Positions 1 to 64,000 of a stretch of DNA of 64,000 nucleotides are shown one piece after another. The translations under genes were made by a program, and so were the position numbers. The notes beneath the pieces were generated by a model. It ran no database searches and was not told where the DNA came from. It saw nothing but the letters and a program-made list of their open reading frames with translations. Source of the DNA: Aliiroseovarius sp. S1123 (GTDB lineage: Bacteria; Pseudomonadota; Alphaproteobacteria; Rhodobacterales; Rhodobacteraceae); contig NZ_JALKBE010000002.1 in NCBI RefSeq assembly GCF_023015885.1, positions 372,001 to 436,000 on the forward strand, written 5' to 3'. Every line of letters starts with the position of its first letter. Position 1 is the stretch's first letter.

Positions 1-107
1 GAGGGGAATGTGTCGGTCTCAAACCCCGACAGGGACAGCCACTGAGATATGGACTGTCGCATGTCCTGTTCATCATCGACGATTGCGACTTTAATTGCCT
101 GTGCCAT
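1..107 (-). CDS. dctD: DctD-type response regulator, N-terminal fragment
   Basis: Only the first 35 codons lie in the window; the gene runs off the left edge. The visible protein begins MAQAIKVAIVDDEQDMRQS, the start of a receiver domain with the acidic pair (VDDE) that binds magnesium near the phosphorylated aspartate. It lies 29 bases downstream of a DctB-type sensor kinase on the same strand. This is the usual dctB-dctD arrangement, in which DctD is a sigma-54-dependent activator of C4-dicarboxylate uptake genes. The AAA+ and DNA-binding domains are outside the window, so the DctD assignment rests on the partner and the N-terminus. Confidence 0.8.
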   Translation of the reverse strand, partial: MAQAIKVAIVDDEQDMRQSISQWLSLSGFETDTFP

Positions 108-136
108 GGCGCCCTCCTGCGTGCGCTTCTTGTTTG

Positions 137-1945
137 CTATTCAGCAGCTTCAATATCGGCGTCTTCTGCTTTTAAGATAGGTAGTTCGACCTCAAATACA
201 GCCCCTCCGTCCTGACCGTTGCGCGCAATTAAGCGCCCGCCAAGGTCAGAAACGATGCCTGACGAGATCGCCAGCCCCAATCCAACCCCGTCACCCGGGG
301 CTTTGGTCGTGTAGAAGGGTTCAAATAGACTGTCCAAATCGTCCACGCCGTTTCCGTTGTCCCGCACCGAGATCAAGGCGTAGTCGCCAAGGCTGACAAT
401 GATGTCGACCTGCGGCAGCTCGACTGATTTGGTCGCGTCCAGTGCGTTGCGCAGCAAATTGATCAGGACTTGTTCCAAGCGCAAGCGATCGCCCATCACC
501 ATCACCGGATCGCGCGGAATATTGCGCGTGATGCGGACTTCACGGCGCTTCAGCTGGGGTTCCATCATCGACAGCGCCGAGGACACGCAGTCGCGCACAT
601 CCATCGGCTCGAAAGAATCGCCGCCTTTGCGGGCATAGGATTTCAGCTGACGGGTGATGGCCCCCATGCGCCCAATCAGATCGTCGATCCGCTGGAAACT
701 GGACAGGGCTTCGTCCGGGCGTTTGCGCTGCAACAGCAGGCGCGCACCGGCCAGATAAGTTTTCATTGCTGCCAAGGGCTGGTTCAGCTCGTGGCTGACC
801 GCCGCCGACATCTCACCCAGAGCCGCCAGTTTCGAGCTTTGAGCCAATGTCTGCTCGGCCACTTGCAGGTTTTCCTCGGCCCGTTTGCGTTCCGCAATCT
901 CGCGCTGAAGGGCAAGGTTCAGCTGGCGCAGCTCGGCTGATTCCTGTGCGAACTCTGCGCTGCGCCATTGGGCGCGGCGACTGATCACATAGAAGAGCAG
1001 CGACAGCAGCATGGCGAAGGTCATGATTTCCAGCGACAAAACCGTATTCACCTTCTCGCGCACCGAGGCATATGAGGTGAACGAGGTCATGCGCCAGCCC
1101 TGAAACGGTACGCGTGTTTCATGCCGCATCACCGCTTCGCCCAGATAGAGCACTTCGGCAGGCAGGCCGGACCAATCAATCGCCTGACGGGCGGAGCGGC
1201 GGATCGCTTCGGGCGCGGACACCGTCGCCAGTGCCTCGCCTTCCGGCTTGCCGCGCCAGCGAGATTCGGTCGCGAGGATCACGTTCCCTTCGCTGTCCGT
1301 CACCAAAACCGCGTCCGAGATCCCAGCCCAGCTGTCTTCAAACTTGCGCAGGTCCACGCCGACGACAATCACGCCCAGCAAATTGCCCGCCTGTTCGATC
1401 TTGCGCGAATAGGTGAACGCGTATTGCCCGGCCTCGGTCTGGACGGTCGTGAAAACAGTTTCGTTACTGCGCAGTGCACCGACAAAGTAAGGGTCTGCGC
1501 GATGCTGCGACCCGAGTGTTTCGCGATTTGTCGTGGCAACGGCGCGCCCATCACGGTCGAGAAGAAGCAGCGACGCGGCCTCAATCTCGTCCAGATAGGA
1601 AATCAGACGCGCGGTACTTTGCGAGTAGTCCGAGGTGTTCAGCGCGGAAATCAGCGCGGGATCGCGGGACAGCAGAAGCGGGACGACGGAATTTCTCTGT
1701 AACTCGCTGATCAGGTTGCCGGAATAGAGCGCCACGCGCAGCTCGGCCCGGTTGCGAGTCGTTTCGGTATAGCGCTCGGTCAGAAGCTGGTTCGAAATAT
1801 AGACAACCGCCACGGCCAATGAGATCAAAGCGATCAGCACCAGCCGCCCGCGTATGCTGACCCCGGGCCGCGGTGGCCGCGGGTCAGGCAAGGTGTGTGT
1901 GGTCTCGTCCCCCATAGGGGAAAGATAGGGCGCATCACGCCCCAT
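137..1945 (-). CDS. dctB: C4-dicarboxylate sensor histidine kinase DctB
   Basis: Membrane sensor kinase that would phosphorylate the adjacent DctD in response to succinate, fumarate or malate. The 602-residue protein has a transmembrane segment near residues 33-52, a periplasmic double-Cache-like sensor region to about 300, and a second transmembrane segment near 305-325. A coiled coil follows, then the HisKA motif SHELNQPLAAMKTY with the phosphorylated histidine at about 385. The ATPase domain shows an N box (INLLRNALDA) and G boxes (DNGNGVDD, GVGLGLAIS). HELNQPLAA is typical of DctB-type kinases. The ATG at 1945 is chosen; a GTG lies one codon upstream and another ATG at 1915, and none has a good Shine-Dalgarno. 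It starts 5 bases after purQ ends but is functionally unrelated to it. Confidence 0.9.
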   Translation of the reverse strand: MGRDAPYLSPMGDETTHTLPDPRPPRPGVSIRGRLVLIALISLAVAVVYISNQLLTERYTETTRNRAELRVALYSGNLISELQRNSVVPLLLSRDPALISALNTSDYSQSTARLISYLDEIEAASLLLLDRDGRAVATTNRETLGSQHRADPYFVGALRSNETVFTTVQTEAGQYAFTYSRKIEQAGNLLGVIVVGVDLRKFEDSWAGISDAVLVTDSEGNVILATESRWRGKPEGEALATVSAPEAIRRSARQAIDWSGLPAEVLYLGEAVMRHETRVPFQGWRMTSFTSYASVREKVNTVLSLEIMTFAMLLSLLFYVISRRAQWRSAEFAQESAELRQLNLALQREIAERKRAEENLQVAEQTLAQSSKLAALGEMSAAVSHELNQPLAAMKTYLAGARLLLQRKRPDEALSSFQRIDDLIGRMGAITRQLKSYARKGGDSFEPMDVRDCVSSALSMMEPQLKRREVRITRNIPRDPVMVMGDRLRLEQVLINLLRNALDATKSVELPQVDIIVSLGDYALISVRDNGNGVDDLDSLFEPFYTTKAPGDGVGLGLAISSGIVSDLGGRLIARNGQDGGAVFEVELPILKAEDADIEAAE

Positions 1946-1950
1946 CACAA

Positions 1951-2619
1951 TCAGGCAGCGACGACGCTGTCGACCAACGAGCGGAACATTGCCACCCCGT
2001 CAGTGCCACCATGCAGCGCATCTACGCAGCGTTCCGGGTGCGGCATCATGCCAAGAACACGACGGTTCTTGGAAATCACGCCTGCAATATCGCCGGTCGA
2101 GCCGTTGGGATTGTCGGTATAGGTAAATGCAATCCGGCCCTCATCGCGCAGCTGTGCCAGCTTTTCATCCGTGACGTTGTAGTTGCCGTCATGGTGCGCC
2201 ACCGGCACGGTGATTTCCTGACCTTGCGCGTAGCCCGACAGGAAATCACATTCGGTGGTTTCCACTTTCAAACCAACGGGTTTGCAGATGAACTTCAGGT
2301 TCGCGTTGCGCATCAGCGCGCCGGGCAGAATGCCGGTTTCGGTCAGCACCTGAAAGCCGTTGCAGATGCCGATGGCATAGCCGCCACGTTCGGTGTGTTT
2401 GATCAGCGAACGGGTAATCGGCGACTGGGCTGCAATGGCCCCGCAGCGCAGGTAATCTCCGAACGAGAACCCACCGGGCACGCCGACGATATCCAGATCG
2501 GTCGGCAGCTCGGTTTCCTTGTGCCAGATCATCTGGACCTGTGCACCGGCGCGCTCGAACGCGACCGCAAGATCGCGGTCACAGTTCGAACCCGGAAAGA
2601 CAATGACACCCGCCTTCAT
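1951..2619 (-). CDS. purQ: Phosphoribosylformylglycinamidine synthase, glutaminase subunit PurQ
   Basis: Class I glutamine amidotransferase subunit (222 aa) that supplies ammonia to PurL for formylglycinamidine ribotide synthesis in purine biosynthesis. Visible signatures are the N-terminus MKAGVIVFPGSNCDRD, the nucleophile-elbow region YAIGICNGFQVL with the catalytic cysteine, and the C-terminal histidine/glutamate motif MMPHPERC. The start is set by the conserved N-terminus. Its ATG shares one base with the purS stop codon (TGATG), implying translational coupling. purL is not in the window. Confidence 0.97.
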   Translation of the reverse strand: MKAGVIVFPGSNCDRDLAVAFERAGAQVQMIWHKETELPTDLDIVGVPGGFSFGDYLRCGAIAAQSPITRSLIKHTERGGYAIGICNGFQVLTETGILPGALMRNANLKFICKPVGLKVETTECDFLSGYAQGQEITVPVAHHDGNYNVTDEKLAQLRDEGRIAFTYTDNPNGSTGDIAGVISKNRRVLGMMPHPERCVDALHGGTDGVAMFRSLVDSVVAA

Positions 2620-2849
2620 CACAGCACCTGAATGGCGTAGTTTTCGATCACGGTGTTGGCCAGAAGCTTCTCGCACATATCCTTGATCTGCTCTTCCGAG
2701 GTGCCTTCAGCCACGTCCAGCTCGATCACTTTGCCCTGGCGGACTTTCTCGACGCCGTCAAAACCCAAGTTGCCAAGCGCGTGGCGCACGGCCTCGCCCT
2801 GAGGGTCCAGAACGCCGGTTTTCAGCATTACATCAACACGTACTTTCAT
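2619..2849 (-). CDS. purS: Phosphoribosylformylglycinamidine synthase subunit PurS
   Basis: Small 76-residue subunit that bridges PurQ and PurL in the three-part FGAM synthase found in many bacteria. The sequence (MKVRVDVMLKTGVLDPQGEA, then VRQGKVIELDV) matches the family in length and in its two beta-alpha-beta repeats. It lies 12 bases downstream of purC and overlaps purQ by one base, so the three form one transcriptional unit. Confidence 0.96.
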   Translation of the reverse strand: MKVRVDVMLKTGVLDPQGEAVRHALGNLGFDGVEKVRQGKVIELDVAEGTSEEQIKDMCEKLLANTVIENYAIQVL

Positions 2850-2861
2850 CGGTACACTTCC

Positions 2862-3626
2862 TTAGTTGATCAGGGTCGGTTTGGAGGCGGCATGGGTTAC
2901 GTTCGAGGGCAGAACCCCCAGACGTCGCGCGACCTCGGTATAGGCATCATTCAGGTTGCCAAGGTCATGACGGAACACGTCTTTATCCAGCTTCTGGCCG
3001 GTTTCGATGTCCCACAGACGGCAGCTGTCAGGGCTGATTTCGTCGGCAACGATAAGACGCTGGAAATCGCCTTCGTATACGCGACCGAACTCGATCTTGA
3101 AATCGATCAGCTTGATACCGACGCCAAACATGGTGCCGGACATGAAATCATTCACACGCAGCGCCATCGCAACGATGTCATCCATATCCTGCTGCGAGGC
3201 CCAGCCGAATGCGATGATGTATTCTTCGGGTACCAGCGGATCGCCTAGCGCATCGTCTTTGTACGAGAACTCGACAATCGGGCGTGGCAGGCGGGTGCCT
3301 TCTTCAAGCCCCAGACGTTTTGCCATGGAACCGGCGGCATAGTTGCGCACGATCACTTCCAGCGGCACGATCTCGGCCGCGCGGATCAGTTGCTCGCGCA
3401 TATTCAGGCGTTTGATGAAGTGGTTGGGCACACCGATCTGGGTCAGACCGTTCATAAAGAACTCGGACAGGCGGTTGTTCAATACACCCTTGCCGTCGAT
3501 TACGTCCTTCTTCTCGGCATTGAACGCGGTCGCGTCATCCTTGAAATACTGAACAATGGTTCCGGGCTCGGGGCCTTCATACAGAACCTTTGCCTTGCCT
3601 TCATAAAGCTTCTTGCGCCGTGCCAT
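2862..3626 (-). CDS. purC: SAICAR synthetase PurC
   Basis: Phosphoribosylaminoimidazole-succinocarboxamide synthase (254 aa) joins aspartate to CAIR in an ATP-dependent step of purine synthesis. Family signatures include [15 protein letters not shown] at the N-terminus, [14 protein letters not shown] in the middle and [10 protein letters not shown] later. The start at 3626 is fixed by the conserved [11 protein letters not shown]; the frame is open for 46 more codons upstream, but these lack family similarity. It heads the purC-purS-purQ unit, and a sigma-70-like promoter lies about 75 bases upstream. Confidence 0.97.
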
Positions 3627-3702
3627 GGGGTCCCTCGCGTAAGGTTGGACGAATAGCCGCGTCACGGGCCCCCTGCCCGCGCGCGACTCCGTCGTTGCCC
3701 GC

Positions 3703-3731
3703 CCTATACGGGAAAGGCCCATGTGGGGCAA
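3703..3731 (-). promoter_or_regulatory. Predicted sigma-70 promoter of purC-purS-purQ
   Basis: Read on the minus strand, TTGCCC is followed after exactly 17 bases by TATAGG. This fits the -35/-10 pattern (consensus TTGACA, TATAAT) and would give a 5' leader of about 70 bases before the purC ATG. It is a match by eye with no experimental support. Confidence 0.5.
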
Positions 3732-3909
3732 GAATATCACCCCCAAGAAACACCATCGAAACAATAAATACAGGAAATCACCCCGTTGAGAGCGCTAGCG
3801 GGGTTGCGATGCGCGCCCTTGATTGGCATATCAGACAGGAATGCGGACGCAGGCGCATGCCGCTTGTGCACGGTAAGACCAAGACCCCGCCAGTTGATAA
3901 GGGAACACC

Positions 3910-4221
3910 ATGACCACCTTTGACGATCGCGAAAGCGCCTTTGAAGCCAAATTTGCCCATGACGAAGAAATGATCTTCAAGGCCGAAGCCCGCGCCAACA
4001 AGAAACTTGGCCTTTGGGCTGCCGAGAAACTGGGCAAAACCGGCGATGACGCCGAAGCTTATGCCCGCGAAGTAATCGTTTCGGACTTCGAGGAAGCAGG
4101 CCACGAAGACGTTGTGCGTAAAGTTACCGGCGACCTCAACAGCGTCACGGCTGATGAAGTTCGCGCCAAACGCGCCGAATTGCTGGCTCAAGCCAAGAAC
4201 GAGATTATGAACGAGGGCTAA
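3910..4221 (+). CDS. DUF1476 protein, F1Fo-ATPase zeta-type inhibitor
   Basis: A 103-residue, highly charged helical protein (MTTFDDRESAFEAKFAHDEE...) of the DUF1476 family. In Paracoccus denitrificans this family was identified as the zeta subunit, which binds F1 and blocks ATP hydrolysis through its N-terminal segment. The N-terminus here, with the FDDRE.AFE..FA.DEE pattern, matches. It stands alone, away from atp genes, and is followed by a strong intrinsic terminator, so it is probably monocistronic. The inhibitory role is inferred from the family. Confidence 0.9.
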   Translation: MTTFDDRESAFEAKFAHDEEMIFKAEARANKKLGLWAAEKLGKTGDDAEAYAREVIVSDFEEAGHEDVVRKVTGDLNSVTADEVRAKRAELLAQAKNEIMNEG

Positions 4222-4246
4222 TCCCCTTCATCAGTTGAAAATGCTG

Positions 4247-4275
4247 AAAGGCGCGTCCGAAAGACGCGCCTTTTT
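4247..4275 (+). terminator. Rho-independent terminator after DUF1476 gene
   Basis: Perfect 11-base inverted repeat AAAGGCGCGTC / GACGCGCCTTT around a CGAAA loop, followed by a T run, 26 bases after the DUF1476 stop codon. Confidence 0.93.
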
Positions 4276-4409
4276 CTCAAAAGGGACCAGGCGCTCTGCC
4301 CCATAGGAAGGCGCGAGAAATTCCTAAATTTGGAGACGTTAAGACTTCTTTCGCCGCAAGCCATCATGCTGCGCAAAGGCTATGCGGGAGAAGATGGGAG
4401 CCTTCGCTT

Positions 4410-6374
4410 ATGAAACACGCCAAGGACAGATCAGGTAGACCAGCCAATCGCGGGCTGTCCGCTGCACTTTCCCGCAGCGCCGAGAACGGAATTGACCTGC
4501 GCCGTACTGCGCTGCGTCAGTTGCTACCTGTTGGCCTAACCGTTGGCCTTGTGGTCCTGCTATGGCAGCGTGTGGGCGGGTTGGATCTGCCATATATCTA
4601 CGCCTCTCTGAAAACCGTCTCTCCTTTACAGTGGCTTGGTGCCACTATGTTTTCGGTCATCTCGTTCTGGGCTCTGGGGAAATACGATGGAGTCGTCCAT
4701 CGACTGATCGGCACCGATGTCTCATCCAAAGCCGCTGAGCGGGCGGGGATTACCGCCATCGCCCTGTCGCAAACCGTCGGACTTGGCGTGATTTCGTCCG
4801 CTTTCGTCCGCTGGCGCATGTTGCCGGACCTCTCCTTGATGCAAGCCATGCGGATCTCGGCGATCGTGGCCGCGTCCTTCCTGTCCGCCTGGGCCGTGGT
4901 CGCGTCGATGATTGCGCTGACGGTCCCGATGACCTTGCCCTGGGCGGGCTGGATCGCTTGGGTGGTTCTAGCGGGCGCTGCGGTGTTCGCCGTTTTATCG
5001 GTCGTACGCCCCTCGATCATGGCCGCCCTGCACATCCCGCCCTTGCGCGCCATGGGCGCGTTTCTGGCACTGGCCCTGATTGACACCGCAGCCGCAGGTG
5101 CCGCCCTGTGGATGGTCCTGCCCGACGGGTGCGAGGTTGCGCTTCTGCCCTTGATCGCAGCCTATCTTCTGGCCTTAGGCGCGGGCCTAATCAGCAGCGC
5201 CCCCGGCGGGATGGGCGCGTTTGAGATTACTCTACTTGCCCTGCTACCTGCGTTGGACGCCGAGCCCCTTCTGGCCGCCATTCTGGCGTTCCGCGCCGTG
5301 TATTATGCACTGCCAGCACTGATCGCAGCGGTCGTGACAATTCGAGGGCCCTTGACCAAATCCCGTTCCAAAGCCGACGCCTCTGGCCCAGCCCTGGTAT
5401 CTCTGAAATCGGCACCCAGCCTACCCGCACATGTGGCACAGGTCATCACCGAAGCCCCACGCGCCGAAGCAGGCTTGCTGCGCCAAGGTCGACTGTCCTT
5501 GATGACATCAAGGCAAGGAAAACCTGCCGCGATGGCGGCCTCCTCCGGCCAAAGTCTTCTGGTTCTGTCAGATCCGCTCTCGGCAGCTACGGACCGAGAA
5601 GCCCTGCTGTCGGACATCAGCGCGCTGGCAAAACGCAGCTTCCTAAGGCCGTTCCTCTATAAGGCAGGCGGTCGCTGGGCCGCTACCGCTCGCCAAGCAG
5701 GGTGGCAGGTTCTGCCCATTGCCCGCGAAGGCTGGATCAACCCGACCACATTCACGCTGGACGGATCGAACAAGCGCCAGCTGCGTCGGAAACTTCGTCA
5801 GGCTGAGTCGGCAGGACTTGCGCTATGCGAAGCCGGCGCGGACCTCCCTCTTGCAGAGATGCAGCAGATTGCCGATGCTTGGCGCAAGGACCGTGGTGGT
5901 GAACGTGGTTTCTCGATGGGCAAATGGCATCCAGACCACCTGCCCCATGCCCGCGTTTATTTAGCGTGGCAGAACGACACACTTGTTGGTTTCCTAACCC
6001 TTCACGAGAATGCCGCGGAACAGGTTTTGGACCTGATGCGCATGCGTGTTGATGCCCCTGAAGGCACCATGCACGCCCTGCTGAATTACGCCCTCACGCA
6101 GGCGGCAACCGACAGCTGCACGCGCCTATCATTGGCGGCCGTTCCGTTAGAGGAACAATCGGGCGAACCTTGGGCATTCCACCATGCTCGACTGAAACTG
6201 GACAAGATTAGCGGAGCGGCCGGGCTGCGCCAGTTCAAGACCGCCTTCGCGCCTAACTGGGAAACTCTCTATGCGGCAGCGCCCTCGCGTATGGCGCTTG
6301 CGTTCGGGGCGCTTGATGTCTCGCGCGAGATCTGTCGTAAGTTTGATTTCGGGTCCATCAAACGGCAGCGCTAG
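4410..6374 (+). CDS. mprF: MprF-like phosphatidylglycerol aminoacyltransferase, short form
   Basis: Membrane enzyme predicted to transfer an amino acid from aminoacyl-tRNA to phosphatidylglycerol, lowering surface negative charge. Residues 1 to about 315 contain roughly eight hydrophobic segments of the flippase-type region (including GAGLISSAPGGMGAFEITLLALLP). Residues from about 340 match the soluble DUF2156 synthase domain, with the family pattern NKRQLRRKLRQAE near 450 and AWRKDRGGERGFSMGKW near 490. At 654 aa it is about 200 residues shorter than Gram-positive MprF or rhizobial LpiA, mainly through fewer membrane helices. The amino acid transferred cannot be read from sequence. It is a single gene with no obvious partner. 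Confidence 0.85.
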   Translation: MKHAKDRSGRPANRGLSAALSRSAENGIDLRRTALRQLLPVGLTVGLVVLLWQRVGGLDLPYIYASLKTVSPLQWLGATMFSVISFWALGKYDGVVHRLIGTDVSSKAAERAGITAIALSQTVGLGVISSAFVRWRMLPDLSLMQAMRISAIVAASFLSAWAVVASMIALTVPMTLPWAGWIAWVVLAGAAVFAVLSVVRPSIMAALHIPPLRAMGAFLALALIDTAAAGAALWMVLPDGCEVALLPLIAAYLLALGAGLISSAPGGMGAFEITLLALLPALDAEPLLAAILAFRAVYYALPALIAAVVTIRGPLTKSRSKADASGPALVSLKSAPSLPAHVAQVITEAPRAEAGLLRQGRLSLMTSRQGKPAAMAASSGQSLLVLSDPLSAATDREALLSDISALAKRSFLRPFLYKAGGRWAATARQAGWQVLPIAREGWINPTTFTLDGSNKRQLRRKLRQAESAGLALCEAGADLPLAEMQQIADAWRKDRGGERGFSMGKWHPDHLPHARVYLAWQNDTLVGFLTLHENAAEQVLDLMRMRVDAPEGTMHALLNYALTQAATDSCTRLSLAAVPLEEQSGEPWAFHHARLKLDKISGAAGLRQFKTAFAPNWETLYAAAPSRMALAFGALDVSREICRKFDFGSIKRQR

Positions 6375-6439
6375 CAGCATTATCCGATGCCAATTGGCCC
6401 CGAGATCGAAATCAAATCGCACTGCACATCACTTTGCGT

Positions 6440-6481
6440 ATTTGAACGCCATTCAAATGCAACATGAACGCATTGCATTTG
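6440..6481. promoter_or_regulatory. Overlapping inverted repeats upstream of the homocysteine methyltransferase gene
   Basis: Two nested palindromes share half-sites: ATTTGA-N7-TCAAAT (6440-6458) and CAAATGCAA-N10-TTGCATTTG (6454-6481). They lie 58-99 bases before the start codon, where an operator would sit. A related pair of CAAATG/CATTTG half-sites precedes the cobalamin-binding gene at 8901. The cognate regulator is unknown; a methionine-cycle regulator such as an ArsR-type SahR is one guess. Confidence 0.5.
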
Positions 6482-6538
6482 CGCCCGGCGGCGTTACGTG
6501 GCAGGTAGCGCTTAGACCAGCGGTGAACGGAGACACCC

Positions 6539-7555
6539 ATGACAGATGCCCTGACGAAACTAATGAACGAACGCGATTGGCTGATGGCGGACGGCGCCAC
6601 CGGGACGACCCTGTTCAACATGGGCCTGACCTCGGGCGACGCGCCAGAGCTATGGAACGTCGACAAGCCGGACAATATCCGCGCGCTCTATCGTGGCCCG
6701 GTCGAGGCCGGATCGGACATCTTCCTGACCAACACATTCGGCGGCAACGCCTCGCGTCTGAAGCTGCACGATGCTCAGGATCGCGTACGCGAACTGAACC
6801 GCGTTGGCGCCGAACTTGGCCGCGAGATCGCCGATGCATCGGGCCGGACCGTCATCGTGGCCGGCTCGGTTGGTCCAACGGGAGAGATCATGGAGCCGAT
6901 GGGCTCGCTGACCTTCGACAACGCAGTCGAGATGTTCCACGAACAGGCCGAGGGCCTGAAAGAAGGTGGTGCAGATGTGCTTTGGGTCGAAACCATCTCG
7001 GCTCCGGAAGAATACAAGGCTGCCGCCCGAGCTGCTGAACTGGCAGGTATGCCTTGGTGCGGCACGATGAGCTTCGATACGGCGGGACGCACCATGATGG
7101 GCTTGACCTCGGCCGATCTGGCGAAGATGGTGGAAACCCTGCCGAACCCGCCCATTGCCTTCGGCGCCAACTGTGGCGTGGGTGCTGCCGACCTTCTGCG
7201 CACCGTGCTGGGCTTCGCAGCTCAAGGGACCGAACGCCCGATCATCGCGAAGGGCAATGCAGGTATTCCGCAATATGTCGACGGCCACATCCACTATGAT
7301 GGCACGCCCGAGCTGATGGCCGATTACGCCGTTCTGGCCCGCGATTGCGGTGCCAAAATTATCGGCGGCTGCTGTGGCACGACGCCCGAGCATTTGCGCG
7401 CCATGCGTGAAGCGCTCGAGACCCGCGCCGCAAGCGGAACGCGCCCCACGCTGGACCAGATCTCGGAAGCGATTGGTGGGTTTTCATCTGCCTCGGACGG
7501 CACCGGCGACGATGCCAATCAGCCCGCACGCCGCAACCGCCGCCGTCGCAGCTGA
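6539..7555 (+). CDS. bmt: Homocysteine S-methyltransferase (Bmt-type / homocysteine part of split methionine synthase)
   Basis: A 338-residue TIM-barrel protein of the homocysteine S-methyltransferase family. It has the N-terminal DGATGTTLF motif and the three zinc-ligand cysteines C212 (GANCGVG), C278 and C279 (GGCCGTTP) that activate the homocysteine thiol. The last 35 residues are a low-complexity tail ending RRNRRRRS. It corresponds to the first module of MetH alone. A stand-alone cobalamin-binding protein is encoded 1.3 kb away, so the pair probably works as part of a multi-polypeptide B12 methionine synthase. Betaine-homocysteine methyltransferase (the Bmt label) is the alternative. The folate-binding and reactivation modules are not in the window. 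ATG at 6539 follows a weak GGAG-like site. Confidence 0.85.
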   Translation: MTDALTKLMNERDWLMADGATGTTLFNMGLTSGDAPELWNVDKPDNIRALYRGPVEAGSDIFLTNTFGGNASRLKLHDAQDRVRELNRVGAELGREIADASGRTVIVAGSVGPTGEIMEPMGSLTFDNAVEMFHEQAEGLKEGGADVLWVETISAPEEYKAAARAAELAGMPWCGTMSFDTAGRTMMGLTSADLAKMVETLPNPPIAFGANCGVGAADLLRTVLGFAAQGTERPIIAKGNAGIPQYVDGHIHYDGTPELMADYAVLARDCGAKIIGGCCGTTPEHLRAMREALETRAASGTRPTLDQISEAIGGFSSASDGTGDDANQPARRNRRRRS

Positions 7556-7578
7556 TCGACGCCATTACCACACAGACC

Positions 7579-7603
7579 GGGCGCGCGCGCAGCGCGCGCG
7601 CCC
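7579..7603. repeat. Perfect GC-only palindrome between convergent genes
   Basis: GGGCGCGCGCGC and its exact complement flank a single A, giving a 25-base dyad in the 80-base gap between the methyltransferase gene and the convergent radical SAM gene. There is no T run on either strand, so it is not a classical intrinsic terminator. It could still form a very stable hairpin at both 3' ends, or alternating purine-pyrimidine DNA. Confidence 0.7.
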
Positions 7604-7635
7604 TGCCCGCCGCAGGCGCGGGTCCATCCACGGAC

Positions 7636-8712
7636 CTAGAACAAGCTTAGCTGATCACCCTGCTGCAAGGGTGGTTCGAAAAGATCACAGCGCATATCCG
7701 GCAGATCCCTGACCAGCCCAAGCCGCTGGCAGGCCTTCTGAAACCTCTGTTTCAGAAGATCAGCCACCACACCACGCCCGACAAATCGCTCACCGAACTC
7801 GGACGTGTACTCTTTCCCATCACGCATTTCGCGGACCCGGTTCATGACACGCTCGGCGCGATCCGGATAGTGCTCGTCCAGCCAATCCTGAAACAGCGGG
7901 GCGACCTCGCCGGGCAGACGCAGCAGGATATAGCTGGCCGCCACCGCACCGGCATCGCGCCCGGCCTGTAAAATTGGCTCCAATTCGTGATCGGTCAGCC
8001 CCGGCACAATCGGCGACGCCATGACACGCACAGGCACTCCTGCCTCCGAGAGGGTCTCGATCATCCGCAGACGTCGAACTGGGCTGGGCACACGGGGCTC
8101 CATCTTGCGGGACAGATCGGCTTGTAAACTGGTGACCGAGATCCCCACCTGTGCCAACCCTTTGGCCGCCATCCGCGACAGGATATCCAGATCGCGTTCA
8201 ATCAGCGTGCCTTTGGTGATGATCAGGACAGGGTGCTGAAAGCGTTCAAGCACTTCAAGCACCTGCCGCATGATCCGGTATCGCCCTTCAATGGGTTGAT
8301 ACGGGTCGGTATTCGTCCCAAGCGCCAACGGGGCCACCTGATAGGCTTTCCTCCGCAGCTCTTTTTCCAACTGCGTGGCCGCATCAGGGCGCGCGATCAG
8401 GCGGGTTTCGAAATCCAGCCCGGCGGAATAGCCCAACCACGCATGTGTCGGTCGCGCATAACAATAGATACACCCGTGTTCACAGCCGCGATACGGGTTC
8501 AAGGATCGGTCAAACGCCAGATCAGGCGAGCTGTTTCGGGTGATGACCGAGCGCGGGCGTTCGATAAACACCTCGGTTCGGAACGGCGGCAGAGGCTCTT
8601 CTGTCCAGCCATCATCGACGCGTTCACGCTGAAATTCTTCGAATCGACCGACAGAATTGGTCGCAGCACCGCGTCCGCGGCGGCAATCTGCATCAATTCT
8701 GTCGGAACCCAT
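7636..8712 (-). CDS. PA0069-family radical SAM protein
   Basis: A 358-residue radical SAM enzyme. The N-terminus (RRGRGAATNSVGRFE) and the cluster motif C77-E-H-G-C81-I-Y-C84 within NPYRGCEHGCIYCYARPTHA match the PA0069 family, which is related to spore photoproduct lyase-like proteins; the substrate is unknown. The ATG at 8712 is preferred because the RRGRGA motif follows closely and GGAAAAG precedes it; 8721 is a possible alternative. A perfect alphaproteobacterial LexA box lies 23 bases upstream, suggesting DNA-damage induction and a repair role. Its C-terminus (QQGDQLSLF) is compatible with a beta-clamp-binding-like peptide, which is speculative. Confidence 0.87.
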   Translation of the reverse strand: MGSDRIDADCRRGRGAATNSVGRFEEFQRERVDDGWTEEPLPPFRTEVFIERPRSVITRNSSPDLAFDRSLNPYRGCEHGCIYCYARPTHAWLGYSAGLDFETRLIARPDAATQLEKELRRKAYQVAPLALGTNTDPYQPIEGRYRIMRQVLEVLERFQHPVLIITKGTLIERDLDILSRMAAKGLAQVGISVTSLQADLSRKMEPRVPSPVRRLRMIETLSEAGVPVRVMASPIVPGLTDHELEPILQAGRDAGAVAASYILLRLPGEVAPLFQDWLDEHYPDRAERVMNRVREMRDGKEYTSEFGERFVGRGVVADLLKQRFQKACQRLGLVRDLPDMRCDLFEPPLQQGDQLSLF

Positions 8713-8734
8713 CTTTTCCATAGGACCAAAATAG

Positions 8735-8749
8735 GAACATTTGGGGAAC
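8735..8749 (-). promoter_or_regulatory. LexA (SOS) box of the radical SAM gene
   Basis: On the minus strand, GTTC-CCCAAAT-GTTC is an exact match to the direct-repeat SOS box GTTC-N7-GTTC that LexA binds in Rhodobacter, Caulobacter and rhizobia. It ends 13 bases before the ATG at 8721 and 22 bases before the one at 8712, an operator position where LexA would block transcription. A random match to eight fixed bases is possible in 64 kb, but the placement favours function. Confidence 0.7.
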
Positions 8750-8752
8750 AAT

Positions 8753-8791
8753 CAAATGATATTCACAATCATGGCGCGGAATATTCATTTG
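8753..8791. promoter_or_regulatory. Inverted repeat upstream of the cobalamin-binding protein gene
   Basis: CAAATGATATTC and GAATATTCATTTG form an imperfect palindrome (one inserted base) around a 14-base spacer, 110-148 bases before the start codon. The outer half-sites CAAATG and CATTTG are the same as those before the homocysteine methyltransferase gene. Their spacing is 27 here and 16 there, a difference of about one helical turn. This suggests a shared regulator of the two methionine synthase parts. Confidence 0.45.
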
Positions 8792-8900
8792 CCTTCAGGT
8801 CGGTGAAAGGGCACTCCATGTCGCAAATTGCCCAGACCTAAAGCGCCAAGATGTCGCATTAGGAAGTATGTAATAGACCTCCAGCCAGGGAAAGACGCAC

Positions 8901-9605
8901 ATGTCTGATCAAGAAGAAGATATCATCCTGAGCGAACTCAATGATGAAGAGTTGGTGCAGCAGATGCACGACGACCTGTACGACGGTCTTGCTGAAGAGA
9001 TCGAAGAAGGCGTCAATATTCTGTTGGAACGCGGCTGGCAGCCGTACAACGTTCTGACCGACGCGCTGGTCGGCGGCATGACCATCGTGGGCGTCGACTT
9101 CCGCGACGGCATCCTGTTCGTACCCGAAGTTCTTCTGGCCGCAAACGCCATGAAAACCGGCATGGGCATCCTGAAGCCTCTGCTGGCTGAAACCGGCGCA
9201 CCGCGCATGGGCAAGATGGTGATCGGCACCGTGAAGGGCGACATCCATGACATCGGCAAAAACCTTGTCTCGATGATGATGGAAGGCGCTGGGTTCGAGG
9301 TTGTCGACATCGGCATCAACAACGCGGTTGAAGCCTATCTGGAAGCCCTGGAAAAAGAAGAGCCCGATATTCTGGGCATGTCGGCCCTGCTGACCACCAC
9401 CATGCCCTACATGAAAGTGGTGATCGACACGCTGGTCGAAAAAGGCATCCGTGACGACTATACCGTTCTGGTTGGTGGTGCACCGCTGAACGAAGAGTTC
9501 GGCAAAGCCATCGGCGCTGACAGCTATTGCCGTGACGCAGCTGTCGCCGTTGAAACCGCAAAGGAATACATGGCCAGCAAGCACAACCAGCTGGCCGCGC
9601 ACTGA
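8901..9605 (+). CDS. Cobalamin-binding corrinoid protein (B12 module of split methionine synthase)
   Basis: A 234-residue protein with a helical B12-binding cap (about 1-95) followed by a Rossmann B12 domain (about 100-225). The cobalt-ligand motif GDIHDIGKN is present with the lower-axial histidine at 116, and VGGAPLNEEFG matches the second B12-contact motif. The architecture equals MtbC/MttC corrinoid proteins and the central MetH module. Methylamine methyltransferase partners (MtbA, MttB) are absent, while a homocysteine methyltransferase is close by. The likely role is therefore methyl carrier between methyltetrahydrofolate and homocysteine. An intrinsic terminator follows, with a small membrane protein gene and DUF1638 just beyond. 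Confidence 0.88.
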   Translation: MSDQEEDIILSELNDEELVQQMHDDLYDGLAEEIEEGVNILLERGWQPYNVLTDALVGGMTIVGVDFRDGILFVPEVLLAANAMKTGMGILKPLLAETGAPRMGKMVIGTVKGDIHDIGKNLVSMMMEGAGFEVVDIGINNAVEAYLEALEKEEPDILGMSALLTTTMPYMKVVIDTLVEKGIRDDYTVLVGGAPLNEEFGKAIGADSYCRDAAVAVETAKEYMASKHNQLAAH

Positions 9606-9634
9606 TCCCGATGCGGGTTTAGTCCGAGAATTTG

Positions 9635-9663
9635 GGCCTCGCCATCTGGCGGGGCCTTTTCTT
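9635..9663 (+). terminator. Rho-independent terminator after the corrinoid protein gene
   Basis: GGCCTCGCC-ATCT-GGCGGGGCC (one G-U pair) followed by a T-rich run, 30 bases after the stop codon. The next gene starts 29 bases downstream, so this may attenuate rather than fully end the transcript. Confidence 0.85.
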
Positions 9664-9691
9664 TTCCACCGCCCGCCCCCAGATTGATCCC

Positions 9692-9877
9692 ATGAGCAAG
9701 ACACGTTTCATCTTTCTGATCACGATGGTGATTGCCGCTGGTGGCCTGACGGTGTTTGTTGCTGGTTGGGCGGCGGCGGCTGGGCAACTGAATGGTCAGG
9801 TTGCGATGGCATTGCTGCCGCTGGTGATGCTGGCCTCGATCGCATGGCGAGCCTTGAGTGCGGGACGGGACGACTGA
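9692..9877 (+). CDS. Small two-helix membrane protein, unknown function
   Basis: A 61-residue protein with two hydrophobic stretches, about residues 6-30 (FIFLITMVIAAGGLTVFVAGW) and 38-54 (AMALLPLVMLASIAWRAL), and a charged C-terminus (SAGRDD). No family was recognised. Its stop codon shares one base with the start of the DUF1638 gene (TGATG), so the two are almost certainly co-translated. Its place between the B12 protein and DUF1638 suggests a link with B12-dependent methyl transfer, but nothing in the sequence shows it. Confidence 0.7.
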   Translation: MSKTRFIFLITMVIAAGGLTVFVAGWAAAAGQLNGQVAMALLPLVMLASIAWRALSAGRDD

Positions 9878-10515
9878 TGCTAAATGACGACGCGCTTACC
9901 CATAATGAGCTGGATGTGGCACAAGGGTCGGGATCGGTACTGATCTTGGCATGTGGGGCTTTGGCGAACGAGATCTTGGCGCTGATCCGCTTAAACGGCT
10001 GGGATCACATGAGCCTGACCTGCCTGCCCGCAATTTTACACAATTCACCCGAGAAGATTCCCGACGCAGTACGTGCTGCCGTGGGCAAGCACCGCGACGA
10101 ATATGACCACGTCTTTCTGGCCTATGCGGATTGCGGCACCGGCGGGCAACTCGACGCGCTGTGTGAAGAGCTGGGGATCAAAATGATCCGCGGTCCGCAT
10201 TGCTATTCCTTCTTTGAAGGCAATGATGCCTTCCGCGCGCGCGCTGAAGGCGAGATTGACGTATTCTATCTGACCGATTTTCTGGCGCGCGGATTTGAGA
10301 GCTTCGTCATCAAGCCGCTTGGTCTGGATCGGCATCCGCAGCTGCGCGACATGTATTTCGGGCATTACACCAAGTTGATGTACCTAGCGCAGACCGACAA
10401 TCCCGAGCTGGATAAGATGGCCGAAGCTGCTGCCGAACGGCTTGGTTTGACCTATGAGCGCCGCTTCACCGGGTACGGGGATCTTGCAGCCGCACTAGGC
10501 GGGCTCACTGTGTGA
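9877..10515 (+). CDS. DUF1638 domain-containing protein
   Basis: A 212-residue protein of the DUF1638 family, whose members often lie beside corrinoid methyltransferase genes. Visible features are a Rossmann-like start (GSVLILACGALANEILALI), a conserved YADCGTGG segment and IKMIRGPHCYSFFEG with a cysteine and histidine that could bind metal or a corrinoid. The start at 9877 is set by the TGATG overlap with the upstream membrane protein and continuity with the family N-terminus. Biochemical function is unknown; a role in loading or maintaining the cobalamin protein is plausible. The last codons and stop lie inside a repeated palindromic element. Confidence 0.85.
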   Translation: MLNDDALTHNELDVAQGSGSVLILACGALANEILALIRLNGWDHMSLTCLPAILHNSPEKIPDAVRAAVGKHRDEYDHVFLAYADCGTGGQLDALCEELGIKMIRGPHCYSFFEGNDAFRARAEGEIDVFYLTDFLARGFESFVIKPLGLDRHPQLRDMYFGHYTKLMYLAQTDNPELDKMAEAAAERLGLTYERRFTGYGDLAAALGGLTV

Positions 10516-10630
10516 GCCTGTGGGGCTCTGCCCCCGCGCCTGCGGCTTGGGCTCCGCCCGTTCTCAGGCGAAACTGTCCCCCGGACAGTTTCCAAGAAGC
10601 CTTCGAACCCCGGGATACTTGAGACAAGAA
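10502..10630 (+). repeat. Convergent-gap palindromic element, copy A
   Basis: Begins with GGCTCAC-TGT-GTGAGCC, then a GC-rich region with the CTGCCCC and CCTGCGGC motifs, and ends CCCCGGGATACTT...CAAGAAAAA. The same plan recurs at 33263, 37108 and 46943. This copy is longer than the others and carries an extra perfect hairpin, AAACTGTCC-CCC-GGACAGTTT (10571-10591). Its left palindrome overlaps the last codons and stop of the DUF1638 gene. It fills the gap between that gene and convergent sufE. Confidence 0.8.
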
Positions 10631-10638
10631 AAAGAGGA

Positions 10639-11049
10639 TCAGGCCGCTTCCGACGCGTACTGACGAATCCGTTCGACCATCGCGCGCAGCCCGTTGGAGC
10701 GTTGCGAGGACAGGGCCTCGTTCAGGCCAAGGCGGGCTAATTCGGCAGAGGCGTCAATCTTGGCGACCTCGGACACGGGCTGATCGGTATATAGCGCGGA
10801 CAGGACCGCGATCAGGCCCTTCACGATCATCGCATCGCTGTCACCTGCAAAGCTGAACTTGCCATCGGTGATGTCCGGGTGCAGCCAAACCTGGCTGGCG
10901 CAGCCATCAACTTTGGTGGCGGGCACTTTCAGGGCCGGATCCATATCGGGCAGGGATTTGCCCATGTCGATCACCGTCGCATAGCGATCTTCCCAATCAT
11001 CCAAGAAGGCGAAATCCTCAACAATCTCTTCAAATGCAGGGCTGGCCAT
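10639..11049 (-). CDS. sufE: SufE-family sulfur acceptor protein
   Basis: A 136-residue SufE protein that accepts persulfide sulfur from a cysteine desulfurase for iron-sulfur cluster assembly. The active cysteine is C50 in the family motif VDGCASQVWL, and the N-terminal FEEIVEDFAFLDDWEDRY is characteristic. The start at 11049 is set by that N-terminus and an upstream AAAGGATCC-type ribosome site. It is encoded alone, away from any suf operon, as is common in Rhodobacteraceae. Confidence 0.93.
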   Translation of the reverse strand: MASPAFEEIVEDFAFLDDWEDRYATVIDMGKSLPDMDPALKVPATKVDGCASQVWLHPDITDGKFSFAGDSDAMIVKGLIAVLSALYTDQPVSEVAKIDASAELARLGLNEALSSQRSNGLRAMVERIRQYASEAA

Positions 11050-11179
11050 GGGGGATCCTTTCGTCGTTTTGCCATGACCTAAGCGTTGCGCAGCCAAAGG
11101 TCCAGCCTTGGCGCGGATTGCTGTCTTTTCAAAGGCGCGCACATGGGCTAACCCTTTGGGCATAGATAAAGGAGCCGAC

Positions 11180-11659
11180 ATGATTTTCCGCCGATTTGCC
11201 GCACCTGCCCTGTTGACCGCGTCGTTGGTGGCGCTGACGGCCTGCGGCGGAAGTGCCAGCCTTAACCCGTTTAGTTGGTTCAGTTCTGACGGCGTCGAAG
11301 AAGTCGCACTTATCCCTGAAGGCGGTTTTCTTGAAGATCAGGACACACGCGGGCTTGTGGCCGAGGTGATCGAGCTTGAGGTTCTGCGTGCGCCGGGTGG
11401 TGCAATCATTCGCGCGAAAGGCCTGCCGCCGCGCCTTGGATACTGGGATGCCGAACTGGTGGCTGAAAACTTCGAGCGGGCGGAGAACGGCGTTCTGACC
11501 TATATGTTCCGGATTACCGAACCCTATTATCGAACCCAGACCGGGCGCCCGAAGCAGCGTGAAGTTTATGTGGGACACTTCGTGTCGGACATTAAGCTTC
11601 AGGGCGTTCGTACGATTCGAGTTGTTGGAGCGAATACAAGCCGCACTGCCCGCCGCTAG
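11180..11659 (+). CDS. Predicted lipoprotein, unknown function
   Basis: A 159-residue protein with a type II signal peptide: charged start, hydrophobic core LLTASLVALTAC and lipobox LTAC giving a lipidated cysteine near residue 23. The mature part has a beta-rich look (EVIELEVLRAPGGAIIRAKG, EVYVGHFVSDIKLQGVRTIRVVGA) without a recognised domain; alternating hydrophobic strands suggest a small beta-sandwich. GGAG nine bases upstream decides the start. It is convergent with rnd, with a 7-base gap. Confidence 0.85.
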   Translation: MIFRRFAAPALLTASLVALTACGGSASLNPFSWFSSDGVEEVALIPEGGFLEDQDTRGLVAEVIELEVLRAPGGAIIRAKGLPPRLGYWDAELVAENFERAENGVLTYMFRITEPYYRTQTGRPKQREVYVGHFVSDIKLQGVRTIRVVGANTSRTARR

Positions 11660-11666
11660 GTCATTA

Positions 11667-12827
11667 TCAGACTTCGAAAACTTCGACGCGCTGGCCCTTG
11701 GCGGCCAGTGCCAGCTTGCCTTCGCACAGGCGCAGCGCATCGTTTCCGAAGACCTCGGCACGCCAGCCCGTAAGAGCTGCCACATCGCGTTTTCCAGCAG
11801 CCAGCGCATCCAGATCCGCAGCGGAAGCAATCAGTTTCTGAGCAACTTTTTCTTGCTCGCAACGCGCTTTCAGAAGCACGCGCAGCAGGTCAGCCAAAGC
11901 CGGATTCACTTGAAGCTTTTCCCTTGAGTGATCGGGCGCCTTGGGCAACTGATCTTGCGGCAACTCCAGCCCCACGACGATGGCTTTCAGGATCTCCTCA
12001 GCCACCTCGCCCTTGCGTGCCTCGCGCAAAAGCAGGCGCGAGCGGCCAAGTTCCTGCAGGTTGCGCGGCTTGGTCGAGGCCAATTCCAGCAGCGCGTCGT
12101 CCTTCATCACCCGGCTGCGGGGGATGTTGCGCGATTGGGCATAGCCTTCGCGGAAACGGGCAAGCTCTTTCGCGACGCCCAGGAAGCGTCCCGAATTGGT
12201 GCGTGTTTTCAAACGCCTCCACGCATCTTCTGGGTGGATGATATAGGTCTCGGGGCTGGTCAGGCTGGTCAGTTCTTCCTGCACCCAATGGGCGCGGCCC
12301 GATTTGTCCAGCTCGTCCGACAAATACTCGTAGATACCGCGCAGGTGAGTCACATCCCCCAGCGCGTATTTCTTCTGGGCGTCGGTCAGCGGGCGGCGCG
12401 ACCAGTCGGTAAAGCGGCTGGATTTGTCCAGCTGCGCCCGTTCAATCTTGCGCACCAGCGTTTCATAGCCCACCTGATCCCCAAAGCCGCAGACCATCGC
12501 GGCAACCTGTGTGTCAAACAACGGGCGCGGGAAGACACCAGCGTCGACAAAGAATATCTCGAGATCCTGACGGGCGGCGTGGAACACTTTGACGACGCGT
12601 TCATCGCGGAACAGCTCGTAAAGCGGTTCCAGCGACAGGCCATCCACCAGAGGATCAACCAAAACGGCGTCTTTTTCGTCATTGCCCGGCACGGCCAGCT
12701 GGATCAGGCACAGTTTGGAATAATAGGTACGCTCGCGCAAGAACTCGGTGTCAACGGTCACATAAGGGTGCGAGGTCGCGCGGATGCAAAACTCTTCCAG
12801 GGCCTCGGTGGTCGTGATCGTGATCAT
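11667..12827 (-). CDS. rnd: Ribonuclease D
   Basis: A 386-residue 3'-5' exoribonuclease that trims tRNA precursors and other small RNAs. The DEDD exonuclease domain opens with VDTEFLRERTYYSKLCLIQ (Exo I, metal-binding D and E) and continues with FHAARQDLEIF (Exo II) and YALGDVTHL (Exo III, Y and D). One or two HRDC domains fill the C-terminal half. Length fits the family. It forms its own unit on the minus strand. Confidence 0.95.
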   Translation of the reverse strand: MITITTTEALEEFCIRATSHPYVTVDTEFLRERTYYSKLCLIQLAVPGNDEKDAVLVDPLVDGLSLEPLYELFRDERVVKVFHAARQDLEIFFVDAGVFPRPLFDTQVAAMVCGFGDQVGYETLVRKIERAQLDKSSRFTDWSRRPLTDAQKKYALGDVTHLRGIYEYLSDELDKSGRAHWVQEELTSLTSPETYIIHPEDAWRRLKTRTNSGRFLGVAKELARFREGYAQSRNIPRSRVMKDDALLELASTKPRNLQELGRSRLLLREARKGEVAEEILKAIVVGLELPQDQLPKAPDHSREKLQVNPALADLLRVLLKARCEQEKVAQKLIASAADLDALAAGKRDVAALTGWRAEVFGNDALRLCEGKLALAAKGQRVEVFEV

Positions 12828-12862
12828 AAATATCTACCTGCTTATTACCGTACCAGATACGG

Positions 12863-12887
12863 GTTTCGCCCGGGTTTAAGGCGAAAC
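12863..12887. repeat. Inverted repeat downstream of purN
   Basis: GTTTCGCC and GGCGAAAC flank a 9-base loop in the gap between purN and rnd. On the minus strand it follows the purM-purN unit and could stabilise or end that transcript, but no T run follows. Confidence 0.45.
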
Positions 12888-12933
12888 GCATCGAAAGGGA
12901 AGCCTTGCGCCAAGATGCAATCGTCCTGCGACT

Positions 12934-13539
12934 TTAGGGCAGCAGAATCGGGGTTTTATCCCCGTCTGCAAACCGGCGCAGCACGGCCGGGTAAAGCTTG
13001 TGTTCTTGCACCAGAACCCGCGCGGCCAGCGTGTCTGCCGTGTCACCCGGCTCGACCGGTACACGGGCCTGTCCAAGGATCGGGCCGCCATCCAGTTCGG
13101 CGGTGACTTCGTGGACCGAGCAGCCGGCTTCGGCGTCCCCCGCATCCAACGCACGTTGATGGGTGTGTAGGCCTTTGTATTTCGGCAAAAGCGACGGGTG
13201 GATGTTCAGGCAGCGCCCGGACCAGTGGCCAGTGAAGCCTTCGGTCAGGATCCGCATGAAGCCGGCCAGACAGATGATGTCCGGATTGGCTGCATCCAGA
13301 ACGGTATTCAGAGCGGCCTCAAAACCTTCGCGGTCGCCCTTAAAGTCGCGGTGATCCACAACGGCGGTGGGAATGCCCATTACCCTTGCCTTCGCAAGGC
13401 CGCCGGCATCCGGCACGTTCGACAGCACAAGACAGGGGCGCCCGGGGTGGTCCCCGGTCATCGCATTGGCCAGAGTCACCATGTTCGAGCCGCCGCCTGA
13501 AATCAGGATGGCGACCCGTTTCTTGGCGGCGTCACTCAC
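12934..13539 (-). CDS. purN: Phosphoribosylglycinamide formyltransferase PurN
   Basis: A 201-residue GAR transformylase using 10-formyltetrahydrofolate in purine synthesis. Visible are the phosphate-binding start [12 protein letters not shown], the catalytic region [18 protein letters not shown] (active-site N and H), and the downstream aspartate region ([15 protein letters not shown]). The start overlaps the purM stop by four bases (ATGA), so the two are translationally coupled. Confidence 0.97.
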
Positions 13540-14585
13540 GCGAGCGATCCCAGATAGCTGACGCCCTCACCTTTCTGGATGCGGCCCAGTTGTGTCACGG
13601 TCTCGCCTGCTTTGGTCAGAAGATCGGTTAGCGGCTGCGCGGCCTGCGCGTCAACGACCAGCACCATGCCTTGGCCCGAGTTAAAGGTCTTCAGAATTTC
13701 GGCCTGATCCATGCCACCGGTTTCTGCCAGCCATTTGAAGACGGGGGGCAGATCCCATGCGTCCAGATCGACCAGCGCACCCAGCCCTTCGGGCAGCACG
13801 CGCGGAAGGTTTTCGGTCAGGCCACCGCCAGTGATGTGGGCCAGCGCATGCACGCCCCCTGCCCGCACAGCTTCCAGAGCCTGGCGGACGTAAAGACGAG
13901 TCGGCGCCAGCAGAGCCTCGCCCAGCGTGATGTCGCCATCCCACGGACAGTCTGCATCCCAGCCAAGCCCCGAGACCTCGACCAGTTTACGCACCAGAGA
14001 ATATCCGTTCGAATGCACCCCGTCCGAGGCCAGCCCCAGCAGAATATCGCCGTCTTTGACGCCCTTGGGCAGGTCGGTGCCGCGCTCCATCGCGCCGACC
14101 GAGAAACCGGCCAGATCGAAATCACCGTCTTCGTACATGCCCGGCATTTCAGCGGTTTCGCCACCGATCAACGCACAGCCCGACAGTTCACAGCCCTTGG
14201 CGATGCCTTCGATGATCCGTGCGGCCTTGTCCGTTTCCAGACGGCCCGTCGCGAAATAGTCGAGGAAGAACAGAGGCTCCGCGCCCTGACACACAAGGTC
14301 GTTCACGCACATGGCCACCAGATCGATGCCGATCGTGTCCACGTTGCCGGTGTCGATCGCGATGCGCAGCTTGGTGCCCACGCCATCGGTGGCCGAGACC
14401 AGAACCGGATCCTTGAAGCCCGCGCCCTTCAGATCGAACAGCGCGCCGAAGCCGCCAAGCCCGGCCATGACGCCCGGACGGTTGGTGCGTTTGGCGGCCG
14501 GTTTAATGCGCTCAACCAGCGCGTTGCCCGCGTCGATATCCACGCCTGCGTCTGCGTAGGTGATGCCCTTGGATGCGTCGCTCAT
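13536..14585 (-). CDS. purM: AIR synthetase PurM
   Basis: Phosphoribosylformylglycinamidine cyclo-ligase (349 aa) closes the imidazole ring of AIR. Family motifs include [20 protein letters not shown] at the N-terminus, [27 protein letters not shown] and [16 protein letters not shown]. The start at 14585 is set by the conserved N-terminus; the frame is open for 50 codons upstream without family similarity. It leads the purM-purN pair, separate from purC-purS-purQ. Confidence 0.97.
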
Positions 14586-14670
14586 GTCTGTCCCCCATGG
14601 TGGCTGTGGTCGCGCGGCAAATTTTCTGCGCCTGCGATAGCGTAAGGGGCAGAAAGAGTCTACGGCTTGC

Positions 14671-14699
14671 TTGACGCTGGCCCACAGTTTGCTAGCAAT
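14671..14699 (+). promoter_or_regulatory. Possible promoter of the CAT-anticodon tRNA
   Basis: TTGACG, a strong -35 match, lies 45 bases before the tRNA. The -10 region 17 bases further on (AGCAAT) is weak, so the exact -10 is uncertain. Confidence 0.4.
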
Positions 14700-14720
14700 G
14701 GCGCCACCAAGAGTAACAGT

Positions 14721-14797
14721 GGGCCTGTAGCTCAATTGGTTAGAGCAGAGCGCTCATAACGCTTTGGTTGCGGGTTCAAGTCCTGCCGGGCCTACCA
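14721..14797 (+). tRNA. tRNA with CAT anticodon, probably tRNA-Ile2 (lysidine-modified)
   Basis: The 77 bases fold as a complete tRNA: acceptor GGGCCTG/CGGGCCT (G1-U72 pair), D stem GCTC/GAGC, anticodon stem GAGCG/CGCTT around loop CTCATAA, T stem GCGGG/CCTGC, discriminator A73 and an encoded CCA. The anticodon is CAT. The loop CTCATAA and the variable/T-arm sequence (TGGTTGCGGGTTCAAGTCCTGC) resemble tRNA-Ile2, whose C34 is converted to lysidine by TilS to read AUA, more than elongator Met. Initiator tRNA is excluded because the three G-C pairs of the anticodon stem are absent. Automatic tools may label it Met. Confidence 0.9.
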
Positions 14798-14894
14798 TCC
14801 TTCCCTTACTGGAACAGTTCCGAAAAGCGGATTATCCGCTCGCAAGCACTTACGTACACAGCTAGCATCGCTGTCACACAGACAGGAGCAACCC

Positions 14895-15932
14895 GTGCCA
14901 CAGACCCAGACCACAAACCGCCGCATCGTCCTTGCAGAACGCCCGGTTGGGCTGCCCGACGAAAATACGCTTCGCATAGAAGACGTAGACATCCTTGCCC
15001 CGAAAGATGGCGAGATGCTGCTGCGTACCGTTTACCTGTCGTTGGATCCCTATATGCGCGGCCGGATGAATGACGCAAAGTCCTATGCCGAGCCGGTGAA
15101 GATCGACGAAGTGATGACGGGTCAGGTTGTTGCAGAGGTCGTGACCTCGAATCTGAGCGGCTTTACCAAGGGCGATCTGGTGCTTGCAGGTAGCGGATGG
15201 CAGGACTATGCGATCTCGGACGGGACCGAAGTGGTCAATCTTGGCGCATCTCCAACCAACCCGTCTTGGTCCTTGGGCATTCTGGGCATGCCGGGCTACA
15301 CGGCCTATGCCGGTCTTCTTAAAATCGGCGAGCCTAAACCCGGTGAAACTGTCGTCGTCGCAGCGGCCTCTGGCCCGGTCGGGGCCACAGTCGGCCAGAT
15401 CGCCAAGATCAAGGGCTGTCGGGCTGTTGGTATCGCCGGTGGTGCCGAGAAATGTGCGCATGTTGTGAATAACTTGGGCTTTGACATTTGCATCGACCAC
15501 AACGCAGATGATTTTGCAGAGCAGCTGAAGGCCGCCTGCCCTGACGGTATTGACGTGTATTTCGACAATGTTGGCGGGAAGGTCCTTTATGGCGTACTAC
15601 CCCTGCTAAACCCATTCGCACGTATGCCGGTGTGCGGCGTCGTGGCGTGGTACAACTTGACCGGATTGCCCGATGGCCCAGATTTTGGCCCCATGATCAT
15701 GAGCACCATCTTGCGAATGAAGGTCAAAGTGCAGGGCTTCATCATTTTCGACAGCTTCCCGATCAGCACGTACAAAGAATTCGTACGGGACATGACGGGA
15801 TGGTTGGCTGAAGGAAAAGTTCAGTACAAAGAACAAATGGTCGACGGATTGGAAAGCGCACCAGAGGCGCTAAACGACCTGCTGCTTGGCAAGAGCTTCG
15901 GCAAGATGGTGGTGAAAGTCGGCGACCTATAG
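14895..15932 (+). CDS. NADP-dependent medium-chain oxidoreductase (CurA/prostaglandin-reductase type)
   Basis: A 345-residue zinc-free medium-chain dehydrogenase/reductase of the leukotriene B4 12-hydroxydehydrogenase/YncB/CurA family, which reduces double bonds of alpha,beta-unsaturated ketones with NADPH. The substrate-site motif LSLDPYMRGRM near residue 50 and nucleotide loop AAASGPVGATVGQIAK near 153 fit the family. The start is GTG at 14895, set by AGGAG eight bases upstream and by the family N-terminus (RRIVLAERPVGLP). Single gene; the physiological substrate is unknown. Confidence 0.9.
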   Translation: MPQTQTTNRRIVLAERPVGLPDENTLRIEDVDILAPKDGEMLLRTVYLSLDPYMRGRMNDAKSYAEPVKIDEVMTGQVVAEVVTSNLSGFTKGDLVLAGSGWQDYAISDGTEVVNLGASPTNPSWSLGILGMPGYTAYAGLLKIGEPKPGETVVVAAASGPVGATVGQIAKIKGCRAVGIAGGAEKCAHVVNNLGFDICIDHNADDFAEQLKAACPDGIDVYFDNVGGKVLYGVLPLLNPFARMPVCGVVAWYNLTGLPDGPDFGPMIMSTILRMKVKVQGFIIFDSFPISTYKEFVRDMTGWLAEGKVQYKEQMVDGLESAPEALNDLLLGKSFGKMVVKVGDL

Positions 15933-15970
15933 CCAGTGGCAGTACAAGTCACCAACACAGGGGCAGCGAT

Positions 15971-16726
15971 TTACGTCGCGTAGTTGCTGCCCTCATCGTC
16001 CAGAATGGCTTTCAGTTCCGCCATGTGCCGGTCCCCTTGTTCGGGGTACTCTTCCAGCTCCTGCGCGGTTTTCTCGGCGATCTCGTCAGATAGCACACGC
16101 AAAGGCTGGCCGGTTTGCAGGGCGCGGATATAGGTCTCGGCGGCGCGTTCGAAATAGTAGAGCCGGTTGAACGTGTCCGCGACGCTGTCTCCGATCACCA
16201 GAACGCCGTGATTGCCCATGATCATGACCTTCACTTTGGGGTCGGTCAGAAGGGCCGCACAGCGTTCGCCTTCATCCTCGAACGCCAACCCGCCATAGCC
16301 GTCATCGATCACATAGCGATTGTAAAAGGTGGCGCAGTTCTGGTCGATGGGCGGCAGGTTACTGTCCGCCAAGGATGCCAAAACCGTCGCGTGAATCGAG
16401 TGCACGTGCATCACACAGCGCGCATGCGGACAATGGCGATGCACGCCCCCGTGCAGGCCCCACGCGGTGGGGTCAGGTGCATCGGGGCGATCCATGGTGC
16501 TTGGGTCGTCAGCATCGATTTCCAGAAGATCCGAGGCCCGGATCCGCGCGAAATGCATCTGGTTGGGGTTCATCAGGAACTTGGTGCCGCTGTCATTCAC
16601 CGCAAGGCTGAAATGGTTCGCTACGCCCTCGTGCATGTTCAGGCGTGCGGTCCAGCGAAATGCAGCCGCCATATCAACACGTTCATTCCAATGGGCGATA
16701 TTGGGCATAGGGGCAGACAAGGTCAT
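15971..16726 (-). CDS. Class II aldolase/adducin family protein
   Basis: A 251-residue class II aldolase-fold protein. Metal-ligand histidines are visible in VMHVHSIHATVLAS (HxH) and near IMGNHGVLVIG, with the NHFSL segment near the phosphate/substrate loop. The family includes sugar-phosphate aldolases, decarboxylases and adducin-like proteins. It lacks the strong signatures of FucA or AraD and sits beside no sugar pathway genes, so the substrate is unassigned. Confidence 0.87.
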   Translation of the reverse strand: MTLSAPMPNIAHWNERVDMAAAFRWTARLNMHEGVANHFSLAVNDSGTKFLMNPNQMHFARIRASDLLEIDADDPSTMDRPDAPDPTAWGLHGGVHRHCPHARCVMHVHSIHATVLASLADSNLPPIDQNCATFYNRYVIDDGYGGLAFEDEGERCAALLTDPKVKVMIMGNHGVLVIGDSVADTFNRLYYFERAAETYIRALQTGQPLRVLSDEIAEKTAQELEEYPEQGDRHMAELKAILDDEGSNYAT

Positions 16727-16795
16727 CAGAGCTCCTTTCGATTTGGTCCAGAAGACGGGTCAATTCACGACCTGTCGAGCTTATTTGCGACCAAA

Positions 16796-18148
16796 CTAAA
16801 GCGGCAGGACCAGTTCCACCTTCAATCCGCCCAGATCTGCGCTTTCTCCCAAGCGGAGATGCCCACCATGCCCGCGCGCAATGTCGCTGGCAATGGCAAG
16901 CCCCAGACCAACACCCGAGCCGTTGTTCTGATTTCTGGATTTGTCTAAGCGCGCAAACGGCTTCAACGCTTCTTCGCGATCGTCAACAGCAATGCCCGGC
17001 CCGTCATCTTCGATCACGAACCGCAAATCGCCCCGCCCCTGCAACAGGGACAAGCGCGCGCGCGATCCGTACCTTGTCGCGTTGCCCAGCAGATTGTCCA
17101 ACGCCCGCTCTAACGAGGCACGCCTCAGGGGGCGTTCGCCGGGATCGGCTACCTCGCCCAGCGTTACGTTCATGCCTGCACGCTGCGCGTTCTCGGCTAG
17201 GTGATGTACAAACTCGACCGGATCGACCGGCTCGGGCGCATCTTCCAACGCATCGGCCTGCGCGAAACCCAGAAACCCGTCGACCAGACGTTCCATGTCA
17301 TCCACATCGCGCTGAAGATCGTCACGTGCGTCGTCCTCGATCATCGACAGCCCCAGACGCAACCGCGTCAGCGGCGTCCGCAAATCGTGGCTGACGCCCG
17401 ACAACATCAAGGTGCGTTGCTCGATCTGGCGGTCAATGCGCGAACGCATGTCCAGAAAAGCCTTACCCGCCGCCCGTACCTCGGTCGCACCTGCCAAACG
17501 ATAGGGCAGCACCTGCCCTTTCCCGAAGGCTTCGGCAGCACGCGCCAAGCGGCGAATGGGGCGGAGTTGATTGCGCAGGAAAAGGTAAGCAATCAAGGTC
17601 ATCAAGAACCCCGTGACCACCATCAGCACCAGCAATTGGTGCGGATTCGTTGCCGAAACGCGGTCCCGGTCCAGCACTACGCGGAGAACGCCATGATTGG
17701 TCGCAATCGCCATTGTCACTAAAGACCGGTCCGTTTCCAGATCGACCCCAATCAGATCGGACAGCCCCCTCTTTAACGTGCGCTCGACCCGAGAGCCTGT
17801 GAAATCCGCAAGCCGTCGCTGCGTGGGCAAAGGCTCGGCGGGCAATGCGACTCGCGTGTCCAGCGGATTGGCAATACCCCGTGCCGCGACAAGCGCCTCT
17901 TCCACTGTCGAAGACGCATTGACTTGGCTGACAATCAACGACACCTCGGCCACCACTGCTTCGGTCATCTGGACGGTAATCCGGTTGAAATGTCGCTGAA
18001 TGAATACGACCGACACCACCAATTGCAGCGCTACGATCGGCACGATCAGAATCAAAGCCGCCCGCCCGTAAAGCCCGCGCGGCATGAATTGTTTCAGCCA
18101 TGCGAAATCACGCCAGTTGGCGCCTTGAGGGCGGTTCGTCTGCGACAT
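16796..18148 (-). CDS. EnvZ-like sensor histidine kinase without adjacent regulator
   Basis: A 450-residue membrane histidine kinase with a transmembrane helix near 27-50, a periplasmic region to about 170 and a second helix near 173-195. A HAMP domain (about 195-245) is followed by HisKA with H254 in LSGVSHDLRTPLTRLRLGL. The ATPase domain has N box LDNLLGNATRYG and G boxes DDGPGI and GVGLGLAI. The DHp motif matches the EnvZ/OmpR-type subfamily. Neither neighbour encodes a response regulator, which is unusual for this type. Confidence 0.9.
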   Translation of the reverse strand: MSQTNRPQGANWRDFAWLKQFMPRGLYGRAALILIVPIVALQLVVSVVFIQRHFNRITVQMTEAVVAEVSLIVSQVNASSTVEEALVAARGIANPLDTRVALPAEPLPTQRRLADFTGSRVERTLKRGLSDLIGVDLETDRSLVTMAIATNHGVLRVVLDRDRVSATNPHQLLVLMVVTGFLMTLIAYLFLRNQLRPIRRLARAAEAFGKGQVLPYRLAGATEVRAAGKAFLDMRSRIDRQIEQRTLMLSGVSHDLRTPLTRLRLGLSMIEDDARDDLQRDVDDMERLVDGFLGFAQADALEDAPEPVDPVEFVHHLAENAQRAGMNVTLGEVADPGERPLRRASLERALDNLLGNATRYGSRARLSLLQGRGDLRFVIEDDGPGIAVDDREEALKPFARLDKSRNQNNGSGVGLGLAIASDIARGHGGHLRLGESADLGGLKVELVLPL

Positions 18149-18232
18149 GGCCCGACCCTATGACGCGGCGACGCGCTTGCCAAGCGGCGGGTGCAGCGTC
18201 AGGAAGGTGAAAACACCAAGAAAGGACAGCTG

Positions 18233-19159
18233 ATGGTATCCGAGCCGAAAGATCGCCCCGCCGCAGGTATCATGCAGCAGCTAGAGCCCGGCATTCGCCG
18301 GATCATCGCCCCCAATCCCTCGCCCATGACATATTGGGGAACGAACACCTTCGTGCTGGGTGAAGGCGATGTGGCCGTGATCGATCCCGGGCCCGCGGAC
18401 GCCACGCATATGCAAGCCATTCTGGATGGCTTAGCGCCTGGCGAACGGATCTCACAGATCCTCGTAACCCATGCGCATTTGGACCACTCCCCTTTGGCCC
18501 GCTCTTTGTCCGAGTCAACAGGCGCGCCGATTCTGGCCTTTGGCGACGCAATGGCAGGCCGCAGCGCGGTCATGCACGATCTTGTCGCGCGGGGCCTGTC
18601 GTCCGGCGGCGAAGGCGTAGATGCCAGCTTTACTTGTGACATTACCCTCTCGGACGGCGAGGTATTCACGGCTGGCGGGCTGCAGATCGAGACAATCTGG
18701 ACCCCCGGCCACTTCGCCAATCACATCAGCTTTGCAGTGCAAGACATTGTATTTACTGGTGATCATATCATGGAGTGGGCCAGCTCTCTGGTCTCGCCAC
18801 CGGATGGTGACCTGACCGCATTCATGGCCTCCTGTCGCAAGCTCGCAGCACGCCAAGACCGCGTCTTCTACCCCGCTCATGGCGACAGAATCGACGCCCC
18901 CGCCGCGCGACTAAGCTGGCTGATCAACCACCGCCTGACCCGCGAGGCCGAGATCTTGGCCACCCTAACCCGTCTGGAAAACGCAACCATCTCCGCCCTG
19001 ACCCGCGAAATCTATACCGAAACCCCTGCAGCGCTGATCCCCGCCGCGGAACGCAATGTCTTTGCCCACTTGATCGATCTCGCCACCCGCGAAATCGTCA
19101 CCGCGACTCCACAATTAGAGGCCAATGCAATTTTTCGGATGAAGGGTGAAAAAATTTAA
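18233..19159 (+). CDS. MBL-fold metallohydrolase (LACTB2-like)
   Basis: A 308-residue metallo-beta-lactamase-fold hydrolase. The binuclear metal motif THAHLDHSP is visible near residue 90, followed by TPGHFANHISF, FTGDHIMEWASSL and the C-terminal HGDRI. The C-terminal helical extension (LINHRLTREAEILATL...) is typical of LACTB2-like members, some of which are endoribonucleases. The ATG at 18233 follows AAAGGACAG; an in-frame GTG at 18191 is less likely. The substrate is not predictable. Confidence 0.9.
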   Translation: MVSEPKDRPAAGIMQQLEPGIRRIIAPNPSPMTYWGTNTFVLGEGDVAVIDPGPADATHMQAILDGLAPGERISQILVTHAHLDHSPLARSLSESTGAPILAFGDAMAGRSAVMHDLVARGLSSGGEGVDASFTCDITLSDGEVFTAGGLQIETIWTPGHFANHISFAVQDIVFTGDHIMEWASSLVSPPDGDLTAFMASCRKLAARQDRVFYPAHGDRIDAPAARLSWLINHRLTREAEILATLTRLENATISALTREIYTETPAALIPAAERNVFAHLIDLATREIVTATPQLEANAIFRMKGEKI

Positions 19160-19168
19160 TTTCGCCTC

Positions 19169-19197
19169 TTGCGGCCCGGAATCGCGCTGGCTATAAG
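19169..19197 (+). promoter_or_regulatory. Promoter of tRNA-Asn
   Basis: TTGCGG and TATAAG are separated by exactly 17 bases and end 10 bases before the tRNA 5' end, a typical stable-RNA promoter layout. Confidence 0.7.
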
Positions 19198-19207
19198 CCC
19201 CCCATGT

Positions 19208-19282
19208 TCCGGCGTAGCTCAGCGGTAGAGCAGTTGACTGTTAATCAATTGGTCGTAGGTTCGATCCCTACCGCCGGAGCCA
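19208..19282 (+). tRNA. tRNA-Asn (GTT)
   Basis: Seventy-five bases with acceptor TCCGGCG/CGCCGGA, D stem GCTC/GAGC, anticodon stem GTTGA/TCAAT around CTGTTAA (anticodon GTT), T stem GTAGG/CCTAC, discriminator G and encoded CCA. It is directly followed by a terminator and by a small AT-richer patch. Confidence 0.97.
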
Positions 19283-19292
19283 AAGAATTCAA

Positions 19293-19325
19293 GGGCTTAG
19301 AGGTTTAACCCTCTAGGCCCTTTTT
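19293..19325 (+). terminator. Rho-independent terminator of tRNA-Asn
   Basis: GGGCTTAGAGG pairs with CCTCTAGGCCC (one G-U) across a 6-base loop and is followed by TTTTTCTTT, ten bases after the tRNA. Confidence 0.93.
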
Positions 19326-19445
19326 CTTTCGGGGAGCGCCGGGGGAACAATCCAAAGAGATTAGAGCACTGCGGCATTCAACTTGGGCTTGCAAGTTGGC
19401 CGAGCCTCGGCGCATGTTTGGCATGATTGTTTGAGGAGCTTACAC

Positions 19446-19667
19446 ATGTCTAAAACTAGCGATCATATTGAACGCCTTCAAAAAATGCGAGCGCAGCAGG
19501 TTGAAGAACGTCGCGCCGTCAGCCTCAAGTACGAAGAGGCAGCTAAATCGTTTGAAGTCATTGAAAAGATATCTGAAATTCAGTCACGAATCGATGCGCT
19601 TGATCGGGCCATCGCAGACGAAAAAAACGCGCCGAAAGAATCTAGAAGCTGGGTAGGAGCGGTCTAA
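19446..19667 (+). CDS. Small coiled-coil protein, unknown
   Basis: A 73-residue protein that is almost entirely charged helix (SDHIERLQKMRAQQVEERRA, then EEAAKSFEVIEKISEIQSRI), with heptad-like spacing of I, L, V and A, so probably a coiled coil. No family recognised. GAGGAG nine bases before the ATG supports translation from 19446. Codons are AT-richer than the surrounding genes, suggesting recent acquisition beside the tRNA-Asn gene. Confidence 0.65.
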   Translation: MSKTSDHIERLQKMRAQQVEERRAVSLKYEEAAKSFEVIEKISEIQSRIDALDRAIADEKNAPKESRSWVGAV

Positions 19668-19728
19668 ACTAATTGGCTCGTTTGATCATTTGCCCGCATA
19701 AGTACGGGAATCTTTGAAGGATTTTTTA

Positions 19729-20040
19729 ATGCGCTCTCTATTCTTTACACCTATCCTGATTGTTGCTGGATGCATGACGACCGACCCAAACGGGTACGTA
19801 GACTTGCTAAAGGGCAGCGGCTCAATGCAAACCAGTGCTAGCGGGCAGCAGTCTTTTCGATATGCAATTTCAGCTAACGCTTACAAAGACTTGCTTGACA
19901 ACGAGAGCGACCTAAAGGCTCAGCACACCTTCCTTATTGAAAGCTGGCTCGGTGACAATGGCTACTGCCCGCGCGGTTACACAATCGCTAACAAGTCAAT
20001 TCAGGACGGTATCTATCTGTATACAGGCAACTGCCGATAA
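19729..20040 (+). CDS. Small predicted lipoprotein, unknown
   Basis: A 103-residue protein with a short lipoprotein signal (RSLFFTPILIVAGC, lipobox VAGC, lipidated cysteine near residue 15). Two later cysteines (NGYCPRGYT and TGNCR at the C-terminus) could form a disulfide outside the inner membrane. GAAGGA eight bases before the ATG at 19729 selects this start over a TTG five codons earlier. No family recognised. AT-richer than its neighbours, like the coiled-coil gene upstream. Confidence 0.7.
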   Translation: MRSLFFTPILIVAGCMTTDPNGYVDLLKGSGSMQTSASGQQSFRYAISANAYKDLLDNESDLKAQHTFLIESWLGDNGYCPRGYTIANKSIQDGIYLYTGNCR

Positions 20041-20207
20041 CTGCTCACCCATCCCAATCAACCAGCGCCAATGCCTACATCGCCTCCACGCTCACTTTTA
20101 TCCAATGTAGACACGGCATCCGCAGCATGCACATAGTTGCGTATGCCCCGTGACACTGTGAATTGATACCCGACGTCTTCGCATTCAGAAGAGCCTCTGC
20201 ACCCGAT

Positions 20208-21899
20208 ATGCCCCTATCCCCCCGTCATCTTGTCGCATTTCTTGCCGCAGCCCTATGCCTCACCCTCTTCCTTGCGGCCGGATTTTCCGATGGTGCAAGC
20301 GCGAGTTTCAACCATACTTGGGCGGCCGAGTTTGGCAGCGCGTTAAGTCTCTCCGACCTCTATCCAAAGCACCTTCCCGGTTTGTGGAGCGGGCTTGGCG
20401 GGTATGATTTCTTCTTTTATGGCCCCTTGCCCTTCTGGGTGGCTGGCGGGCTGATTGCCCCCCTCTGCCCCAGTTGCGCCACGGGGACCGAGATCGTTCT
20501 GACGGCGGCGGCCTTCTGGTTCCTCAGCGGCGCCACGTTTTTCCTGTTCGCACGCCGATATTTCAGCACCAAGATCGCGCTTCTTGGTAGCTTCGTGTAC
20601 CTGTTTCTGCCCTATCACCTATGGATAGATTGGTTCCTACGCCAGGCCATTGGAGAGTTCGCGGGCTTCGCCTTCCTGCCTCTGATTGCATTTGGCGTCG
20701 ATTCTGTTCGATGCCAGCAGAAGTACGGTTGGACGCTGGCGATCGGGGTGGCCGGGCTTGTGCTGTGCCACCTGCCGACAATGCTGCTTGCCGCACATGT
20801 TTTTGCGATCATCCTGATCGCCGTTGCCGTCCAGAAATGGCGCAGAAACCAACCGTTTATACCCTTTCTGGCATCAGTCGTCGGATGGGTGTTCTTGGGC
20901 ATTCTGATGACCAGTTTCTACTGGTTACCGGCGCTTGCCCTGTTGGAAAGCGTCTCGCCTAACATATTGTTTTCAGATTTTTTCGAGGCAAAAAACTGGC
21001 TTTGGGGCACTGCGTCGGGCACACCGCAACCTCAAACATCGATCGTGATGCTCAGCGCATTTCTGGTCACCCTTCCAACTGTGGCGCTGTCCCTCTTCTA
21101 TGCACGCGGCAGTGTACTTGTCTGGATCGCCCCTTCCGTGTTCTTCGTCGTGCTCATGAACTCCAACCTGTCGGAACCCATCTGGAGCACCTGGATCATC
21201 CAGAAGGTTCAATTTCCATGGCGTTTGTTGGTGTTCAGTGACTTCGCAGCGGGCGTCGCGGTTATGGCCCTGCTTGCCGCGCTCGCACCGCACAACCGTA
21301 CCCGAGTGGCAATCATCCTGGTCGTCGCCGCCTTGGCACCACTTTTCAAAGTCATGCTTCCATCGGCGGGCGCAATCATGACTCCCTTTGATGAAACCAG
21401 CTTACCCCGAGGCGCCATTGAATATCTGAGTCCAGAGACAAATGCCGCGCTCGAAAAGAGATACGGCATCGAACTGTCCCACACGAAGCACATTTTGATG
21501 GTCCCCAAGATGTTGGAAATCGTCGTGAATGAGGTTCACAGTCAGCTTCCCGACGGGATTGCAATTGACAGTGCGCCGCGCGCATACACGATCGCAAATG
21601 CACCAGATCAGCAAAATCTGGTGCTTCCGATCCAATATTGGCAGTTCTGGACAGCGCAGCTTGACGACGGCACCCCGCTTCAGCTGACCGCACATCCCGA
21701 TTACGGTGTCATCGAAGTTCTGTCCCCGGACGAGGGGTTCAACGGACAAACAATCCACCTGACCCTGCCCTATCACATCAGCGAAAAGATCGGCTTAATA
21801 CTGGCGCTTTTGTCCGTCGCTGCGTTCGCCTATCTGATCGGCACGGTGCGCAGGCGACAAAAACCGGATCCGGATGACGTCCTACAACACATCCAGTGA
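20208..21899 (+). CDS. GT-C-like polytopic membrane protein (6-pyruvoyl-tetrahydropterin-synthase-related membrane family)
   Basis: A 563-residue inner membrane protein with about ten hydrophobic helices in the first 370 residues, a soluble C-terminal domain of about 130 residues and a last helix near 530-550. The first external loop (FNHTWAAEFGSALSLSDLYP, then GLGGYDFFFYGPLPFW) and the FLPYHLWIDWFLRQAIGEF segment resemble GT-C fold lipid-linked-sugar glycosyltransferases and the large membrane family misnamed after pyruvoyl-tetrahydropterin synthase. Activity is unknown. The start at 20208 is uncertain; a TTG 45 bases upstream is in frame. Its 3' end overlaps the convergent Lrp gene by 18 bases. 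Confidence 0.75.
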   Translation: MPLSPRHLVAFLAAALCLTLFLAAGFSDGASASFNHTWAAEFGSALSLSDLYPKHLPGLWSGLGGYDFFFYGPLPFWVAGGLIAPLCPSCATGTEIVLTAAAFWFLSGATFFLFARRYFSTKIALLGSFVYLFLPYHLWIDWFLRQAIGEFAGFAFLPLIAFGVDSVRCQQKYGWTLAIGVAGLVLCHLPTMLLAAHVFAIILIAVAVQKWRRNQPFIPFLASVVGWVFLGILMTSFYWLPALALLESVSPNILFSDFFEAKNWLWGTASGTPQPQTSIVMLSAFLVTLPTVALSLFYARGSVLVWIAPSVFFVVLMNSNLSEPIWSTWIIQKVQFPWRLLVFSDFAAGVAVMALLAALAPHNRTRVAIILVVAALAPLFKVMLPSAGAIMTPFDETSLPRGAIEYLSPETNAALEKRYGIELSHTKHILMVPKMLEIVVNEVHSQLPDGIAIDSAPRAYTIANAPDQQNLVLPIQYWQFWTAQLDDGTPLQLTAHPDYGVIEVLSPDEGFNGQTIHLTLPYHISEKIGLILALLSVAAFAYLIGTVRRRQKPDPDDVLQHIQ

Positions 21900-22331
21900 G
21901 CGCTTCACCCGGTCCATGACAATTGACGTTTTGAACCGGCTGATGTTGGACGCGTCAAAGAAGTGTTCTTGCGTGAAAGCCTCGTATTCTTTGATATCGC
22001 GCACGGACAGGATCAGCAGGAAATCGGCCTCGCCCGTGGTGTAATAGCATTGTTGCACAGACGGCGCTGTGCGCATCTTCTTCTTGAACTCCTCAAGCTG
22101 CTGGCGATTCTCGCGCTCGAGTATGACCTCGACGATGACGGTCAAATCCCGGTCAAGTTTCTTTGGTGAAAGCACAGCGATTTCGCGCTCGATCACACCG
22201 GTTTCTTTCAGCTTTTTCAAACGCTTCTGAACGGCCGCGGGGGACAGGCCGACGCGTTCGCTAAGGGTTTCGGCGGTCAGGCGAGCATTCTCTTGCACCA
22301 GCCGCAATATGTGCAGGTCTTTATCATCCAT
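21882..22331 (-). CDS. Lrp/AsnC-family transcriptional regulator
   Basis: A 149-residue regulator with an N-terminal helix-turn-helix (MDDKDLHILRLVQENARLTA...SERVGLSPAAVQKRLKKL) and a C-terminal RAM/AsnC effector domain (about 65-145). It is divergent from the M20-DpaL-M24-racemase operon with a 122-base shared promoter region, so it probably controls that operon by sensing a pathway amino acid. Related Lrp proteins (AsnC/DoeX) accompany ectoine catabolism operons. Start chosen at the family MDDKD. Confidence 0.92.
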   Translation of the reverse strand: MDDKDLHILRLVQENARLTAETLSERVGLSPAAVQKRLKKLKETGVIEREIAVLSPKKLDRDLTVIVEVILERENRQQLEEFKKKMRTAPSVQQCYYTTGEADFLLILSVRDIKEYEAFTQEHFFDASNISRFKTSIVMDRVKRSLDVL

Positions 22332-22453
22332 GATCTGAAAATCGTCGCAAATGACTTTTCTTGCAATCAATTTCAGATAGCTTTTGAAAAACTAAGACGT
22401 ACACAGTCCTTACTGACCCGCTAGGATACCCTCAAGAAGATCAGGAGGGTGGC

Positions 22454-23587
22454 GTGGATCACTTGACCGAAATGCGGCGACAGTTTCACCGCCGACCAGA
22501 ATTGGGCTTTCAGGAAGACAACACAAAGGCGCTGGTGGCAGACCACCTGCGTGGCCTCGGGATCGAGGTGCACGAAGGCGTGGGGGTCGTAGGTGTTTTA
22601 CGCAAGGGCAATGGTAACCGTGCCATTGGTTTGCGCGCGGATATGGATGCGCTTCCGATTGTGGAAAAATCCACCCATGACTACCCGTCCGAGACCCCCG
22701 GCGTGATGCATGCCTGTGGCCATGACGGGCACATGACGATGTTGCTGGGGGCGGCCGAAATGCTGGCGAAGGATGCCGCGTTCGATGGCACAGTTGTCTT
22801 CCTGTTCCAACCGAACGAAGAGCACGGGCTGGGCGCGCAAGCGATGATTGACGAGGGCGTGCTGACGCGGTTCCCCGTGGACGAGGTCTATGCCATTCAC
22901 AACCTGCCGGGTGCACCATTGGGTCAGGTCTCGACCCGGCCCGGTCTGATTTGCAGCAGCGAAAGCCTGTTCGAGATCACCGTGCATGGTCGGGGCGGCC
23001 ATGCTTCGATGCCTCAGGTCGGCGTGGATGCGATCACTGTCGGGGCCGAGTTGGTCACGGCCCTGCAAACCATTGTCGCCCGCAAGTTGGCTCCGGGCGC
23101 GGGTGTTGTGGTCTCAGTGACCGAGTTCGTGACCGACGGGCAGCGCAACGTGTTGCCGGGACAAGCCGTGCTGAAAGGCGACGTGCGCGCCCGCGCGCCC
23201 GAGGATCGTCTGGCCGTCGAGCGCTTCATGCGTCAGATCACCGATGGCGTCACCGCAGCGCATGGGGTGACGGCCACGGTTCAGTTCAAAACCGAGTTCA
23301 TCGAGACCATTAATGCCGATGGCCCGACTCAGGCCGTTTGTCGTGCGGCCTCTGCTGCCGGGTGCGACGTCATCCCTGACCGCCAACCGATGAGCTTTTC
23401 CGAGGATTTCGCCCATTTCGCCGCGGCGGCACCCGGCTGCTTCCTGCTTTTGGGCAACGGCACCGAGGGCGCACATGGCAAACCCCTGCATGCCTCCGAC
23501 TTTGACTTCAACGACGCGCTTTTGCCCATCGGGGCCGCGTTCTGGACCCACCTTGTGCAGGACCGCCTGCCCCTTCGAAAGGACTGA
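22454..23587 (+). CDS. M20-family amidohydrolase (aminoacylase-like)
   Basis: A 377-residue zinc amidohydrolase of the M20D aminoacylase/hippurate hydrolase group, removing an acyl or similar group from an amino nitrogen. Metal and catalytic residues are visible in GLRADMDALPI, MHACGHDGHMTMLLG and FLFQPNEEHGLGA, with SFSEDFAHF near the C-terminus and the lid domain around 180-290. Translation begins at GTG 22454, five bases after AGGAGG. It is first in a four-gene operon with a diaminopropionate ammonia-lyase starting 2 bases later, so an N-acyl diamino acid is a reasonable substrate guess. Confidence 0.93.
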   Translation: MDHLTEMRRQFHRRPELGFQEDNTKALVADHLRGLGIEVHEGVGVVGVLRKGNGNRAIGLRADMDALPIVEKSTHDYPSETPGVMHACGHDGHMTMLLGAAEMLAKDAAFDGTVVFLFQPNEEHGLGAQAMIDEGVLTRFPVDEVYAIHNLPGAPLGQVSTRPGLICSSESLFEITVHGRGGHASMPQVGVDAITVGAELVTALQTIVARKLAPGAGVVVSVTEFVTDGQRNVLPGQAVLKGDVRARAPEDRLAVERFMRQITDGVTAAHGVTATVQFKTEFIETINADGPTQAVCRAASAAGCDVIPDRQPMSFSEDFAHFAAAAPGCFLLLGNGTEGAHGKPLHASDFDFNDALLPIGAAFWTHLVQDRLPLRKD

Positions 23588-23589
23588 TC

Positions 23590-24783
23590 ATGAAGGATAT
23601 TTTCAGCACGGCGCCCCTGCACCACACGGCAGGATCCCCTGCACCGTCAAAGGCTGCGTTCACCGTTCTGTCCGAACAGGATTTCGCAAACGCCTGCGCC
23701 GAGATCATGGCATGGGACGGGTATGAAGCCACGCCGCTGGTGTCTCTGGCCGGGTTGGCCGAGCAGCTGGGCATTGGGCGGATCGACTATAAACACGAAG
23801 GCCCGCGGTTTGGGCTGGGCAGCTTCAAGGCGCTTGGTGGATCCTACGCCGCACTTCGCGTGTTGCAGCGCGAGTTGAGCGCACAATTGGGCCGAGACGT
23901 GAGCTTGGAAGAGATCCGCAACGGCAACCACCGTGACGCCTGCGCCAAGATAACGCTGGTGTCGGCCACCGATGGCAATCACGGCAGGTCTTTGGCGTGG
24001 GGCTGTCAACGGTTCGGCGCGCCTTGCCGCATCTATATCCACGCCGAGGTCAGCGAAGGCCGCGCTGAGGCGATGCGCGACTTGGGCGCGGACGTGATCC
24101 GCATCGACGGTGACTATGACGCCTCCGTCGTTCTGGCGAAAACCGAAGCCGAGGAAAACGGCTGGTTCGTCGTGTCTGATACCTCGTGGGAGGGCTATAC
24201 CGAGCCGCCACGCGACGTGATGGCCGGCTATGGCGTCATGACCCGCGAGATCTGTGAGACACTGGAAGACGCGCCAACCCATGTCTTCCTGCAGGGCGGC
24301 GTTGGCGGCCTTGCGGCGTCGGTCGCGGCAGGCTTGCGGCAGTTCTACAAGGATGCCTCGCCCCGCGTGGTCATCGTGGAACCTGATCTGGCGGCCTGCT
24401 TGTTTGACAGTGCAAAAGCGGGCAAGGCCACCACATTTGCCATCGCCGAAGAAACCATCATGGCAGGGCTGTCCTGCGGTGAGCCTTCGGAAATGGCGTG
24501 GGAAATCCTGTCGGAAGAGGCCTCGGATTTCCTAACCATTCCCGACAGCATCGTCGCGCCCACCGTGCGCCTATTGGCCAACGGGGAAACCGGGGATGAG
24601 GTCGTCGAGGCCGGAGAAAGCGCTGTGGCCGGGCTGGCCGCCGTGATCGCGGCCCGTCAGGATTCGGAGCTGTCCAACACACTGGGGCTGGACGCAACCT
24701 CGCGCGTCTTACTGATCGGATCGGAAGGCGTGACCGATCCGGCGATCTTTGACGCGATCATGGCCGGGGCAGACCATGTCTAA
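23590..24783 (+). CDS. dpaL: Diaminopropionate ammonia-lyase
   Basis: A 397-residue fold-type II PLP enzyme. The PLP lysine lies in the family motif FGLGSFKALGGSYA near residue 80. SATDGNHGRSLAW binds the cofactor phosphate/substrate side, and LQGGVGGLAASVA is the glycine loop. Length and motifs fit DpaL/YgeX, which converts 2,3-diaminopropionate to pyruvate and two ammonia, rather than the shorter EutB of hydroxyectoine pathways. It starts 2 bases after the M20 gene and overlaps the M24 gene by 8 bases. Confidence 0.9.
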   Translation: MKDIFSTAPLHHTAGSPAPSKAAFTVLSEQDFANACAEIMAWDGYEATPLVSLAGLAEQLGIGRIDYKHEGPRFGLGSFKALGGSYAALRVLQRELSAQLGRDVSLEEIRNGNHRDACAKITLVSATDGNHGRSLAWGCQRFGAPCRIYIHAEVSEGRAEAMRDLGADVIRIDGDYDASVVLAKTEAEENGWFVVSDTSWEGYTEPPRDVMAGYGVMTREICETLEDAPTHVFLQGGVGGLAASVAAGLRQFYKDASPRVVIVEPDLAACLFDSAKAGKATTFAIAEETIMAGLSCGEPSEMAWEILSEEASDFLTIPDSIVAPTVRLLANGETGDEVVEAGESAVAGLAAVIAARQDSELSNTLGLDATSRVLLIGSEGVTDPAIFDAIMAGADHV

Positions 24784-25951
24784 GGCACAACACGCCCCCG
24801 CGCGGGGCTTTCCCGAGTCCGAGTTCGCCACCCGCACCGCAAAGGCGCAGGCCCTGATGGCGCAGCAGGGTCTGGACGGGATGCTTCTGCTGACCGAACC
24901 CGAGGTCCGCTATTTCAGCGGCTTTCACACGCTGTTCTGGCAAAGCCCCACGCGGCCGTGGTTCCTGTTTGTCCCGGCCCAGGGCAAGCCCATCGCGATC
25001 ATCCCTGAAATCGGCGCGGAACTGATGCGCCAAACATGGATCGACGACATTCGGACATGGAGCGCCCCGGCCCCCACTGATGACGGGATCAGCCTGCTGA
25101 CCGAGCTTCTGTCTCCGCTGTCCGCATCCGGTGGTCGCTTGGGGATGCTGAAAGGGCATGAAACCAACCTACGCATGCCCTTGGGCGACTATGAACGGCT
25201 TATGGGTGCGCTGCCCGGCCTTCAGATCGACGACGCAACCGGACTGGTCCGTGCTCTGCGCATGGTCAAATCCGAGGCCGAGATCGAAAAGCTGTCCCAT
25301 ATCTGCGCCATCGGCTCGCGCACATTCGACGCGGTGCCGAAAATCGCACATGAAGGGATGCCCTTCGAAGACCTGTTCCGTCAGTTCCGGCGCGAGGCGC
25401 TATCGCAAGGGGCCGACGATGTGCCCTATTTGGTCGGCGGCGCGGATCAGGGAGGCTATCACGACGTGATCTCGCCGCCCTCACCCCGCCCCCTGCAGCG
25501 CGGGGACGTCTTCATGCTGGACACCGGTGCGACTTGGGACGGGTATTACTGTGATTTCGACCGCAACTGGGCCGTGGGTCAGGCCGATGATGCTTCGCAC
25601 CGTGCCTATGACGTGCTGTGGCGCGCGACCGAGGCCGGGATCGCCGCCGCCCGTCCCGGCACCACCTGCCGCGAGCTGTTCCACGCCATGCAATCCGTGA
25701 TCGCCGAACTGGATGATCAGGGCGGAGATGTCGGGCGGCTGGGGCACGGGCTGGGGATGCAGCTGACCGAATGGCCGTCAAATGCCGCGTTTGACAACAC
25801 GGTGATTGAAGAAAACATGGTGCTGACGCTGGAGCCCTCGCTTTCCTATGGCGATGGGCGCATCATGGTGCACGAGGAAAACATCGTCGTGCGTGCAGAT
25901 GGGGCGCAGCTTTTGACCAACCGCGCGGCACCCGAATTGCCGGTGATCTGA
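24776..25951 (+). CDS. M24-family hydrolase (Xaa-Pro peptidase / ectoine-hydrolase-like)
   Basis: A 391-residue creatinase/aminopeptidase-P-fold protein: N-terminal creatinase-like domain (about 1-155) and C-terminal pita-bread domain. All five metal-ligand positions appear present: D in MLDTGAT, D in YCDFDRNW, H in GHGLGMQLTEWP, E in LTLEPSL and E in VHEENIVV. Length and fold are shared by Xaa-Pro peptidases and by DoeA/EutD ectoine hydrolase. The context (deacylase, diamino acid lyase, Lrp regulator, racemase-like enzyme) favours a small-molecule C-N hydrolase. The ATG at 24776 overlaps dpaL by 8 bases. Confidence 0.88.
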   Translation: MSKAQHAPARGFPESEFATRTAKAQALMAQQGLDGMLLLTEPEVRYFSGFHTLFWQSPTRPWFLFVPAQGKPIAIIPEIGAELMRQTWIDDIRTWSAPAPTDDGISLLTELLSPLSASGGRLGMLKGHETNLRMPLGDYERLMGALPGLQIDDATGLVRALRMVKSEAEIEKLSHICAIGSRTFDAVPKIAHEGMPFEDLFRQFRREALSQGADDVPYLVGGADQGGYHDVISPPSPRPLQRGDVFMLDTGATWDGYYCDFDRNWAVGQADDASHRAYDVLWRATEAGIAAARPGTTCRELFHAMQSVIAELDDQGGDVGRLGHGLGMQLTEWPSNAAFDNTVIEENMVLTLEPSLSYGDGRIMVHEENIVVRADGAQLLTNRAAPELPVI

Positions 25952-25958
25952 GGGCCAC

Positions 25959-26729
25959 ATGCTGAAGCTTGAGTTTGACACGGACGGAGGGATCGGGACG
26001 CGCGCCAATCTGGGCATGATCGTTCTGGAAACCGACGAAACGCTGGAAAGCGAATTTGCCCGGATGGCGGATTTTGAGGGCGTCGCGCGCTATCACAGCC
26101 GCATCCCGATGGTCAGCGAAATTCGCGCCGACACGCTGGCGCGAATGCTGGATGACATGCCGGCTTCGGCGAAATTATTCCCATCCTCGCTGAAGTTTGA
26201 CGTGATTGGTTATGGCTGCACCTCGGCCTCGACCGTGATCGGGTCAGACAATGTCGCGTCCGCCATTCAGACGATCCGCCCCGAGGCGAAAGTGACCGAT
26301 CCGCTGGCGGCCCTTATCGCGGCAAGCACGTCCCTAGGCGCGAAAAACCTTGGCTTCATAACGCCTTACATCCCTGAAGTCTCACTGAAGATGCGCGAAA
26401 AGCTCGAGGATGCGGGGTTTCACATCACCGCCGGAGGATCGTTCGAGGAAGGCGACGATCGCGTGGTCGCACGGATCACCGAGGGCGCGATCCAAAAGGC
26501 CGCGCATCAGGTCGCATCGGCCGCGCCTGCTGACGCCCCTTGCGACGCCTTGGTGATTTCCTGCACCAATCTGCGTTGCCTGAACATCATACCGCAGCTA
26601 GAGGCCGAACTGGGCATCCCGGTTCTGTCCAGCAACACAGCCTTGGTCTGGCACATGCTGCGTCTGGCCGGAATCGAGGATGAGATGCCCGAAATCTGCC
26701 GTCTGTTCGGCACGCAGCTTTCGACCTGA
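25959..26729 (+). CDS. Asp/Glu racemase / maleate isomerase-like protein (EutA-like)
   Basis: A 256-residue protein of the Asp/Glu/hydantoin racemase superfamily, closest in pattern to maleate cis-trans isomerase, arylmalonate decarboxylase and EutA. Both catalytic cysteines are present: C87 in GYGCTSAS and C202 in ISCTNLRC. Such enzymes invert a stereocentre, isomerise a double bond or decarboxylate. It is the last gene of the operon, 7 bases after the M24 gene; 120 bases then separate it from tamA. EutA-like proteins occur in hydroxyectoine catabolism clusters. Confidence 0.87.
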   Translation: MLKLEFDTDGGIGTRANLGMIVLETDETLESEFARMADFEGVARYHSRIPMVSEIRADTLARMLDDMPASAKLFPSSLKFDVIGYGCTSASTVIGSDNVASAIQTIRPEAKVTDPLAALIAASTSLGAKNLGFITPYIPEVSLKMREKLEDAGFHITAGGSFEEGDDRVVARITEGAIQKAAHQVASAAPADAPCDALVISCTNLRCLNIIPQLEAELGIPVLSSNTALVWHMLRLAGIEDEMPEICRLFGTQLST

Positions 26730-26849
26730 CGCCCCTACCGCGTGCACGGCGGAAAGCTGCCGACCCCGTGTTTCCGGTGGTGCTTCGCCCAGCGACGGGC
26801 TAGGCTTTGGGCCATTGGGGATATTGTGCTGCTCACAAGGGAACTGGGT

Positions 26850-28658
26850 TTGAGAACGTTGACTTTCGCGCCGCTGTGGCGACGGATCTGCCTTCCCGTC
26901 GCGCTGACGATTTTGGGGCAATCTGCATTGGCGCTCGACACGGTCCAGATCACGGTTCTTGGCGGCGATAGTGACCTGGAACGGGCCCTCAAGGCCGCCT
27001 CTCTTGTGCAAACTGCTAAAAACGATGGCGAGGTCGACCCCCGCGACGTGATGGCCGCAGCGCTGGCAGAATATGGCCGCCTGACGGAAGTGCTCTATGC
27101 CAACGGCTATTATGGCGGCGTCATTCGCATCCGCGTCGACGGGCGCGAGGCCGGGCGCATCCCCGTGTTCAACTTGCCCTCTCAGATCAGCACAATCGAG
27201 ATCACAGTGGATCCCGGCGCCCCCTTCACCTTTGGCACGGCACGGGTGGCCCCCGTGCCCCCCGGCACCAAGCTACCAGACGGGTTTCGCACCGGCGCGC
27301 TTGCAGAAAGCACGCAAATCCAAGCGGCTGCAGATACCGCCCATCTGGCGTGGCGGCAAGCAGGCCACCCCAAGGCCGATCTGACCCGTCAGAGCATCAC
27401 CGCAGACCATACGGACCACACCCTGTCGGCGGATTTGCAATTCTCGCCCGGACCGAAAGCCCGGTTTGGCCGCATGACACAGACGACAGACAGTACTGTG
27501 CGGGCCGAACGCGTTGCCCGAATTGCGGGATTTCCGACCGGTCAAGCCTACTCGCCCGAGGCACTAGACAAGGTTGCCAACCGCCTGCGCCGTACCGGTG
27601 CGTTTTCCTCGGTTTCACTGACCGAAGCAAAGACGCTCACCCCCGATGACACGCTGGACGTAGGACTTGCCTTAGCCGATGAAAAGCCGCGCCGCTTTGG
27701 CGTTGGGGCGGAACTGTCGTCGCTCGAGGGCATCGGTCTGTCTGCCTATTGGATGCATCGGAACCTATTTGGCGGGGCGGAACGTTTCCGCGTCGAGGGC
27801 GAGATCACAGGAATTGGCGGTCAGCAAGGCGGTGTCGACTATCGCCTTGGTGCGCGACTGGAACAGCCCGCAACCTTTGGTCCCGACACAACCGCATTCG
27901 GCTATGCTAAAGCCGCCTATGAGGACGAGCCCGCCTATATATCGCGCAGCATCGATCTGGGCGCAGGCATGACGCGGATCTTTTCAGACACCCTGTCCGG
28001 CGAACTTGGCGTGGGGCTGCATTATTCAGACATCACGGACGTGTTTGGGGATCGGGACTTTTTCCAGCTGACCCTGCCAATTGGTCTGACGTGGGACCGA
28101 CGCAATGACCTGCTGGACGCCACATCAGGTACATTCCTGCGCGCCGAGGTGACACCGTTCCTATCCCTCAATGGCGGCGACAGCGGGGCGCGTGCATTCG
28201 CAGATGCCCGTGCCTATCGCGGGTTGGGTGCAGGTGACCGCGTCGTGCTGGCGGGCCGTGTGCAGGCAGGCACGGTCTATTCCGACGATGTGCAAGACAT
28301 CCCCCCGGGGTATCTGTTCTTCTCGGGCGGCGGGAACTCGGTTCGCGGTCAGCCTTATCAATCCTTAGGCATTCCCGAGGGCATCGGCGGTCTGCGCGGC
28401 GGTCGGTCCTATCTGGCCGTATCGACCGAGCTGCGCGCGACGATCACCGACACAATTGGCCTTGTGGCCTTTGCAGATGCCGGCCACGTCAGCGATGACA
28501 GCCTGTTTGGTGGCGACGGCGCTTGGCACGCGGGCGCGGGGCTTGGGGTGCGCTATAAAACGCCCATCGGGCCGTTGCGTCTGGATGTGGCCGGACCGAT
28601 TTCCGGAGATACCGGCGACGGTGTACAAATCTACCTTGGTATTGGGCAGGCGTTCTGA
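26850..28658 (+). CDS. tamA: Translocation and assembly module outer membrane protein TamA
   Basis: Omp85-family outer membrane protein (602 aa from this start) that works with TamB in outer membrane biogenesis. After a signal peptide (LWRRICLPVALTILGQSALA) come POTRA-like domains (about 35-270) and a C-terminal 16-strand barrel with the Omp85 motif SVRGQPYQSLG and the terminal aromatic residue (GIGQAF). TTG at 26850 after AAGGGA is preferred because it gives a normal signal peptide; an in-frame GTG at 26826 after GGGGA is possible. Its stop shares one base with the tamB start. Confidence 0.92.
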   Translation: MRTLTFAPLWRRICLPVALTILGQSALALDTVQITVLGGDSDLERALKAASLVQTAKNDGEVDPRDVMAAALAEYGRLTEVLYANGYYGGVIRIRVDGREAGRIPVFNLPSQISTIEITVDPGAPFTFGTARVAPVPPGTKLPDGFRTGALAESTQIQAAADTAHLAWRQAGHPKADLTRQSITADHTDHTLSADLQFSPGPKARFGRMTQTTDSTVRAERVARIAGFPTGQAYSPEALDKVANRLRRTGAFSSVSLTEAKTLTPDDTLDVGLALADEKPRRFGVGAELSSLEGIGLSAYWMHRNLFGGAERFRVEGEITGIGGQQGGVDYRLGARLEQPATFGPDTTAFGYAKAAYEDEPAYISRSIDLGAGMTRIFSDTLSGELGVGLHYSDITDVFGDRDFFQLTLPIGLTWDRRNDLLDATSGTFLRAEVTPFLSLNGGDSGARAFADARAYRGLGAGDRVVLAGRVQAGTVYSDDVQDIPPGYLFFSGGGNSVRGQPYQSLGIPEGIGGLRGGRSYLAVSTELRATITDTIGLVAFADAGHVSDDSLFGGDGAWHAGAGLGVRYKTPIGPLRLDVAGPISGDTGDGVQIYLGIGQAF

Positions 28659-31600
28659 TGTGGATCCATCGTTTCCTTCTGACCCTGATTGCCGCGCTTT
28701 CTCTGCCCCTGGCGGCCCTATCACAAAACGCTGGCCCTGCGTCTGCGGATGACCGCGGCTATCTTCAGGCCTTTTTGGAAGACAACCTGTCCGACACCGG
28801 GCGCGAGATTAAAATCATCGGCTTTCAAGGCGCCTTCAGCTCTCAGGCCACCGTCGACGAGATTACCGTCGCAGATGGCGAGGGAATTTGGCTGTCCTTA
28901 CGCGGTCTTACCCTGACATGGACACGCAGCGCGCTGTTGACCGGGAACGTAAAGATCGACGCACTTGAGGCCGAGGAGATCACGCTCTCACGTCGCCCGA
29001 TCCCGGATCCCTCGCTGCCCGCGCCTGAAGCGACGGGCTTTGCCCTGCCCGAGTTACCAGTGTCGCTGAACATCGGCACAATCCGTGCGGCGCGGGTCCA
29101 CCTTGGCGAGGGTGTGATCGGAGAAGCCGCCGAAATCGCGCTTCAGGGATCAGCCGCGTTGGAAGCGGGTGACGGGAATGCCGATTTGACCATCAACCGG
29201 CTGGACGGCCCAAAAGGCGCGTTAGAGCTTAAAGGCAGCTACAACAACACCGATCGTATCCTGTCGCTGTTTCTGTCGCTTCAGGAAAACACGGGCGGGA
29301 TGGCGGCCACCCTGCTGGGCATTCCCAACCAGCCGGCCCTTGACCTGACGCTTGACGGGACCGGCCCCCTGTCGGATTTCGAAGCACAGATCGCATTGGC
29401 AACCGAAGGCGAACCACGGCTAACTGGCCATGTCCGCCTGACAGAAAGCGCAGTGGCCTCGGCGCAGCCTGACACCCCTACATTCGACCGCCAGTATGCG
29501 TTGGATCTGTCCGGAGACATCTCGCCGCTGCTCCATCCCGATTTCAAAGGCTTTTTCGGGGATGCCGTTGATGTCACCACACGCGCGTCGCAGCTTTCTG
29601 ATGGGTCGATCCGCGTTGACACGCTGTCAGTGCAATCCAATTCTCTGGACCTGAAGGGGGATCTGATGCTGGCGCCGGGAGGATGGCCGGAACGCATCGC
29701 CCTCAACGGTCGCATTGCGTCTCCTGATGGTGCTCCGGTCCACCTGCCCCTGTCCGGTCCGCGCACGATGGTGTCGTCCGCACATCTGACCATCGCCTAT
29801 GATGCCGCGACCGGAGAGCTCTGGACTGCACGGGCCGCTCTTGCTGACCTCACGCAGGGCGACTTGATCATTGACGCCGCCACGTTGTCCGGATCGGGAC
29901 AGCTGCGTGCGGGTGCCGAAGGGGCGGCCCCCCTATTCGATGGCGCAGTGCGGTTCGACGTAAAAAATATCCAGCCGACACGCCCAGAGTTCGCCGCCGC
30001 AATCGGCACGGATTTGACCGGTGCATTGCAGTTCAACTGGCAAAGCGACGATGTCTTGGCGATTTCGAACCTGAAACTGGCAGGCGACGACTATGACCTG
30101 ACGGGTGACCTGACCCTGACTGACTTTGCCGACGGTGTCATCGCCCGCAGCAATGGCTTGCGCCTAGACGCACGCGATCTGTCGCAGTTCTCGGGACTTG
30201 CAGCTACGCCCCTGTTGGGTCGCGTGACGCTTGATCTGACAGGCGAAAGCAACCTTCTGGGCGGTGCGTTTGATTTGCGCCTAAACGGGCGTGGTGCGGG
30301 TTTGGGCGTGAACCAACCACAACTGGACGCGGTCATCGGAGGGAAAAGCATTCTGGCGCTGCACGCCGTTCGCGACATGACTGGTACGCGGATCAAGGCG
30401 TTGGATCTGGAAACCGAGAAGGCGCAGATTTCGGCCTCGGCGGATCTGAAAACCAAAGAATCCGCTGCGGAACTCTCGCTGAACCTGCCCGACGCCAGCG
30501 CAGTTGATCCGAAGCTCAACGGCCCTGCCCGCCTGACCGCATCCTTGCAGCAAACCGGTACAGATTGGCGGGTTGAAACGGATTTCACCGGTCCAGGAGG
30601 TGCATCCCTGCAGGGCGCGGCCCTTGTGCGCCTTGTGGATGGTGCAGCGGATCAGATAGATGGCACATTGCGCGGTGATATCACGCAGCTTGCCCCCTAT
30701 AGCGGCTTGGCGCAGCGCGCCCTGTCGGGCAGTTTGAACGTCGACACGGAAGGCCAGATGCGCCCCGAAACCGGTAACTTCACCCTGAAACTGGACGCAA
30801 AAGCAGCGTCGCTAGGGATCGGGATTGCACAGGTTGATGCGCTTCTGCGCGGGGACAGCACCTTGTCAATTGCGGCCCACCGCGAAGGCGACGCCCCCAT
30901 TCTTCTTGACCGCCTGACCCTGCGCAGCGATGCCGTGTCCGTGACCGCCGAAGGCGCACCTTCGGACAACGGAACACGCGTGACGTTCCAGTCACGCCTT
31001 GCTGACCTTGGCCTGATCGCGGATGGCATCTTGGGTCCTGCCGAAGCGCAAGGCAGCGCGGAACTGACGGATGAAACCTGGCGTGTCGCTATGAACGCAA
31101 CCGGCCCAGCTGGCGTGAACGCACGTGTGGACGGAACGGTCAGCGCCGATGGCACGCAGGCCAATCTGGCGCTATCGGGCACGGCACCTCTTGCGCTTGC
31201 CAACCAGATGATCCGCCCCCGTCTGGCCACGGGCACTGCAAATTATGACCTAGCGCTGCAGGGACCACTGGATCTTGCCTCGGTGTCGGGCACTATGACC
31301 ACGCAAAACGCGCGCATTGCCTTGCCGCGCCTGAAGCAAGCTATCGACATTAACAGCGGACGCGTCACCTTGGCTGGCGGGGTAGCAACGCTGGACATCC
31401 AAAGCTCGGTAGCCGCCGGAGGGCGAATTGCAGCTTCCGGCACGATCGGGATGGCCGCTCCTATGCAGGCGGATCTGTCGATCCAGCTGGATCAGCTGCG
31501 CCTGACAGACGGCGCGCTGTTTGAGACCATCGCGAATGGCAGTGCAGATTTGCGCGGGCCTTTACAAGGCGGGGCCACCCTGCGCGCTGTGATCGATCTG

Positions 31601-32446
31601 GGGCGCACGGAACTGCGCGTGCCCGAGGCCGCCCCCGGCACCCTGCCCGTCATGGAAGGCTTGAGACATGTGGGCGAACCGGCTGCCGTGCGTCAAACGC
31701 GGCAGTTCGCTGGTCTGATCGTGGAGCCGAGCACCTCTGCCACGGGGCGCCCCTATCCGCTAGACATCACGCTGAACGCGCCGGGGCAGGTCTTTGTGCG
31801 CGGGCGGGGTCTGGACGCCGAGCTGGGCGGCTCCCTGCGCGTGACCGGCACCAGTGCGGACGTTATTCCCCAAGGCGAATTCAGCTTGATCCGCGGGCGT
31901 CTGGACATGTTGGGCAAGCGTCTGACCCTGACCGAGGGCGACGTGAGCCTGCAAGGCGACTTCAACGCCTATCTGCGGTTCCTTGCAGAAGCCCGCGCCG
32001 AAGACACCGATATCAAAATCGGCGTTACCGGCCCGGTCTCGGAACCCGAGATCACCTTTACCTCGTCCCCCGAATTGCCCGAAGACGAGGTGCTGGCCCG
32101 CCTTCTGTTTGGTAAAGACATCACCCAGATCTCGGCCATTCAGGCGCTGCGACTGGCAGCCGCTGTGCGCACGCTGGCCGGTAAAGGCGGCGAAGGCGTG
32201 TTGGGACGTTTGCGTGGCAGTTTCGCACTGGATGATCTGGACGTGACCACAGACGAAACGGGCGCTGCCTCGGTCCGGGCCGGTAAATACATCTCGGAAA
32301 ACATCTATACGGACGTCACGGTCGGCGCGGATGGCACCGCCGAGGTTAATCTGAACCTGACTTTGTCCCCATCCCTGACCGCACGTGGATCCTTGGGATC
32401 AGATGGCGAAACAGGTTTGGGCGTCTACTTCGAACGCGATTACTGA
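28658..32446 (+). CDS. tamB: Translocation and assembly module inner membrane protein TamB
   Basis: A 1262-residue AsmA-like protein that spans the periplasm as a hydrophobic beta groove thought to carry phospholipids to the outer membrane. It has an N-terminal membrane anchor (FLLTLIAALSLPLAALS), a very long repetitive beta region, and a C-terminal DUF490/TamB domain (about 930-1262) with SLIRGRLDMLGKRLTL, SPELPEDEVLARLLFGK and terminal GLGVYFERDY. Start codon and tamA stop overlap as TGATG, so the partners are co-translated. Confidence 0.96.
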   Translation: MWIHRFLLTLIAALSLPLAALSQNAGPASADDRGYLQAFLEDNLSDTGREIKIIGFQGAFSSQATVDEITVADGEGIWLSLRGLTLTWTRSALLTGNVKIDALEAEEITLSRRPIPDPSLPAPEATGFALPELPVSLNIGTIRAARVHLGEGVIGEAAEIALQGSAALEAGDGNADLTINRLDGPKGALELKGSYNNTDRILSLFLSLQENTGGMAATLLGIPNQPALDLTLDGTGPLSDFEAQIALATEGEPRLTGHVRLTESAVASAQPDTPTFDRQYALDLSGDISPLLHPDFKGFFGDAVDVTTRASQLSDGSIRVDTLSVQSNSLDLKGDLMLAPGGWPERIALNGRIASPDGAPVHLPLSGPRTMVSSAHLTIAYDAATGELWTARAALADLTQGDLIIDAATLSGSGQLRAGAEGAAPLFDGAVRFDVKNIQPTRPEFAAAIGTDLTGALQFNWQSDDVLAISNLKLAGDDYDLTGDLTLTDFADGVIARSNGLRLDARDLSQFSGLAATPLLGRVTLDLTGESNLLGGAFDLRLNGRGAGLGVNQPQLDAVIGGKSILALHAVRDMTGTRIKALDLETEKAQISASADLKTKESAAELSLNLPDASAVDPKLNGPARLTASLQQTGTDWRVETDFTGPGGASLQGAALVRLVDGAADQIDGTLRGDITQLAPYSGLAQRALSGSLNVDTEGQMRPETGNFTLKLDAKAASLGIGIAQVDALLRGDSTLSIAAHREGDAPILLDRLTLRSDAVSVTAEGAPSDNGTRVTFQSRLADLGLIADGILGPAEAQGSAELTDETWRVAMNATGPAGVNARVDGTVSADGTQANLALSGTAPLALANQMIRPRLATGTANYDLALQGPLDLASVSGTMTTQNARIALPRLKQAIDINSGRVTLAGGVATLDIQSSVAAGGRIAASGTIGMAAPMQADLSIQLDQLRLTDGALFETIANGSADLRGPLQGGATLRAVIDLGRTELRVPEAAPGTLPVMEGLRHVGEPAAVRQTRQFAGLIVEPSTSATGRPYPLDITLNAPGQVFVRGRGLDAELGGSLRVTGTSADVIPQGEFSLIRGRLDMLGKRLTLTEGDVSLQGDFNAYLRFLAEARAEDTDIKIGVTGPVSEPEITFTSSPELPEDEVLARLLFGKDITQISAIQALRLAAAVRTLAGKGGEGVLGRLRGSFALDDLDVTTDETGAASVRAGKYISENIYTDVTVGADGTAEVNLNLTLSPSLTARGSLGSDGETGLGVYFERDY

Positions 32447-32696
32447 CCCTTAATTCCATTTAACCTCAACAGGTTGCCACACCATCTTCACAAATCGACC
32501 ACAGCCGTCACCATGTATGCGCGCGTCTTCCTCATGTCGCACCACAGCCACACCTTTTCACTTCGGAAACAATTTGTGTTCAATTATTTACGAATGTTGC
32601 GCGGCGATATGTTAACATGTGAAGGCCGAAAGGCTCCTGTGGGGAAAACTTGTGCGTCCATTTCGGCGCACGTCTAATGAGTAGCGGAGCAAGAAT

Positions 32697-32846
32697 ATGG
32701 CTAGGGAAAACACCGAAGAAAAGCATAAACCACCGTCTGGCGGCACGCGTTACGTGCATGTCAAGGCACCGCCCAAACGGGATCGCACCCGTACGGACGA
32801 GCCGAAAGAGCCAACGGTTCTATTTACCGATTGGGCCAGCATTTAA
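32697..32846 (+). CDS. Small 49-residue protein, unknown
   Basis: Short reading frame MARENTEEKHKPPSGG... ending FTDWASI, very rich in lysine, arginine, proline and glutamate, probably disordered and basic. GGAG eight bases before the ATG supports translation. The stop codon TAA overlaps a perfect palindrome (AAACTGTC-AG-GACAGTTT), as expected for a real 3' end. I have an unverified impression of similar short proteins ending in DWASI in Rhodobacteraceae. No function can be assigned. Confidence 0.6.
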   Translation: MARENTEEKHKPPSGGTRYVHVKAPPKRDRTRTDEPKEPTVLFTDWASI

Positions 32847-32862
32847 ACTGTCAGGACAGTTT
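32845..32862. repeat. AAACTGTC palindrome, copy 2
   Basis: AAACTGTC-AG-GACAGTTT, 8-base arms. The same arms (9 bases, 3-base loop) occur inside element copy A at 10571-10591. Here it overlaps the stop codon of the 49-residue gene and may act as a 3'-end hairpin; only three T follow. Confidence 0.65.
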
Positions 32863-32918
32863 CTGATCTGCGCATGATACGGGTTTAAGATTTTTTCTGT
32901 ACCGACTAACCTCGGCAC

Positions 32919-33254
32919 ATGAGCGATCCTGTATCATCCATCCGAAATCTTGGCGAAGCCTCAGACGCGGTCTATGCCCGCGCAGGCATCCATACGGCCG
33001 AAGAGCTGCGCACCCTCGGCCCGGACGAAGCCTATCGCCGCCTGCTGGCCACAGGCTCCCGCCCCCATTTCATCGCCTATTACGCCATGGTCATGGGCCT
33101 TCAGGGCCGCCCGTGGAATGACTGCAAGGGCAAAGAGAAGGACGCCCTGCGCGCACGGTTTGATGCGTTGAAGGCCGAAGCCGCTGCGAACAAGCCCCCC
33201 GAAGACAAAATGGAAACGATTTTGGATGAGATTGGGATTCGCCAGTCGTCATAA
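32919..33254 (+). CDS. TfoX C-terminal domain protein
   Basis: A 111-residue stand-alone TfoX/Sxy C-terminal domain: SIRNLGEASDAVYARAGIHT and ELRTLGPDEAYRRLLATG form the helix-hairpin-helix-like fold of this family. In gammaproteobacteria the domain is part of Sxy/TfoX, a CRP-dependent competence activator; here the N-terminal domain is missing, so that role should not be assumed. Single gene before a convergent-gap element. Confidence 0.87.
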   Translation: MSDPVSSIRNLGEASDAVYARAGIHTAEELRTLGPDEAYRRLLATGSRPHFIAYYAMVMGLQGRPWNDCKGKEKDALRARFDALKAEAAANKPPEDKMETILDEIGIRQSS

Positions 33255-33262
33255 GGTCTGGT

Positions 33263-33338
33263 GGCTCACGTTGTGAGCCTGAGGAGCTCTGCCCCTCGGC
33301 CTGCGGCCTCACCCCGAGGTATTTTTTGCAAGAGGAAA
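33263..33338 (+). repeat. Convergent-gap palindromic element, copy B
   Basis: GGCTCAC-GTT-GTGAGCC, then CTGAGGAGCTCTGCCCCTCGG and CCTGCGGCCTCACCCCGAGG, ending GTATTTTTTGCAAGAGGAAA. It fills the gap between the TfoX-domain gene and convergent ndk and abuts the ndk terminator. CCTCGG/CCGAGG and GGCC-TGC-GGCC are internal palindromes. Confidence 0.85.
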
Positions 33339-33340
33339 TA

Positions 33341-33375
33341 AAAAAGCCGCCCGAGTTTCCCCGAGCGGCCTTTTT
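33341..33375 (-). terminator. Rho-independent terminator of ndk
   Basis: On the minus strand GCCGCTCG pairs with CGGGCGGC (one U-G pair) across an 8-base loop and is followed by TTTTTT, 18 bases after the ndk stop. The complementary strand also ends in T, so it may work both ways. Confidence 0.88.
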
Positions 33376-33393
33376 GTCTTCTGGAAACGTGGC

Positions 33394-33816
33394 TTAGCCG
33401 ACCAGTTCCAGACCCGAGAAGAAGAATGCGATTTCTTCTGCGGCGGTTTCCGGGGCGTCCGAACCGTGGACCGAGTTTTCGCCGATCGACAGGGCGAACT
33501 CTTTACGGATGGTGCCTTCAGCAGCTTCGGCCGGGTTGGTTGCGCCCATAACTTCGCGGTTTTTCGCGATGGCGTCTTCGCCTTCCAGAACCTGAACAAC
33601 GATCGGCTCGGAGATCATGAATTCGCACAGTTCGCCAAAGAAGGGACGCTCGGCGTGTACACCATAGAACTGCTGGGCCTGTGCCAGGGTCAGTTGAATG
33701 CGCTTGGACGCAACGATGCGCAGGCCAGCTTCTTCGAACTTGGCGGCGATTTGACCGGTCAGGTTGCGCTTGGTTGCATCGGGTTTGATGATCGAGAATG
33801 TGCGTTGGATAGCCAT
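33394..33816 (-). CDS. ndk: Nucleoside diphosphate kinase
   Basis: A 140-residue NDP kinase that equalises nucleoside triphosphate pools by a phosphohistidine intermediate. The active histidine lies in [20 protein letters not shown], and the N-terminal [15 protein letters not shown] and [12 protein letters not shown] motifs are characteristic. The start is fixed by family length; the frame is open for 46 codons upstream. Single gene ending at a terminator. Confidence 0.97.
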
Positions 33817-33960
33817 GATGGTCCCTTTTACGTTTAAGGCAACGGGACCCCTGCCCAATGACAGATCCCCGTGCGTATGTGATTTGCGCCCCCGTAACAT
33901 GGGATCGTCATTTTGAAAAGCGGCGATTGACGGGCTGGCGCGGGTCAGGCACATGGGGTC

Positions 33961-35817
33961 ATGCTTAAAATCTCAGACATCACATATTCCATCTCTGGTC
34001 GCACCCTGGTCGAAAATGCCTCGGTGACCATTCCGACGGGTCACAAAGTGGGCCTTGTTGGGCGCAATGGCTCGGGCAAAACGACGTTGTTCAAGGTCAT
34101 TCGCGGCGAGATGGTGCTGGACACCGGCTCGGTCTCATTGCCCAAAGGCTGGAAAATCGGCGGGGTCAGCCAAGAAGTGCCCGGCAACGAGGTGTCTTTG
34201 ATCGACACGGTCTTGCGCGCGGATACGGAACGCGAAGCCTTGATGGCCGAAGCCGAGACCGCCACCGACCCGACCCGTATTGCCGAGGTCCAGACCCGCC
34301 TGTCTGACATCGACGCATGGTCGGCCGAGGCGCGGGCAGCCTCGATCCTGAAAGGTCTTGGGTTTACCCATGACGAACAGCAAATGCCTTGCTCGGCGTT
34401 TTCGGGCGGCTGGCGTATGCGCGTGGCGCTTGCGGCCGTGCTGTTTTCCGAGCCTGACCTGTTGCTGCTGGACGAACCGACCAACTATTTGGATCTGGAA
34501 GGTGCCCTGTGGCTCGAGGCCTATCTGGTCAAATACCCTCATACGGTGCTGATCGTTTCGCACGACCGCGAGCTGTTGAATCGCTCGGTCGGCGGCATTC
34601 TGCACCTCGAAGACAAGGGGCTGATTTACTACACCGGCACCTATGACATGTTTGCCAAACAGCGCGCGCAGAAGCGGGCTTTGCAGGCATCGGCAGCCAA
34701 GAAACAAGACGCGCAGCGGGCGCATTTGCAGGCCTTTGTGGATCGCTTCAAGGCCAAGGCGTCGAAGGCGAAACAGGCGCAGTCGCGCGTGAAAGCGCTG
34801 GAACGGATGGAAACGATCCGGGCACCCGAAGATGCAGCGCGCACCGTGTTCACCTTCCCCAAACCAGAAGAGCTTTCGCCCCCCATTATCGCCACCGAAA
34901 AGGCGGCTGTGGGTTATGGCGAAACTGTCGTTCTGCGCAATCTGAACCTGCGCATTGACCAAGACGACCGTATCGCATTGCTTGGGCGCAACGGCGAAGG
35001 AAAATCCACGCTTTCCAAACTGTTATCGGGTCGTTTGGACCTGATGGAGGGCAATATGGTGTCCTCAAGCAAACTGCGCATCGGGTTCTTTGCGCAGCAT
35101 CAGGTGGACGAGCTTTATGTGGACGAAACGCCCCTTCAACACTTGATGCGTGAACGCGCCTCGGAAGGGCAAGCAAAGCTGCGCGCCCGTTTGGCCGGGT
35201 TCGGTCTGGGCCCGGATCAAGCGGACACCGAAGTTGGACGCCTGTCGGGCGGTCAGAAAGCGCGTCTATCGCTGCTATTGGCAACCCTGCCCGCCCCGCA
35301 TCTGCTGATCCTTGATGAGCCGACCAACCACTTGGACATTGAAAGCCGCGAAGCGCTGGTCGAAGCGCTGACCGCCTATAGCGGCGCTGTCATTCTGGTC
35401 AGCCACGACATGCACTTGCTGTCGATGGTCGCGGATCGCCTTTGGCTGGTGAAAGACGGTCACGTCGCCCCATACGAGGACGATTTGCAGGCTTATCGCA
35501 AGATGCTGTTGGCGCCGGATACGGCCAAGAAGACGGACAAGAAAGCCTCCGCAAAGCCCAAGCCAAAACGTCCGAGTCGTGATCAGATTCTGGCCCTGCG
35601 CGCAGAAGTGCGCAAATGCGAAGCGCGTATGGCGAAAATCGAAGAAATGCGTGACAGGCTTGCCACGAAGCTCGCCGATCCCGAGCTTTACGAAAACGAG
35701 CGCGCCGGTGACCTTGGGGTCTGGCAAAAGAAGTATGCCGAGGTGATGGAGGCCATGGACAAGGCCGAAGATCTCTGGATGAGTGCGCAAGATAAACTTG
35801 AAAAAGCAGAGACTTAA
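33961..35817 (+). CDS. ABC-F family ATPase (YheS/Uup type)
   Basis: A 618-residue protein with two ABC ATPase domains and no membrane segments. First Walker [10 protein letters not shown], signature [12 protein letters not shown] and Walker [12 protein letters not shown]; second [20 protein letters not shown] and [12 protein letters not shown]. The linker (about 235-300, basic, helical) is the ribosome P-site tRNA interaction motif region. The C-terminus (about 520-618) is a lysine-rich segment plus coiled coil. ABC-F proteins act on the ribosome to relieve stalls. It is followed after 2 bases by a MarC-family gene. Confidence 0.93.
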
Positions 35818-35819
35818 CG

Positions 35820-36440
35820 ATGGATATTGATCTGTTTGTTCCGTCCTTCGTGACCCTGTTTGTCGTGATGGACCCAATCGGGATCTCGCCCTTGTTTATG
35901 GCGTTGACGCAGGGAATGAGCACAGCCAAGCGGCGCGCCGTCGCGATCCGCGCCTGTCTTATCGCGGGTGTACTTCTGACGCTGTTTGCCTTCCTAGGGG
36001 AAGGTGTCCTTGGATTCCTTGGCATCTCGATGCCCGCTTTCCGGATCGCGGGTGGCATCCTGCTTTTGCTGACCGCCTTGGACATGCTGTTTGAACGGCG
36101 CACCCAGCGGCGTAAGGATCAGTCAGAAGAGACCCAGAGCGACGATGACCCGTCCGTTTTTCCACTTGCCATGCCGCTGATTGCCGGTCCGGGCTCGATT
36201 GCCACGGTGATCTTGCTGGCCGGACAAGGGGACGGTTTGGAAGGTGTTGGATTGGCACTGGTCGTGATGTCGCTTGTTCTGGTCATCGCCTTCGTCCTGT
36301 TCAACGCAGCCCCGCTGCTTGAGCGCATACTGCGGGAAACCGGGATCAAGGTGGTCACCCGCCTTCTGGGCATGCTCTTGGCCGCGCTGGCGGTGCAGTT
36401 CGTGCTGGAAGGTCTGCGTGATTTCGGGCTGATGGGCTAG
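35820..36440 (+). CDS. MarC-family integral membrane protein
   Basis: A 206-residue protein with six predicted helices and the family motifs DPIGISPLFMALT near residue 18, MPLIAGPGSIATVI near 117 and RLLGMLLAALAVQFVLEGL at the end. The MarC/UPF0056 family has no established transport substrate; the old multidrug link is not supported. Translationally close to the ABC-F gene upstream. Confidence 0.92.
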   Translation: MDIDLFVPSFVTLFVVMDPIGISPLFMALTQGMSTAKRRAVAIRACLIAGVLLTLFAFLGEGVLGFLGISMPAFRIAGGILLLLTALDMLFERRTQRRKDQSEETQSDDDPSVFPLAMPLIAGPGSIATVILLAGQGDGLEGVGLALVVMSLVLVIAFVLFNAAPLLERILRETGIKVVTRLLGMLLAALAVQFVLEGLRDFGLMG

Positions 36441-36499
36441 AACCCGACGCGGCATGCTGACCCGGTGACATTTCCCCCCGGCGTTCCTATATCGGAACT

Positions 36500-37081
36500 A
36501 TGACCGGAGACGATATCGCCAGACTTGCCTATCTTGCCCTGCTGCTGACCGCCGTGGGCGGCTATTTCGTGGCCGAAAGCCGCGCCAATCTAGGGCAGAA
36601 CCTACGCTATGCGCTGATCTGGGCGTTGATTTTCGTGGGCGTTCTGGCCGGGGTCGGGCTGTGGAGTGACATTCGCGACGACATCTCTCCGAAGCAATCT
36701 GTCATTCAGGACACGGGCCAGATCGTGTTGCCGCGTGCCTTTGATGGCCATTTCTACGCGACGCTTAGGATGAACGGGCAACCCGTTGATTTCATTATTG
36801 ATACCGGCGCAAGCAATATCGTTCTGACCAAAGAAGATGCGGCCCGTATTGGCGTCGAGGTGAACGCCCTTCGCTTCTATGGCCGCGCGATGAGCGCCAA
36901 TGGCGAGGTCCGCACGGCCCCTGCCCGCATCGCCAAGGTCGAGCTTCTGGGCGTTCACGATTTCGGGGTTGAGGTCTGGGTGAACGAGGGCGAGATGCCC
37001 CGCTCGCTTCTGGGCAATGACTATCTGCAACGGTTCGAAAAAATCGAGATCAGCCGAGATCAACTGGTCCTGACGCGCTGA
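36500..37081 (+). CDS. Membrane-anchored retropepsin-like aspartic protease (TIGR02281 type)
   Basis: A 193-residue protein with two N-terminal transmembrane helices (about 8-25 and 36-55) and a retropepsin-like domain. The single-chain aspartyl motif is FIIDTGASNIVLT near residue 100, and the second family motif is SLLGNDYLQRFEKIEI at the C-terminus. Such proteins need dimerisation for activity. The domain faces the periplasm if the helices form a hairpin. Substrate unknown. Confidence 0.9.
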   Translation: MTGDDIARLAYLALLLTAVGGYFVAESRANLGQNLRYALIWALIFVGVLAGVGLWSDIRDDISPKQSVIQDTGQIVLPRAFDGHFYATLRMNGQPVDFIIDTGASNIVLTKEDAARIGVEVNALRFYGRAMSANGEVRTAPARIAKVELLGVHDFGVEVWVNEGEMPRSLLGNDYLQRFEKIEISRDQLVLTR

Positions 37082-37107
37082 CAGCAGACATAGGAAATGC
37101 TTTCGGT

Positions 37108-37181
37108 GGCTCACAGGGTGAGCCTGAGGGGCGCTGCCCCTCGGCCTGCGGCCTCACCCCGAGGTATTTTGGGCAAGAGGA
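37108..37181 (+). repeat. Convergent-gap palindromic element, copy C
   Basis: GGCTCAC-AGG-GTGAGCC, then GAGGGGCGCTGCCCCTCGG and CCTGCGGCCTCACCCCGAGG, ending GTATTTTGGGCAAGAGGAAG. Nearly the same as copy B outside the 3-base spacer. It lies between the aspartic protease gene and convergent holC. Confidence 0.85.
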
Positions 37182-37191
37182 AGAGGTATGG

Positions 37192-37716
37192 TTAAGCGGT
37201 TTGAGGCGCGGTCGAGGCTTTCATTTCCCACCGACCGTTTTCCTGGCTCCAGTATTTCGCTGTGACGCCCGCGTTCTTCACCGCCATCCACTGCGTCCGA
37301 GCATGGGCCACCGCGTCGGGATCGTTGCCGTCAAACACGACGAACACGCGTGTATGTCCATGCATGTCCTCCTCGGAAATCTCGGCCCCGTCGATGGCCA
37401 TTAGGGCTTGGGCACCATTTGGCGCGTCGGGTGCCGTCGTCAACAGGATCGGTTGGTGGGCATCCTGCGGACCACCCGCCTGCCCGTGGGGCAGAAACCC
37501 GTCTTCAGGATGCAACCACAGCCGTTCATCCAGCCAATTCAGCCGCGCCGCATTCGGGCCGCGCACGCAAACGCGCCATCCGGCTTGCAAGCTGCGCTCA
37601 AGCAACATCGGCAGGGCGGCTTCAAGCGGGGACCGGGTCAGGTGATAGAAAAACACCTCACCTTGTGCGGCGGCCTCTTTCGTCTCCTTTTCTCCGGTCC
37701 CGGCTGTGTCAGTCAT
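37192..37716 (-). CDS. holC: DNA polymerase III chi subunit HolC
   Basis: A 174-residue protein whose GEVFFYHLTRSPLEAALPML and LERSLQAGWRVCVRG segments are typical of the chi subunit, which connects the clamp loader to single-strand binding protein. The N-terminal 18 residues (TDTAGTGEKETKEAAAQG) and a long C-terminus are extra compared with E. coli. GAAGG eight bases before the ATG at 37716 supports that start. It lies 4 bases downstream of pepA, the same pairing as pepA-holC in E. coli. Confidence 0.93.
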   Translation of the reverse strand: MTDTAGTGEKETKEAAAQGEVFFYHLTRSPLEAALPMLLERSLQAGWRVCVRGPNAARLNWLDERLWLHPEDGFLPHGQAGGPQDAHQPILLTTAPDAPNGAQALMAIDGAEISEEDMHGHTRVFVVFDGNDPDAVAHARTQWMAVKNAGVTAKYWSQENGRWEMKASTAPQTA

Positions 37717-37720
37717 GCGC

Positions 37721-39193
37721 TCAGCCTTCGAACTGGTCTTTCACCAGACGGTTCAGCGCCAAAACGCCCCAGCCAGTGGCCCCTTTTGGGGCCAACGGGC
37801 TTTCGCCGGACAGCTGGGCGGTCCCCGCGATGTCCAGGTGGATCCAAGGCTGATCTTCTTTCACGAAACGGCCTAGGAATTGGGCTGCGGTCACGGACCC
37901 AGCGGCACGGCCGCCCACGTTCTTGATGTCCGCCTTGTGCGACTTGATCAGCTTGTCATAGCCCGGTCCCATCGGCATCCGCCACGCGCCTTCGCCCTCG
38001 GCGTTGGCAGCTTTCAGGAAGTTGTTGCAGAACGCGTCGTCATTCGAGAAAACGCCAGTGTTTTCATGCCCCAAGCCGATGATGATCGCACCTGTAAGCG
38101 TCGCCAGATCCACCATCGCGGCCGGTTTGTATTCTTCCTGCGCATGCCACATCACGTCGCATAGAACCAGGCGGCCCTCGGCGTCGGTATTGATCACCTC
38201 GATCGTGGTACCTTTCATTGAGGTCACGATGTCACCGGGGCGTTGCGCCCGTCCGTCCGGCATGTTCTCGACCAGGCCTACAAGACCGACCACATTGGCC
38301 TTGGCCCCGCGCAGCGCCAGCGTTTTCATCACGCCCGAGACGGTGCCCGCCCCGCCCATATCCATGGTCATGTCTTCCATGCCCGCGCCGGGCTTCAGGC
38401 TGATGCCGCCGGTGTCAAACACGACGCCTTTGCCAACAAGCGCCAGAGGGGCCGCGCCTTTTACACCCTTCAGCCATTCCATAATGACGATCTTCGAGGG
38501 GCTTTCCGAACCCTGCCCCACACCCAGAAGCGCACGCATGCCAAGCGCTTCCATCTCGTCTTCTTCCAGCACCTTCACGGTGACACCCAGATCTTTCAGA
38601 GCTTCCAAACGGGCCGCGAATTCTGTGGTGGTCAGGACGTTGGCAGGTTCGTTTACAAGATCACGGGTGAAGAACACGCCTTCGGACAAAGCGTTAATGT
38701 TGGCCGTTGCATTGGCGAAATTCTCGGGTTTCGAGACCATGACCGACAGACTTCCACCCTCGGGGGCATCTTCGTTGGTCTGGTGATCGTCAAACGCATA
38801 GGCGCGCAGTGTGGCGCCCAGTGCCAGTTCATCAGCGAATTTCAGTGCACCGGCCAGAACCAGCACATCTTTACCCAGTAAGGTTTTACCAATCTTTCCA
38901 CCTGCTTTGCGTGCGGTGTTCTCGTCGGCGCGCTGCGACAGGCGCAGCACCTGAACGGCCTCGGCCTCCATCCCGACGGGCCAAGCCAGATCCTGTGCAT
39001 CTCCGTCCTTCATCTTTTCAAACGCTTCGCTTTCCGCAAAGCGCGCCAACGCCCCACGCATCAGCTTGTTCACACGGCGCGCAGCCGGATGTAGCTTGCC
39101 GGGCTCAGACAGAACCACAGTGACGCGGCCAGTATGAGTGCCGATCGCATCAAGGTCGATTTCGGCAAAGCTTGGAAGGATCGGGGCGGTCAT
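37721..39193 (-). CDS. pepA: Leucyl aminopeptidase PepA
   Basis: A 490-residue M17 cytosol aminopeptidase. Two-zinc and catalytic residues are visible in ALVGKGVVFDTGGISLKPG (Lys, Asp), MTMDMGGAG and the family signature VINTDAEGRLVLCD. The N-terminal regulatory domain covers about residues 1-170. It may also bind DNA as in E. coli. Co-transcribed with holC; divergent from lptF. Confidence 0.97.
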   Translation of the reverse strand: MTAPILPSFAEIDLDAIGTHTGRVTVVLSEPGKLHPAARRVNKLMRGALARFAESEAFEKMKDGDAQDLAWPVGMEAEAVQVLRLSQRADENTARKAGGKIGKTLLGKDVLVLAGALKFADELALGATLRAYAFDDHQTNEDAPEGGSLSVMVSKPENFANATANINALSEGVFFTRDLVNEPANVLTTTEFAARLEALKDLGVTVKVLEEDEMEALGMRALLGVGQGSESPSKIVIMEWLKGVKGAAPLALVGKGVVFDTGGISLKPGAGMEDMTMDMGGAGTVSGVMKTLALRGAKANVVGLVGLVENMPDGRAQRPGDIVTSMKGTTIEVINTDAEGRLVLCDVMWHAQEEYKPAAMVDLATLTGAIIIGLGHENTGVFSNDDAFCNNFLKAANAEGEGAWRMPMGPGYDKLIKSHKADIKNVGGRAAGSVTAAQFLGRFVKEDQPWIHLDIAGTAQLSGESPLAPKGATGWGVLALNRLVKDQFEG

Positions 39194-39325
39194 GACAGGT
39201 CCTTTGTTTGGCAGGTTTCTGCCATTGGTAGCCCCCCACCACAGGTTTGACCAGATAGCAGTTTTCCCCGCCGGTCGGATGGTTTAGAAACCAGACCACA
39301 AGATATTGGGTTCTCAGGGGGGAAC

Positions 39326-40489
39326 GTGGCCAGATTCGACCGTTATATGCTGTCGCAGCTTGTGGTGCTGTTCGGCTTCTACGGGCTTGTCCTGGTGTTG
39401 CTCTTTTGGGTGAACCGGGCGGTATTGCTGTTTGATCAGCTGATCGCCAACGGCCAGACTGCGCTGGTATTTCTTGAGTTCTCTGCGATGATCCTGCCCG
39501 GCGTGATCGTGTTCATCATCCCGATTGCATCCTTTGCCGCCGCCGTGTCGGTCACGAACCGGTTGAATTCGGAAAGCGAGTTGGTTGTGGCGCAGGCTGC
39601 AGGATACGGCCCTTTTCGTCTGGCGCGCCCTGTGTTGGTCTTCGGGCTGCTAACTGCCGTGTTCATGCTTCTGTTGACCCACATCCTTGTGCCGATGAGC
39701 CAGCTGCGCTTTGCCGAACGCCAGGCCGAGATTTCCGAGAATATTACCGCGCGTTTCGTGACCGAAGGCAGCTTTGTGCACCCCGCCGAAGGCATCACGC
39801 TGTACATCCGCGAGATCAGCCCGGCGGGCGAGCTGTTTGACATTTTCTTGTCAGATGAACGGGACGACGAGCAAAGCTATACCTACACCGCCCGCCGCGC
39901 CCTGATCGTGAAGACCGACCTTGGCCCGCGACTTGTGATGTTTGACGGGTTGGCGCAGGTCATCAACAATGAAAGCCAGCGCCTGACCACCACCCGGTTC
40001 GAGGATTTCACCTATAACATCGCCTCGCTGATTAGCGGCGCCGACGCCGGTGCCCGCACGATCACCCAGATTTATACACACGAGCTGTTGAACCCGCCCA
40101 TCGCAACGATGGTCGAGACCGGCGAAACCCGCGCCGCCCTGCGGGCCGAAGGACACTTCCGCAATGCCCAAGCGCTCTATTCAATCGTGACAGCCATGGC
40201 AGGCTATTCCATGCTGATCGTGGCGGGCTTCAGTCGATTTGGACTATGGCGACAGGTGGTCATCGCGCTTGCGGTGGTGGCGGTGTTGCAGTCGCTCGAC
40301 AATTCCATGCTTGATCTGGCGCGCCGTACCGAAGGCGGTGTCATGTTGGTCTATGTGGCGACCCTTGTGGGGGCGGTGTTCAACGCTGTGGTCCTTTATA
40401 TGGCCACGCGCCCTTCGCTGTCCGATCTACGCCGACGCCGTCGCACATTGCGTGAACGTGGTCGTCAAGTATCCGAGGCAAACGCATGA
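39326..40489 (+). CDS. lptF: LPS export ABC transporter permease LptF
   Basis: A 387-residue inner membrane permease of the LptB2FG complex that extracts lipopolysaccharide from the inner membrane. Six transmembrane helices, three at each end (FDRYMLSQLVVLFGFYGLVL at the start), flank a periplasmic beta-jellyroll (about 130-270). The start is GTG at 39326 after a GGGGGGAA ribosome site. It overlaps lptG by four bases (ATGA). Confidence 0.95.
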   Translation: MARFDRYMLSQLVVLFGFYGLVLVLLFWVNRAVLLFDQLIANGQTALVFLEFSAMILPGVIVFIIPIASFAAAVSVTNRLNSESELVVAQAAGYGPFRLARPVLVFGLLTAVFMLLLTHILVPMSQLRFAERQAEISENITARFVTEGSFVHPAEGITLYIREISPAGELFDIFLSDERDDEQSYTYTARRALIVKTDLGPRLVMFDGLAQVINNESQRLTTTRFEDFTYNIASLISGADAGARTITQIYTHELLNPPIATMVETGETRAALRAEGHFRNAQALYSIVTAMAGYSMLIVAGFSRFGLWRQVVIALAVVAVLQSLDNSMLDLARRTEGGVMLVYVATLVGAVFNAVVLYMATRPSLSDLRRRRRTLRERGRQVSEANA

Positions 40490-41583
40490 GGTTGCATCTC
40501 TATATCGCCCGCCGCTTCCTGCGCTCGTTCCTCAGCATGCTGCTGGTGCTGGCGATCATATTTGTGTTGCTGGATATGGTCGAAAGCATGCGCAAGTTCG
40601 ATGCTGCGGCGATTGGGTTTGCCAAGGTGTTGGAGCTGACACTGCTGCATGCACCGCTTTGGATGTATCGCATCCTGCCGCTGGTGGTGATCTTGTCGAC
40701 ACTGTGGATGTTCCTGAGCCTTGCGCGCAGTTCGGAAATGGTGGTGACACGGGCGGCGGGACGTTCGGCGCTGATGACGCTGATTTCGCCCGTCGTAACG
40801 GTGTTCCTGTTCGGCATACTGGCGGTGGCGGTTGGCAACCCGATTACCGCTGGAACCAACAAGAAATACGAACGCATCTCGGCGCAATACAAAGGCGGTG
40901 GAGCATCGGTATTGTCGATCGCCTCGGACGGTGTGTGGTTGCGCCAGGGCAATGAAACCGGCCAGACTGTGATCCGGGCGGACCGCTCGAACCTGGAAGG
41001 GACCGAGCTTTTCGACGTCACCTTCTTTTCCTTCGCACCAGAAGGTCCGCCGACGCTGCGCATTGAAGCCGCAAGTGCCAAGTTGGAACCTGGGCATTGG
41101 GCCATCCGTGGCGCGAAGGTCTGGGATCTGATCAGCGACGCCAACCCCGAAAATACGGCCATTGAATATCCGATGTTCACGCTGGCATCCAACCTGACTC
41201 AGGAACAGATCCGCGACAGTTTCGGCAAGCCCAGCTCGATCTCGATCTGGGATCTGCCACGCTTCATTGGGCAGCTCGAGGCCGCAGGCTTTTCCGCCCG
41301 CGCGCACCGCGTCTGGCTGCAAATGGAACTGGCCCTTCCGGTCTTTCTGGTCGCAATGGTCCTGATTGGCGCGGGCTTTACCATGCGCCACACCCGTTTT
41401 GGCCGCACCGGCATCATGGTCCTGTTTGCGCTGATGATGGGGTTCGGGGTCTATTTCATTCGCAACTTCGCACAGATCCTCGGAGAAAACGGCCAGATCC
41501 CAATCCTTCTGGCCGCTTGGGCGCCGCCGATTGCAGCGATCCTTTTGCCGTTGGGCATTCTTTTGCATCTGGAGGACGGCTGA
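40486..41583 (+). CDS. lptG: LPS export ABC transporter permease LptG
   Basis: A 365-residue partner of LptF. It has the same 3+3 helix and periplasmic jellyroll plan, beginning LHLYIARRFLRSFLSMLL, a coupling-helix region near SSEMVVTRAAGRSA, and a C-terminal helix group. The stop overlaps the lptD start by one base (TGATG), so LptF, LptG and LptD are co-translated. Confidence 0.95.
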   Translation: MRLHLYIARRFLRSFLSMLLVLAIIFVLLDMVESMRKFDAAAIGFAKVLELTLLHAPLWMYRILPLVVILSTLWMFLSLARSSEMVVTRAAGRSALMTLISPVVTVFLFGILAVAVGNPITAGTNKKYERISAQYKGGGASVLSIASDGVWLRQGNETGQTVIRADRSNLEGTELFDVTFFSFAPEGPPTLRIEAASAKLEPGHWAIRGAKVWDLISDANPENTAIEYPMFTLASNLTQEQIRDSFGKPSSISIWDLPRFIGQLEAAGFSARAHRVWLQMELALPVFLVAMVLIGAGFTMRHTRFGRTGIMVLFALMMGFGVYFIRNFAQILGENGQIPILLAAWAPPIAAILLPLGILLHLEDG

Positions 41584-43733
41584 TGGGCCTGTCACAGCAC
41601 CTACGCGCCGGACGTTTGGCGCTGGCCCTGCTTGCTGGCTCGGTCAGCACCCTTGCGCTGACACCGGCCCCGGTCGCCGCCCAGACCGCCAGCTTGATCG
41701 CGGATCACGTGCGCGTTGTCGGCAATGGCGGGCTGGTGGCCGAAGGCAATGTCGTTGTGTTGTTCGAGGGCTCACGCCTGACCGCAACGCGGGTCATCTA
41801 TGACAAGCCGACAAACACGCTATCCATCACCGGCCCGATCACCATCACCCGTCCTGATGGCACGATTTTGGTGGCCGATGAAGCAACCCTTTCTGCGGAT
41901 CTGCGCAATGGCATCCTGAAAAGCGCACGTCTGGTGCTGGATCAGCAGTTGCAGATTGCTGCCGCCCAGATCAATCGCGTGCAAGACCGCTATACCCAAT
42001 TGTCGCGCGTCGCCGCTTCCTCCTGCAATGTCTGCGCGAAAAATCCGGTGCCCCTATGGCAGATCCGTGCCGAACGTGTTGTCCACGATGAGAACGAGCG
42101 CCAACTGTATTTCCATCACGCGCAGCTTCGTGTGGCGGATGTGCCGATCTTCTATCTGCCGCGCTTGCGCCTGCCGGATCCCACGCTGAATCGCGCTACC
42201 GGGTTTCTGACGCCCAAGATTCGCACCAACACGACCCTTGGGTTCGGCCTGTCCGTTCCCTATTTCATCAAGCTTGGTGATCATGCGGACCTTACAGTGT
42301 CGCCCTATATCGCTGACAAATCCCGCACGTTAGAGCTGCGCTATCGTCAGGCCTTCCGTTCGGGCGACATTCTGGTCAATGGGGCCGTTAGCCAAGACAG
42401 CATTCTGGAAGACGAGACCCGTTTCTATGTGTTTGGCGAGGGCGAATTCCAACTGCCCTACGACTTCACCTTGTCCTTTCAGCTGCAAGAGGTTTCGGAT
42501 CCGGGGTATTTGTTGGACTACGGCTATTCCGATCAAGACCGTTTGCGCAATGCCATCGAAATCATGCGCGCGCGCCGGGACGAGTTCGTCTTCGCGGGGA
42601 TCACGCGCTATGACACGTTGCGTGCGTCCGAGCTTCCGATTTCGGACCAGCTGCCCTTTGCGCAGATTGACGCCTTCTATGAACGCCGCTTCCATCCCGG
42701 TGGATTTATCGGTGGCGAACTGCGCACCAACCTGTCATGGCAGGCCCATTTCCGTGAAAGCCAACTGGATATTCTGGGCCGAGACGTGGCGCGTATAGGC
42801 GCGGGCCTCAATTGGCGGCGGGACTGGATCGGCCCAGCGGGCCTGGTGATCGAAGGTCAGGCCGGGCTGGACGCGGATGTCTATTGGATCGAGCAGGACA
42901 GCAACTATCAGACCGAGCAAAGCTTCGCCGCACCATCTGCAGGCGTGACGTTACGCTGGCCGCTGTCGCGTGTCACCGCTGGAGGCGCAGTAGACGTGTT
43001 GGAGCCCGTGGCCGCACTGGCGTGGTCCGAACAGGTTGGCGCGGATATTCCCAATGAAGACAGCCAGTTCGTCGAGTATGATCAGGGCAATCTGTTTGAC
43101 CTAAACCGCTTTCCGGGCAGCGACCGACGCGAGGAAGGCCTGCGCGCCGCGCTGGGTCTAAGCTGGACGCGTCACACTCCGTCGGGTTGGGGCTTCACCT
43201 TGGCCGCGGGCCGTGTCTTCCGCGAAGTGGATCTGGGCCAGTTCACCGATGCGTCCGGCCTATCGGGTCAGAATTCGGATTGGCTTTTGGGGGTGGCGGT
43301 TAACAATGGCGGGCATATCTCGGTTCAGGGGCGTGCGCTTCTGGATGACGATTTTGGCCTGACCAAGTCCGAGACCCGCGCCGCATGGTTGACTGATCAA
43401 TTTCAACTGGGCGCAACCCATATCTGGGTGATCGATGATGTGGACGAGAACCGCCTGACACCGACCCACGAGCTGCGGCTGGACAGCTCTTGGAAGGTTG
43501 GCGACTTCTGGACCATCACAGCCGACGGAAGCTTTGACGTCGAGGAAAAACAGGCCACCCGCGCCAGTTTCGGCGTAGAGTACCGAAATGAATGTCTTTC
43601 GGTTGATCTTTCCCTCTCGCGTCGCTTCACAACCTCTATTAATGTAGAGCCAACAACTGATTTTGGTCTGCAATTCGAATTGATCGGATTTGGAAGCGGC
43701 CGCGGCGCTGCGGTGAATAAATGCAACGGCTGA
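41583..43733 (+). CDS. lptD: LPS-assembly protein LptD
   Basis: A 716-residue outer membrane translocon that inserts LPS into the outer leaflet. It has a signal peptide ending near PVAAQ, an LptA/OstA-like domain (about 35-165) and a C-terminal barrel. Four cysteines at C148/C151 (SCNVC) and C671/C714 could form the interdomain disulfides required for LptD maturation. The start is set by the TGATG overlap with lptG. It overlaps or abuts surA, whose product folds it. Confidence 0.95.
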   Translation: MGLSQHLRAGRLALALLAGSVSTLALTPAPVAAQTASLIADHVRVVGNGGLVAEGNVVVLFEGSRLTATRVIYDKPTNTLSITGPITITRPDGTILVADEATLSADLRNGILKSARLVLDQQLQIAAAQINRVQDRYTQLSRVAASSCNVCAKNPVPLWQIRAERVVHDENERQLYFHHAQLRVADVPIFYLPRLRLPDPTLNRATGFLTPKIRTNTTLGFGLSVPYFIKLGDHADLTVSPYIADKSRTLELRYRQAFRSGDILVNGAVSQDSILEDETRFYVFGEGEFQLPYDFTLSFQLQEVSDPGYLLDYGYSDQDRLRNAIEIMRARRDEFVFAGITRYDTLRASELPISDQLPFAQIDAFYERRFHPGGFIGGELRTNLSWQAHFRESQLDILGRDVARIGAGLNWRRDWIGPAGLVIEGQAGLDADVYWIEQDSNYQTEQSFAAPSAGVTLRWPLSRVTAGGAVDVLEPVAALAWSEQVGADIPNEDSQFVEYDQGNLFDLNRFPGSDRREEGLRAALGLSWTRHTPSGWGFTLAAGRVFREVDLGQFTDASGLSGQNSDWLLGVAVNNGGHISVQGRALLDDDFGLTKSETRAAWLTDQFQLGATHIWVIDDVDENRLTPTHELRLDSSWKVGDFWTITADGSFDVEEKQATRASFGVEYRNECLSVDLSLSRRFTTSINVEPTTDFGLQFELIGFGSGRGAAVNKCNG

Positions 43734-43804
43734 AGCCCGCGCAACTGAAACGCCGGGGATCGAGATCAGAAATTACGAGCGTTATGCGATACAGGAAAAT
43801 ACCG

Positions 43805-45097
43805 ATGGGATTTCTTAGCCAATCTAAAGCGCACCAGACATTGCGCAATTCGACCGCGTCGGCATGGACCTGTGCGGCTTCCGGCCTGGTCTTCGGTCTG
43901 ATTTCTATGGCCGGATTGGGCGTGGAGCCTGCGCATGCACAAAACATTTTCGCGCCCGTGGCCAAGATCAATGACAGCGTGATTACCTCGTACCAGCTGT
44001 CACAGCGCATGGCATTTCTAACCGTGTTACGTGCGCCAGGAAACCTGCGCGAGCTGGCACTGAAACAGCTGACCGACGAAGCCTTGCAACGTCAGGCCGC
44101 TGATGCCGCTGACGTATCTGTCACAGCCGAGGAAGTGCTGGCCGGCATGACCGAGTTCACAGGCCGTTTCAATCTGAAGGTAGAGGATTTCAACAAGATC
44201 ATCGCTCAGGCCGACGTCGCCCCGGAAACCTTCCGAGACTTCGTTGCCAACGGTCTGGCGTGGCGCGCGTTTGTGCGTAAACGCTGGCAGGGGCGCATCC
44301 GGGTCACCGAGGACGAAATTGACCGCCAGCTGTCGCTGACCGCACCAGGTCAAAACGTCCGCGTCTTGCTGTCCGAGATCGTGTTGCCCGCCGAAAACCC
44401 CGAGGCCGTGCAGGACGCCAACGCGCGCGCTGCGCAGCTGTCGGAAATCACGACGTTGGGTGCTTTTGCAACACAAGCACGTCAGTCGTCCGTGTCGCAG
44501 TCAGCCGGTCGTTCAGGGCGCTTGAACTGGATGGACCTGTCGGATTTGCCCCCCGCGGTTGCTGCGCAGGTCGTCGCACTGGAACCCGGCCACGTGACCG
44601 ACCCGGTTCCGGTTCAGAACGGCGTCGCCGTCTTCCAGCTGCGCGCTATTGAAGAGGTTGACCGCCCCACACCTGCAGATGTCAAAGTTGACTATGCGGC
44701 CCTGATGATTCCGGGCGGGCGCAGCGCCCAAGCGCTGGCGCAGGCCGCTGAGATCCACGCCAAAACGGACAGCTGCAACGATCTATTCGGCCTGTTCCCC
44801 GGATCGACCGAAGCGCAAATTCAACGCGAGTCCGTACCTGTTGGCGAACTGCCCACCCGCTATGCGGTTGAGTTGGCCCAGCTTGATGAAGGCGAAGCAT
44901 CGACCGCGCTGACCTCGTCCGATGGTCAAAACCTAGTCTATCTGATGCTGTGTTCGCGCAGCCGCGAACTGCCTGAAGATGTCAGCCGTGACCAGTTGAA
45001 GGTTCGCCTGCAAAACCAGCGTTTGCAGGCCTTCTCGGTCGCGTATCTGGAAGAACTGCGCGCCGCCGCGTTTATCGAGGAATTTAACGCGCAATGA
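43805..45097 (+). CDS. surA: SurA-type periplasmic peptidyl-prolyl isomerase/chaperone
   Basis: A 431-residue periplasmic chaperone for outer membrane proteins. After a signal peptide (ASGLVFGLISMAGLGVEPAHAQ) come the SurA N-terminal helical domain (about 48-165) and one parvulin-like PpiC domain (about 170-285), then a C-terminal region that may be a degenerate second one. The ATG at 43805 is chosen for AGGAAA nine bases upstream and a normal signal peptide; in-frame ATGs at 43721 and 43784 would add a long N-terminus. Overlaps pdxA by four bases. Confidence 0.92.
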   Translation: MGFLSQSKAHQTLRNSTASAWTCAASGLVFGLISMAGLGVEPAHAQNIFAPVAKINDSVITSYQLSQRMAFLTVLRAPGNLRELALKQLTDEALQRQAADAADVSVTAEEVLAGMTEFTGRFNLKVEDFNKIIAQADVAPETFRDFVANGLAWRAFVRKRWQGRIRVTEDEIDRQLSLTAPGQNVRVLLSEIVLPAENPEAVQDANARAAQLSEITTLGAFATQARQSSVSQSAGRSGRLNWMDLSDLPPAVAAQVVALEPGHVTDPVPVQNGVAVFQLRAIEEVDRPTPADVKVDYAALMIPGGRSAQALAQAAEIHAKTDSCNDLFGLFPGSTEAQIQRESVPVGELPTRYAVELAQLDEGEASTALTSSDGQNLVYLMLCSRSRELPEDVSRDQLKVRLQNQRLQAFSVAYLEELRAAAFIEEFNAQ

Positions 45098-46098
45098 CCG
45101 CTGACAACAGCGCGTCCGGCCCTGTCCCGCCCGTGGCTTTGACCATGGGCGAACCCGCGGGTGTCGGACCCGAGATCGCCGCCAAGGCCTTTGCAGCGCT
45201 GCAAGGGGACGTGCCGTTCTTTCTGATTGGCGACCCGCGCCACCTGCCTGAAGGTGTCGCCTTCACGAAAATCGACCATCCTGCCGGGGCGCATGGCGCC
45301 ATGTCCCTGCCGGTGTTTCCGCATGATTTCCAATCCCCCCGCGTACCCGGCGCTGCCCAGCCCGAACACGCGCAAGCTGTGATCGATGTCATCGCCCGCG
45401 CAGTAGGGTTGACCCAGCAGGGCGAGGCGCTTGCGGTCTGCACCAACCCGATCAACAAGAAAGCGTTGAAGGACGGGGCGGGTTTCCCTTTCCCGGGCCA
45501 CACCGAATACCTGTCGCATCTGGCCAGCGACGCCGATGTTGTGATGATGTTGGCCTGTGACGAACTTCGCGTTGTCCCTGCTACAATCCATATCGCCCTG
45601 TCCGAGGTGCCCGCTGCACTGACCCGCGAAACGCTGGAACAGGTCATCCGCACCACCCACGCCGCCCTGATCCGCGATTTCGGTCACGCCGCGCCGCGCA
45701 TCGCCGTCGCGGGTCTGAACCCCCATGCGGGTGAAGGCGGCGCGATGGGGATGGACGAGATCGACTTGATTACGCCCCTGCTGAATGATCTACGTGCCGA
45801 GGGGCTGGATCTGCTGGGGCCCCTGCCCGCCGACACCATGTTCCACGCCAGCGCCCGCGCGGGCTATGACGCGGCGGTCTGCATGTATCACGACCAAGCG
45901 CTGATCCCGATCAAGACGATCGACTTTGCCGGCGGCGTCAACGTCACCTTGGGCCTGCCCTTCGTGCGCACCTCGCCCGACCATGGCACCGCCTATGACA
46001 TCGCGGGCACCGGCACTGCGGACGCGACATCTTTGATCAACGCCCTGCGCATGGCCCACCAAATGGGCCTTGCCCGCCGACAGGAGAGCACATCATGA
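45094..46098 (+). CDS. pdxA: 4-hydroxythreonine-4-phosphate dehydrogenase PdxA
   Basis: A 334-residue NAD-dependent, metal-requiring enzyme of the DXP-dependent pyridoxal phosphate pathway. Typical motifs are [13 protein letters not shown] at the start, [11 protein letters not shown] near residue 130, [13 protein letters not shown] near 208 and [14 protein letters not shown] near 266 (metal-ligand histidines). Four-base ATGA overlaps join it to both surA and rsmA, the classic surA-pdxA-rsmA order. Confidence 0.97.
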
Positions 46099-46931
46099 GC
46101 CAGATCGACGGGCTTCCCCCCCTACGCGAGGTGATCAATACTCACGGATTGGTCGCGAAGAAGTCTCTGGGCCAGAACTTTCTTCTGGATCTGAACCTGA
46201 CCGCCAAGATCGCCCGGATGGCGGGGGATCTGTCGGGATGCGATGTGCTGGAAGTCGGCCCCGGCCCCGGTGGCTTGACCCGAGGTCTTTTGGTCGAGGG
46301 CGCACGCAAAGTGCTGGCGGTCGAAAAAGACAGCCGCGCCATGGCGCCCCTTGCCGAAATCGCCGCCGCCTATCCGGGACGGCTTGAAGTGGTGAATGCC
46401 GACGCGTTGGAATTGGACCCTCTGGAACATCTGACGCCGCCCATTCGCATCGTCGCCAACCTACCCTACAACGTGGGCACCGAGCTGCTGGTGCGGTGGC
46501 TGACGCCCCCCAGCTGGCCCCCTGCCTGGTCCAGCCTGACCCTGATGTTCCAAAAAGAAGTGGCCGAGCGCATCGTCGCCCAGCCGGGATCAAAGAAGTA
46601 CGGGCGTCTGGCCGTTCTGGCCCAATGGCGCACCACCCCGCGCGTGGTGATGGAACTGCCCCCTGAGGCCTTCACACCACCGCCGAAAATCCACTCGGCC
46701 GTGGTGCATCTGGACGCCCTGCCCGCTCCGCGCTTCGAGGCCGATGCAAGCAAGTTACAAGCCGTGGTCGCCAAAGCCTTCGGGCAACGGCGCAAGATGC
46801 TGCGCGCCTCGCTAAAGGGCTTGCATCCCGAGATCGAGGACGTCCTGACCTCGGTCGGGATCAAGCCAACTTCGCGCGCGGAAGAAATTGACGTGGAAGG
46901 ATTCTGTGCGTTGTCGCGGGCGTTGGGGTAA
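46095..46931 (+). CDS. rsmA: 16S rRNA dimethyladenosine transferase RsmA (KsgA)
   Basis: A 278-residue SAM-dependent methyltransferase that dimethylates A1518 and A1519 in 16S rRNA. Motifs: [21 protein letters not shown] site [16 protein letters not shown], and catalytic [11 protein letters not shown] (N-L-P-Y). Last gene of the lptF-rsmA operon; a convergent-gap element follows. Confidence 0.97.
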
Positions 46932-46942
46932 AGGCGTTCGGT

Positions 46943-47020
46943 GGCTCACATCGTGAGCCTGTAAGGGGCGCTGCCCCTCTGCGCTACGCGCATTCACCCC
47001 GGGATATTTCTGGCAAGAAA
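46943..47020 (+). repeat. Convergent-gap palindromic element, copy D
   Basis: GGCTCAC-ATC-GTGAGCC, then AGGGGCGCTGCCCCT, GCGCTACGCGC and CACCCCGGGATATTT...GGCAAGAAAAT. It diverges from copies B and C in the second hairpin (GCGC-TAC-GCGC in place of GGCC-TGC-GGCC), a compensated change that keeps base pairing. It lies between rsmA and the convergent CLC gene. Confidence 0.85.
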
Positions 47021-47034
47021 ATACGCAAGCCGGG

Positions 47035-48768
47035 TCAGGAGTGTTCCTCGGCCGCAGTTTCTGCAAGCGCGCGGTTGAAGGCTTTCAGCGCATCGACATG
47101 GAAGATGGCGCCCCATAGCTCGGGCGGGTCGCCTTCCCCGCCGAGAGTAACGACCGGGATAAAGCGCTCGCTTGTGGCTTCAAACATCGGCATAACGACT
47201 TCCAGCGTCGTGTTGCCGTCCACGTAGATGCCTGCTTCGATCAATTCCCAGCAATGTTCCTCGCCTGCCGCGCGCGTATGGTTCCGATCACGCATCACCT
47301 GAGCCACGCGCACCGTGGACAAGAGGTAAGCTTGCGGTCCCGCGGCAAGGTGGATGTTGCGGCGCTCGAGCTGGGTCAAGAAGAAGCTGCGATCGACCAG
47401 CTGGCTGGCCAGCGCGGTCGACAGGGACACGGCAGACATCACGGCAATCCCGGTCTGCCAGTCTCCGGTCAATTCGAACACGATCATTGTGGTGGAAATC
47501 GGCGCCCCCAACACGGCCGCCGCAACCGCGCCCATGCCAGCAAGGGCATAAAGGGTTTCGGACCCTGAGACTTCCGGGAAGATCGCCGTGGCAATAATCC
47601 CGAAGGCCAGCCCGGTCAAAGCCCCCACCATCAGGGCTGGGGAGAACACCCCGCCCCCCATGCGCCCAGCCATCGTAATGGCCACGGCGGCGACCTTCAC
47701 CGCCACGAACAAAATTGCGACACCGGCCGTCAGACTGCCCGTCAGCGCCGCCGAGGTCGTTTCATAGCCAACGCCGATGATATGCGGGAAGAAGATCGCG
47801 ATGGCCCCCAGCAGAAACCCCGACACCGCGGGACGCAATATACGCGGCAGGCGCAGGCGATCCTGTACGGTATTGCCCAAATCCTCGGCCCAGAAAATCG
47901 AGCGCATCAGAATCACGGCAACAATGCCCGAGACAAGCCCAAGGATCAGGAATGCGGGTAGCTCGATATAGAAGGCCAGCGTGCCTTCTGCAGGCAGCAC
48001 GAATTCGGTCACGCCGCCATATTCAAGGCGGTTGATCACGGTGCCTGACACGGCGGCGATGGCGATGGGCGCGAAGGCGTGGACGGCGAAGTGGCGCAGC
48101 ACGACTTCAAGCGCAAACAGGGCACCGGCGATGGGCGCATTGAAGCTGGCAGAAACCGCGCCCGCCACCGCGCAGCCCAGCAGGTCGCGCCCGGTGATGC
48201 CGTTGGCGTTGATCCGGGCAGATATCCAGCTAGAGATCACCGCGGCTAGGTGGACGACGGGACCCTCGCGGCCGGATGACCCCCCCGTGGACAGCGTGAC
48301 AAGAGAGGCCAGCGCAGATCCCAGGCCGGCACGCTTTTCAACCCGGCCTTCCCATAGGGCCGCGCCCTCGATCACATCGGCCACCGCGCGCACGCGGCCA
48401 TCATGGGTGAACCAGTTCAGGATCAACCCGACTACCAAACCACCAAACGTGGGCAGAAGCAAAATCCAATACCACGGCAGCGTTTCGGCAAAGCTGTGAA
48501 GATGTGCAAGGTCATCGGTCCCATAAAGCGTCGCCTGCAAAACCTCGATGCTTTTACGAAACCCAAGCGCCGCTGCGCCTGAGGCCACACCAATAACCAG
48601 TGCGATCAGCCAGAACTGCATCTGACTGGGTCCCTTTTCAACCAACACACGCCATGCCTCACGCGTTTTACCGCCCAGAACCCGGATGCGCTCGCCCAAT
48701 ATGAATTTTATCTGTTTTATCATTGCGCTGCGCGTGTAGAACCCTTCCAATGGTCCTTCATTTACCAT
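47035..48768 (-). CDS. CLC-family chloride channel/antiporter with C-terminal CBS-like region
   Basis: A 577-residue CLC protein with about ten or more hydrophobic helices. Anion-path motifs are GGSSGREGPVVH and GRMGGGVFSPALM, with the third near GAPISTTMIVFELTGD. The soluble C-terminus (about 470-577, beginning RVAQVMRD) looks like a CBS domain pair in reduced form. The start at 48768 is preferred over 48723 because a GGAA site precedes it. Exchange versus channel behaviour cannot be decided with certainty from sequence. Confidence 0.92.
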   Translation of the reverse strand: MVNEGPLEGFYTRSAMIKQIKFILGERIRVLGGKTREAWRVLVEKGPSQMQFWLIALVIGVASGAAALGFRKSIEVLQATLYGTDDLAHLHSFAETLPWYWILLLPTFGGLVVGLILNWFTHDGRVRAVADVIEGAALWEGRVEKRAGLGSALASLVTLSTGGSSGREGPVVHLAAVISSWISARINANGITGRDLLGCAVAGAVSASFNAPIAGALFALEVVLRHFAVHAFAPIAIAAVSGTVINRLEYGGVTEFVLPAEGTLAFYIELPAFLILGLVSGIVAVILMRSIFWAEDLGNTVQDRLRLPRILRPAVSGFLLGAIAIFFPHIIGVGYETTSAALTGSLTAGVAILFVAVKVAAVAITMAGRMGGGVFSPALMVGALTGLAFGIIATAIFPEVSGSETLYALAGMGAVAAAVLGAPISTTMIVFELTGDWQTGIAVMSAVSLSTALASQLVDRSFFLTQLERRNIHLAAGPQAYLLSTVRVAQVMRDRNHTRAAGEEHCWELIEAGIYVDGNTTLEVVMPMFEATSERFIPVVTLGGEGDPPELWGAIFHVDALKAFNRALAETAAEEHS

Positions 48769-48799
48769 AAGTTGTTCCGGTTTCTCAGGGGAGGATGGG

Positions 48800-50176
48800 A
48801 TGGCCATCGACACCGCGTTCACCGAGCTTTCGTCATTTCTAGGCGATCGTATCAGCCGGTCCAAGCCTGTTCTGGATCAACATGGCGGGTCAGAGACTCA
48901 TTTTCGCCCTGCACCGCCGGATATTGTGGTCTGGCCCGAGAATACCAATGAAGTCAGCCGGATTCTGCAAGTCTGCAGCCAGACCGGAATGCCAGTGATC
49001 CCGTTCGGGGCCGGAACGTCATTAGAGGGGCATACAAGCGCCACCAAGGGTGGTGTGTGTTTGGACATGACGCGGATGAATCAGGTGCTGTCGCAAGATC
49101 CGGGCGACATGATTGCAGTAGTGCAGCCGGGGCTGACTCGCGAAGAGCTTAACCATGAACTGCGCACGCTTGGCGTGTTCTTCCCGGTGGATCCAGGCGC
49201 CAACGCGACGTTGGGGGGGATGGCTGCCACGCGCGCCTCCGGCACGACAACTGTGCGCTATGGGTCGATGCGCCAGAACGTTCTGGGGCTGACTGTGGTG
49301 CTGGCCGATGGGCGGGTAATCCACACCGGGTCACGCGCGGCGAAATCTTCGTCCGGCTATGATCTGACAGCGCTGTTTCTGGGGTCCGAAGGCACACTGG
49401 GCATCATCACCGAGCTGACCCTGCGCCTGCATGGCCAACCCGAGGAAATCCGCGCCGGGATCTGTGCCTTTCCCAACATGGCCTCAGCCGTTGGGGCCGT
49501 GCAGCAGGTCATCCAGATGGGGCTTGCTGTGGCGCGGATTGAATTCGTGGACGAGGCGACCGCCCGCGCATTCAACCAATATGCCGGGACCGAGATGGAT
49601 GAATGCCCGCATCTACTGGTCGAGTTTCACGGCAGCCGCAATACCGTCCAGGAAGACAGCGACATTTTCCGCGAGATTGCGCGCGATTTTGGCGCAACGG
49701 GCTATGAGCACGCGACCAAGACCGAAGATCGCAACGCGCTGTGGAAGATCCGCCATCACGCCTTTTATGCTGTGCAAAGTCTGCGCCCGGGTGCGCGCGC
49801 GCTGGTCACGGATATCTGCGTGCCGATTTCTCAATTGGCGCAGGCCGTTGAAGAGACCCGCGCGGATATTGAGGCTTCGACCATTCCCGGCCCCATTCTG
49901 GGCCATGTCGGAGATGGCAATTTCCACGCCATCCTGCTGATTGATCCCGATAGCCCCGCTGAAATGGCCGAGGCCAAATCCCTTGCCGAACGGATGAGCC
50001 TGAGAGCGTTGAAATATGAGGGCACTATTACCGGGGAACATGGGGTGGGCATGGGCAAGCTGCACCTGATGAAAGAGGAACATGGGGACGGCTGGGCGCT
50101 GATGGGCGACATCAAGACGGCGCTCGATCCAAAGAACATCCTGAACCCCGGCAAGCTGGTTCCTCCGCGCAACTAA
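48800..50176 (+). CDS. FAD-linked oxidase, D-lactate dehydrogenase / GlcD type
   Basis: A 458-residue flavoprotein of the vanillyl-alcohol-oxidase fold. The N-terminal FAD domain has VIPFGAGTSLEGH and VDPGANATLGGMAATRASGT, and the C-terminal domain ends TGEHGVGMGKLHLMKEEHG, the family signature of cytochrome-type D-lactate dehydrogenases and glycolate oxidase GlcD. No glcE/glcF neighbours are present, favouring a stand-alone D-lactate (or other D-2-hydroxyacid) dehydrogenase. Divergent from the CLC gene by 31 bases. Confidence 0.92.
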   Translation: MAIDTAFTELSSFLGDRISRSKPVLDQHGGSETHFRPAPPDIVVWPENTNEVSRILQVCSQTGMPVIPFGAGTSLEGHTSATKGGVCLDMTRMNQVLSQDPGDMIAVVQPGLTREELNHELRTLGVFFPVDPGANATLGGMAATRASGTTTVRYGSMRQNVLGLTVVLADGRVIHTGSRAAKSSSGYDLTALFLGSEGTLGIITELTLRLHGQPEEIRAGICAFPNMASAVGAVQQVIQMGLAVARIEFVDEATARAFNQYAGTEMDECPHLLVEFHGSRNTVQEDSDIFREIARDFGATGYEHATKTEDRNALWKIRHHAFYAVQSLRPGARALVTDICVPISQLAQAVEETRADIEASTIPGPILGHVGDGNFHAILLIDPDSPAEMAEAKSLAERMSLRALKYEGTITGEHGVGMGKLHLMKEEHGDGWALMGDIKTALDPKNILNPGKLVPPRN

Positions 50177-50178
50177 GC

Positions 50179-51831
50179 TTAACCCGCCAGCAACTCTTTT
50201 GCGGCAGCCTTGGCGGCATCGGTGATCGTATCGCCCGAGATCATCCGAGCAATCTCGTCCACGCGCTGATCAGACGACAAGTGTGACACGGTGGACAGTG
50301 TCACACCGTCTGTGACCGATTTGCTGACCCGCCAGTGATGCCCGCCAAGAGCGGCCACTTGCGGGCTGTGGGTCACGACCAGCACTTGCCCGGCCGACGC
50401 CAGATCGGCCAAACGTCGGCCAACTGCATCAGCGGTTGCCCCACCCACGCCGCGGTCAATCTCGTCAAAGATCATGGTCAGTCCGGTTGCGTCGCGCGTC
50501 AGGCAGACTTTCAGGGCCAACAGGAACCGACTAAGTTCCCCGCCCGAGGCGATTTTGTTCAGCGGCCCCGAGGGCGCGCCGGGGTTCGTGGCGACCGTGA
50601 AAGTAACCGCATCCACGCCATCTGGACCTGGCTCTGCCGCCGTGATGTCCGTCGTAAAAACAGCGCGTTCCATCTTGAGCGGAGCAAGTTCTGCCCCCAT
50701 CGCCTGATCCAACCGAATTGCAGCGCCCTGACGTGCCTTGGACAGCGCTTGGGCCGCCTTGTCATACTGCGCACGCGCGTCGGCCAAAGCAGTCTCTAGC
50801 CCCGCGATTTCGTCCGCGCCTGCGTCTAAAGCGGCCAGTCGTCCGCGCAGGTCTTCGGCAAACACGCCCAACTCGTCCGGGGTTGTCTGATGCTTCCGCG
50901 CCATCGCGCGAATGGCGAAAAGGCGCTCTTCTACCTGCTCCAGCTCATGTGGATTGAAAGACAGGCTGTCGATCGCGGCTTCCACGCCCGATACGGCTTC
51001 ACCCAGTTCATCCAATGCCCTGCCCAAGGCGGCAATGGGCGCGTCGAGCGTGTCGCCGGCCTGCTCTGCCGCGCCTTCCAGCCAACGCAAAGCGTCGCCC
51101 AGGCGCGCCTCGGCCCCCTCGCCGGTGCCAAGCGCCTGATGCGCGCGCGAGATGTCTTCCCCGATCCGCTCGGCCCCTTGCATCAGGCGGCGGCGCGCGT
51201 CCAGTTCTGCATCTTCTCCGGGCTGCGGGTCTAGGCTGTCCAGTTCGTCGACCGCATGGCGCAGGAACTCTTCCTCGGCCTTTGCAGCCTCGATCCGTAC
51301 CCGTGCTTCATCCAGAGACTTGGCGGCCTGCGCGACGGACCGCCATGCGGTTCTCACCCCGTCAACAGAACCTCCCAATCCGGCGAATTCATCCAGAAGC
51401 AGTCGGTGGACGCGCGGATTCAGAAGTCCCTTGTCGTCCTGCTGACCATGCAGCTCGACCAAGCTGTCGGACAAAGCGCGTAGCACCTCGCCACTGGCGC
51501 GGCGATCATTGACCCACGCGGTCTTGCGGCCGTCCGACCGGTTGATCCGGCGCAGCACAAGCTCGTCCGCTACGGGGATCCCGGCCTCTTCCAATACAGC
51601 ACGGGCGGGATGTTCACTGGGCAGATCGAACTCGGCGACAACCTCGCCTTGATCGGCACCTGCGCGGACCAGATCAGCGCGCCCGCGCCAGCCCAGCACA
51701 AATCCCAGACTGTCCAGAAGAATGGATTTACCGGCCCCGGTTTCGCCGGTCAGCACGTTCAAGCCCGGCTGAAACTCAAGTTCCAACCGGTCGATGATCA
51801 GCATATCCCGAATGTCCAGAGACCGTAGCAT
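50179..51831 (-). CDS. recN: DNA repair protein RecN
   Basis: A 550-residue SMC-like ATPase for double-strand break repair. Walker A GLNVLTGETGAGKSILLDSL near residue 30, ABC signature KIASGGELSRFLLAL, Walker B LTMIFDEIDRGVGG, and a long coiled-coil middle (about 160-370). The order bamD-recN at the end of the division cluster is usual in alphaproteobacteria. No LexA box was seen just upstream, unlike recN in some bacteria. Confidence 0.97.
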   Translation of the reverse strand: MLRSLDIRDMLIIDRLELEFQPGLNVLTGETGAGKSILLDSLGFVLGWRGRADLVRAGADQGEVVAEFDLPSEHPARAVLEEAGIPVADELVLRRINRSDGRKTAWVNDRRASGEVLRALSDSLVELHGQQDDKGLLNPRVHRLLLDEFAGLGGSVDGVRTAWRSVAQAAKSLDEARVRIEAAKAEEEFLRHAVDELDSLDPQPGEDAELDARRRLMQGAERIGEDISRAHQALGTGEGAEARLGDALRWLEGAAEQAGDTLDAPIAALGRALDELGEAVSGVEAAIDSLSFNPHELEQVEERLFAIRAMARKHQTTPDELGVFAEDLRGRLAALDAGADEIAGLETALADARAQYDKAAQALSKARQGAAIRLDQAMGAELAPLKMERAVFTTDITAAEPGPDGVDAVTFTVATNPGAPSGPLNKIASGGELSRFLLALKVCLTRDATGLTMIFDEIDRGVGGATADAVGRRLADLASAGQVLVVTHSPQVAALGGHHWRVSKSVTDGVTLSTVSHLSSDQRVDEIARMISGDTITDAAKAAAKELLAG

Positions 51832-51891
51832 CCTAAGCCCCGTCAGCGCTTTGCCCGAGAACCGTCCGGCGGGCCATGTGGCCCCACCCGA

Positions 51892-52812
51892 TCAGAGCCA
51901 TTCGCCCTTGATCATCTGACGATAAACCTGACGCAGCCAGCTGTTGCCCTTGGCTTCCGGCTTCAACCCGCGGTCGGTCAGCAGACGATAGCTGTCTTCA
52001 TACCAGTCGGTCGACTGGAAGTTGTGCCCCAGGATCGCGCCCGCGGTTTGGGCCTCGCTCTCCAGACCCAGCGACAGATACGCTTCGACCAAGCGGTGCA
52101 AGGCTTCGGCCACATGGGTGGTGGTCTGGAACTGCTCAACCACGATGCGGAACCGGTTGATCGAGGCCGAATAGTGCTTGCGCTTCAGGTAATAGCGCCC
52201 GATTTCCATTTCCTTGGCCGCCAAATGATCAAAGGCCAGGTCAAATTTCAGAATCGCGGACTTGGCGTATTCGCTGTCGGGGTAGCGTTCGATCACGGCA
52301 CGCAAGGCTTGAAGCGCTTGATAGGTCAGACCCTGATCACGCCCGATCAGATCAATCTGGTCATAATAGCTGATGGCCAGAATATACTGCGCATAGGCCG
52401 CATCTTCGTCCCCCGGATAGGTGTCGATATAGCGCTGTGCCGTAGAGCGGGCCAGTTCGTATTCTTTGTCTTTGTGGTGCGAAAACGCCTGCATGATCAG
52501 CGCGCGCTTGGCCCATTCCGAATAGGGGTAAAGGCGCTCGACCTCGCCAAACCATTTTGCCGCTTTGTCAGGGTCGCCACGCTCAAGATCATATTCGCCG
52601 CGCTTGAAGATCTCTTCTGCGCTCCACTGATCGATCGGGCGTTTTTCAATGCGAGAGCCAAAGATACCACCGCCCGAGCCGTCGCCCCCGAATCCCGAGC
52701 TGCCGCCCAGACTTCCGAATCCCAAGCTGCCAGAACCACCGCCGCAGCCTGTCAAAACCAAGCCGGATACCAGTGCAATACTAACGGATTTGCCCAATTT
52801 CACGCGGATCAT
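51892..52812 (-). CDS. bamD: Outer membrane assembly lipoprotein BamD
   Basis: A 306-residue lipoprotein of the BAM complex that inserts beta-barrel proteins. Lipoprotein signal SVSIALVSGLVLTGC is followed by a glycine/serine-rich linker (about 20-55) and TPR repeats (KRGEYDLERGDPDKAAKWFG, RLYPYSEWAKRA, RYIDTYPGDEDAAYA). The start at 52812 gives a normal signal peptide; longer in-frame starts would bury it. The Gly-rich linker is longer than in E. coli BamD. Confidence 0.95.
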   Translation of the reverse strand: MIRVKLGKSVSIALVSGLVLTGCGGGSGSLGFGSLGGSSGFGGDGSGGGIFGSRIEKRPIDQWSAEEIFKRGEYDLERGDPDKAAKWFGEVERLYPYSEWAKRALIMQAFSHHKDKEYELARSTAQRYIDTYPGDEDAAYAQYILAISYYDQIDLIGRDQGLTYQALQALRAVIERYPDSEYAKSAILKFDLAFDHLAAKEMEIGRYYLKRKHYSASINRFRIVVEQFQTTTHVAEALHRLVEAYLSLGLESEAQTAGAILGHNFQSTDWYEDSYRLLTDRGLKPEAKGNSWLRQVYRQMIKGEWL

Positions 52813-53021
52813 AACCGGTGCTACCCCAACTGTTTTCTGCCGATAGAATAATTCCGACATCTTCCAGCGAGTCCTAGCACAGAAATTTTGAAGGCAAAAT
52901 GGTTTGCACACCAAAATTCAGCGATGTTGGAAGAGTTTATCCGAAACCTGCAATGTTTGATCGTTGTTCCAATGGCAATACCGCTGGCATTGCCGGGTCG
53001 CATGATCTCCAGATGGCCAGA

Positions 53022-53942
53022 TCAGGCCGTCATCGGCAGATCAGAGCGGCACACGCCCACACCAGGCAGCTTGCCTGCGTCCTGACCATCGCATTCCACC
53101 AGACGCCACGCACCGGGGGTGTCAAACAGGGTGCGCAGCAGCTTGTTGGTCATGGCGTGACCGGCACGGTGACCGATATAGCGGGCACGCAGCGGCGCCC
53201 CAGCCAAAGCCAGATCGCCCAGTGCATCCAGCATTTTATGACGCACGGCTTCGTCCGCGCGCCGCAAACCACCCGGGGACAGAACCCGATCGCCGTCAAC
53301 AACGACGGCGTTCTCGTAGGTGCCACCAAGGGCAAGCCCTGCTTCGTGCATCGCGTCCACATCTGCCTGACGGCAAAAGGTACGGCAATCCGACAGCTCG
53401 CGCACGAAATTGCCGTTGGACATGTCCAGGCTCATCTCTTGCGTGCCGATGGCGGCGTCAGGGAATGAAATATGGAAATCGATCTGGAACCCATCCGACG
53501 GCTCCAACCGCGCCCAGGCGTCGCCATCGCGATATTCCACGGGCTCAAGCACTTCGATCACACGCACGGGTGCAGCCAGCTCGCGTTGTCCGGCCTTGAT
53601 CAGCCCATCCACGAACCGCGCCGCGCTGCCGTCCATGATCGGCACTTCGGGGCCATCGATCTCGATCAGAGCATTATGAATTCCGCAGCCTGCAAGGGCC
53701 GCCATGATGTGTTCGATGGTGCGGACTTCAACACCTGCCTCGTTGCGGATCACTGTGCACAAAGGCGACGGCACGCCCGAGGCCCAATGCACCGAAATCA
53801 GATTATCCCGATCGTCGACATCTGTGCGTTTGAACCAGATGCCATATTCGGCCGATGCAGGCTGAACCTTCATGCGAACCGGGCGGCCGGAATGCAATCC
53901 GGTACCGTTAAAACTGACTGTGCTGGCTACAGTGGTTTGCAC
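53022..53942 (-). CDS. lpxC: UDP-3-O-acyl-N-acetylglucosamine deacetylase LpxC
   Basis: Zinc deacetylase (306 aa) that commits lipid A synthesis. Family motifs: TVSFNGTGLHSGRPV at the N-terminus, TIEHIMAALAGCGI with a zinc histidine, RHKMLDALGDLALAG and IGHRAGHAMTNKLLR (catalytic and zinc residues). The start is GTG at 53942, set by AGAGG eight bases upstream and the family N-terminus VQTTV; the open frame extends 20 codons further without similarity. It lies between bamD and ftsZ. Confidence 0.96.
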   Translation of the reverse strand: MQTTVASTVSFNGTGLHSGRPVRMKVQPASAEYGIWFKRTDVDDRDNLISVHWASGVPSPLCTVIRNEAGVEVRTIEHIMAALAGCGIHNALIEIDGPEVPIMDGSAARFVDGLIKAGQRELAAPVRVIEVLEPVEYRDGDAWARLEPSDGFQIDFHISFPDAAIGTQEMSLDMSNGNFVRELSDCRTFCRQADVDAMHEAGLALGGTYENAVVVDGDRVLSPGGLRRADEAVRHKMLDALGDLALAGAPLRARYIGHRAGHAMTNKLLRTLFDTPGAWRLVECDGQDAGKLPGVGVCRSDLPMTA

Positions 53943-54043
53943 GTGGCGCCTCTTTCGTTGCCTCTGATCGGGTGCGTCGCAATCGCGTACGACCGGTGGC
54001 AATGTGGGTAGACCTCTGGGAAGTTAATCACAATTCAAACCTC

Positions 54044-54071
54044 TGTAACGGTTTGTAACATGACCTGTAAC
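54044..54071. promoter_or_regulatory. Triple TGTAAC repeat upstream of lpxC
   Basis: Three direct TGTAAC hexamers begin at 54044, 54054 and 54066, spaced about one helical turn apart (GTTACA on the lpxC strand), 102-129 bases before the lpxC start. The arrangement suggests a binding site for an oligomeric regulator. No known regulator was matched. Confidence 0.4.
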
Positions 54072-54260
54072 CTGCGCGAAAAACCGCGCACACCCCTCGA
54101 AACCACGGCAAGCATTTGTATTTATTATTATTTTTCATACCTGCACTTCCCAGACCACCACAGTTTAGCAGCAACGAAAACAGGCGGTATTTCGCAAATG
54201 AAACATAAACGAAGATTAACACGCCGCCCAAACCAATCCGGACCAACCGCATTCACAACG

Positions 54261-54293
54261 AAAAAACCGCCACACATTTCTGCGCAGCGGTTT
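54261..54293 (-). terminator. Rho-independent terminator of ftsZ
   Basis: On the minus strand AAACCGC-TGCGCA pairs with TGTGTG-GCGGTTT (several G-U pairs) around a GAAA tetraloop, followed by a T run. It begins 24 bases after the ftsZ stop, so ftsZ and lpxC are probably separate transcripts. Confidence 0.85.
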
Positions 54294-54316
54294 GATTTCT
54301 AGGGGTTTTAACCGGC

Positions 54317-55978
<1,662 letters not shown>

Positions 55979-56208
55979 GATTTTTCCGCCTGTATAGGTC
56001 TGTGCCGCTTCGATGTGCCCCGAAGGCGGCTGATATGTTGTTATCCCGACTGAATCGCCGGTAACTGCCTCTTTTTTTCCATATTACCTCAAAACTGCAT
56101 GGTTCGTCACGCCCTAAACAGGTGTTTCACCGCAAAATATTGAGGAAATATGAAGGTTTTAAGCAGGATTTCGCCGAAGACACAGCATGTTGCGGTGCGG
56201 CGTGAGTC

Positions 56209-57543
56209 TCACCAATTGTCCTTGAACCACTTGAACGCCCGGCGGAAACTGCGCGCCGGATAGTTCTCGGCCGGCATTTCGAAATCCCACCATTCGTCCT
56301 GTGGGTGAGCCGCGAAAAGGCACAAGCCCACGGCCGAGGCAAAGCCCGGTCCGGTCGCCGCCTGCGGCAAGCCCTGCACCCGAAGCGGGCGACCAAGGCG
56401 CACATTCTGACCCAGAATTTTCGGGGCCAGACTGTCCAAACCCGGGATCTGGCTGCCGCCCCCCGTCAGGACGATGGACTGGCTGGGCAGATGGTCGAAC
56501 CCGGCAGCATCAAGGCGCATCCGCACCTCTTCCAGAATTTCTTCGACGCGTGGGCGCATGATGCCGATCAACTCGGCCCGGCTGACGGTGCGCCGGTCAT
56601 GCTCCCAATCGCCGGTGTCTCCGCCGATCTCAATCATCTCGCGGTCATCCATTCCGGTGGCGATAACGCCGCCATAGAAGGACTTGATCCGCTCGGCGGT
56701 TGCCAAGGGCACATGAAGCCCCTTCGAGATATCCGAGGTCACATGATCCCCGCCCAACCGAACGCTATCGGCGAAAATCATGTGCTTTTTCATAAAGATA
56801 GAGATGCCAGTTGAACCACCTCCGAGGTCGATGCAGGCGGCGCCAAGCTCTTGCTCATCCTCGACCAGTGCCGAAATGCCGGACACATAGGCCGAACTTG
56901 CCAGCCCCGCGACCTCAAGATCGCAACGCTTGATACAGTACAGAAGGTTCTGAATAACGGCTGAATCCACGGTCAGCACATGCATGTCCACCGCCAGACG
57001 GTTGCCGATCTGTCCACGCGGATCTCCCAGACCCGAGCGGTGATCCAATGCAAAGTTCACCGGCTGCGCGTGCAGCACCTCGCGCCCATCGCCGATGTCG
57101 GGCATGTCGCAGGAGGCCAACACGCGGGCCACGTCGTCTTCGGTCACGGCGCGCCCATCCAGATCCACCGCCCCATCCAAACCATAGCTGCGCGGGTTCG
57201 CGCCCGCGAAACAGGCAATCACATGGTCAACACGCAGGTTCGCCATCTTCTGCGCGGCCTGCACTGCAGTGCGGATGGCGCGCTCGGTCTCGGCCATGGC
57301 GTCGATCTCGCCAAAGCGGACCCCGCGCGACCGGGTCGTTGCGGCGCCGATCACGCGAAAGGCGCTTTGCCCTGCCAAGGACCCTACCCCATCGCTGTCG
57401 CGAAACTGGTCCGGCCCATCAAAGCGCAGGACCAGACAGCCCACTTTGGCGCTGCCGATATCCAGAATGGCAATCACACCGCGTTGCATGGCGGCTTCGC
57501 GCATGGCCCGCATGGCGCGTTGCTGGCTGTAAATATCGGTCAT
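56209..57543 (-). CDS. ftsA: Cell division protein FtsA
   Basis: A 444-residue actin-like ATPase that tethers FtsZ to the membrane. Visible are the phosphate-1 loop IAILDIGSAKVGCLVLRF, the 1C domain region, CIDLGGGSTGISIF and LTGGGSQIPGLDSLA, and a C-terminal amphipathic helix (ARSFRRAFKWFKDNW) for membrane binding. Its start overlaps the ftsQ stop by four bases. Confidence 0.97.
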   Translation of the reverse strand: MTDIYSQQRAMRAMREAAMQRGVIAILDIGSAKVGCLVLRFDGPDQFRDSDGVGSLAGQSAFRVIGAATTRSRGVRFGEIDAMAETERAIRTAVQAAQKMANLRVDHVIACFAGANPRSYGLDGAVDLDGRAVTEDDVARVLASCDMPDIGDGREVLHAQPVNFALDHRSGLGDPRGQIGNRLAVDMHVLTVDSAVIQNLLYCIKRCDLEVAGLASSAYVSGISALVEDEQELGAACIDLGGGSTGISIFMKKHMIFADSVRLGGDHVTSDISKGLHVPLATAERIKSFYGGVIATGMDDREMIEIGGDTGDWEHDRRTVSRAELIGIMRPRVEEILEEVRMRLDAAGFDHLPSQSIVLTGGGSQIPGLDSLAPKILGQNVRLGRPLRVQGLPQAATGPGFASAVGLCLFAAHPQDEWWDFEMPAENYPARSFRRAFKWFKDNW

Positions 57544-58442
57544 TGGGAAACCTCTTCAATCTGAACCCCTTTGATGCGGCGCAGCTCGTCCATGGCGGTG
57601 GCGCCAAGACGCAGCGTGGGACGCTGGGGATTTCTCATATCAATCACGCTTAGATCGCGGCCAAACAGGTCTTGCGCCTGATGCAGGGCAATCACTTGCT
57701 CCAATGCGGCCACGGGATTTTCGGCAGGCAGCTGAATGCGCTGGTCGCTTTTAAGAACCACATCCCACCGGCGCTCGCCCACGCGAATCAATCCACGAAG
57801 CTCGCCACGTAGGGGGGCTGCTGTATCAAGAATGGCGCGCGCTTCGGGGACAGCCTCGGCAGCGCCCTTCCCGGTGATCAGCGGCAGATCAGATCGCGCT
57901 GCACGATCCAGCAGGCTGGCCACGCGATGACCGCCGGCGTCCAGCATGTCGATCACACCGCTATGGCGCCACAGGATCACCGGCTGGCGTTCGGTCAAGG
58001 CCACTTCCAGCACACCACCCGGACGGATGCGCAGATCGGCATCCTCGATCACGTCCAGTTTCATGATCTCGGCACGCATACGCTCAAGATCCAGATCGAA
58101 GCTGGAGATCGGGAAATCGATGGGCAGGATTTGACGTACGGCGCTGTCGACGACAGGCGTTGCCCCTTCAACGGCCATCAGCTTGACCATGAACTCAGGC
58201 CGTTCCTGAACCGAGCGTTTCACGTTGGTCAGCTTCTCGCCGATCGCATAGCGGTTCGTCGGGTTGGACAGGTACCAGCCCGTCGCCATCAGGATCGCAA
58301 AGACCGGCAGGCCCACGCGCAGGAAGGCGCGGAAGACCGGGGTCAGCCACAGGCGATGCGCCTTGTAAGCGAGGCGCGAGGGTGCCGGGTCGCGGCGCTG
58401 TGCGTCTGGCTTGTTTTGCTGAGGCGCAGTCATCGGTTGCAC
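57540..58442 (-). CDS. ftsQ: Cell division protein FtsQ
   Basis: A 300-residue bitopic divisome protein with one transmembrane helix (about 40-60, [19 protein letters not shown]), a POTRA domain (about 70-145, beginning [15 protein letters not shown]) and a beta domain. GTG at 58442 is chosen for GGAGGA six bases upstream; the ATG at 58433 is an alternative. The start lies within the last codons of ddl (13-base overlap), indicating coupled translation. Confidence 0.93.
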
Positions 58443-59344
58443 GATGCGTCCTCCACCATCCACGCGCAGAACGCACCGAAGCTCATCCCCTGATGCGCGC
58501 CCTGTTCGGGTGCCAAAGAGGTCGGCGTCATGCCCGGCTGCGTGTTGGTTTCCAAAATGATCAGCCCGTCCAGACCGCGGGATTCGTCCCAGCGGAAATC
58601 AGTGCGGCTGACACCTCGACAGCCAAGTGCGGTGTGTGCACGCAGGGCATAATCCAGACAGGCGGCTTCGATCTCGGCGGGGATGTTGGCGGGGATTTCG
58701 TGGCGCGAACCGCCTTCTGCGTATTTCGCGTCATAGTCATACCAGCCGTCGGTGATGATGTCGGTCACGCCAAGCGCGCGGTCGCCCATCACGGTGGTCG
58801 TCAACTCGCGCCCCGGCGCATAGGTTTCCACCATCACGGTTTCGGGCATGGTCGGCGCCAGTTTTGGGGGCGTGTTCGCGCCCTCTTGCACGATGTAAAT
58901 CCCGACCGAGCTGCCTTCGTTGTAAGGCTTCACCACATAGGGCGGCTCCATCACGTGACGGGCCTGAACCTCGTCCTTGTCGGCCAGAATACTGGCCACC
59001 ACGGGAAGACCTGCGGCGCGGAAGGTGTCCTTGGCGCGCTCTTTGTCCATCGCAAGCGAGGATGCCAACACGCCCGAATGGGTGTAAGGGATTTGCAGCC
59101 ATTCCAGCAGGCCTTGCACGCAGCCATCTTCGCCCCAACGGCCATGCAGCGCGTTAAACACGACGTCCGGTGCTTCAGCTTTCAAACGTTCGGCCAGATC
59201 GGGGCCCGCGTCGATTTTCACGACCTCAAAGCCCTCGCCCGAAAGCGCTTTGGCGCATTCCTCGCCCGAGCTGAGCGACACTTCGCGCTCGGCCGATGGA
59301 CCGCCCATCAAAACGACTACTTTGCTGACGGATGAACCCGACAT
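58430..59344 (-). CDS. ddl: D-alanine--D-alanine ligase
   Basis: A 304-residue ATP-grasp enzyme making the D-Ala-D-Ala dipeptide for peptidoglycan. Motifs: [46 protein letters not shown] and [19 protein letters not shown]. Gene order murB-ddl-ftsQ is normal, but 212 bases separate it from murB, leaving room for an internal promoter. Confidence 0.97.
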
Positions 59345-59556
59345 GCCTGTAATGCCTCGTACCCGGCCGCACTGCGACCCAAATGCTCTGCCGTTTCCGG
59401 CGCCAATCCCGTGTAACCACGGTGTCTGTCATGAGGCGTACCGCCCCGAACCGAGATATCGCGCAGTTTTCTGCGTCTGTTTTTCGGTTTTCAGGGCCTG
59501 CCCGACCCCTCAATTTCCGACCTTTTTGGCCGTCATTTCCGCGTGTTACGCCCGGT

Positions 59557-60489
59557 TTATTCTGCCACCGGTTCGCCTACGCGCTTGATTTCCCATTGTA
59601 GCTCTATGCCACTGTGTTCGTAAACCTTTTTTCTGACCTCTTCGCCCAGTCCTTCAAGGTCGGCAGCGGTGGCATCACCGGTGTTGGTCAGGAAGTTCGA
59701 ATGCATCTGGTTCATCTGCGCCCCGCCCCGTGTCGCGCCGCGCATTCCGGCCTCGTCAATCACCTTCCAGGCTTTCAATTCGTGGCTGTCATCCGCCCGC
59801 CCCGTGGAGCTGAAGCCCGCCGGATTGCGGAAGGTAGACCCGGCTGTGCGGTCCCTGGTGGGCTGGGTTTCATCGCGCTTGGCGAGCTGGGCCTCCATCC
59901 GCGCGGAAAGCTCCTCGGAATCGCCCACTGGGCCTTTCAGAACGGCTTGGGTCACCACCCAACCGTCAGGCAGTTCGCTTTGGCGGTATTGAAACTGCAG
60001 GTCATCAGCGGTCAGCGTCACGCGTTCGCCGGCCCGCGTAAGCGCGGTGGCAGATTGAAAAACATCTGCAATATAAGAGCCATAGCAGCCGGCGTTCATG
60101 CGAACCGCGCCGCCGATTGCCCCCGGAATAGTGCGCAGGAAGGTTAGGTCCACGCCCTCAGCAGCGGCTTTCTTGGCGACCTGAGCGTCCAGCGCGGCCA
60201 CACCTGCCGTCACGGTTTGGCCGTCAATCTCGACCCCGTTAAAGCCCCGCCCCATGCGGATCACAACGCCCCGGATGCCGCCATCACGCACGATCAGGTT
60301 CGAGCCGACACCCATCGGAAAAACCGGGATATCTGCGTCCAGTTCAGACAGGAAATGCGCCAGATCGTCTTCGTCAGCGGGCATGAACAGCCAGTCGGCC
60401 GGGCCACCCACGCGCAGCCAAGTCAGCCCGGCAAGTTCCTTGTCGGCCATCAAGCTACCGCGAATGGTGATCTGATCAGGACGGGCCAT
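59557..60489 (-). CDS. murB: UDP-N-acetylenolpyruvoylglucosamine reductase MurB
   Basis: A 310-residue FAD-dependent reductase completing UDP-N-acetylmuramate. Motifs: [15 protein letters not shown] (FAD), [37 protein letters not shown], and TAGSTFRNP with the catalytic serine/threonine region. It starts 3 bases after the second DUF2484 gene. Confidence 0.97.
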
Positions 60490-60492
60490 GTC

Positions 60493-60732
60493 TTACCTCT
60501 TCTTCAGCCAGCGGGTCAGGTAGATTACTGGCCAGCGCAGGATCGACATCGCGCCCAGCAAGACCAGCAGCCCCACCCACGGGCCGTTCTCGTACATCAC
60601 GTACCCCAATAGCGGAATGCCCACGGCGATCAAGACGTAAGCCACCCGCCAATGGTGATCCTTTGACGGCGTCAACGCGATCACCTGCGCGACAACCGCC
60701 CACAGGCAGGCGAGGATCAGCGACAGCGTCAT
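60493..60732 (-). CDS. DUF2484 small membrane protein, second copy
   Basis: A 79-residue protein with three hydrophobic stretches (LSLILACLWAVVAQVIAL, YVLIAVGIPLLGYVMY, WVGLLVLLGAMSILRW) and a basic tail (YLTRWLKKR). It matches the DUF2484 pattern in which an ILRWP/FRRPLWY-type motif precedes the C-terminus. Its ATG overlaps the stop of the preceding paralogue (ATGA). DUF2484 genes are found beside murB in Rhodobacterales; function unknown. Confidence 0.85.
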   Translation of the reverse strand: MTLSLILACLWAVVAQVIALTPSKDHHWRVAYVLIAVGIPLLGYVMYENGPWVGLLVLLGAMSILRWPVIYLTRWLKKR

Positions 60733-60968
60733 ATGCGTCCGGTCCATTTCCGGGCGAAGTACCACAAAGGGCGGCGGAACATCGACAGGAAGGCGGCCAG
60801 CCCCAATGCGGCCCAGACCCAGCCATGGGTGGCGCCGATCCACAAGACCAGAAACGGTGCCGAGATCAGCAAGACGATCCCCGGCGGGAACTGCAGTCGC
60901 ATCGGCAACAGCGCGACGATCGTGGCCGCGATGGCCCAGAGGGCACCGGCGATCAACGACGGGCTCAA
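60729..60968 (-). CDS. DUF2484 small membrane protein, first copy
   Basis: A 79-residue paralogue of the next gene, with three hydrophobic stretches (LIAGALWAIAATIVALLP, GIVLLISAPFLVLWIGA, GWVWAALGLAAFLSMF) and tail RRPLWYFARKWTGRI. It starts with TTG at 60968: GGAG lies upstream and the TTG overlaps the permease stop as TTGA. It is the same length as its tandem copy but clearly diverged, so the duplication is not recent. Confidence 0.82.
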   Translation of the reverse strand: MSPSLIAGALWAIAATIVALLPMRLQFPPGIVLLISAPFLVLWIGATHGWVWAALGLAAFLSMFRRPLWYFARKWTGRI

Positions 60969-62158
60969 TGTGTGGCTCCGGTCAGGAAAGATGCGGCCAA
61001 CGCCGTCAGGGCTCCGATCAGGCCCAGCCACGGCACCCAGACGGCTGTCCTGAACGGAGCTTTGGGCGCTTTCCGTTTTAACGCGATCAACGCGATGTTC
61101 ACGACAGCGAACACGATCAACAATACGGTCGACGTTACAGCTGCAAGTTCAGAAACAGGCAAGGCCAGCGCTGCCCCGATCACCCCTGCCCCCAGCAGCA
61201 CCGTTGCCAGAACGGGCGTGCCAAACCGGGGATGGGCGCGATAGAAGATCGACAGAAGCTTTTCGCGCCGCCCAAGGCCGAATAACACGCGTGCGGCCAT
61301 CACGATCTGCGCCAACACGCCGTTCAGCGCTGCAATCACGGCGATACCCCCAAGAATGGCTGGCGAGGCCGAGAGGCTGCTTTCCCAGACCAAAACCAAA
61401 GGCCGGCCCGAGCTTGCCAGCGCATCCACCGGCACCGCACGGACTGCGGCGTAAGACACCAGCGCGTAGAGCAATGTTGTGATCACCAAGGCAATCAGAA
61501 TTGCGCGGGGGACAGTGTGCGTGGGGTCTTTGGCTTCTTCCGCCATGTTCACCATGTCTTCAAAGCCTATGAAGGCGAAGAACGCCAAGGCAGCGGCCCC
61601 TGCCACTCCGGGCCAGTAGATCTCGGGCAATTCAGTTAGCAGGGCAACGGGCGGCGCGGTGAACCCGGCATAGACCACGGCGATCAGGCCCAGCACCTCG
61701 ACCACCGTGAAGATGGCGGCCAGTGACAGGCTTTCCAACACGCCAATAAGCGCGACGAGGGTCAGGGCAACGCCGATGCCAATGATGGCCCATGCGCTTG
61801 GGATATCGACCAAAGCCGTCAGATACCCAACGCCCCCCCGCAGAACCGCAGCTGCGGATACAGTACCCGCCAGCACAATCGCCAGACCGATCAGCACCGC
61901 CAGAACGTGGCTGTTCAGGCCTTTCTCGACATACGCTGCCTCGCCCGAGGCTTCGGGGATGCGTGAGCTGAGTTCCGCATAGCTGAGCGCCGACGGTGCG
62001 GCGATTAGGCCCGCCAGAAGAAATGCCAACGGCGCCCAGATCCCGGCCTCGGCCGCCACGGCGCCCACCAGCACATAGATCCCCGCCCCGACCATGACAC
62101 CGACGCCATACATGGTCAGAAGACCGAGGCCGAGACGACGATCTAGGTGTTCAGTCAT
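60965..62158 (-). CDS. APC-family amino acid permease
   Basis: A 397-residue amino acid/polyamine/organocation transporter with about 12 helices. The start RRLGLGLLTMYGVGVMVGAGIYVLVG is the helix-1 glycine motif of the family, and GFEDMVNMAEEAKDPTHTVPRA is the conserved loop after helix 6. Substrate not predictable. It is translationally coupled to a small membrane protein upstream (ATGA) and to DUF2484 downstream (TTGA). An amino acid permease inside the peptidoglycan cluster is unusual. Confidence 0.92.
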   Translation of the reverse strand: MTEHLDRRLGLGLLTMYGVGVMVGAGIYVLVGAVAAEAGIWAPLAFLLAGLIAAPSALSYAELSSRIPEASGEAAYVEKGLNSHVLAVLIGLAIVLAGTVSAAAVLRGGVGYLTALVDIPSAWAIIGIGVALTLVALIGVLESLSLAAIFTVVEVLGLIAVVYAGFTAPPVALLTELPEIYWPGVAGAAALAFFAFIGFEDMVNMAEEAKDPTHTVPRAILIALVITTLLYALVSYAAVRAVPVDALASSGRPLVLVWESSLSASPAILGGIAVIAALNGVLAQIVMAARVLFGLGRREKLLSIFYRAHPRFGTPVLATVLLGAGVIGAALALPVSELAAVTSTVLLIVFAVVNIALIALKRKAPKAPFRTAVWVPWLGLIGALTALAASFLTGATH

Positions 62159-62457
62159 CTGGGCTTCTCTTTCCCGCGTACATAGGCAACGTACAGCACC
62201 ACGCAAAGCGCAATTCCCATAGCCCAGAGGTGTTGAATAACCAAGCCGAATACGGCCCAAGGTGGACTGAACATCCTGTAGCCGAAGACCAAATTCAACA
62301 TGTCATTCAACAGCCAAACTCCGATCACAACAAGAGGGATCAACAGGACCGCTCTCAGAATGAATCCACGCCAGGTCAATCGCGCGACAAAATAGATGTT
62401 CAGCCAGGGTCCGAGGATCAGTATCCAGAATAACAATTCTTGGAGGAACCACCGCAT
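62155..62457 (-). CDS. Small membrane protein, unknown
   Basis: A 100-residue protein with three hydrophobic segments (LLFWILILGPWLNIYFVA, AVLLIPLVVIGVWLLN, AVFGLVIQHLWAMGIALCVVLY) and a basic C-terminus (VRGKEKPR). No family recognised. ATG at 62457 starts 5 bases after the murC stop; the stop overlaps the permease ATG. Codons are AT-richer than the surrounding mur genes, hinting that it came with the permease. Confidence 0.75.
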   Translation of the reverse strand: MRWFLQELLFWILILGPWLNIYFVARLTWRGFILRAVLLIPLVVIGVWLLNDMLNLVFGYRMFSPPWAVFGLVIQHLWAMGIALCVVLYVAYVRGKEKPR

Positions 62458-62462
62458 CGAAC

Positions 62463-63860
62463 CTACCCCAAGCGCGACGGCAAGTTGTTCGCCCATGCGC
62501 TGATCGTACCGGCGCCCAGGCAGACCACCATGTCGCCCGGTTGGGTGTGCTCTTTCACCAGCGCTGTCAGGGCGTCTTCGCTTTCGACCGCCATGGCGTG
62601 GCGATGGCCGTGACGGACCAGACCTGCAACCAGATCATCGCGCGAGGCGCCCTCGATCGGGTCTTCTCCGGCGGCAAAAACTTCTGCAATACCAACAACA
62701 TCCGCCTCATTGAAGCAAGCGCAGAACTCTTCAAACAGGCTATGCAGGCGGGAATAACGGTGGGGTTGATGGACAGCGATCACGCGGCCCTCGCTCGCTT
62801 GGCGGGCGGCTTTCAGGACGGCGGCGATTTCGACCGGGTGGTGGCCGTAGTCGTCGATGATGGTGACGCCGTTTACCTCGCCCACTTTGGTGAAGCGACG
62901 GTTCACGCCGCCAAAGCTGGCAAGCGCCGTGCGGATCTCGTCGCGCTTCATCCCCAGATGGCGCGAGACAGCGACGGCAGCCAACGCGTTCGAGACGTTG
63001 TGGTCCCCCGGCATCGGCAGCGTGCAGCCTTCGATCTTGGTGCCTTCCTGATGAAGCTCGATGTCGAAATGCGCAACGCCCGCCTTATAAGTCAGGTTCA
63101 CAGCGCGCACGTCCGCCTGCGCGTTGAAGCCATAGGTCACGACGCGGCGGTCGGTGACTTTGCCGACCAGCGCCTGCACCTCAGGGTGGTCGGTGCAGCA
63201 CACAGCCAGCCCGTAGAACGGGATGTTCGAGACGAAATCGAGGAAGCCCTGGCGCAGCGTATCAAAGTCGCCCCAATGCTCCATATGCTCGGGGTCGATA
63301 TTGGTCACGATGGCGATGGTTGCGGGCAGACGGTTGAAGGTGCCGTCGCTTTCATCCGCTTCAACGACCATCCATTCGCCCTGCCCCATCCGCGCGTTGG
63401 ATCCATAGGCGTGGATGATGCCGCCATTGATCACGGTCGGGTCGATATGCCCATGCACCAGCAGTTCGGCCACCATGGTGGTGGTGGTGGTTTTGCCATG
63501 CGTGCCCGCGACGGCGATGTTCGATTTCAGGCGCATGAGTTCGGCCAGCATCTCGGCCCGGCGCACAACGGGAAGACCCCGAGCGCGGGCGGTGTCGAGT
63601 TCCGGGTTGCCCGGTTTGATCGCCGACGAGATCACGACGACCTCGGCATTCTCAAGGTTCTCGGCACGCTGTCCGATGAAAATCTCAGCCCCAAGCCCCT
63701 TCAAGCGGTCGGTGATCTTGGTCTCTTTCAGATCCGATCCCTGCACCTGATAGCCATGATTCAGCAGCACCTCGGCGATGCCCGACATGCCAATCCCGCC
63801 AATGCCCACAAAGTGGATCTTGCCCATTTCGGTGGGAAGCTTGGTGGCTGCTGCGTTCAT
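62463..63860 (-). CDS. murC: UDP-N-acetylmuramate--L-alanine ligase MurC
   Basis: A 465-residue Mur ligase adding L-alanine to UDP-MurNAc. Motifs: [18 protein letters not shown] (UDP-binding), [14 protein letters not shown] (ATP P-loop), [17 protein letters not shown] and [10 protein letters not shown]. Directly downstream of murG in the usual order. Confidence 0.97.
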
Positions 63861-63884
63861 CTATCTACCTTTCGAATTCATTAC

Positions 63885-64000
63885 TTAGGCCTGCGCGGCC
63901 AGATCTTCGACCAGCGCGACCAGCGCGTCCGTAGCATCGGGGCGACCATGGGCCAGTGCGGCGCGGGCCATCTGTTCGGCCCCCTCGGAGTTTTCCAGCA
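63885..64000 (-). CDS. murG: MurG, C-terminal fragment
   Basis: The last 38 codons of a gene entering from the right edge. The tail (AEQMARAALAHGRPDATDAL...VEDLAAQA) is what the end of MurG looks like in alphaproteobacteria, and its position before murC agrees. MurG adds GlcNAc to lipid I. Assigned mainly from context because the catalytic part is outside the window. Confidence 0.8.
   Translation of the reverse strand, partial: LENSEGAEQMARAALAHGRPDATDALVALVEDLAAQA

Follow-up and report, generated by a model that had tools for sequence, protein, structure and literature searches.

The genome of Aliiroseovarius sp. S1123 carries an operon of four catabolic enzyme genes facing an Lrp/AsnC-family regulator gene, an arrangement that is real, widely shared among bacteria, and found beside ectoine-use genes in related bacteria. 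It lies in a 64,000-nucleotide stretch of contig NZ_JALKBE010000002.1, hereafter the window, in which all coordinates are given. We favor, with a probability slightly below one half (about 0.46 for the explanation in full), the view that it is an accessory catabolic module under Lrp control, belonging to the repertoire for ectoine-type solutes. We infer that the substrate would be a diamino acid that is N-acylated, possibly cyclic, and either derived from ectoine or similar to it. The M24-family protein, acting as a metal-dependent non-peptidase hydrolase, would cleave this compound, the M20 enzyme would take off the acyl group, and the EutA-like protein would correct the stereochemistry, after which the diaminopropionate ammonia-lyase (DpaL) would remove the beta substituent by PLP-dependent alpha,beta-elimination, yielding a 2-oxo acid and ammonia. 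In the source strain, the module would work beside a separate ectoine cluster located on another contig.

The regulator gene (PF01037, PF13404) is on the reverse strand, most likely at 22331..21882, and diverges from four forward-strand genes encoding an M20 amidohydrolase of the aminoacylase type (22454..23587; PF01546/PF07687), DpaL (23590..24783; PF00291, NF006058), an M24-family metallohydrolase of a separate clade (24776..25951; PF00557/PF01321), and a EutA-like protein of the Asp/Glu-racemase superfamily (25959..26729; PF17645, TIGR02990). In the list of open reading frames (ORFs), the gaps between the enzyme genes are 2, -8, and 7 bases, as described in the first-pass annotation, whose family names for all five genes agree with the Pfam and NCBIfam matches. 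The regulator ORF was listed at 21882-22370 with a TTG start, but the Lrp proteins of relatives begin, in alignment, at the position matching the ATG at 22331, which makes this start the more likely one; similarly, the M24 ORF was listed from a TTG at 24749 (400 codons), and the ATG at 24776 is likelier. Just upstream of the regulator ATG, between the divergent genes, is an imperfect inverted repeat (22333..22378) with arms at 22333-22350 and 22361-22378 that pair at 14 of 18 positions. Similar sequence aligns in other genera, and a loose pattern derived from that alignment matches 11 of 61 Lrp-bearing loci; judged by its sequence, the repeat is a putative Lrp operator, and the operon is probably regulated by Lrp. 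On one side of the operon, the directly preceding ORF (20163-21899) is without a Pfam match and the one before it encodes a metallo-beta-lactamase-fold protein according to Pfam, whereas the two long ORFs that follow (26742-32446) are presumably TamA/TamB-like. Among the neighboring ORFs, with Pfam applied to the preceding two, no transporter, EutC, or transaminase gene was seen adjoining the operon, in line with the first-pass annotation, and neither Ssd nor Atf, nor HyuA, YgeW, or SsnA, was seen there.

Conservation of the operon was assessed across 149 loci around M24 relatives, comprising the best 80 of 289 close relatives, 59 from further genomes, and 10 from plasmids, which are not mutually independent. 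Neighbors were labeled with a simple ORF picker and BLAST at permissive thresholds against labeled references; some genes were mis-called in this way, so that the counts are approximate. Within seven genes of the M24 gene, a DpaL-type gene was found in 112 of the 149 loci, a EutA-type gene in 111, and an M20 gene in 75. DpaL directly precedes M24 in 83 of the 112 loci with a DpaL-type gene and EutA directly follows it in 100 of the 111 with a EutA-type gene, indicating that the arrangement is not due to chance. Comparison across relatives, which the first-pass annotation had called for, thus reveals a real conserved unit of catabolic enzyme families, present in Rhodobacterales, Stappiaceae, rhizobia, and Vibrionaceae; one Photobacterium plasmid carries a block of DpaL, Lrp, EutA, M20, DctPQM, and M24. 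Relatives of the M24 protein occur in 146 of 295 sampled genera of the bacterial family, about half, and DpaL at E ≤1e-60 in 38 of the 146 genomes with M24 versus 6 of the 149 without it; thus, M24 is often found without a close DpaL. The literature matches listed, whose coverage mostly leaves subscription papers outside, include no published description of a DpaL-M24-EutA operon.

Like PepP, PepQ, YpdF, and PepE, the M24 protein belongs to the M24 family and has five metal ligands (Asp, Asp, His, Glu, and Glu), in this case D258, D269, H333, E362, and E376 in the numbering of the 400-codon ORF that starts at 24749. This DDHEE set is present in the window protein and in 148 of the 149 relatives, the remaining one having DDHAE, whereas EPYMT replaces the ligands in the two EutD sequences aligned. 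R69, R330, T340, S344, and H375 of the M24 protein are nearly invariant. The EutD/DoeA model TIGR02993 gives the window protein 53.1 bits against a cut-off of 613, and in all 200 bootstrap trees a branch separates the M24 family from EutD, with 15 ungrouped rows left out of the split count; a long-branch row (L225), probably a wrong-frame ORF, was kept, and no result depends on it. A place among EutD-type ring hydrolases is therefore not supported, and, because the metal site is kept, EutD chemistry by this protein is unlikely. As described in the accessible parts of the sources, H243, H350, H361, R404, and Y387 of Escherichia coli PepP have catalytic or substrate roles (PMC5774706, PMC5723419). 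Unlike in PepP, these positions are occupied by D, G, T, V, and S in the window protein, and none of the five residues is kept in any of the 149 relatives. This replacement, together with the separate clade and the conserved gene linkage, makes it very improbable that the locus is a chance gathering of an Xaa-Pro peptidase and an aminoacylase serving ordinary dipeptide or N-acyl amino-acid salvage, even though PepE and prolidases are the closest PDB relatives of the M24 protein by sequence and plasmid records label its relatives Xaa-Pro peptidase family proteins. The first-pass annotation had named a place among Xaa-Pro peptidases, combined with a lack of conserved linkage, as what would speak against its proposal; the protein instead forms its own clade, and the linkage is conserved. 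Retaining the metal ligands lost in EutD, devoid of the peptidase residues, and placed in a clade of its own, the protein appears to be neither an ectoine hydrolase nor an Xaa-Pro peptidase, and its sequence points to a metal-dependent non-peptidase hydrolase. It is possible, though on balance doubtful, that the clade represents a new metal-dependent small-molecule hydrolase which would act together with a EutA-like epimerase and a DpaL-type lyase to degrade an unrecognized ectoine-like compatible solute, for example a short diamino acid in N-acyl or cyclic-amidine form.

The M20 protein matches TIGR01891 in NCBIfam, with DoeB2 (NF038260) as its best equivalog at 315.4 bits, below the cut-off of 550, and it contains C88, H90, E122, E123, H149, and H346, to which we ascribe a metal-site role. 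Although the first-pass annotation treated an M20 deacylase as a departure from ectoine operons, it is not foreign to them, because the genome's own ectoine cluster contains an ArgE-type M20 and NCBIfam includes the DoeB2 model that the operon protein matches below cut-off. For the EutA-like protein, the best NCBIfam match is TIGR02990 (EutA), at 176.7 bits against a cut-off of 318. C87 and C202, presumably the conserved cysteine pair expected in the EutA/racemase superfamily, are conserved in all 111 EutA-type partners, and no further EutA-family gene was found in the genome.

The PLP enzyme bears out its reading as a true DpaL: it scores 473.8 bits with NF006058 (cut-off 276), its PDB match is 4d9g (2.9e-67), and K80, D128, and D197 align with Lys77, Asp120, and Asp189 of YgeX; with TIGR03528, it reaches 326.7 bits against a cut-off of 532.25. 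We take Asp189 to be a third characteristic residue of E. coli DpaL. Lys77 and Asp120 of the E. coli enzyme are named in the available portion of PMC4000059. Activity of the window enzyme on 2,3-diaminopropionate is possible; yet, the position aligned with Asp120 is Ala in 43 of the 112 DpaL-type partners, with the M24-EutA neighborhood unchanged, so that the module may not be uniformly specific for diaminopropionate. A link between the presence of EutA and loss of this aspartate was not seen: after thinning at 85%, EutA is present in 35 of the 43 loci whose DpaL has D120 and in 29 of the 33 whose DpaL has Ala.

These features of DpaL would fit a pathway in which M24 opens a cyclic or N-acyl/N-carbamoyl 2,3-diaminopropionate, M20 deacylates it, EutA racemizes the product, and DpaL releases pyruvate and ammonia, comparable to the way reductive urate degradation ends in E. 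coli, where, according to the accessible part of PMC12507026, YgeY and YgeX convert albizziin to pyruvate. In that system, too, an M20 hydrolase is found beside a diaminopropionate ammonia-lyase, and among five DpaL relatives examined (46-53% identity), four adjoin a carbamoylase-like Zn hydrolase, one of these also a HyuA relative. Consistent with such a pathway, M20, DpaL, and EutA lie side by side in two genomes (G241 and G100) without an intervening family M24; a reading of M24 as dispensable there is rejected, as both carry a family M24 elsewhere. However, the operon differs from YgeX/YgeY in that its M20 is of the aminoacylase type (26.3 bits with the YgeY model, cut-off 321) and that it has the additional M24 and EutA-like genes, and YgeY clustered with HyuA and YgeW, taken as the mark of the reductive urate pathway, was not found among its five genes. 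Given also the Ala substitutions, and because the ectoine-type transporters and EutD linkage described below would be left unexplained, we regard this pathway as unlikely.

The strain's own ectoine cluster, on contig C11, comprises EutB, EutC, EutD (589 bits against the TIGR02993 cut-off of 613), an Atf-kind aminotransferase, an aldehyde dehydrogenase, and an ArgE-type deacylase, with no EutA-family gene, and its existence rules out the operon as the sole ectoine pathway of the strain. No ectoine genes adjoin the window operon, and EutD and a EutE-type deacetylase are not part of it. The ectoine connection drawn in the first-pass annotation is upheld by relatives, some of which have EutD-type genes and ectoine-type transporter genes beside the module. 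A EutD-type gene is clustered with the DpaL-M24-EutA triad in 10 loci and with the M24-EutA pair alone in one (L162); these 11 loci include a deacetylase in 9, Atf in 6, and EutB plus EutC in 3, and EutD and a EutE-type deacetylase were encountered in the same cluster in 9 relatives, the loci having been partly chosen for EutD. In sister operons, the TRAP binding proteins have as their nearest matches 3fxb, 3gyy, and 2vpn (1e-57 to 1e-65), which we take to be the ectoine binders UehA and TeaA, followed by 4pfi at 1e-52 to 1e-54 and then by matches at 1e-32; the source genome yielded nothing closely related to the UehA-like protein (best 29%). In Bosea and Pseudorhizobium, EhuABCD-annotated genes directly precede M24. 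Thus, the absence of a transporter is true of the window operon but not of the module, some sister operons having TRAP or ABC transporters.

Across the 295 genera, EutD is present in 118 of 146 with M24 and 65 of 149 without (Fisher 4.7e-11, in a test that ignores relatedness and lifestyle). For M24 proteins of the window type (at least 65% identity), EutD occurs in 21 of 27 genomes (p=0.0014), leaving 6 of 27 without EutD at the threshold. M24 and EutD lie within 8 kb of each other in at least 8 of the 118 genomes with both, as counted by eye, with ~0.7 expected within 10 kb; 3 of the 8 linked EutD-type genes score above the TIGR02993 cut-off and the others at 575-607 against 613. The linkage is mostly at M24s of 51-60% identity, and in the 80 closest loci, EutD was found once (L111) within the stretches fetched, of at most 10 kb on each side.

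EutA-type genes in 111 of 149 loci, as well as the presence of EutB and EutC without EutA in the strain's own cluster, would also accord with a 5-hydroxyectoine branch, in which EutD and a deacetylase would yield 3-hydroxy-diaminobutyrate, EutA would invert it, and the DpaL-type enzyme would dehydrate it, instead of or beside EutB/EutC. Two loci (L235 and L236) combine EutD, ArgE, Atf, DpaL2, M24, and EutA without EutB/EutC, and L147/L148 combine DpaL2, M24, EutA, and EutD with an AstE-type deacetylase; moreover, the accessible part of PMC8739950 states that EutABC are needed for 5-hydroxyectoine use, with their exact reactions open. Nevertheless, EutB, EutC, and the triad co-occur in L237-L239 (EutB/EutC of L237 by tblastn), and among EutD carriers the module shows no association with EutC (34 of 118 versus 19 of 65, p=1.0), where EutC scoring covered at most seven candidates per genome, so that some may be missed. 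This lack of a negative association led us to reject the triad as a replacement for EutBC, and since such a branch also gives M24 no clear job, we consider it quite unlikely.

The partners of the module differ, as some relatives adjoin sarcosine-oxidase, Rieske, or other transporter genes. The DAO-GcvT oxidase, SoxA/SoxB, or Rieske genes beside some relatives, a cystathionine beta-lyase after EutA-M24-M20 in Aminobacter, where no DpaL was seen nearby, and nitrile hydratase genes near three rhizobial versions hint at other beta-substituted or N-methylated alanines, such as beta-N-methylamino-alanine or plant-type N-acyl diaminopropionates, for which M24/EutA would supply a peeling step. Such neighbors are a minority (of the 80 close loci, 4 have a DAO-GcvT relative and 2 have SoxA), and the surroundings of the window operon showed none of them, leaving this explanation a slim chance.

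For the favored reading, an accessory module of ectoine-type solute use, the closest counterpart is the ehuABCD-eutABCDE system of Sinorhizobium meliloti, with gene orders given in the available part of PMC5924519, which has in common with the operon an M24 protein, a deacylase, a fold-type II PLP enzyme, a EutA-family protein, and an Lrp/AsnC regulator. Some sister operons come nearer to this type, having a UehA/TeaA-like TRAP transporter, an Ehu-annotated ABC transporter, or a EutD-type gene with Atf, EutB, and EutC. In contrast to ectoine clusters, the M24 protein of the operon keeps its metal site and belongs to another clade, its PLP enzyme is DpaL rather than EutB, and its EutA-like and M20 proteins score below the family cut-offs. 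The company of EutA, a PLP dehydratase, and a second M24 protein has a parallel in PMC13188858, the accessible text of which describes an extra eutD homolog beside eutA and eutB in Bacillaceae and two eutD homologs in Thermodesulfobacteriota clusters; those clusters, compared by description alone, come from other phyla, and that text mentions neither DpaL nor a separate M24 clade.

The analysis sets apart an M24 group that has kept the metal site and lost the peptidase residues, although its members are now recorded as Xaa-Pro peptidases. Ectoines are nitrogen-rich osmolytes that serve as food for many marine bacteria. The reactions of EutABC in ectoine breakdown are still described as open in the accessible part of PMC8739950. 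The ties of the conserved DpaL-M24-EutA triad to ectoine genes and transporters in relatives suggest that the triad may represent a missing branch of ectoine metabolism or the use of a related solute not yet seen.

The five genes lie where the first-pass annotation had placed them, as the ORF listing confirmed: a minus-strand gene for an Lrp/AsnC regulator (21882-22370) faces those for an M20 deacylase (22454-23587), a diaminopropionate ammonia-lyase (DpaL; 23590-24783), an M24 hydrolase (24776-25951) and a EutA-like protein (25959-26729), all on the plus strand and spaced by 2, -8 and 7 bases. The family names proposed there were matched by Pfam and NCBIfam scans. In NCBIfam, the DpaL scored 473.8 bits against the NF006058 cut-off of 276, and the M20 protein passed TIGR01891 while reaching no equivalog cut-off (top equivalog DoeB2, 315/550 bits); the M24 protein reached no cut-off (EutD, 53/613 bits; PepQ, 95/630 bits), and for the EutA-like protein TIGR02990 EutA ranked first, yet below its cut-off (176.7/318 bits). 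At the positions of K77, D120 and D189 in Escherichia coli DpaL (YgeX), the window DpaL has the same lysine and aspartates; Asp189 we take to be a further key residue. Lys77 and Asp120 are named as potential catalytic residues of the E. coli enzyme in the available part of the source (PMC4000059). The divergent genes are separated by a region, alignable with similar sequence from other genera, that contains an inverted repeat matching at 14/18 positions between its arms (22333-22350 and 22361-22378), and the ATG at 22331 is probably the start of the Lrp gene. The five nearest M24 relatives (84-93% identical) are all from Aliiroseovarius, with flanking genes as in the window. Neither Pfam nor NCBIfam gave a match at E 0.001 for the 578-aa ORF at 20163-21899; a 68% relative occupies the same place in L037 and L068, both of them Aliiroseovarius loci, and no relative was seen there in L036, L038, L039 or L040.

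A scan of genome contigs yielded 289 M24 relatives, of which 80 were kept; with 59 genome stretches and 10 plasmid loci, these gave 149 loci with family M24. The metal ligands aligned with D260, D271, H354 and E406 of the Xaa-Pro peptidase PepP are kept in all 149 relatives, and E383 in 148, whereas in two aligned EutD (ectoine hydrolase) proteins, one from the same genome, these five positions read E, P, Y, M and T; thus, the window M24 protein is not an EutD. The ring-hydrolase role of EutD type earlier suggested for it finds no support in this intact metal site, in the EutD score or in the M24 tree, in which one branch split the family from EutD in 200 of the 200 bootstrap trees counted. 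At least 144/149 relatives also share each of W64, P67, R69, P70, W71, R330, T340, S344 and H375, which are among the near-invariant residues of the family; some of these may bind a small carboxylate substrate, by analogy with creatinase. Besides metals, PepP needs His243, His350, His361, Arg404 and Tyr387, according to the accessible portions of two studies (PMC5774706, PMC5723419). In our alignment, none of these is kept in any of the 149 relatives: His243 is replaced by D, S, Q, N, E or R, His350 by G, His361 by T in 147, Arg404 by V in 141 and Tyr387 by mixed residues, unlike in E. coli PepQ and YpdF, which keep all five. In the tree, the family also stands apart from E. coli PepQ, PepP and YpdF and from three same-genus M24 proteins bearing the peptidase residues (L230-L232); the branch uniting it with L229, a same-genus protein with the family's residues, was supported at 89/91, below the level starred by the tool. 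The placement that would have spoken for a dipeptide-cleaving enzyme, among Xaa-Pro peptidases and with no conserved linkage to the partner genes, was thus not found.

That linkage extends well outside Aliiroseovarius. Within seven genes of M24, the 149 loci contain a DpaL-type gene in 112, a EutA-type gene in 111, M20 in 75, Lrp in 61 and a cystathionine-beta-lyase-like gene in 5; after thinning to M24 proteins less than 65% identical, DpaL-type, EutA-type and M20 genes remain in 19, 22 and 9 of 39, respectively. DpaL lies directly 5' of M24 in 83/112 loci and EutA directly 3' in 100/111. Each other neighbor family occurs in at most 13 of the 80 close loci, mostly within one genus; transporter genes recur across genera. 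This conserved adjacency, with few other recurring neighbors, indicates that the unit moves as a block; it is plasmid-borne in Aliiroseovarius crassostreae and Phaeobacter. Both cysteines are conserved in 111/111 EutA-like proteins, and M20 residues C88, H90, E122, E123, H149 and H346 are each kept in 69 to 75 of 75. The lyase partner varies, since the D120-aligned position is Ala in 43/112 DpaL-type proteins. Two genomes (G241, G100) have M20, DpaL and EutA side by side without M24 in their midst, family M24 being encoded elsewhere in both. Matches to family M24 are interrupted by one or two in-frame stops in six others (G244, G110, G290, G268, G185, G039) and are possibly decaying copies. 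An Aminobacter plasmid (L121) carries EutA-M24-M20 followed by cystathionine beta-lyase, together with an amino-acid ABC transporter and with no DpaL seen nearby, and three rhizobial plasmids (L123, L125, L208) have nitrile hydratase genes near an Lrp-DpaL-M24-ABC-Zn hydrolase cluster.

The genome has its ectoine cluster elsewhere, on contig C11, so the window operon is not itself the pathway for ectoine. That cluster encodes EutC (over NF006141, under TIGR02992), EutB (over NF005680, under TIGR02991), EutD just under cut-off (589/613 bits), an aminotransferase, an aldehyde dehydrogenase, Lrp and an M20 protein of acetylornithine-deacetylase type. The M20 deacylase, at first seen as a departure from ectoine operons, is therefore no mark of a different pathway. 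The C11 cluster has no EutA, and the genome search found a single EutA-family gene, that of the window.

Elsewhere, the two gene sets meet. The DpaL-M24-EutA triad is clustered with an EutD-type gene in L147, L148 and L234-L239 (M24 51-60% identical) and in L111 and L240 (71%), and L162 (54%) joins such a gene to M24 and EutA only, with no DpaL found. These 11 loci, partly chosen for a nearby EutD, contain an ArgE- or AstE-type deacetylase in 9 and Atf in 6, and L237-L239 add EutB and EutC. Among 118 genomes having both genes and not so chosen, M24 and EutD lie within 8 kb in at least 8, as read by eye, against a chance expectation of about 0.7 within 10 kb for 130 genomes; the EutD-type genes of those eight are over the TIGR02993 cut-off in 3 and at 575-607/613 in 5. 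Across 295 genera, at E thresholds of 1e-120 for EutD and 1e-90 for M24, EutD occurs in 118/146 with M24 versus 65/149 without (Fisher p 4.7e-11), and in 21/27 with window-type M24 of at least 65% identity (p 0.0014), relatedness and lifestyle being ignored in both tests. Within the stretches examined for the 80 closest loci, EutD was seen only in L111.

Transporters point the same way in part. No transporter gene was seen next to the window operon, as first reported. In Ruegeria, Labrenzia and Roseibium, a DpaL-like gene runs divergently from M20-M24-EutA and is followed by a DctPQM set (DctP of this kind, 9/80 close loci); the Photobacterium operon has DctPQM within it. Two of the TRAP binding proteins matched 3fxb, 3gyy and 2vpn, which we take to be UehA and TeaA, at 1e-57 to 1e-65; the next solved relative was 4pfi (1e-52 to 1e-54), others being at 1e-32 or weaker. 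Genes named EhuABCD in the records precede M24 in Bosea and Pseudorhizobium. Other relatives have BCCT, amino-acid ABC or PotA-type ABC transporters, the last with a binding protein closest to spermidine/putrescine-binding protein. The genome of the window has such a PotA/SBP/permease set on contig C20 (L244:5720-12084), whose three main genes share 64-84% identity with those beside sister operons and which adjoins an M24-like gene altered in its metal site; for the UehA-like protein, this genome has only a 29% relative.

The route first put forward, with a 2,3-diaminopropionate compound as substrate, draws on E. coli YgeY (M20) and YgeX, which carry out such steps according to the available part of PMC12507026, and on the distant DpaL relatives at 46-53% identity (L218-L222), four of which (L218-L221) adjoin a carbamoylase-like Zn hydrolase; we consider it plausible but less probable than an ectoine-related route. 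TRAP genes adjoin in L219-L222, and further neighbors in L218 are a HyuA relative and a PotA-type ABC set. We favor, at a probability slightly under one half (about 0.46), the degradation of an N-acyl diamino acid derived from, or similar to, ectoine. This reading is weakened by the sub-cut-off EutD scores and by the DpaL count: in the family-wide sample, DpaL (E up to 1e-60) was found in 38/146 genomes with M24 versus 6/149 without. The low co-occurrence speaks against a strict unit, although partners of the variant DpaL2 type may fall below that threshold.

A second EutA-family gene stands beside an M24 protein in L109 (17500-19526) and L080 (17560-19606), a further such pair, here in a setting of N-methyl amino acids, with SoxA, SoxB and a Rieske oxygenase as neighbors; the L109 M24 protein has lost all five metal ligands. 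No paper among the matches listed links diaminopropionate ammonia-lyase with eutD. The accessible part of PMC13188858 places an extra eutD homolog near eutA and eutB in Bacillaceae and describes two such homologs in Thermodesulfobacteriota; going by that description, these may partly reflect the same phenomenon. In the ectoine-related route that we favor, the M24 protein would cut the N-acyl diamino acid, the M20 enzyme, from its family, would remove the acyl group, the EutA-like protein may epimerize the product, and DpaL, again from its family, would end the pathway by a PLP-dependent alpha,beta-elimination that leaves a 2-oxo acid and frees ammonia, with Lrp as the putative regulator of the operon.
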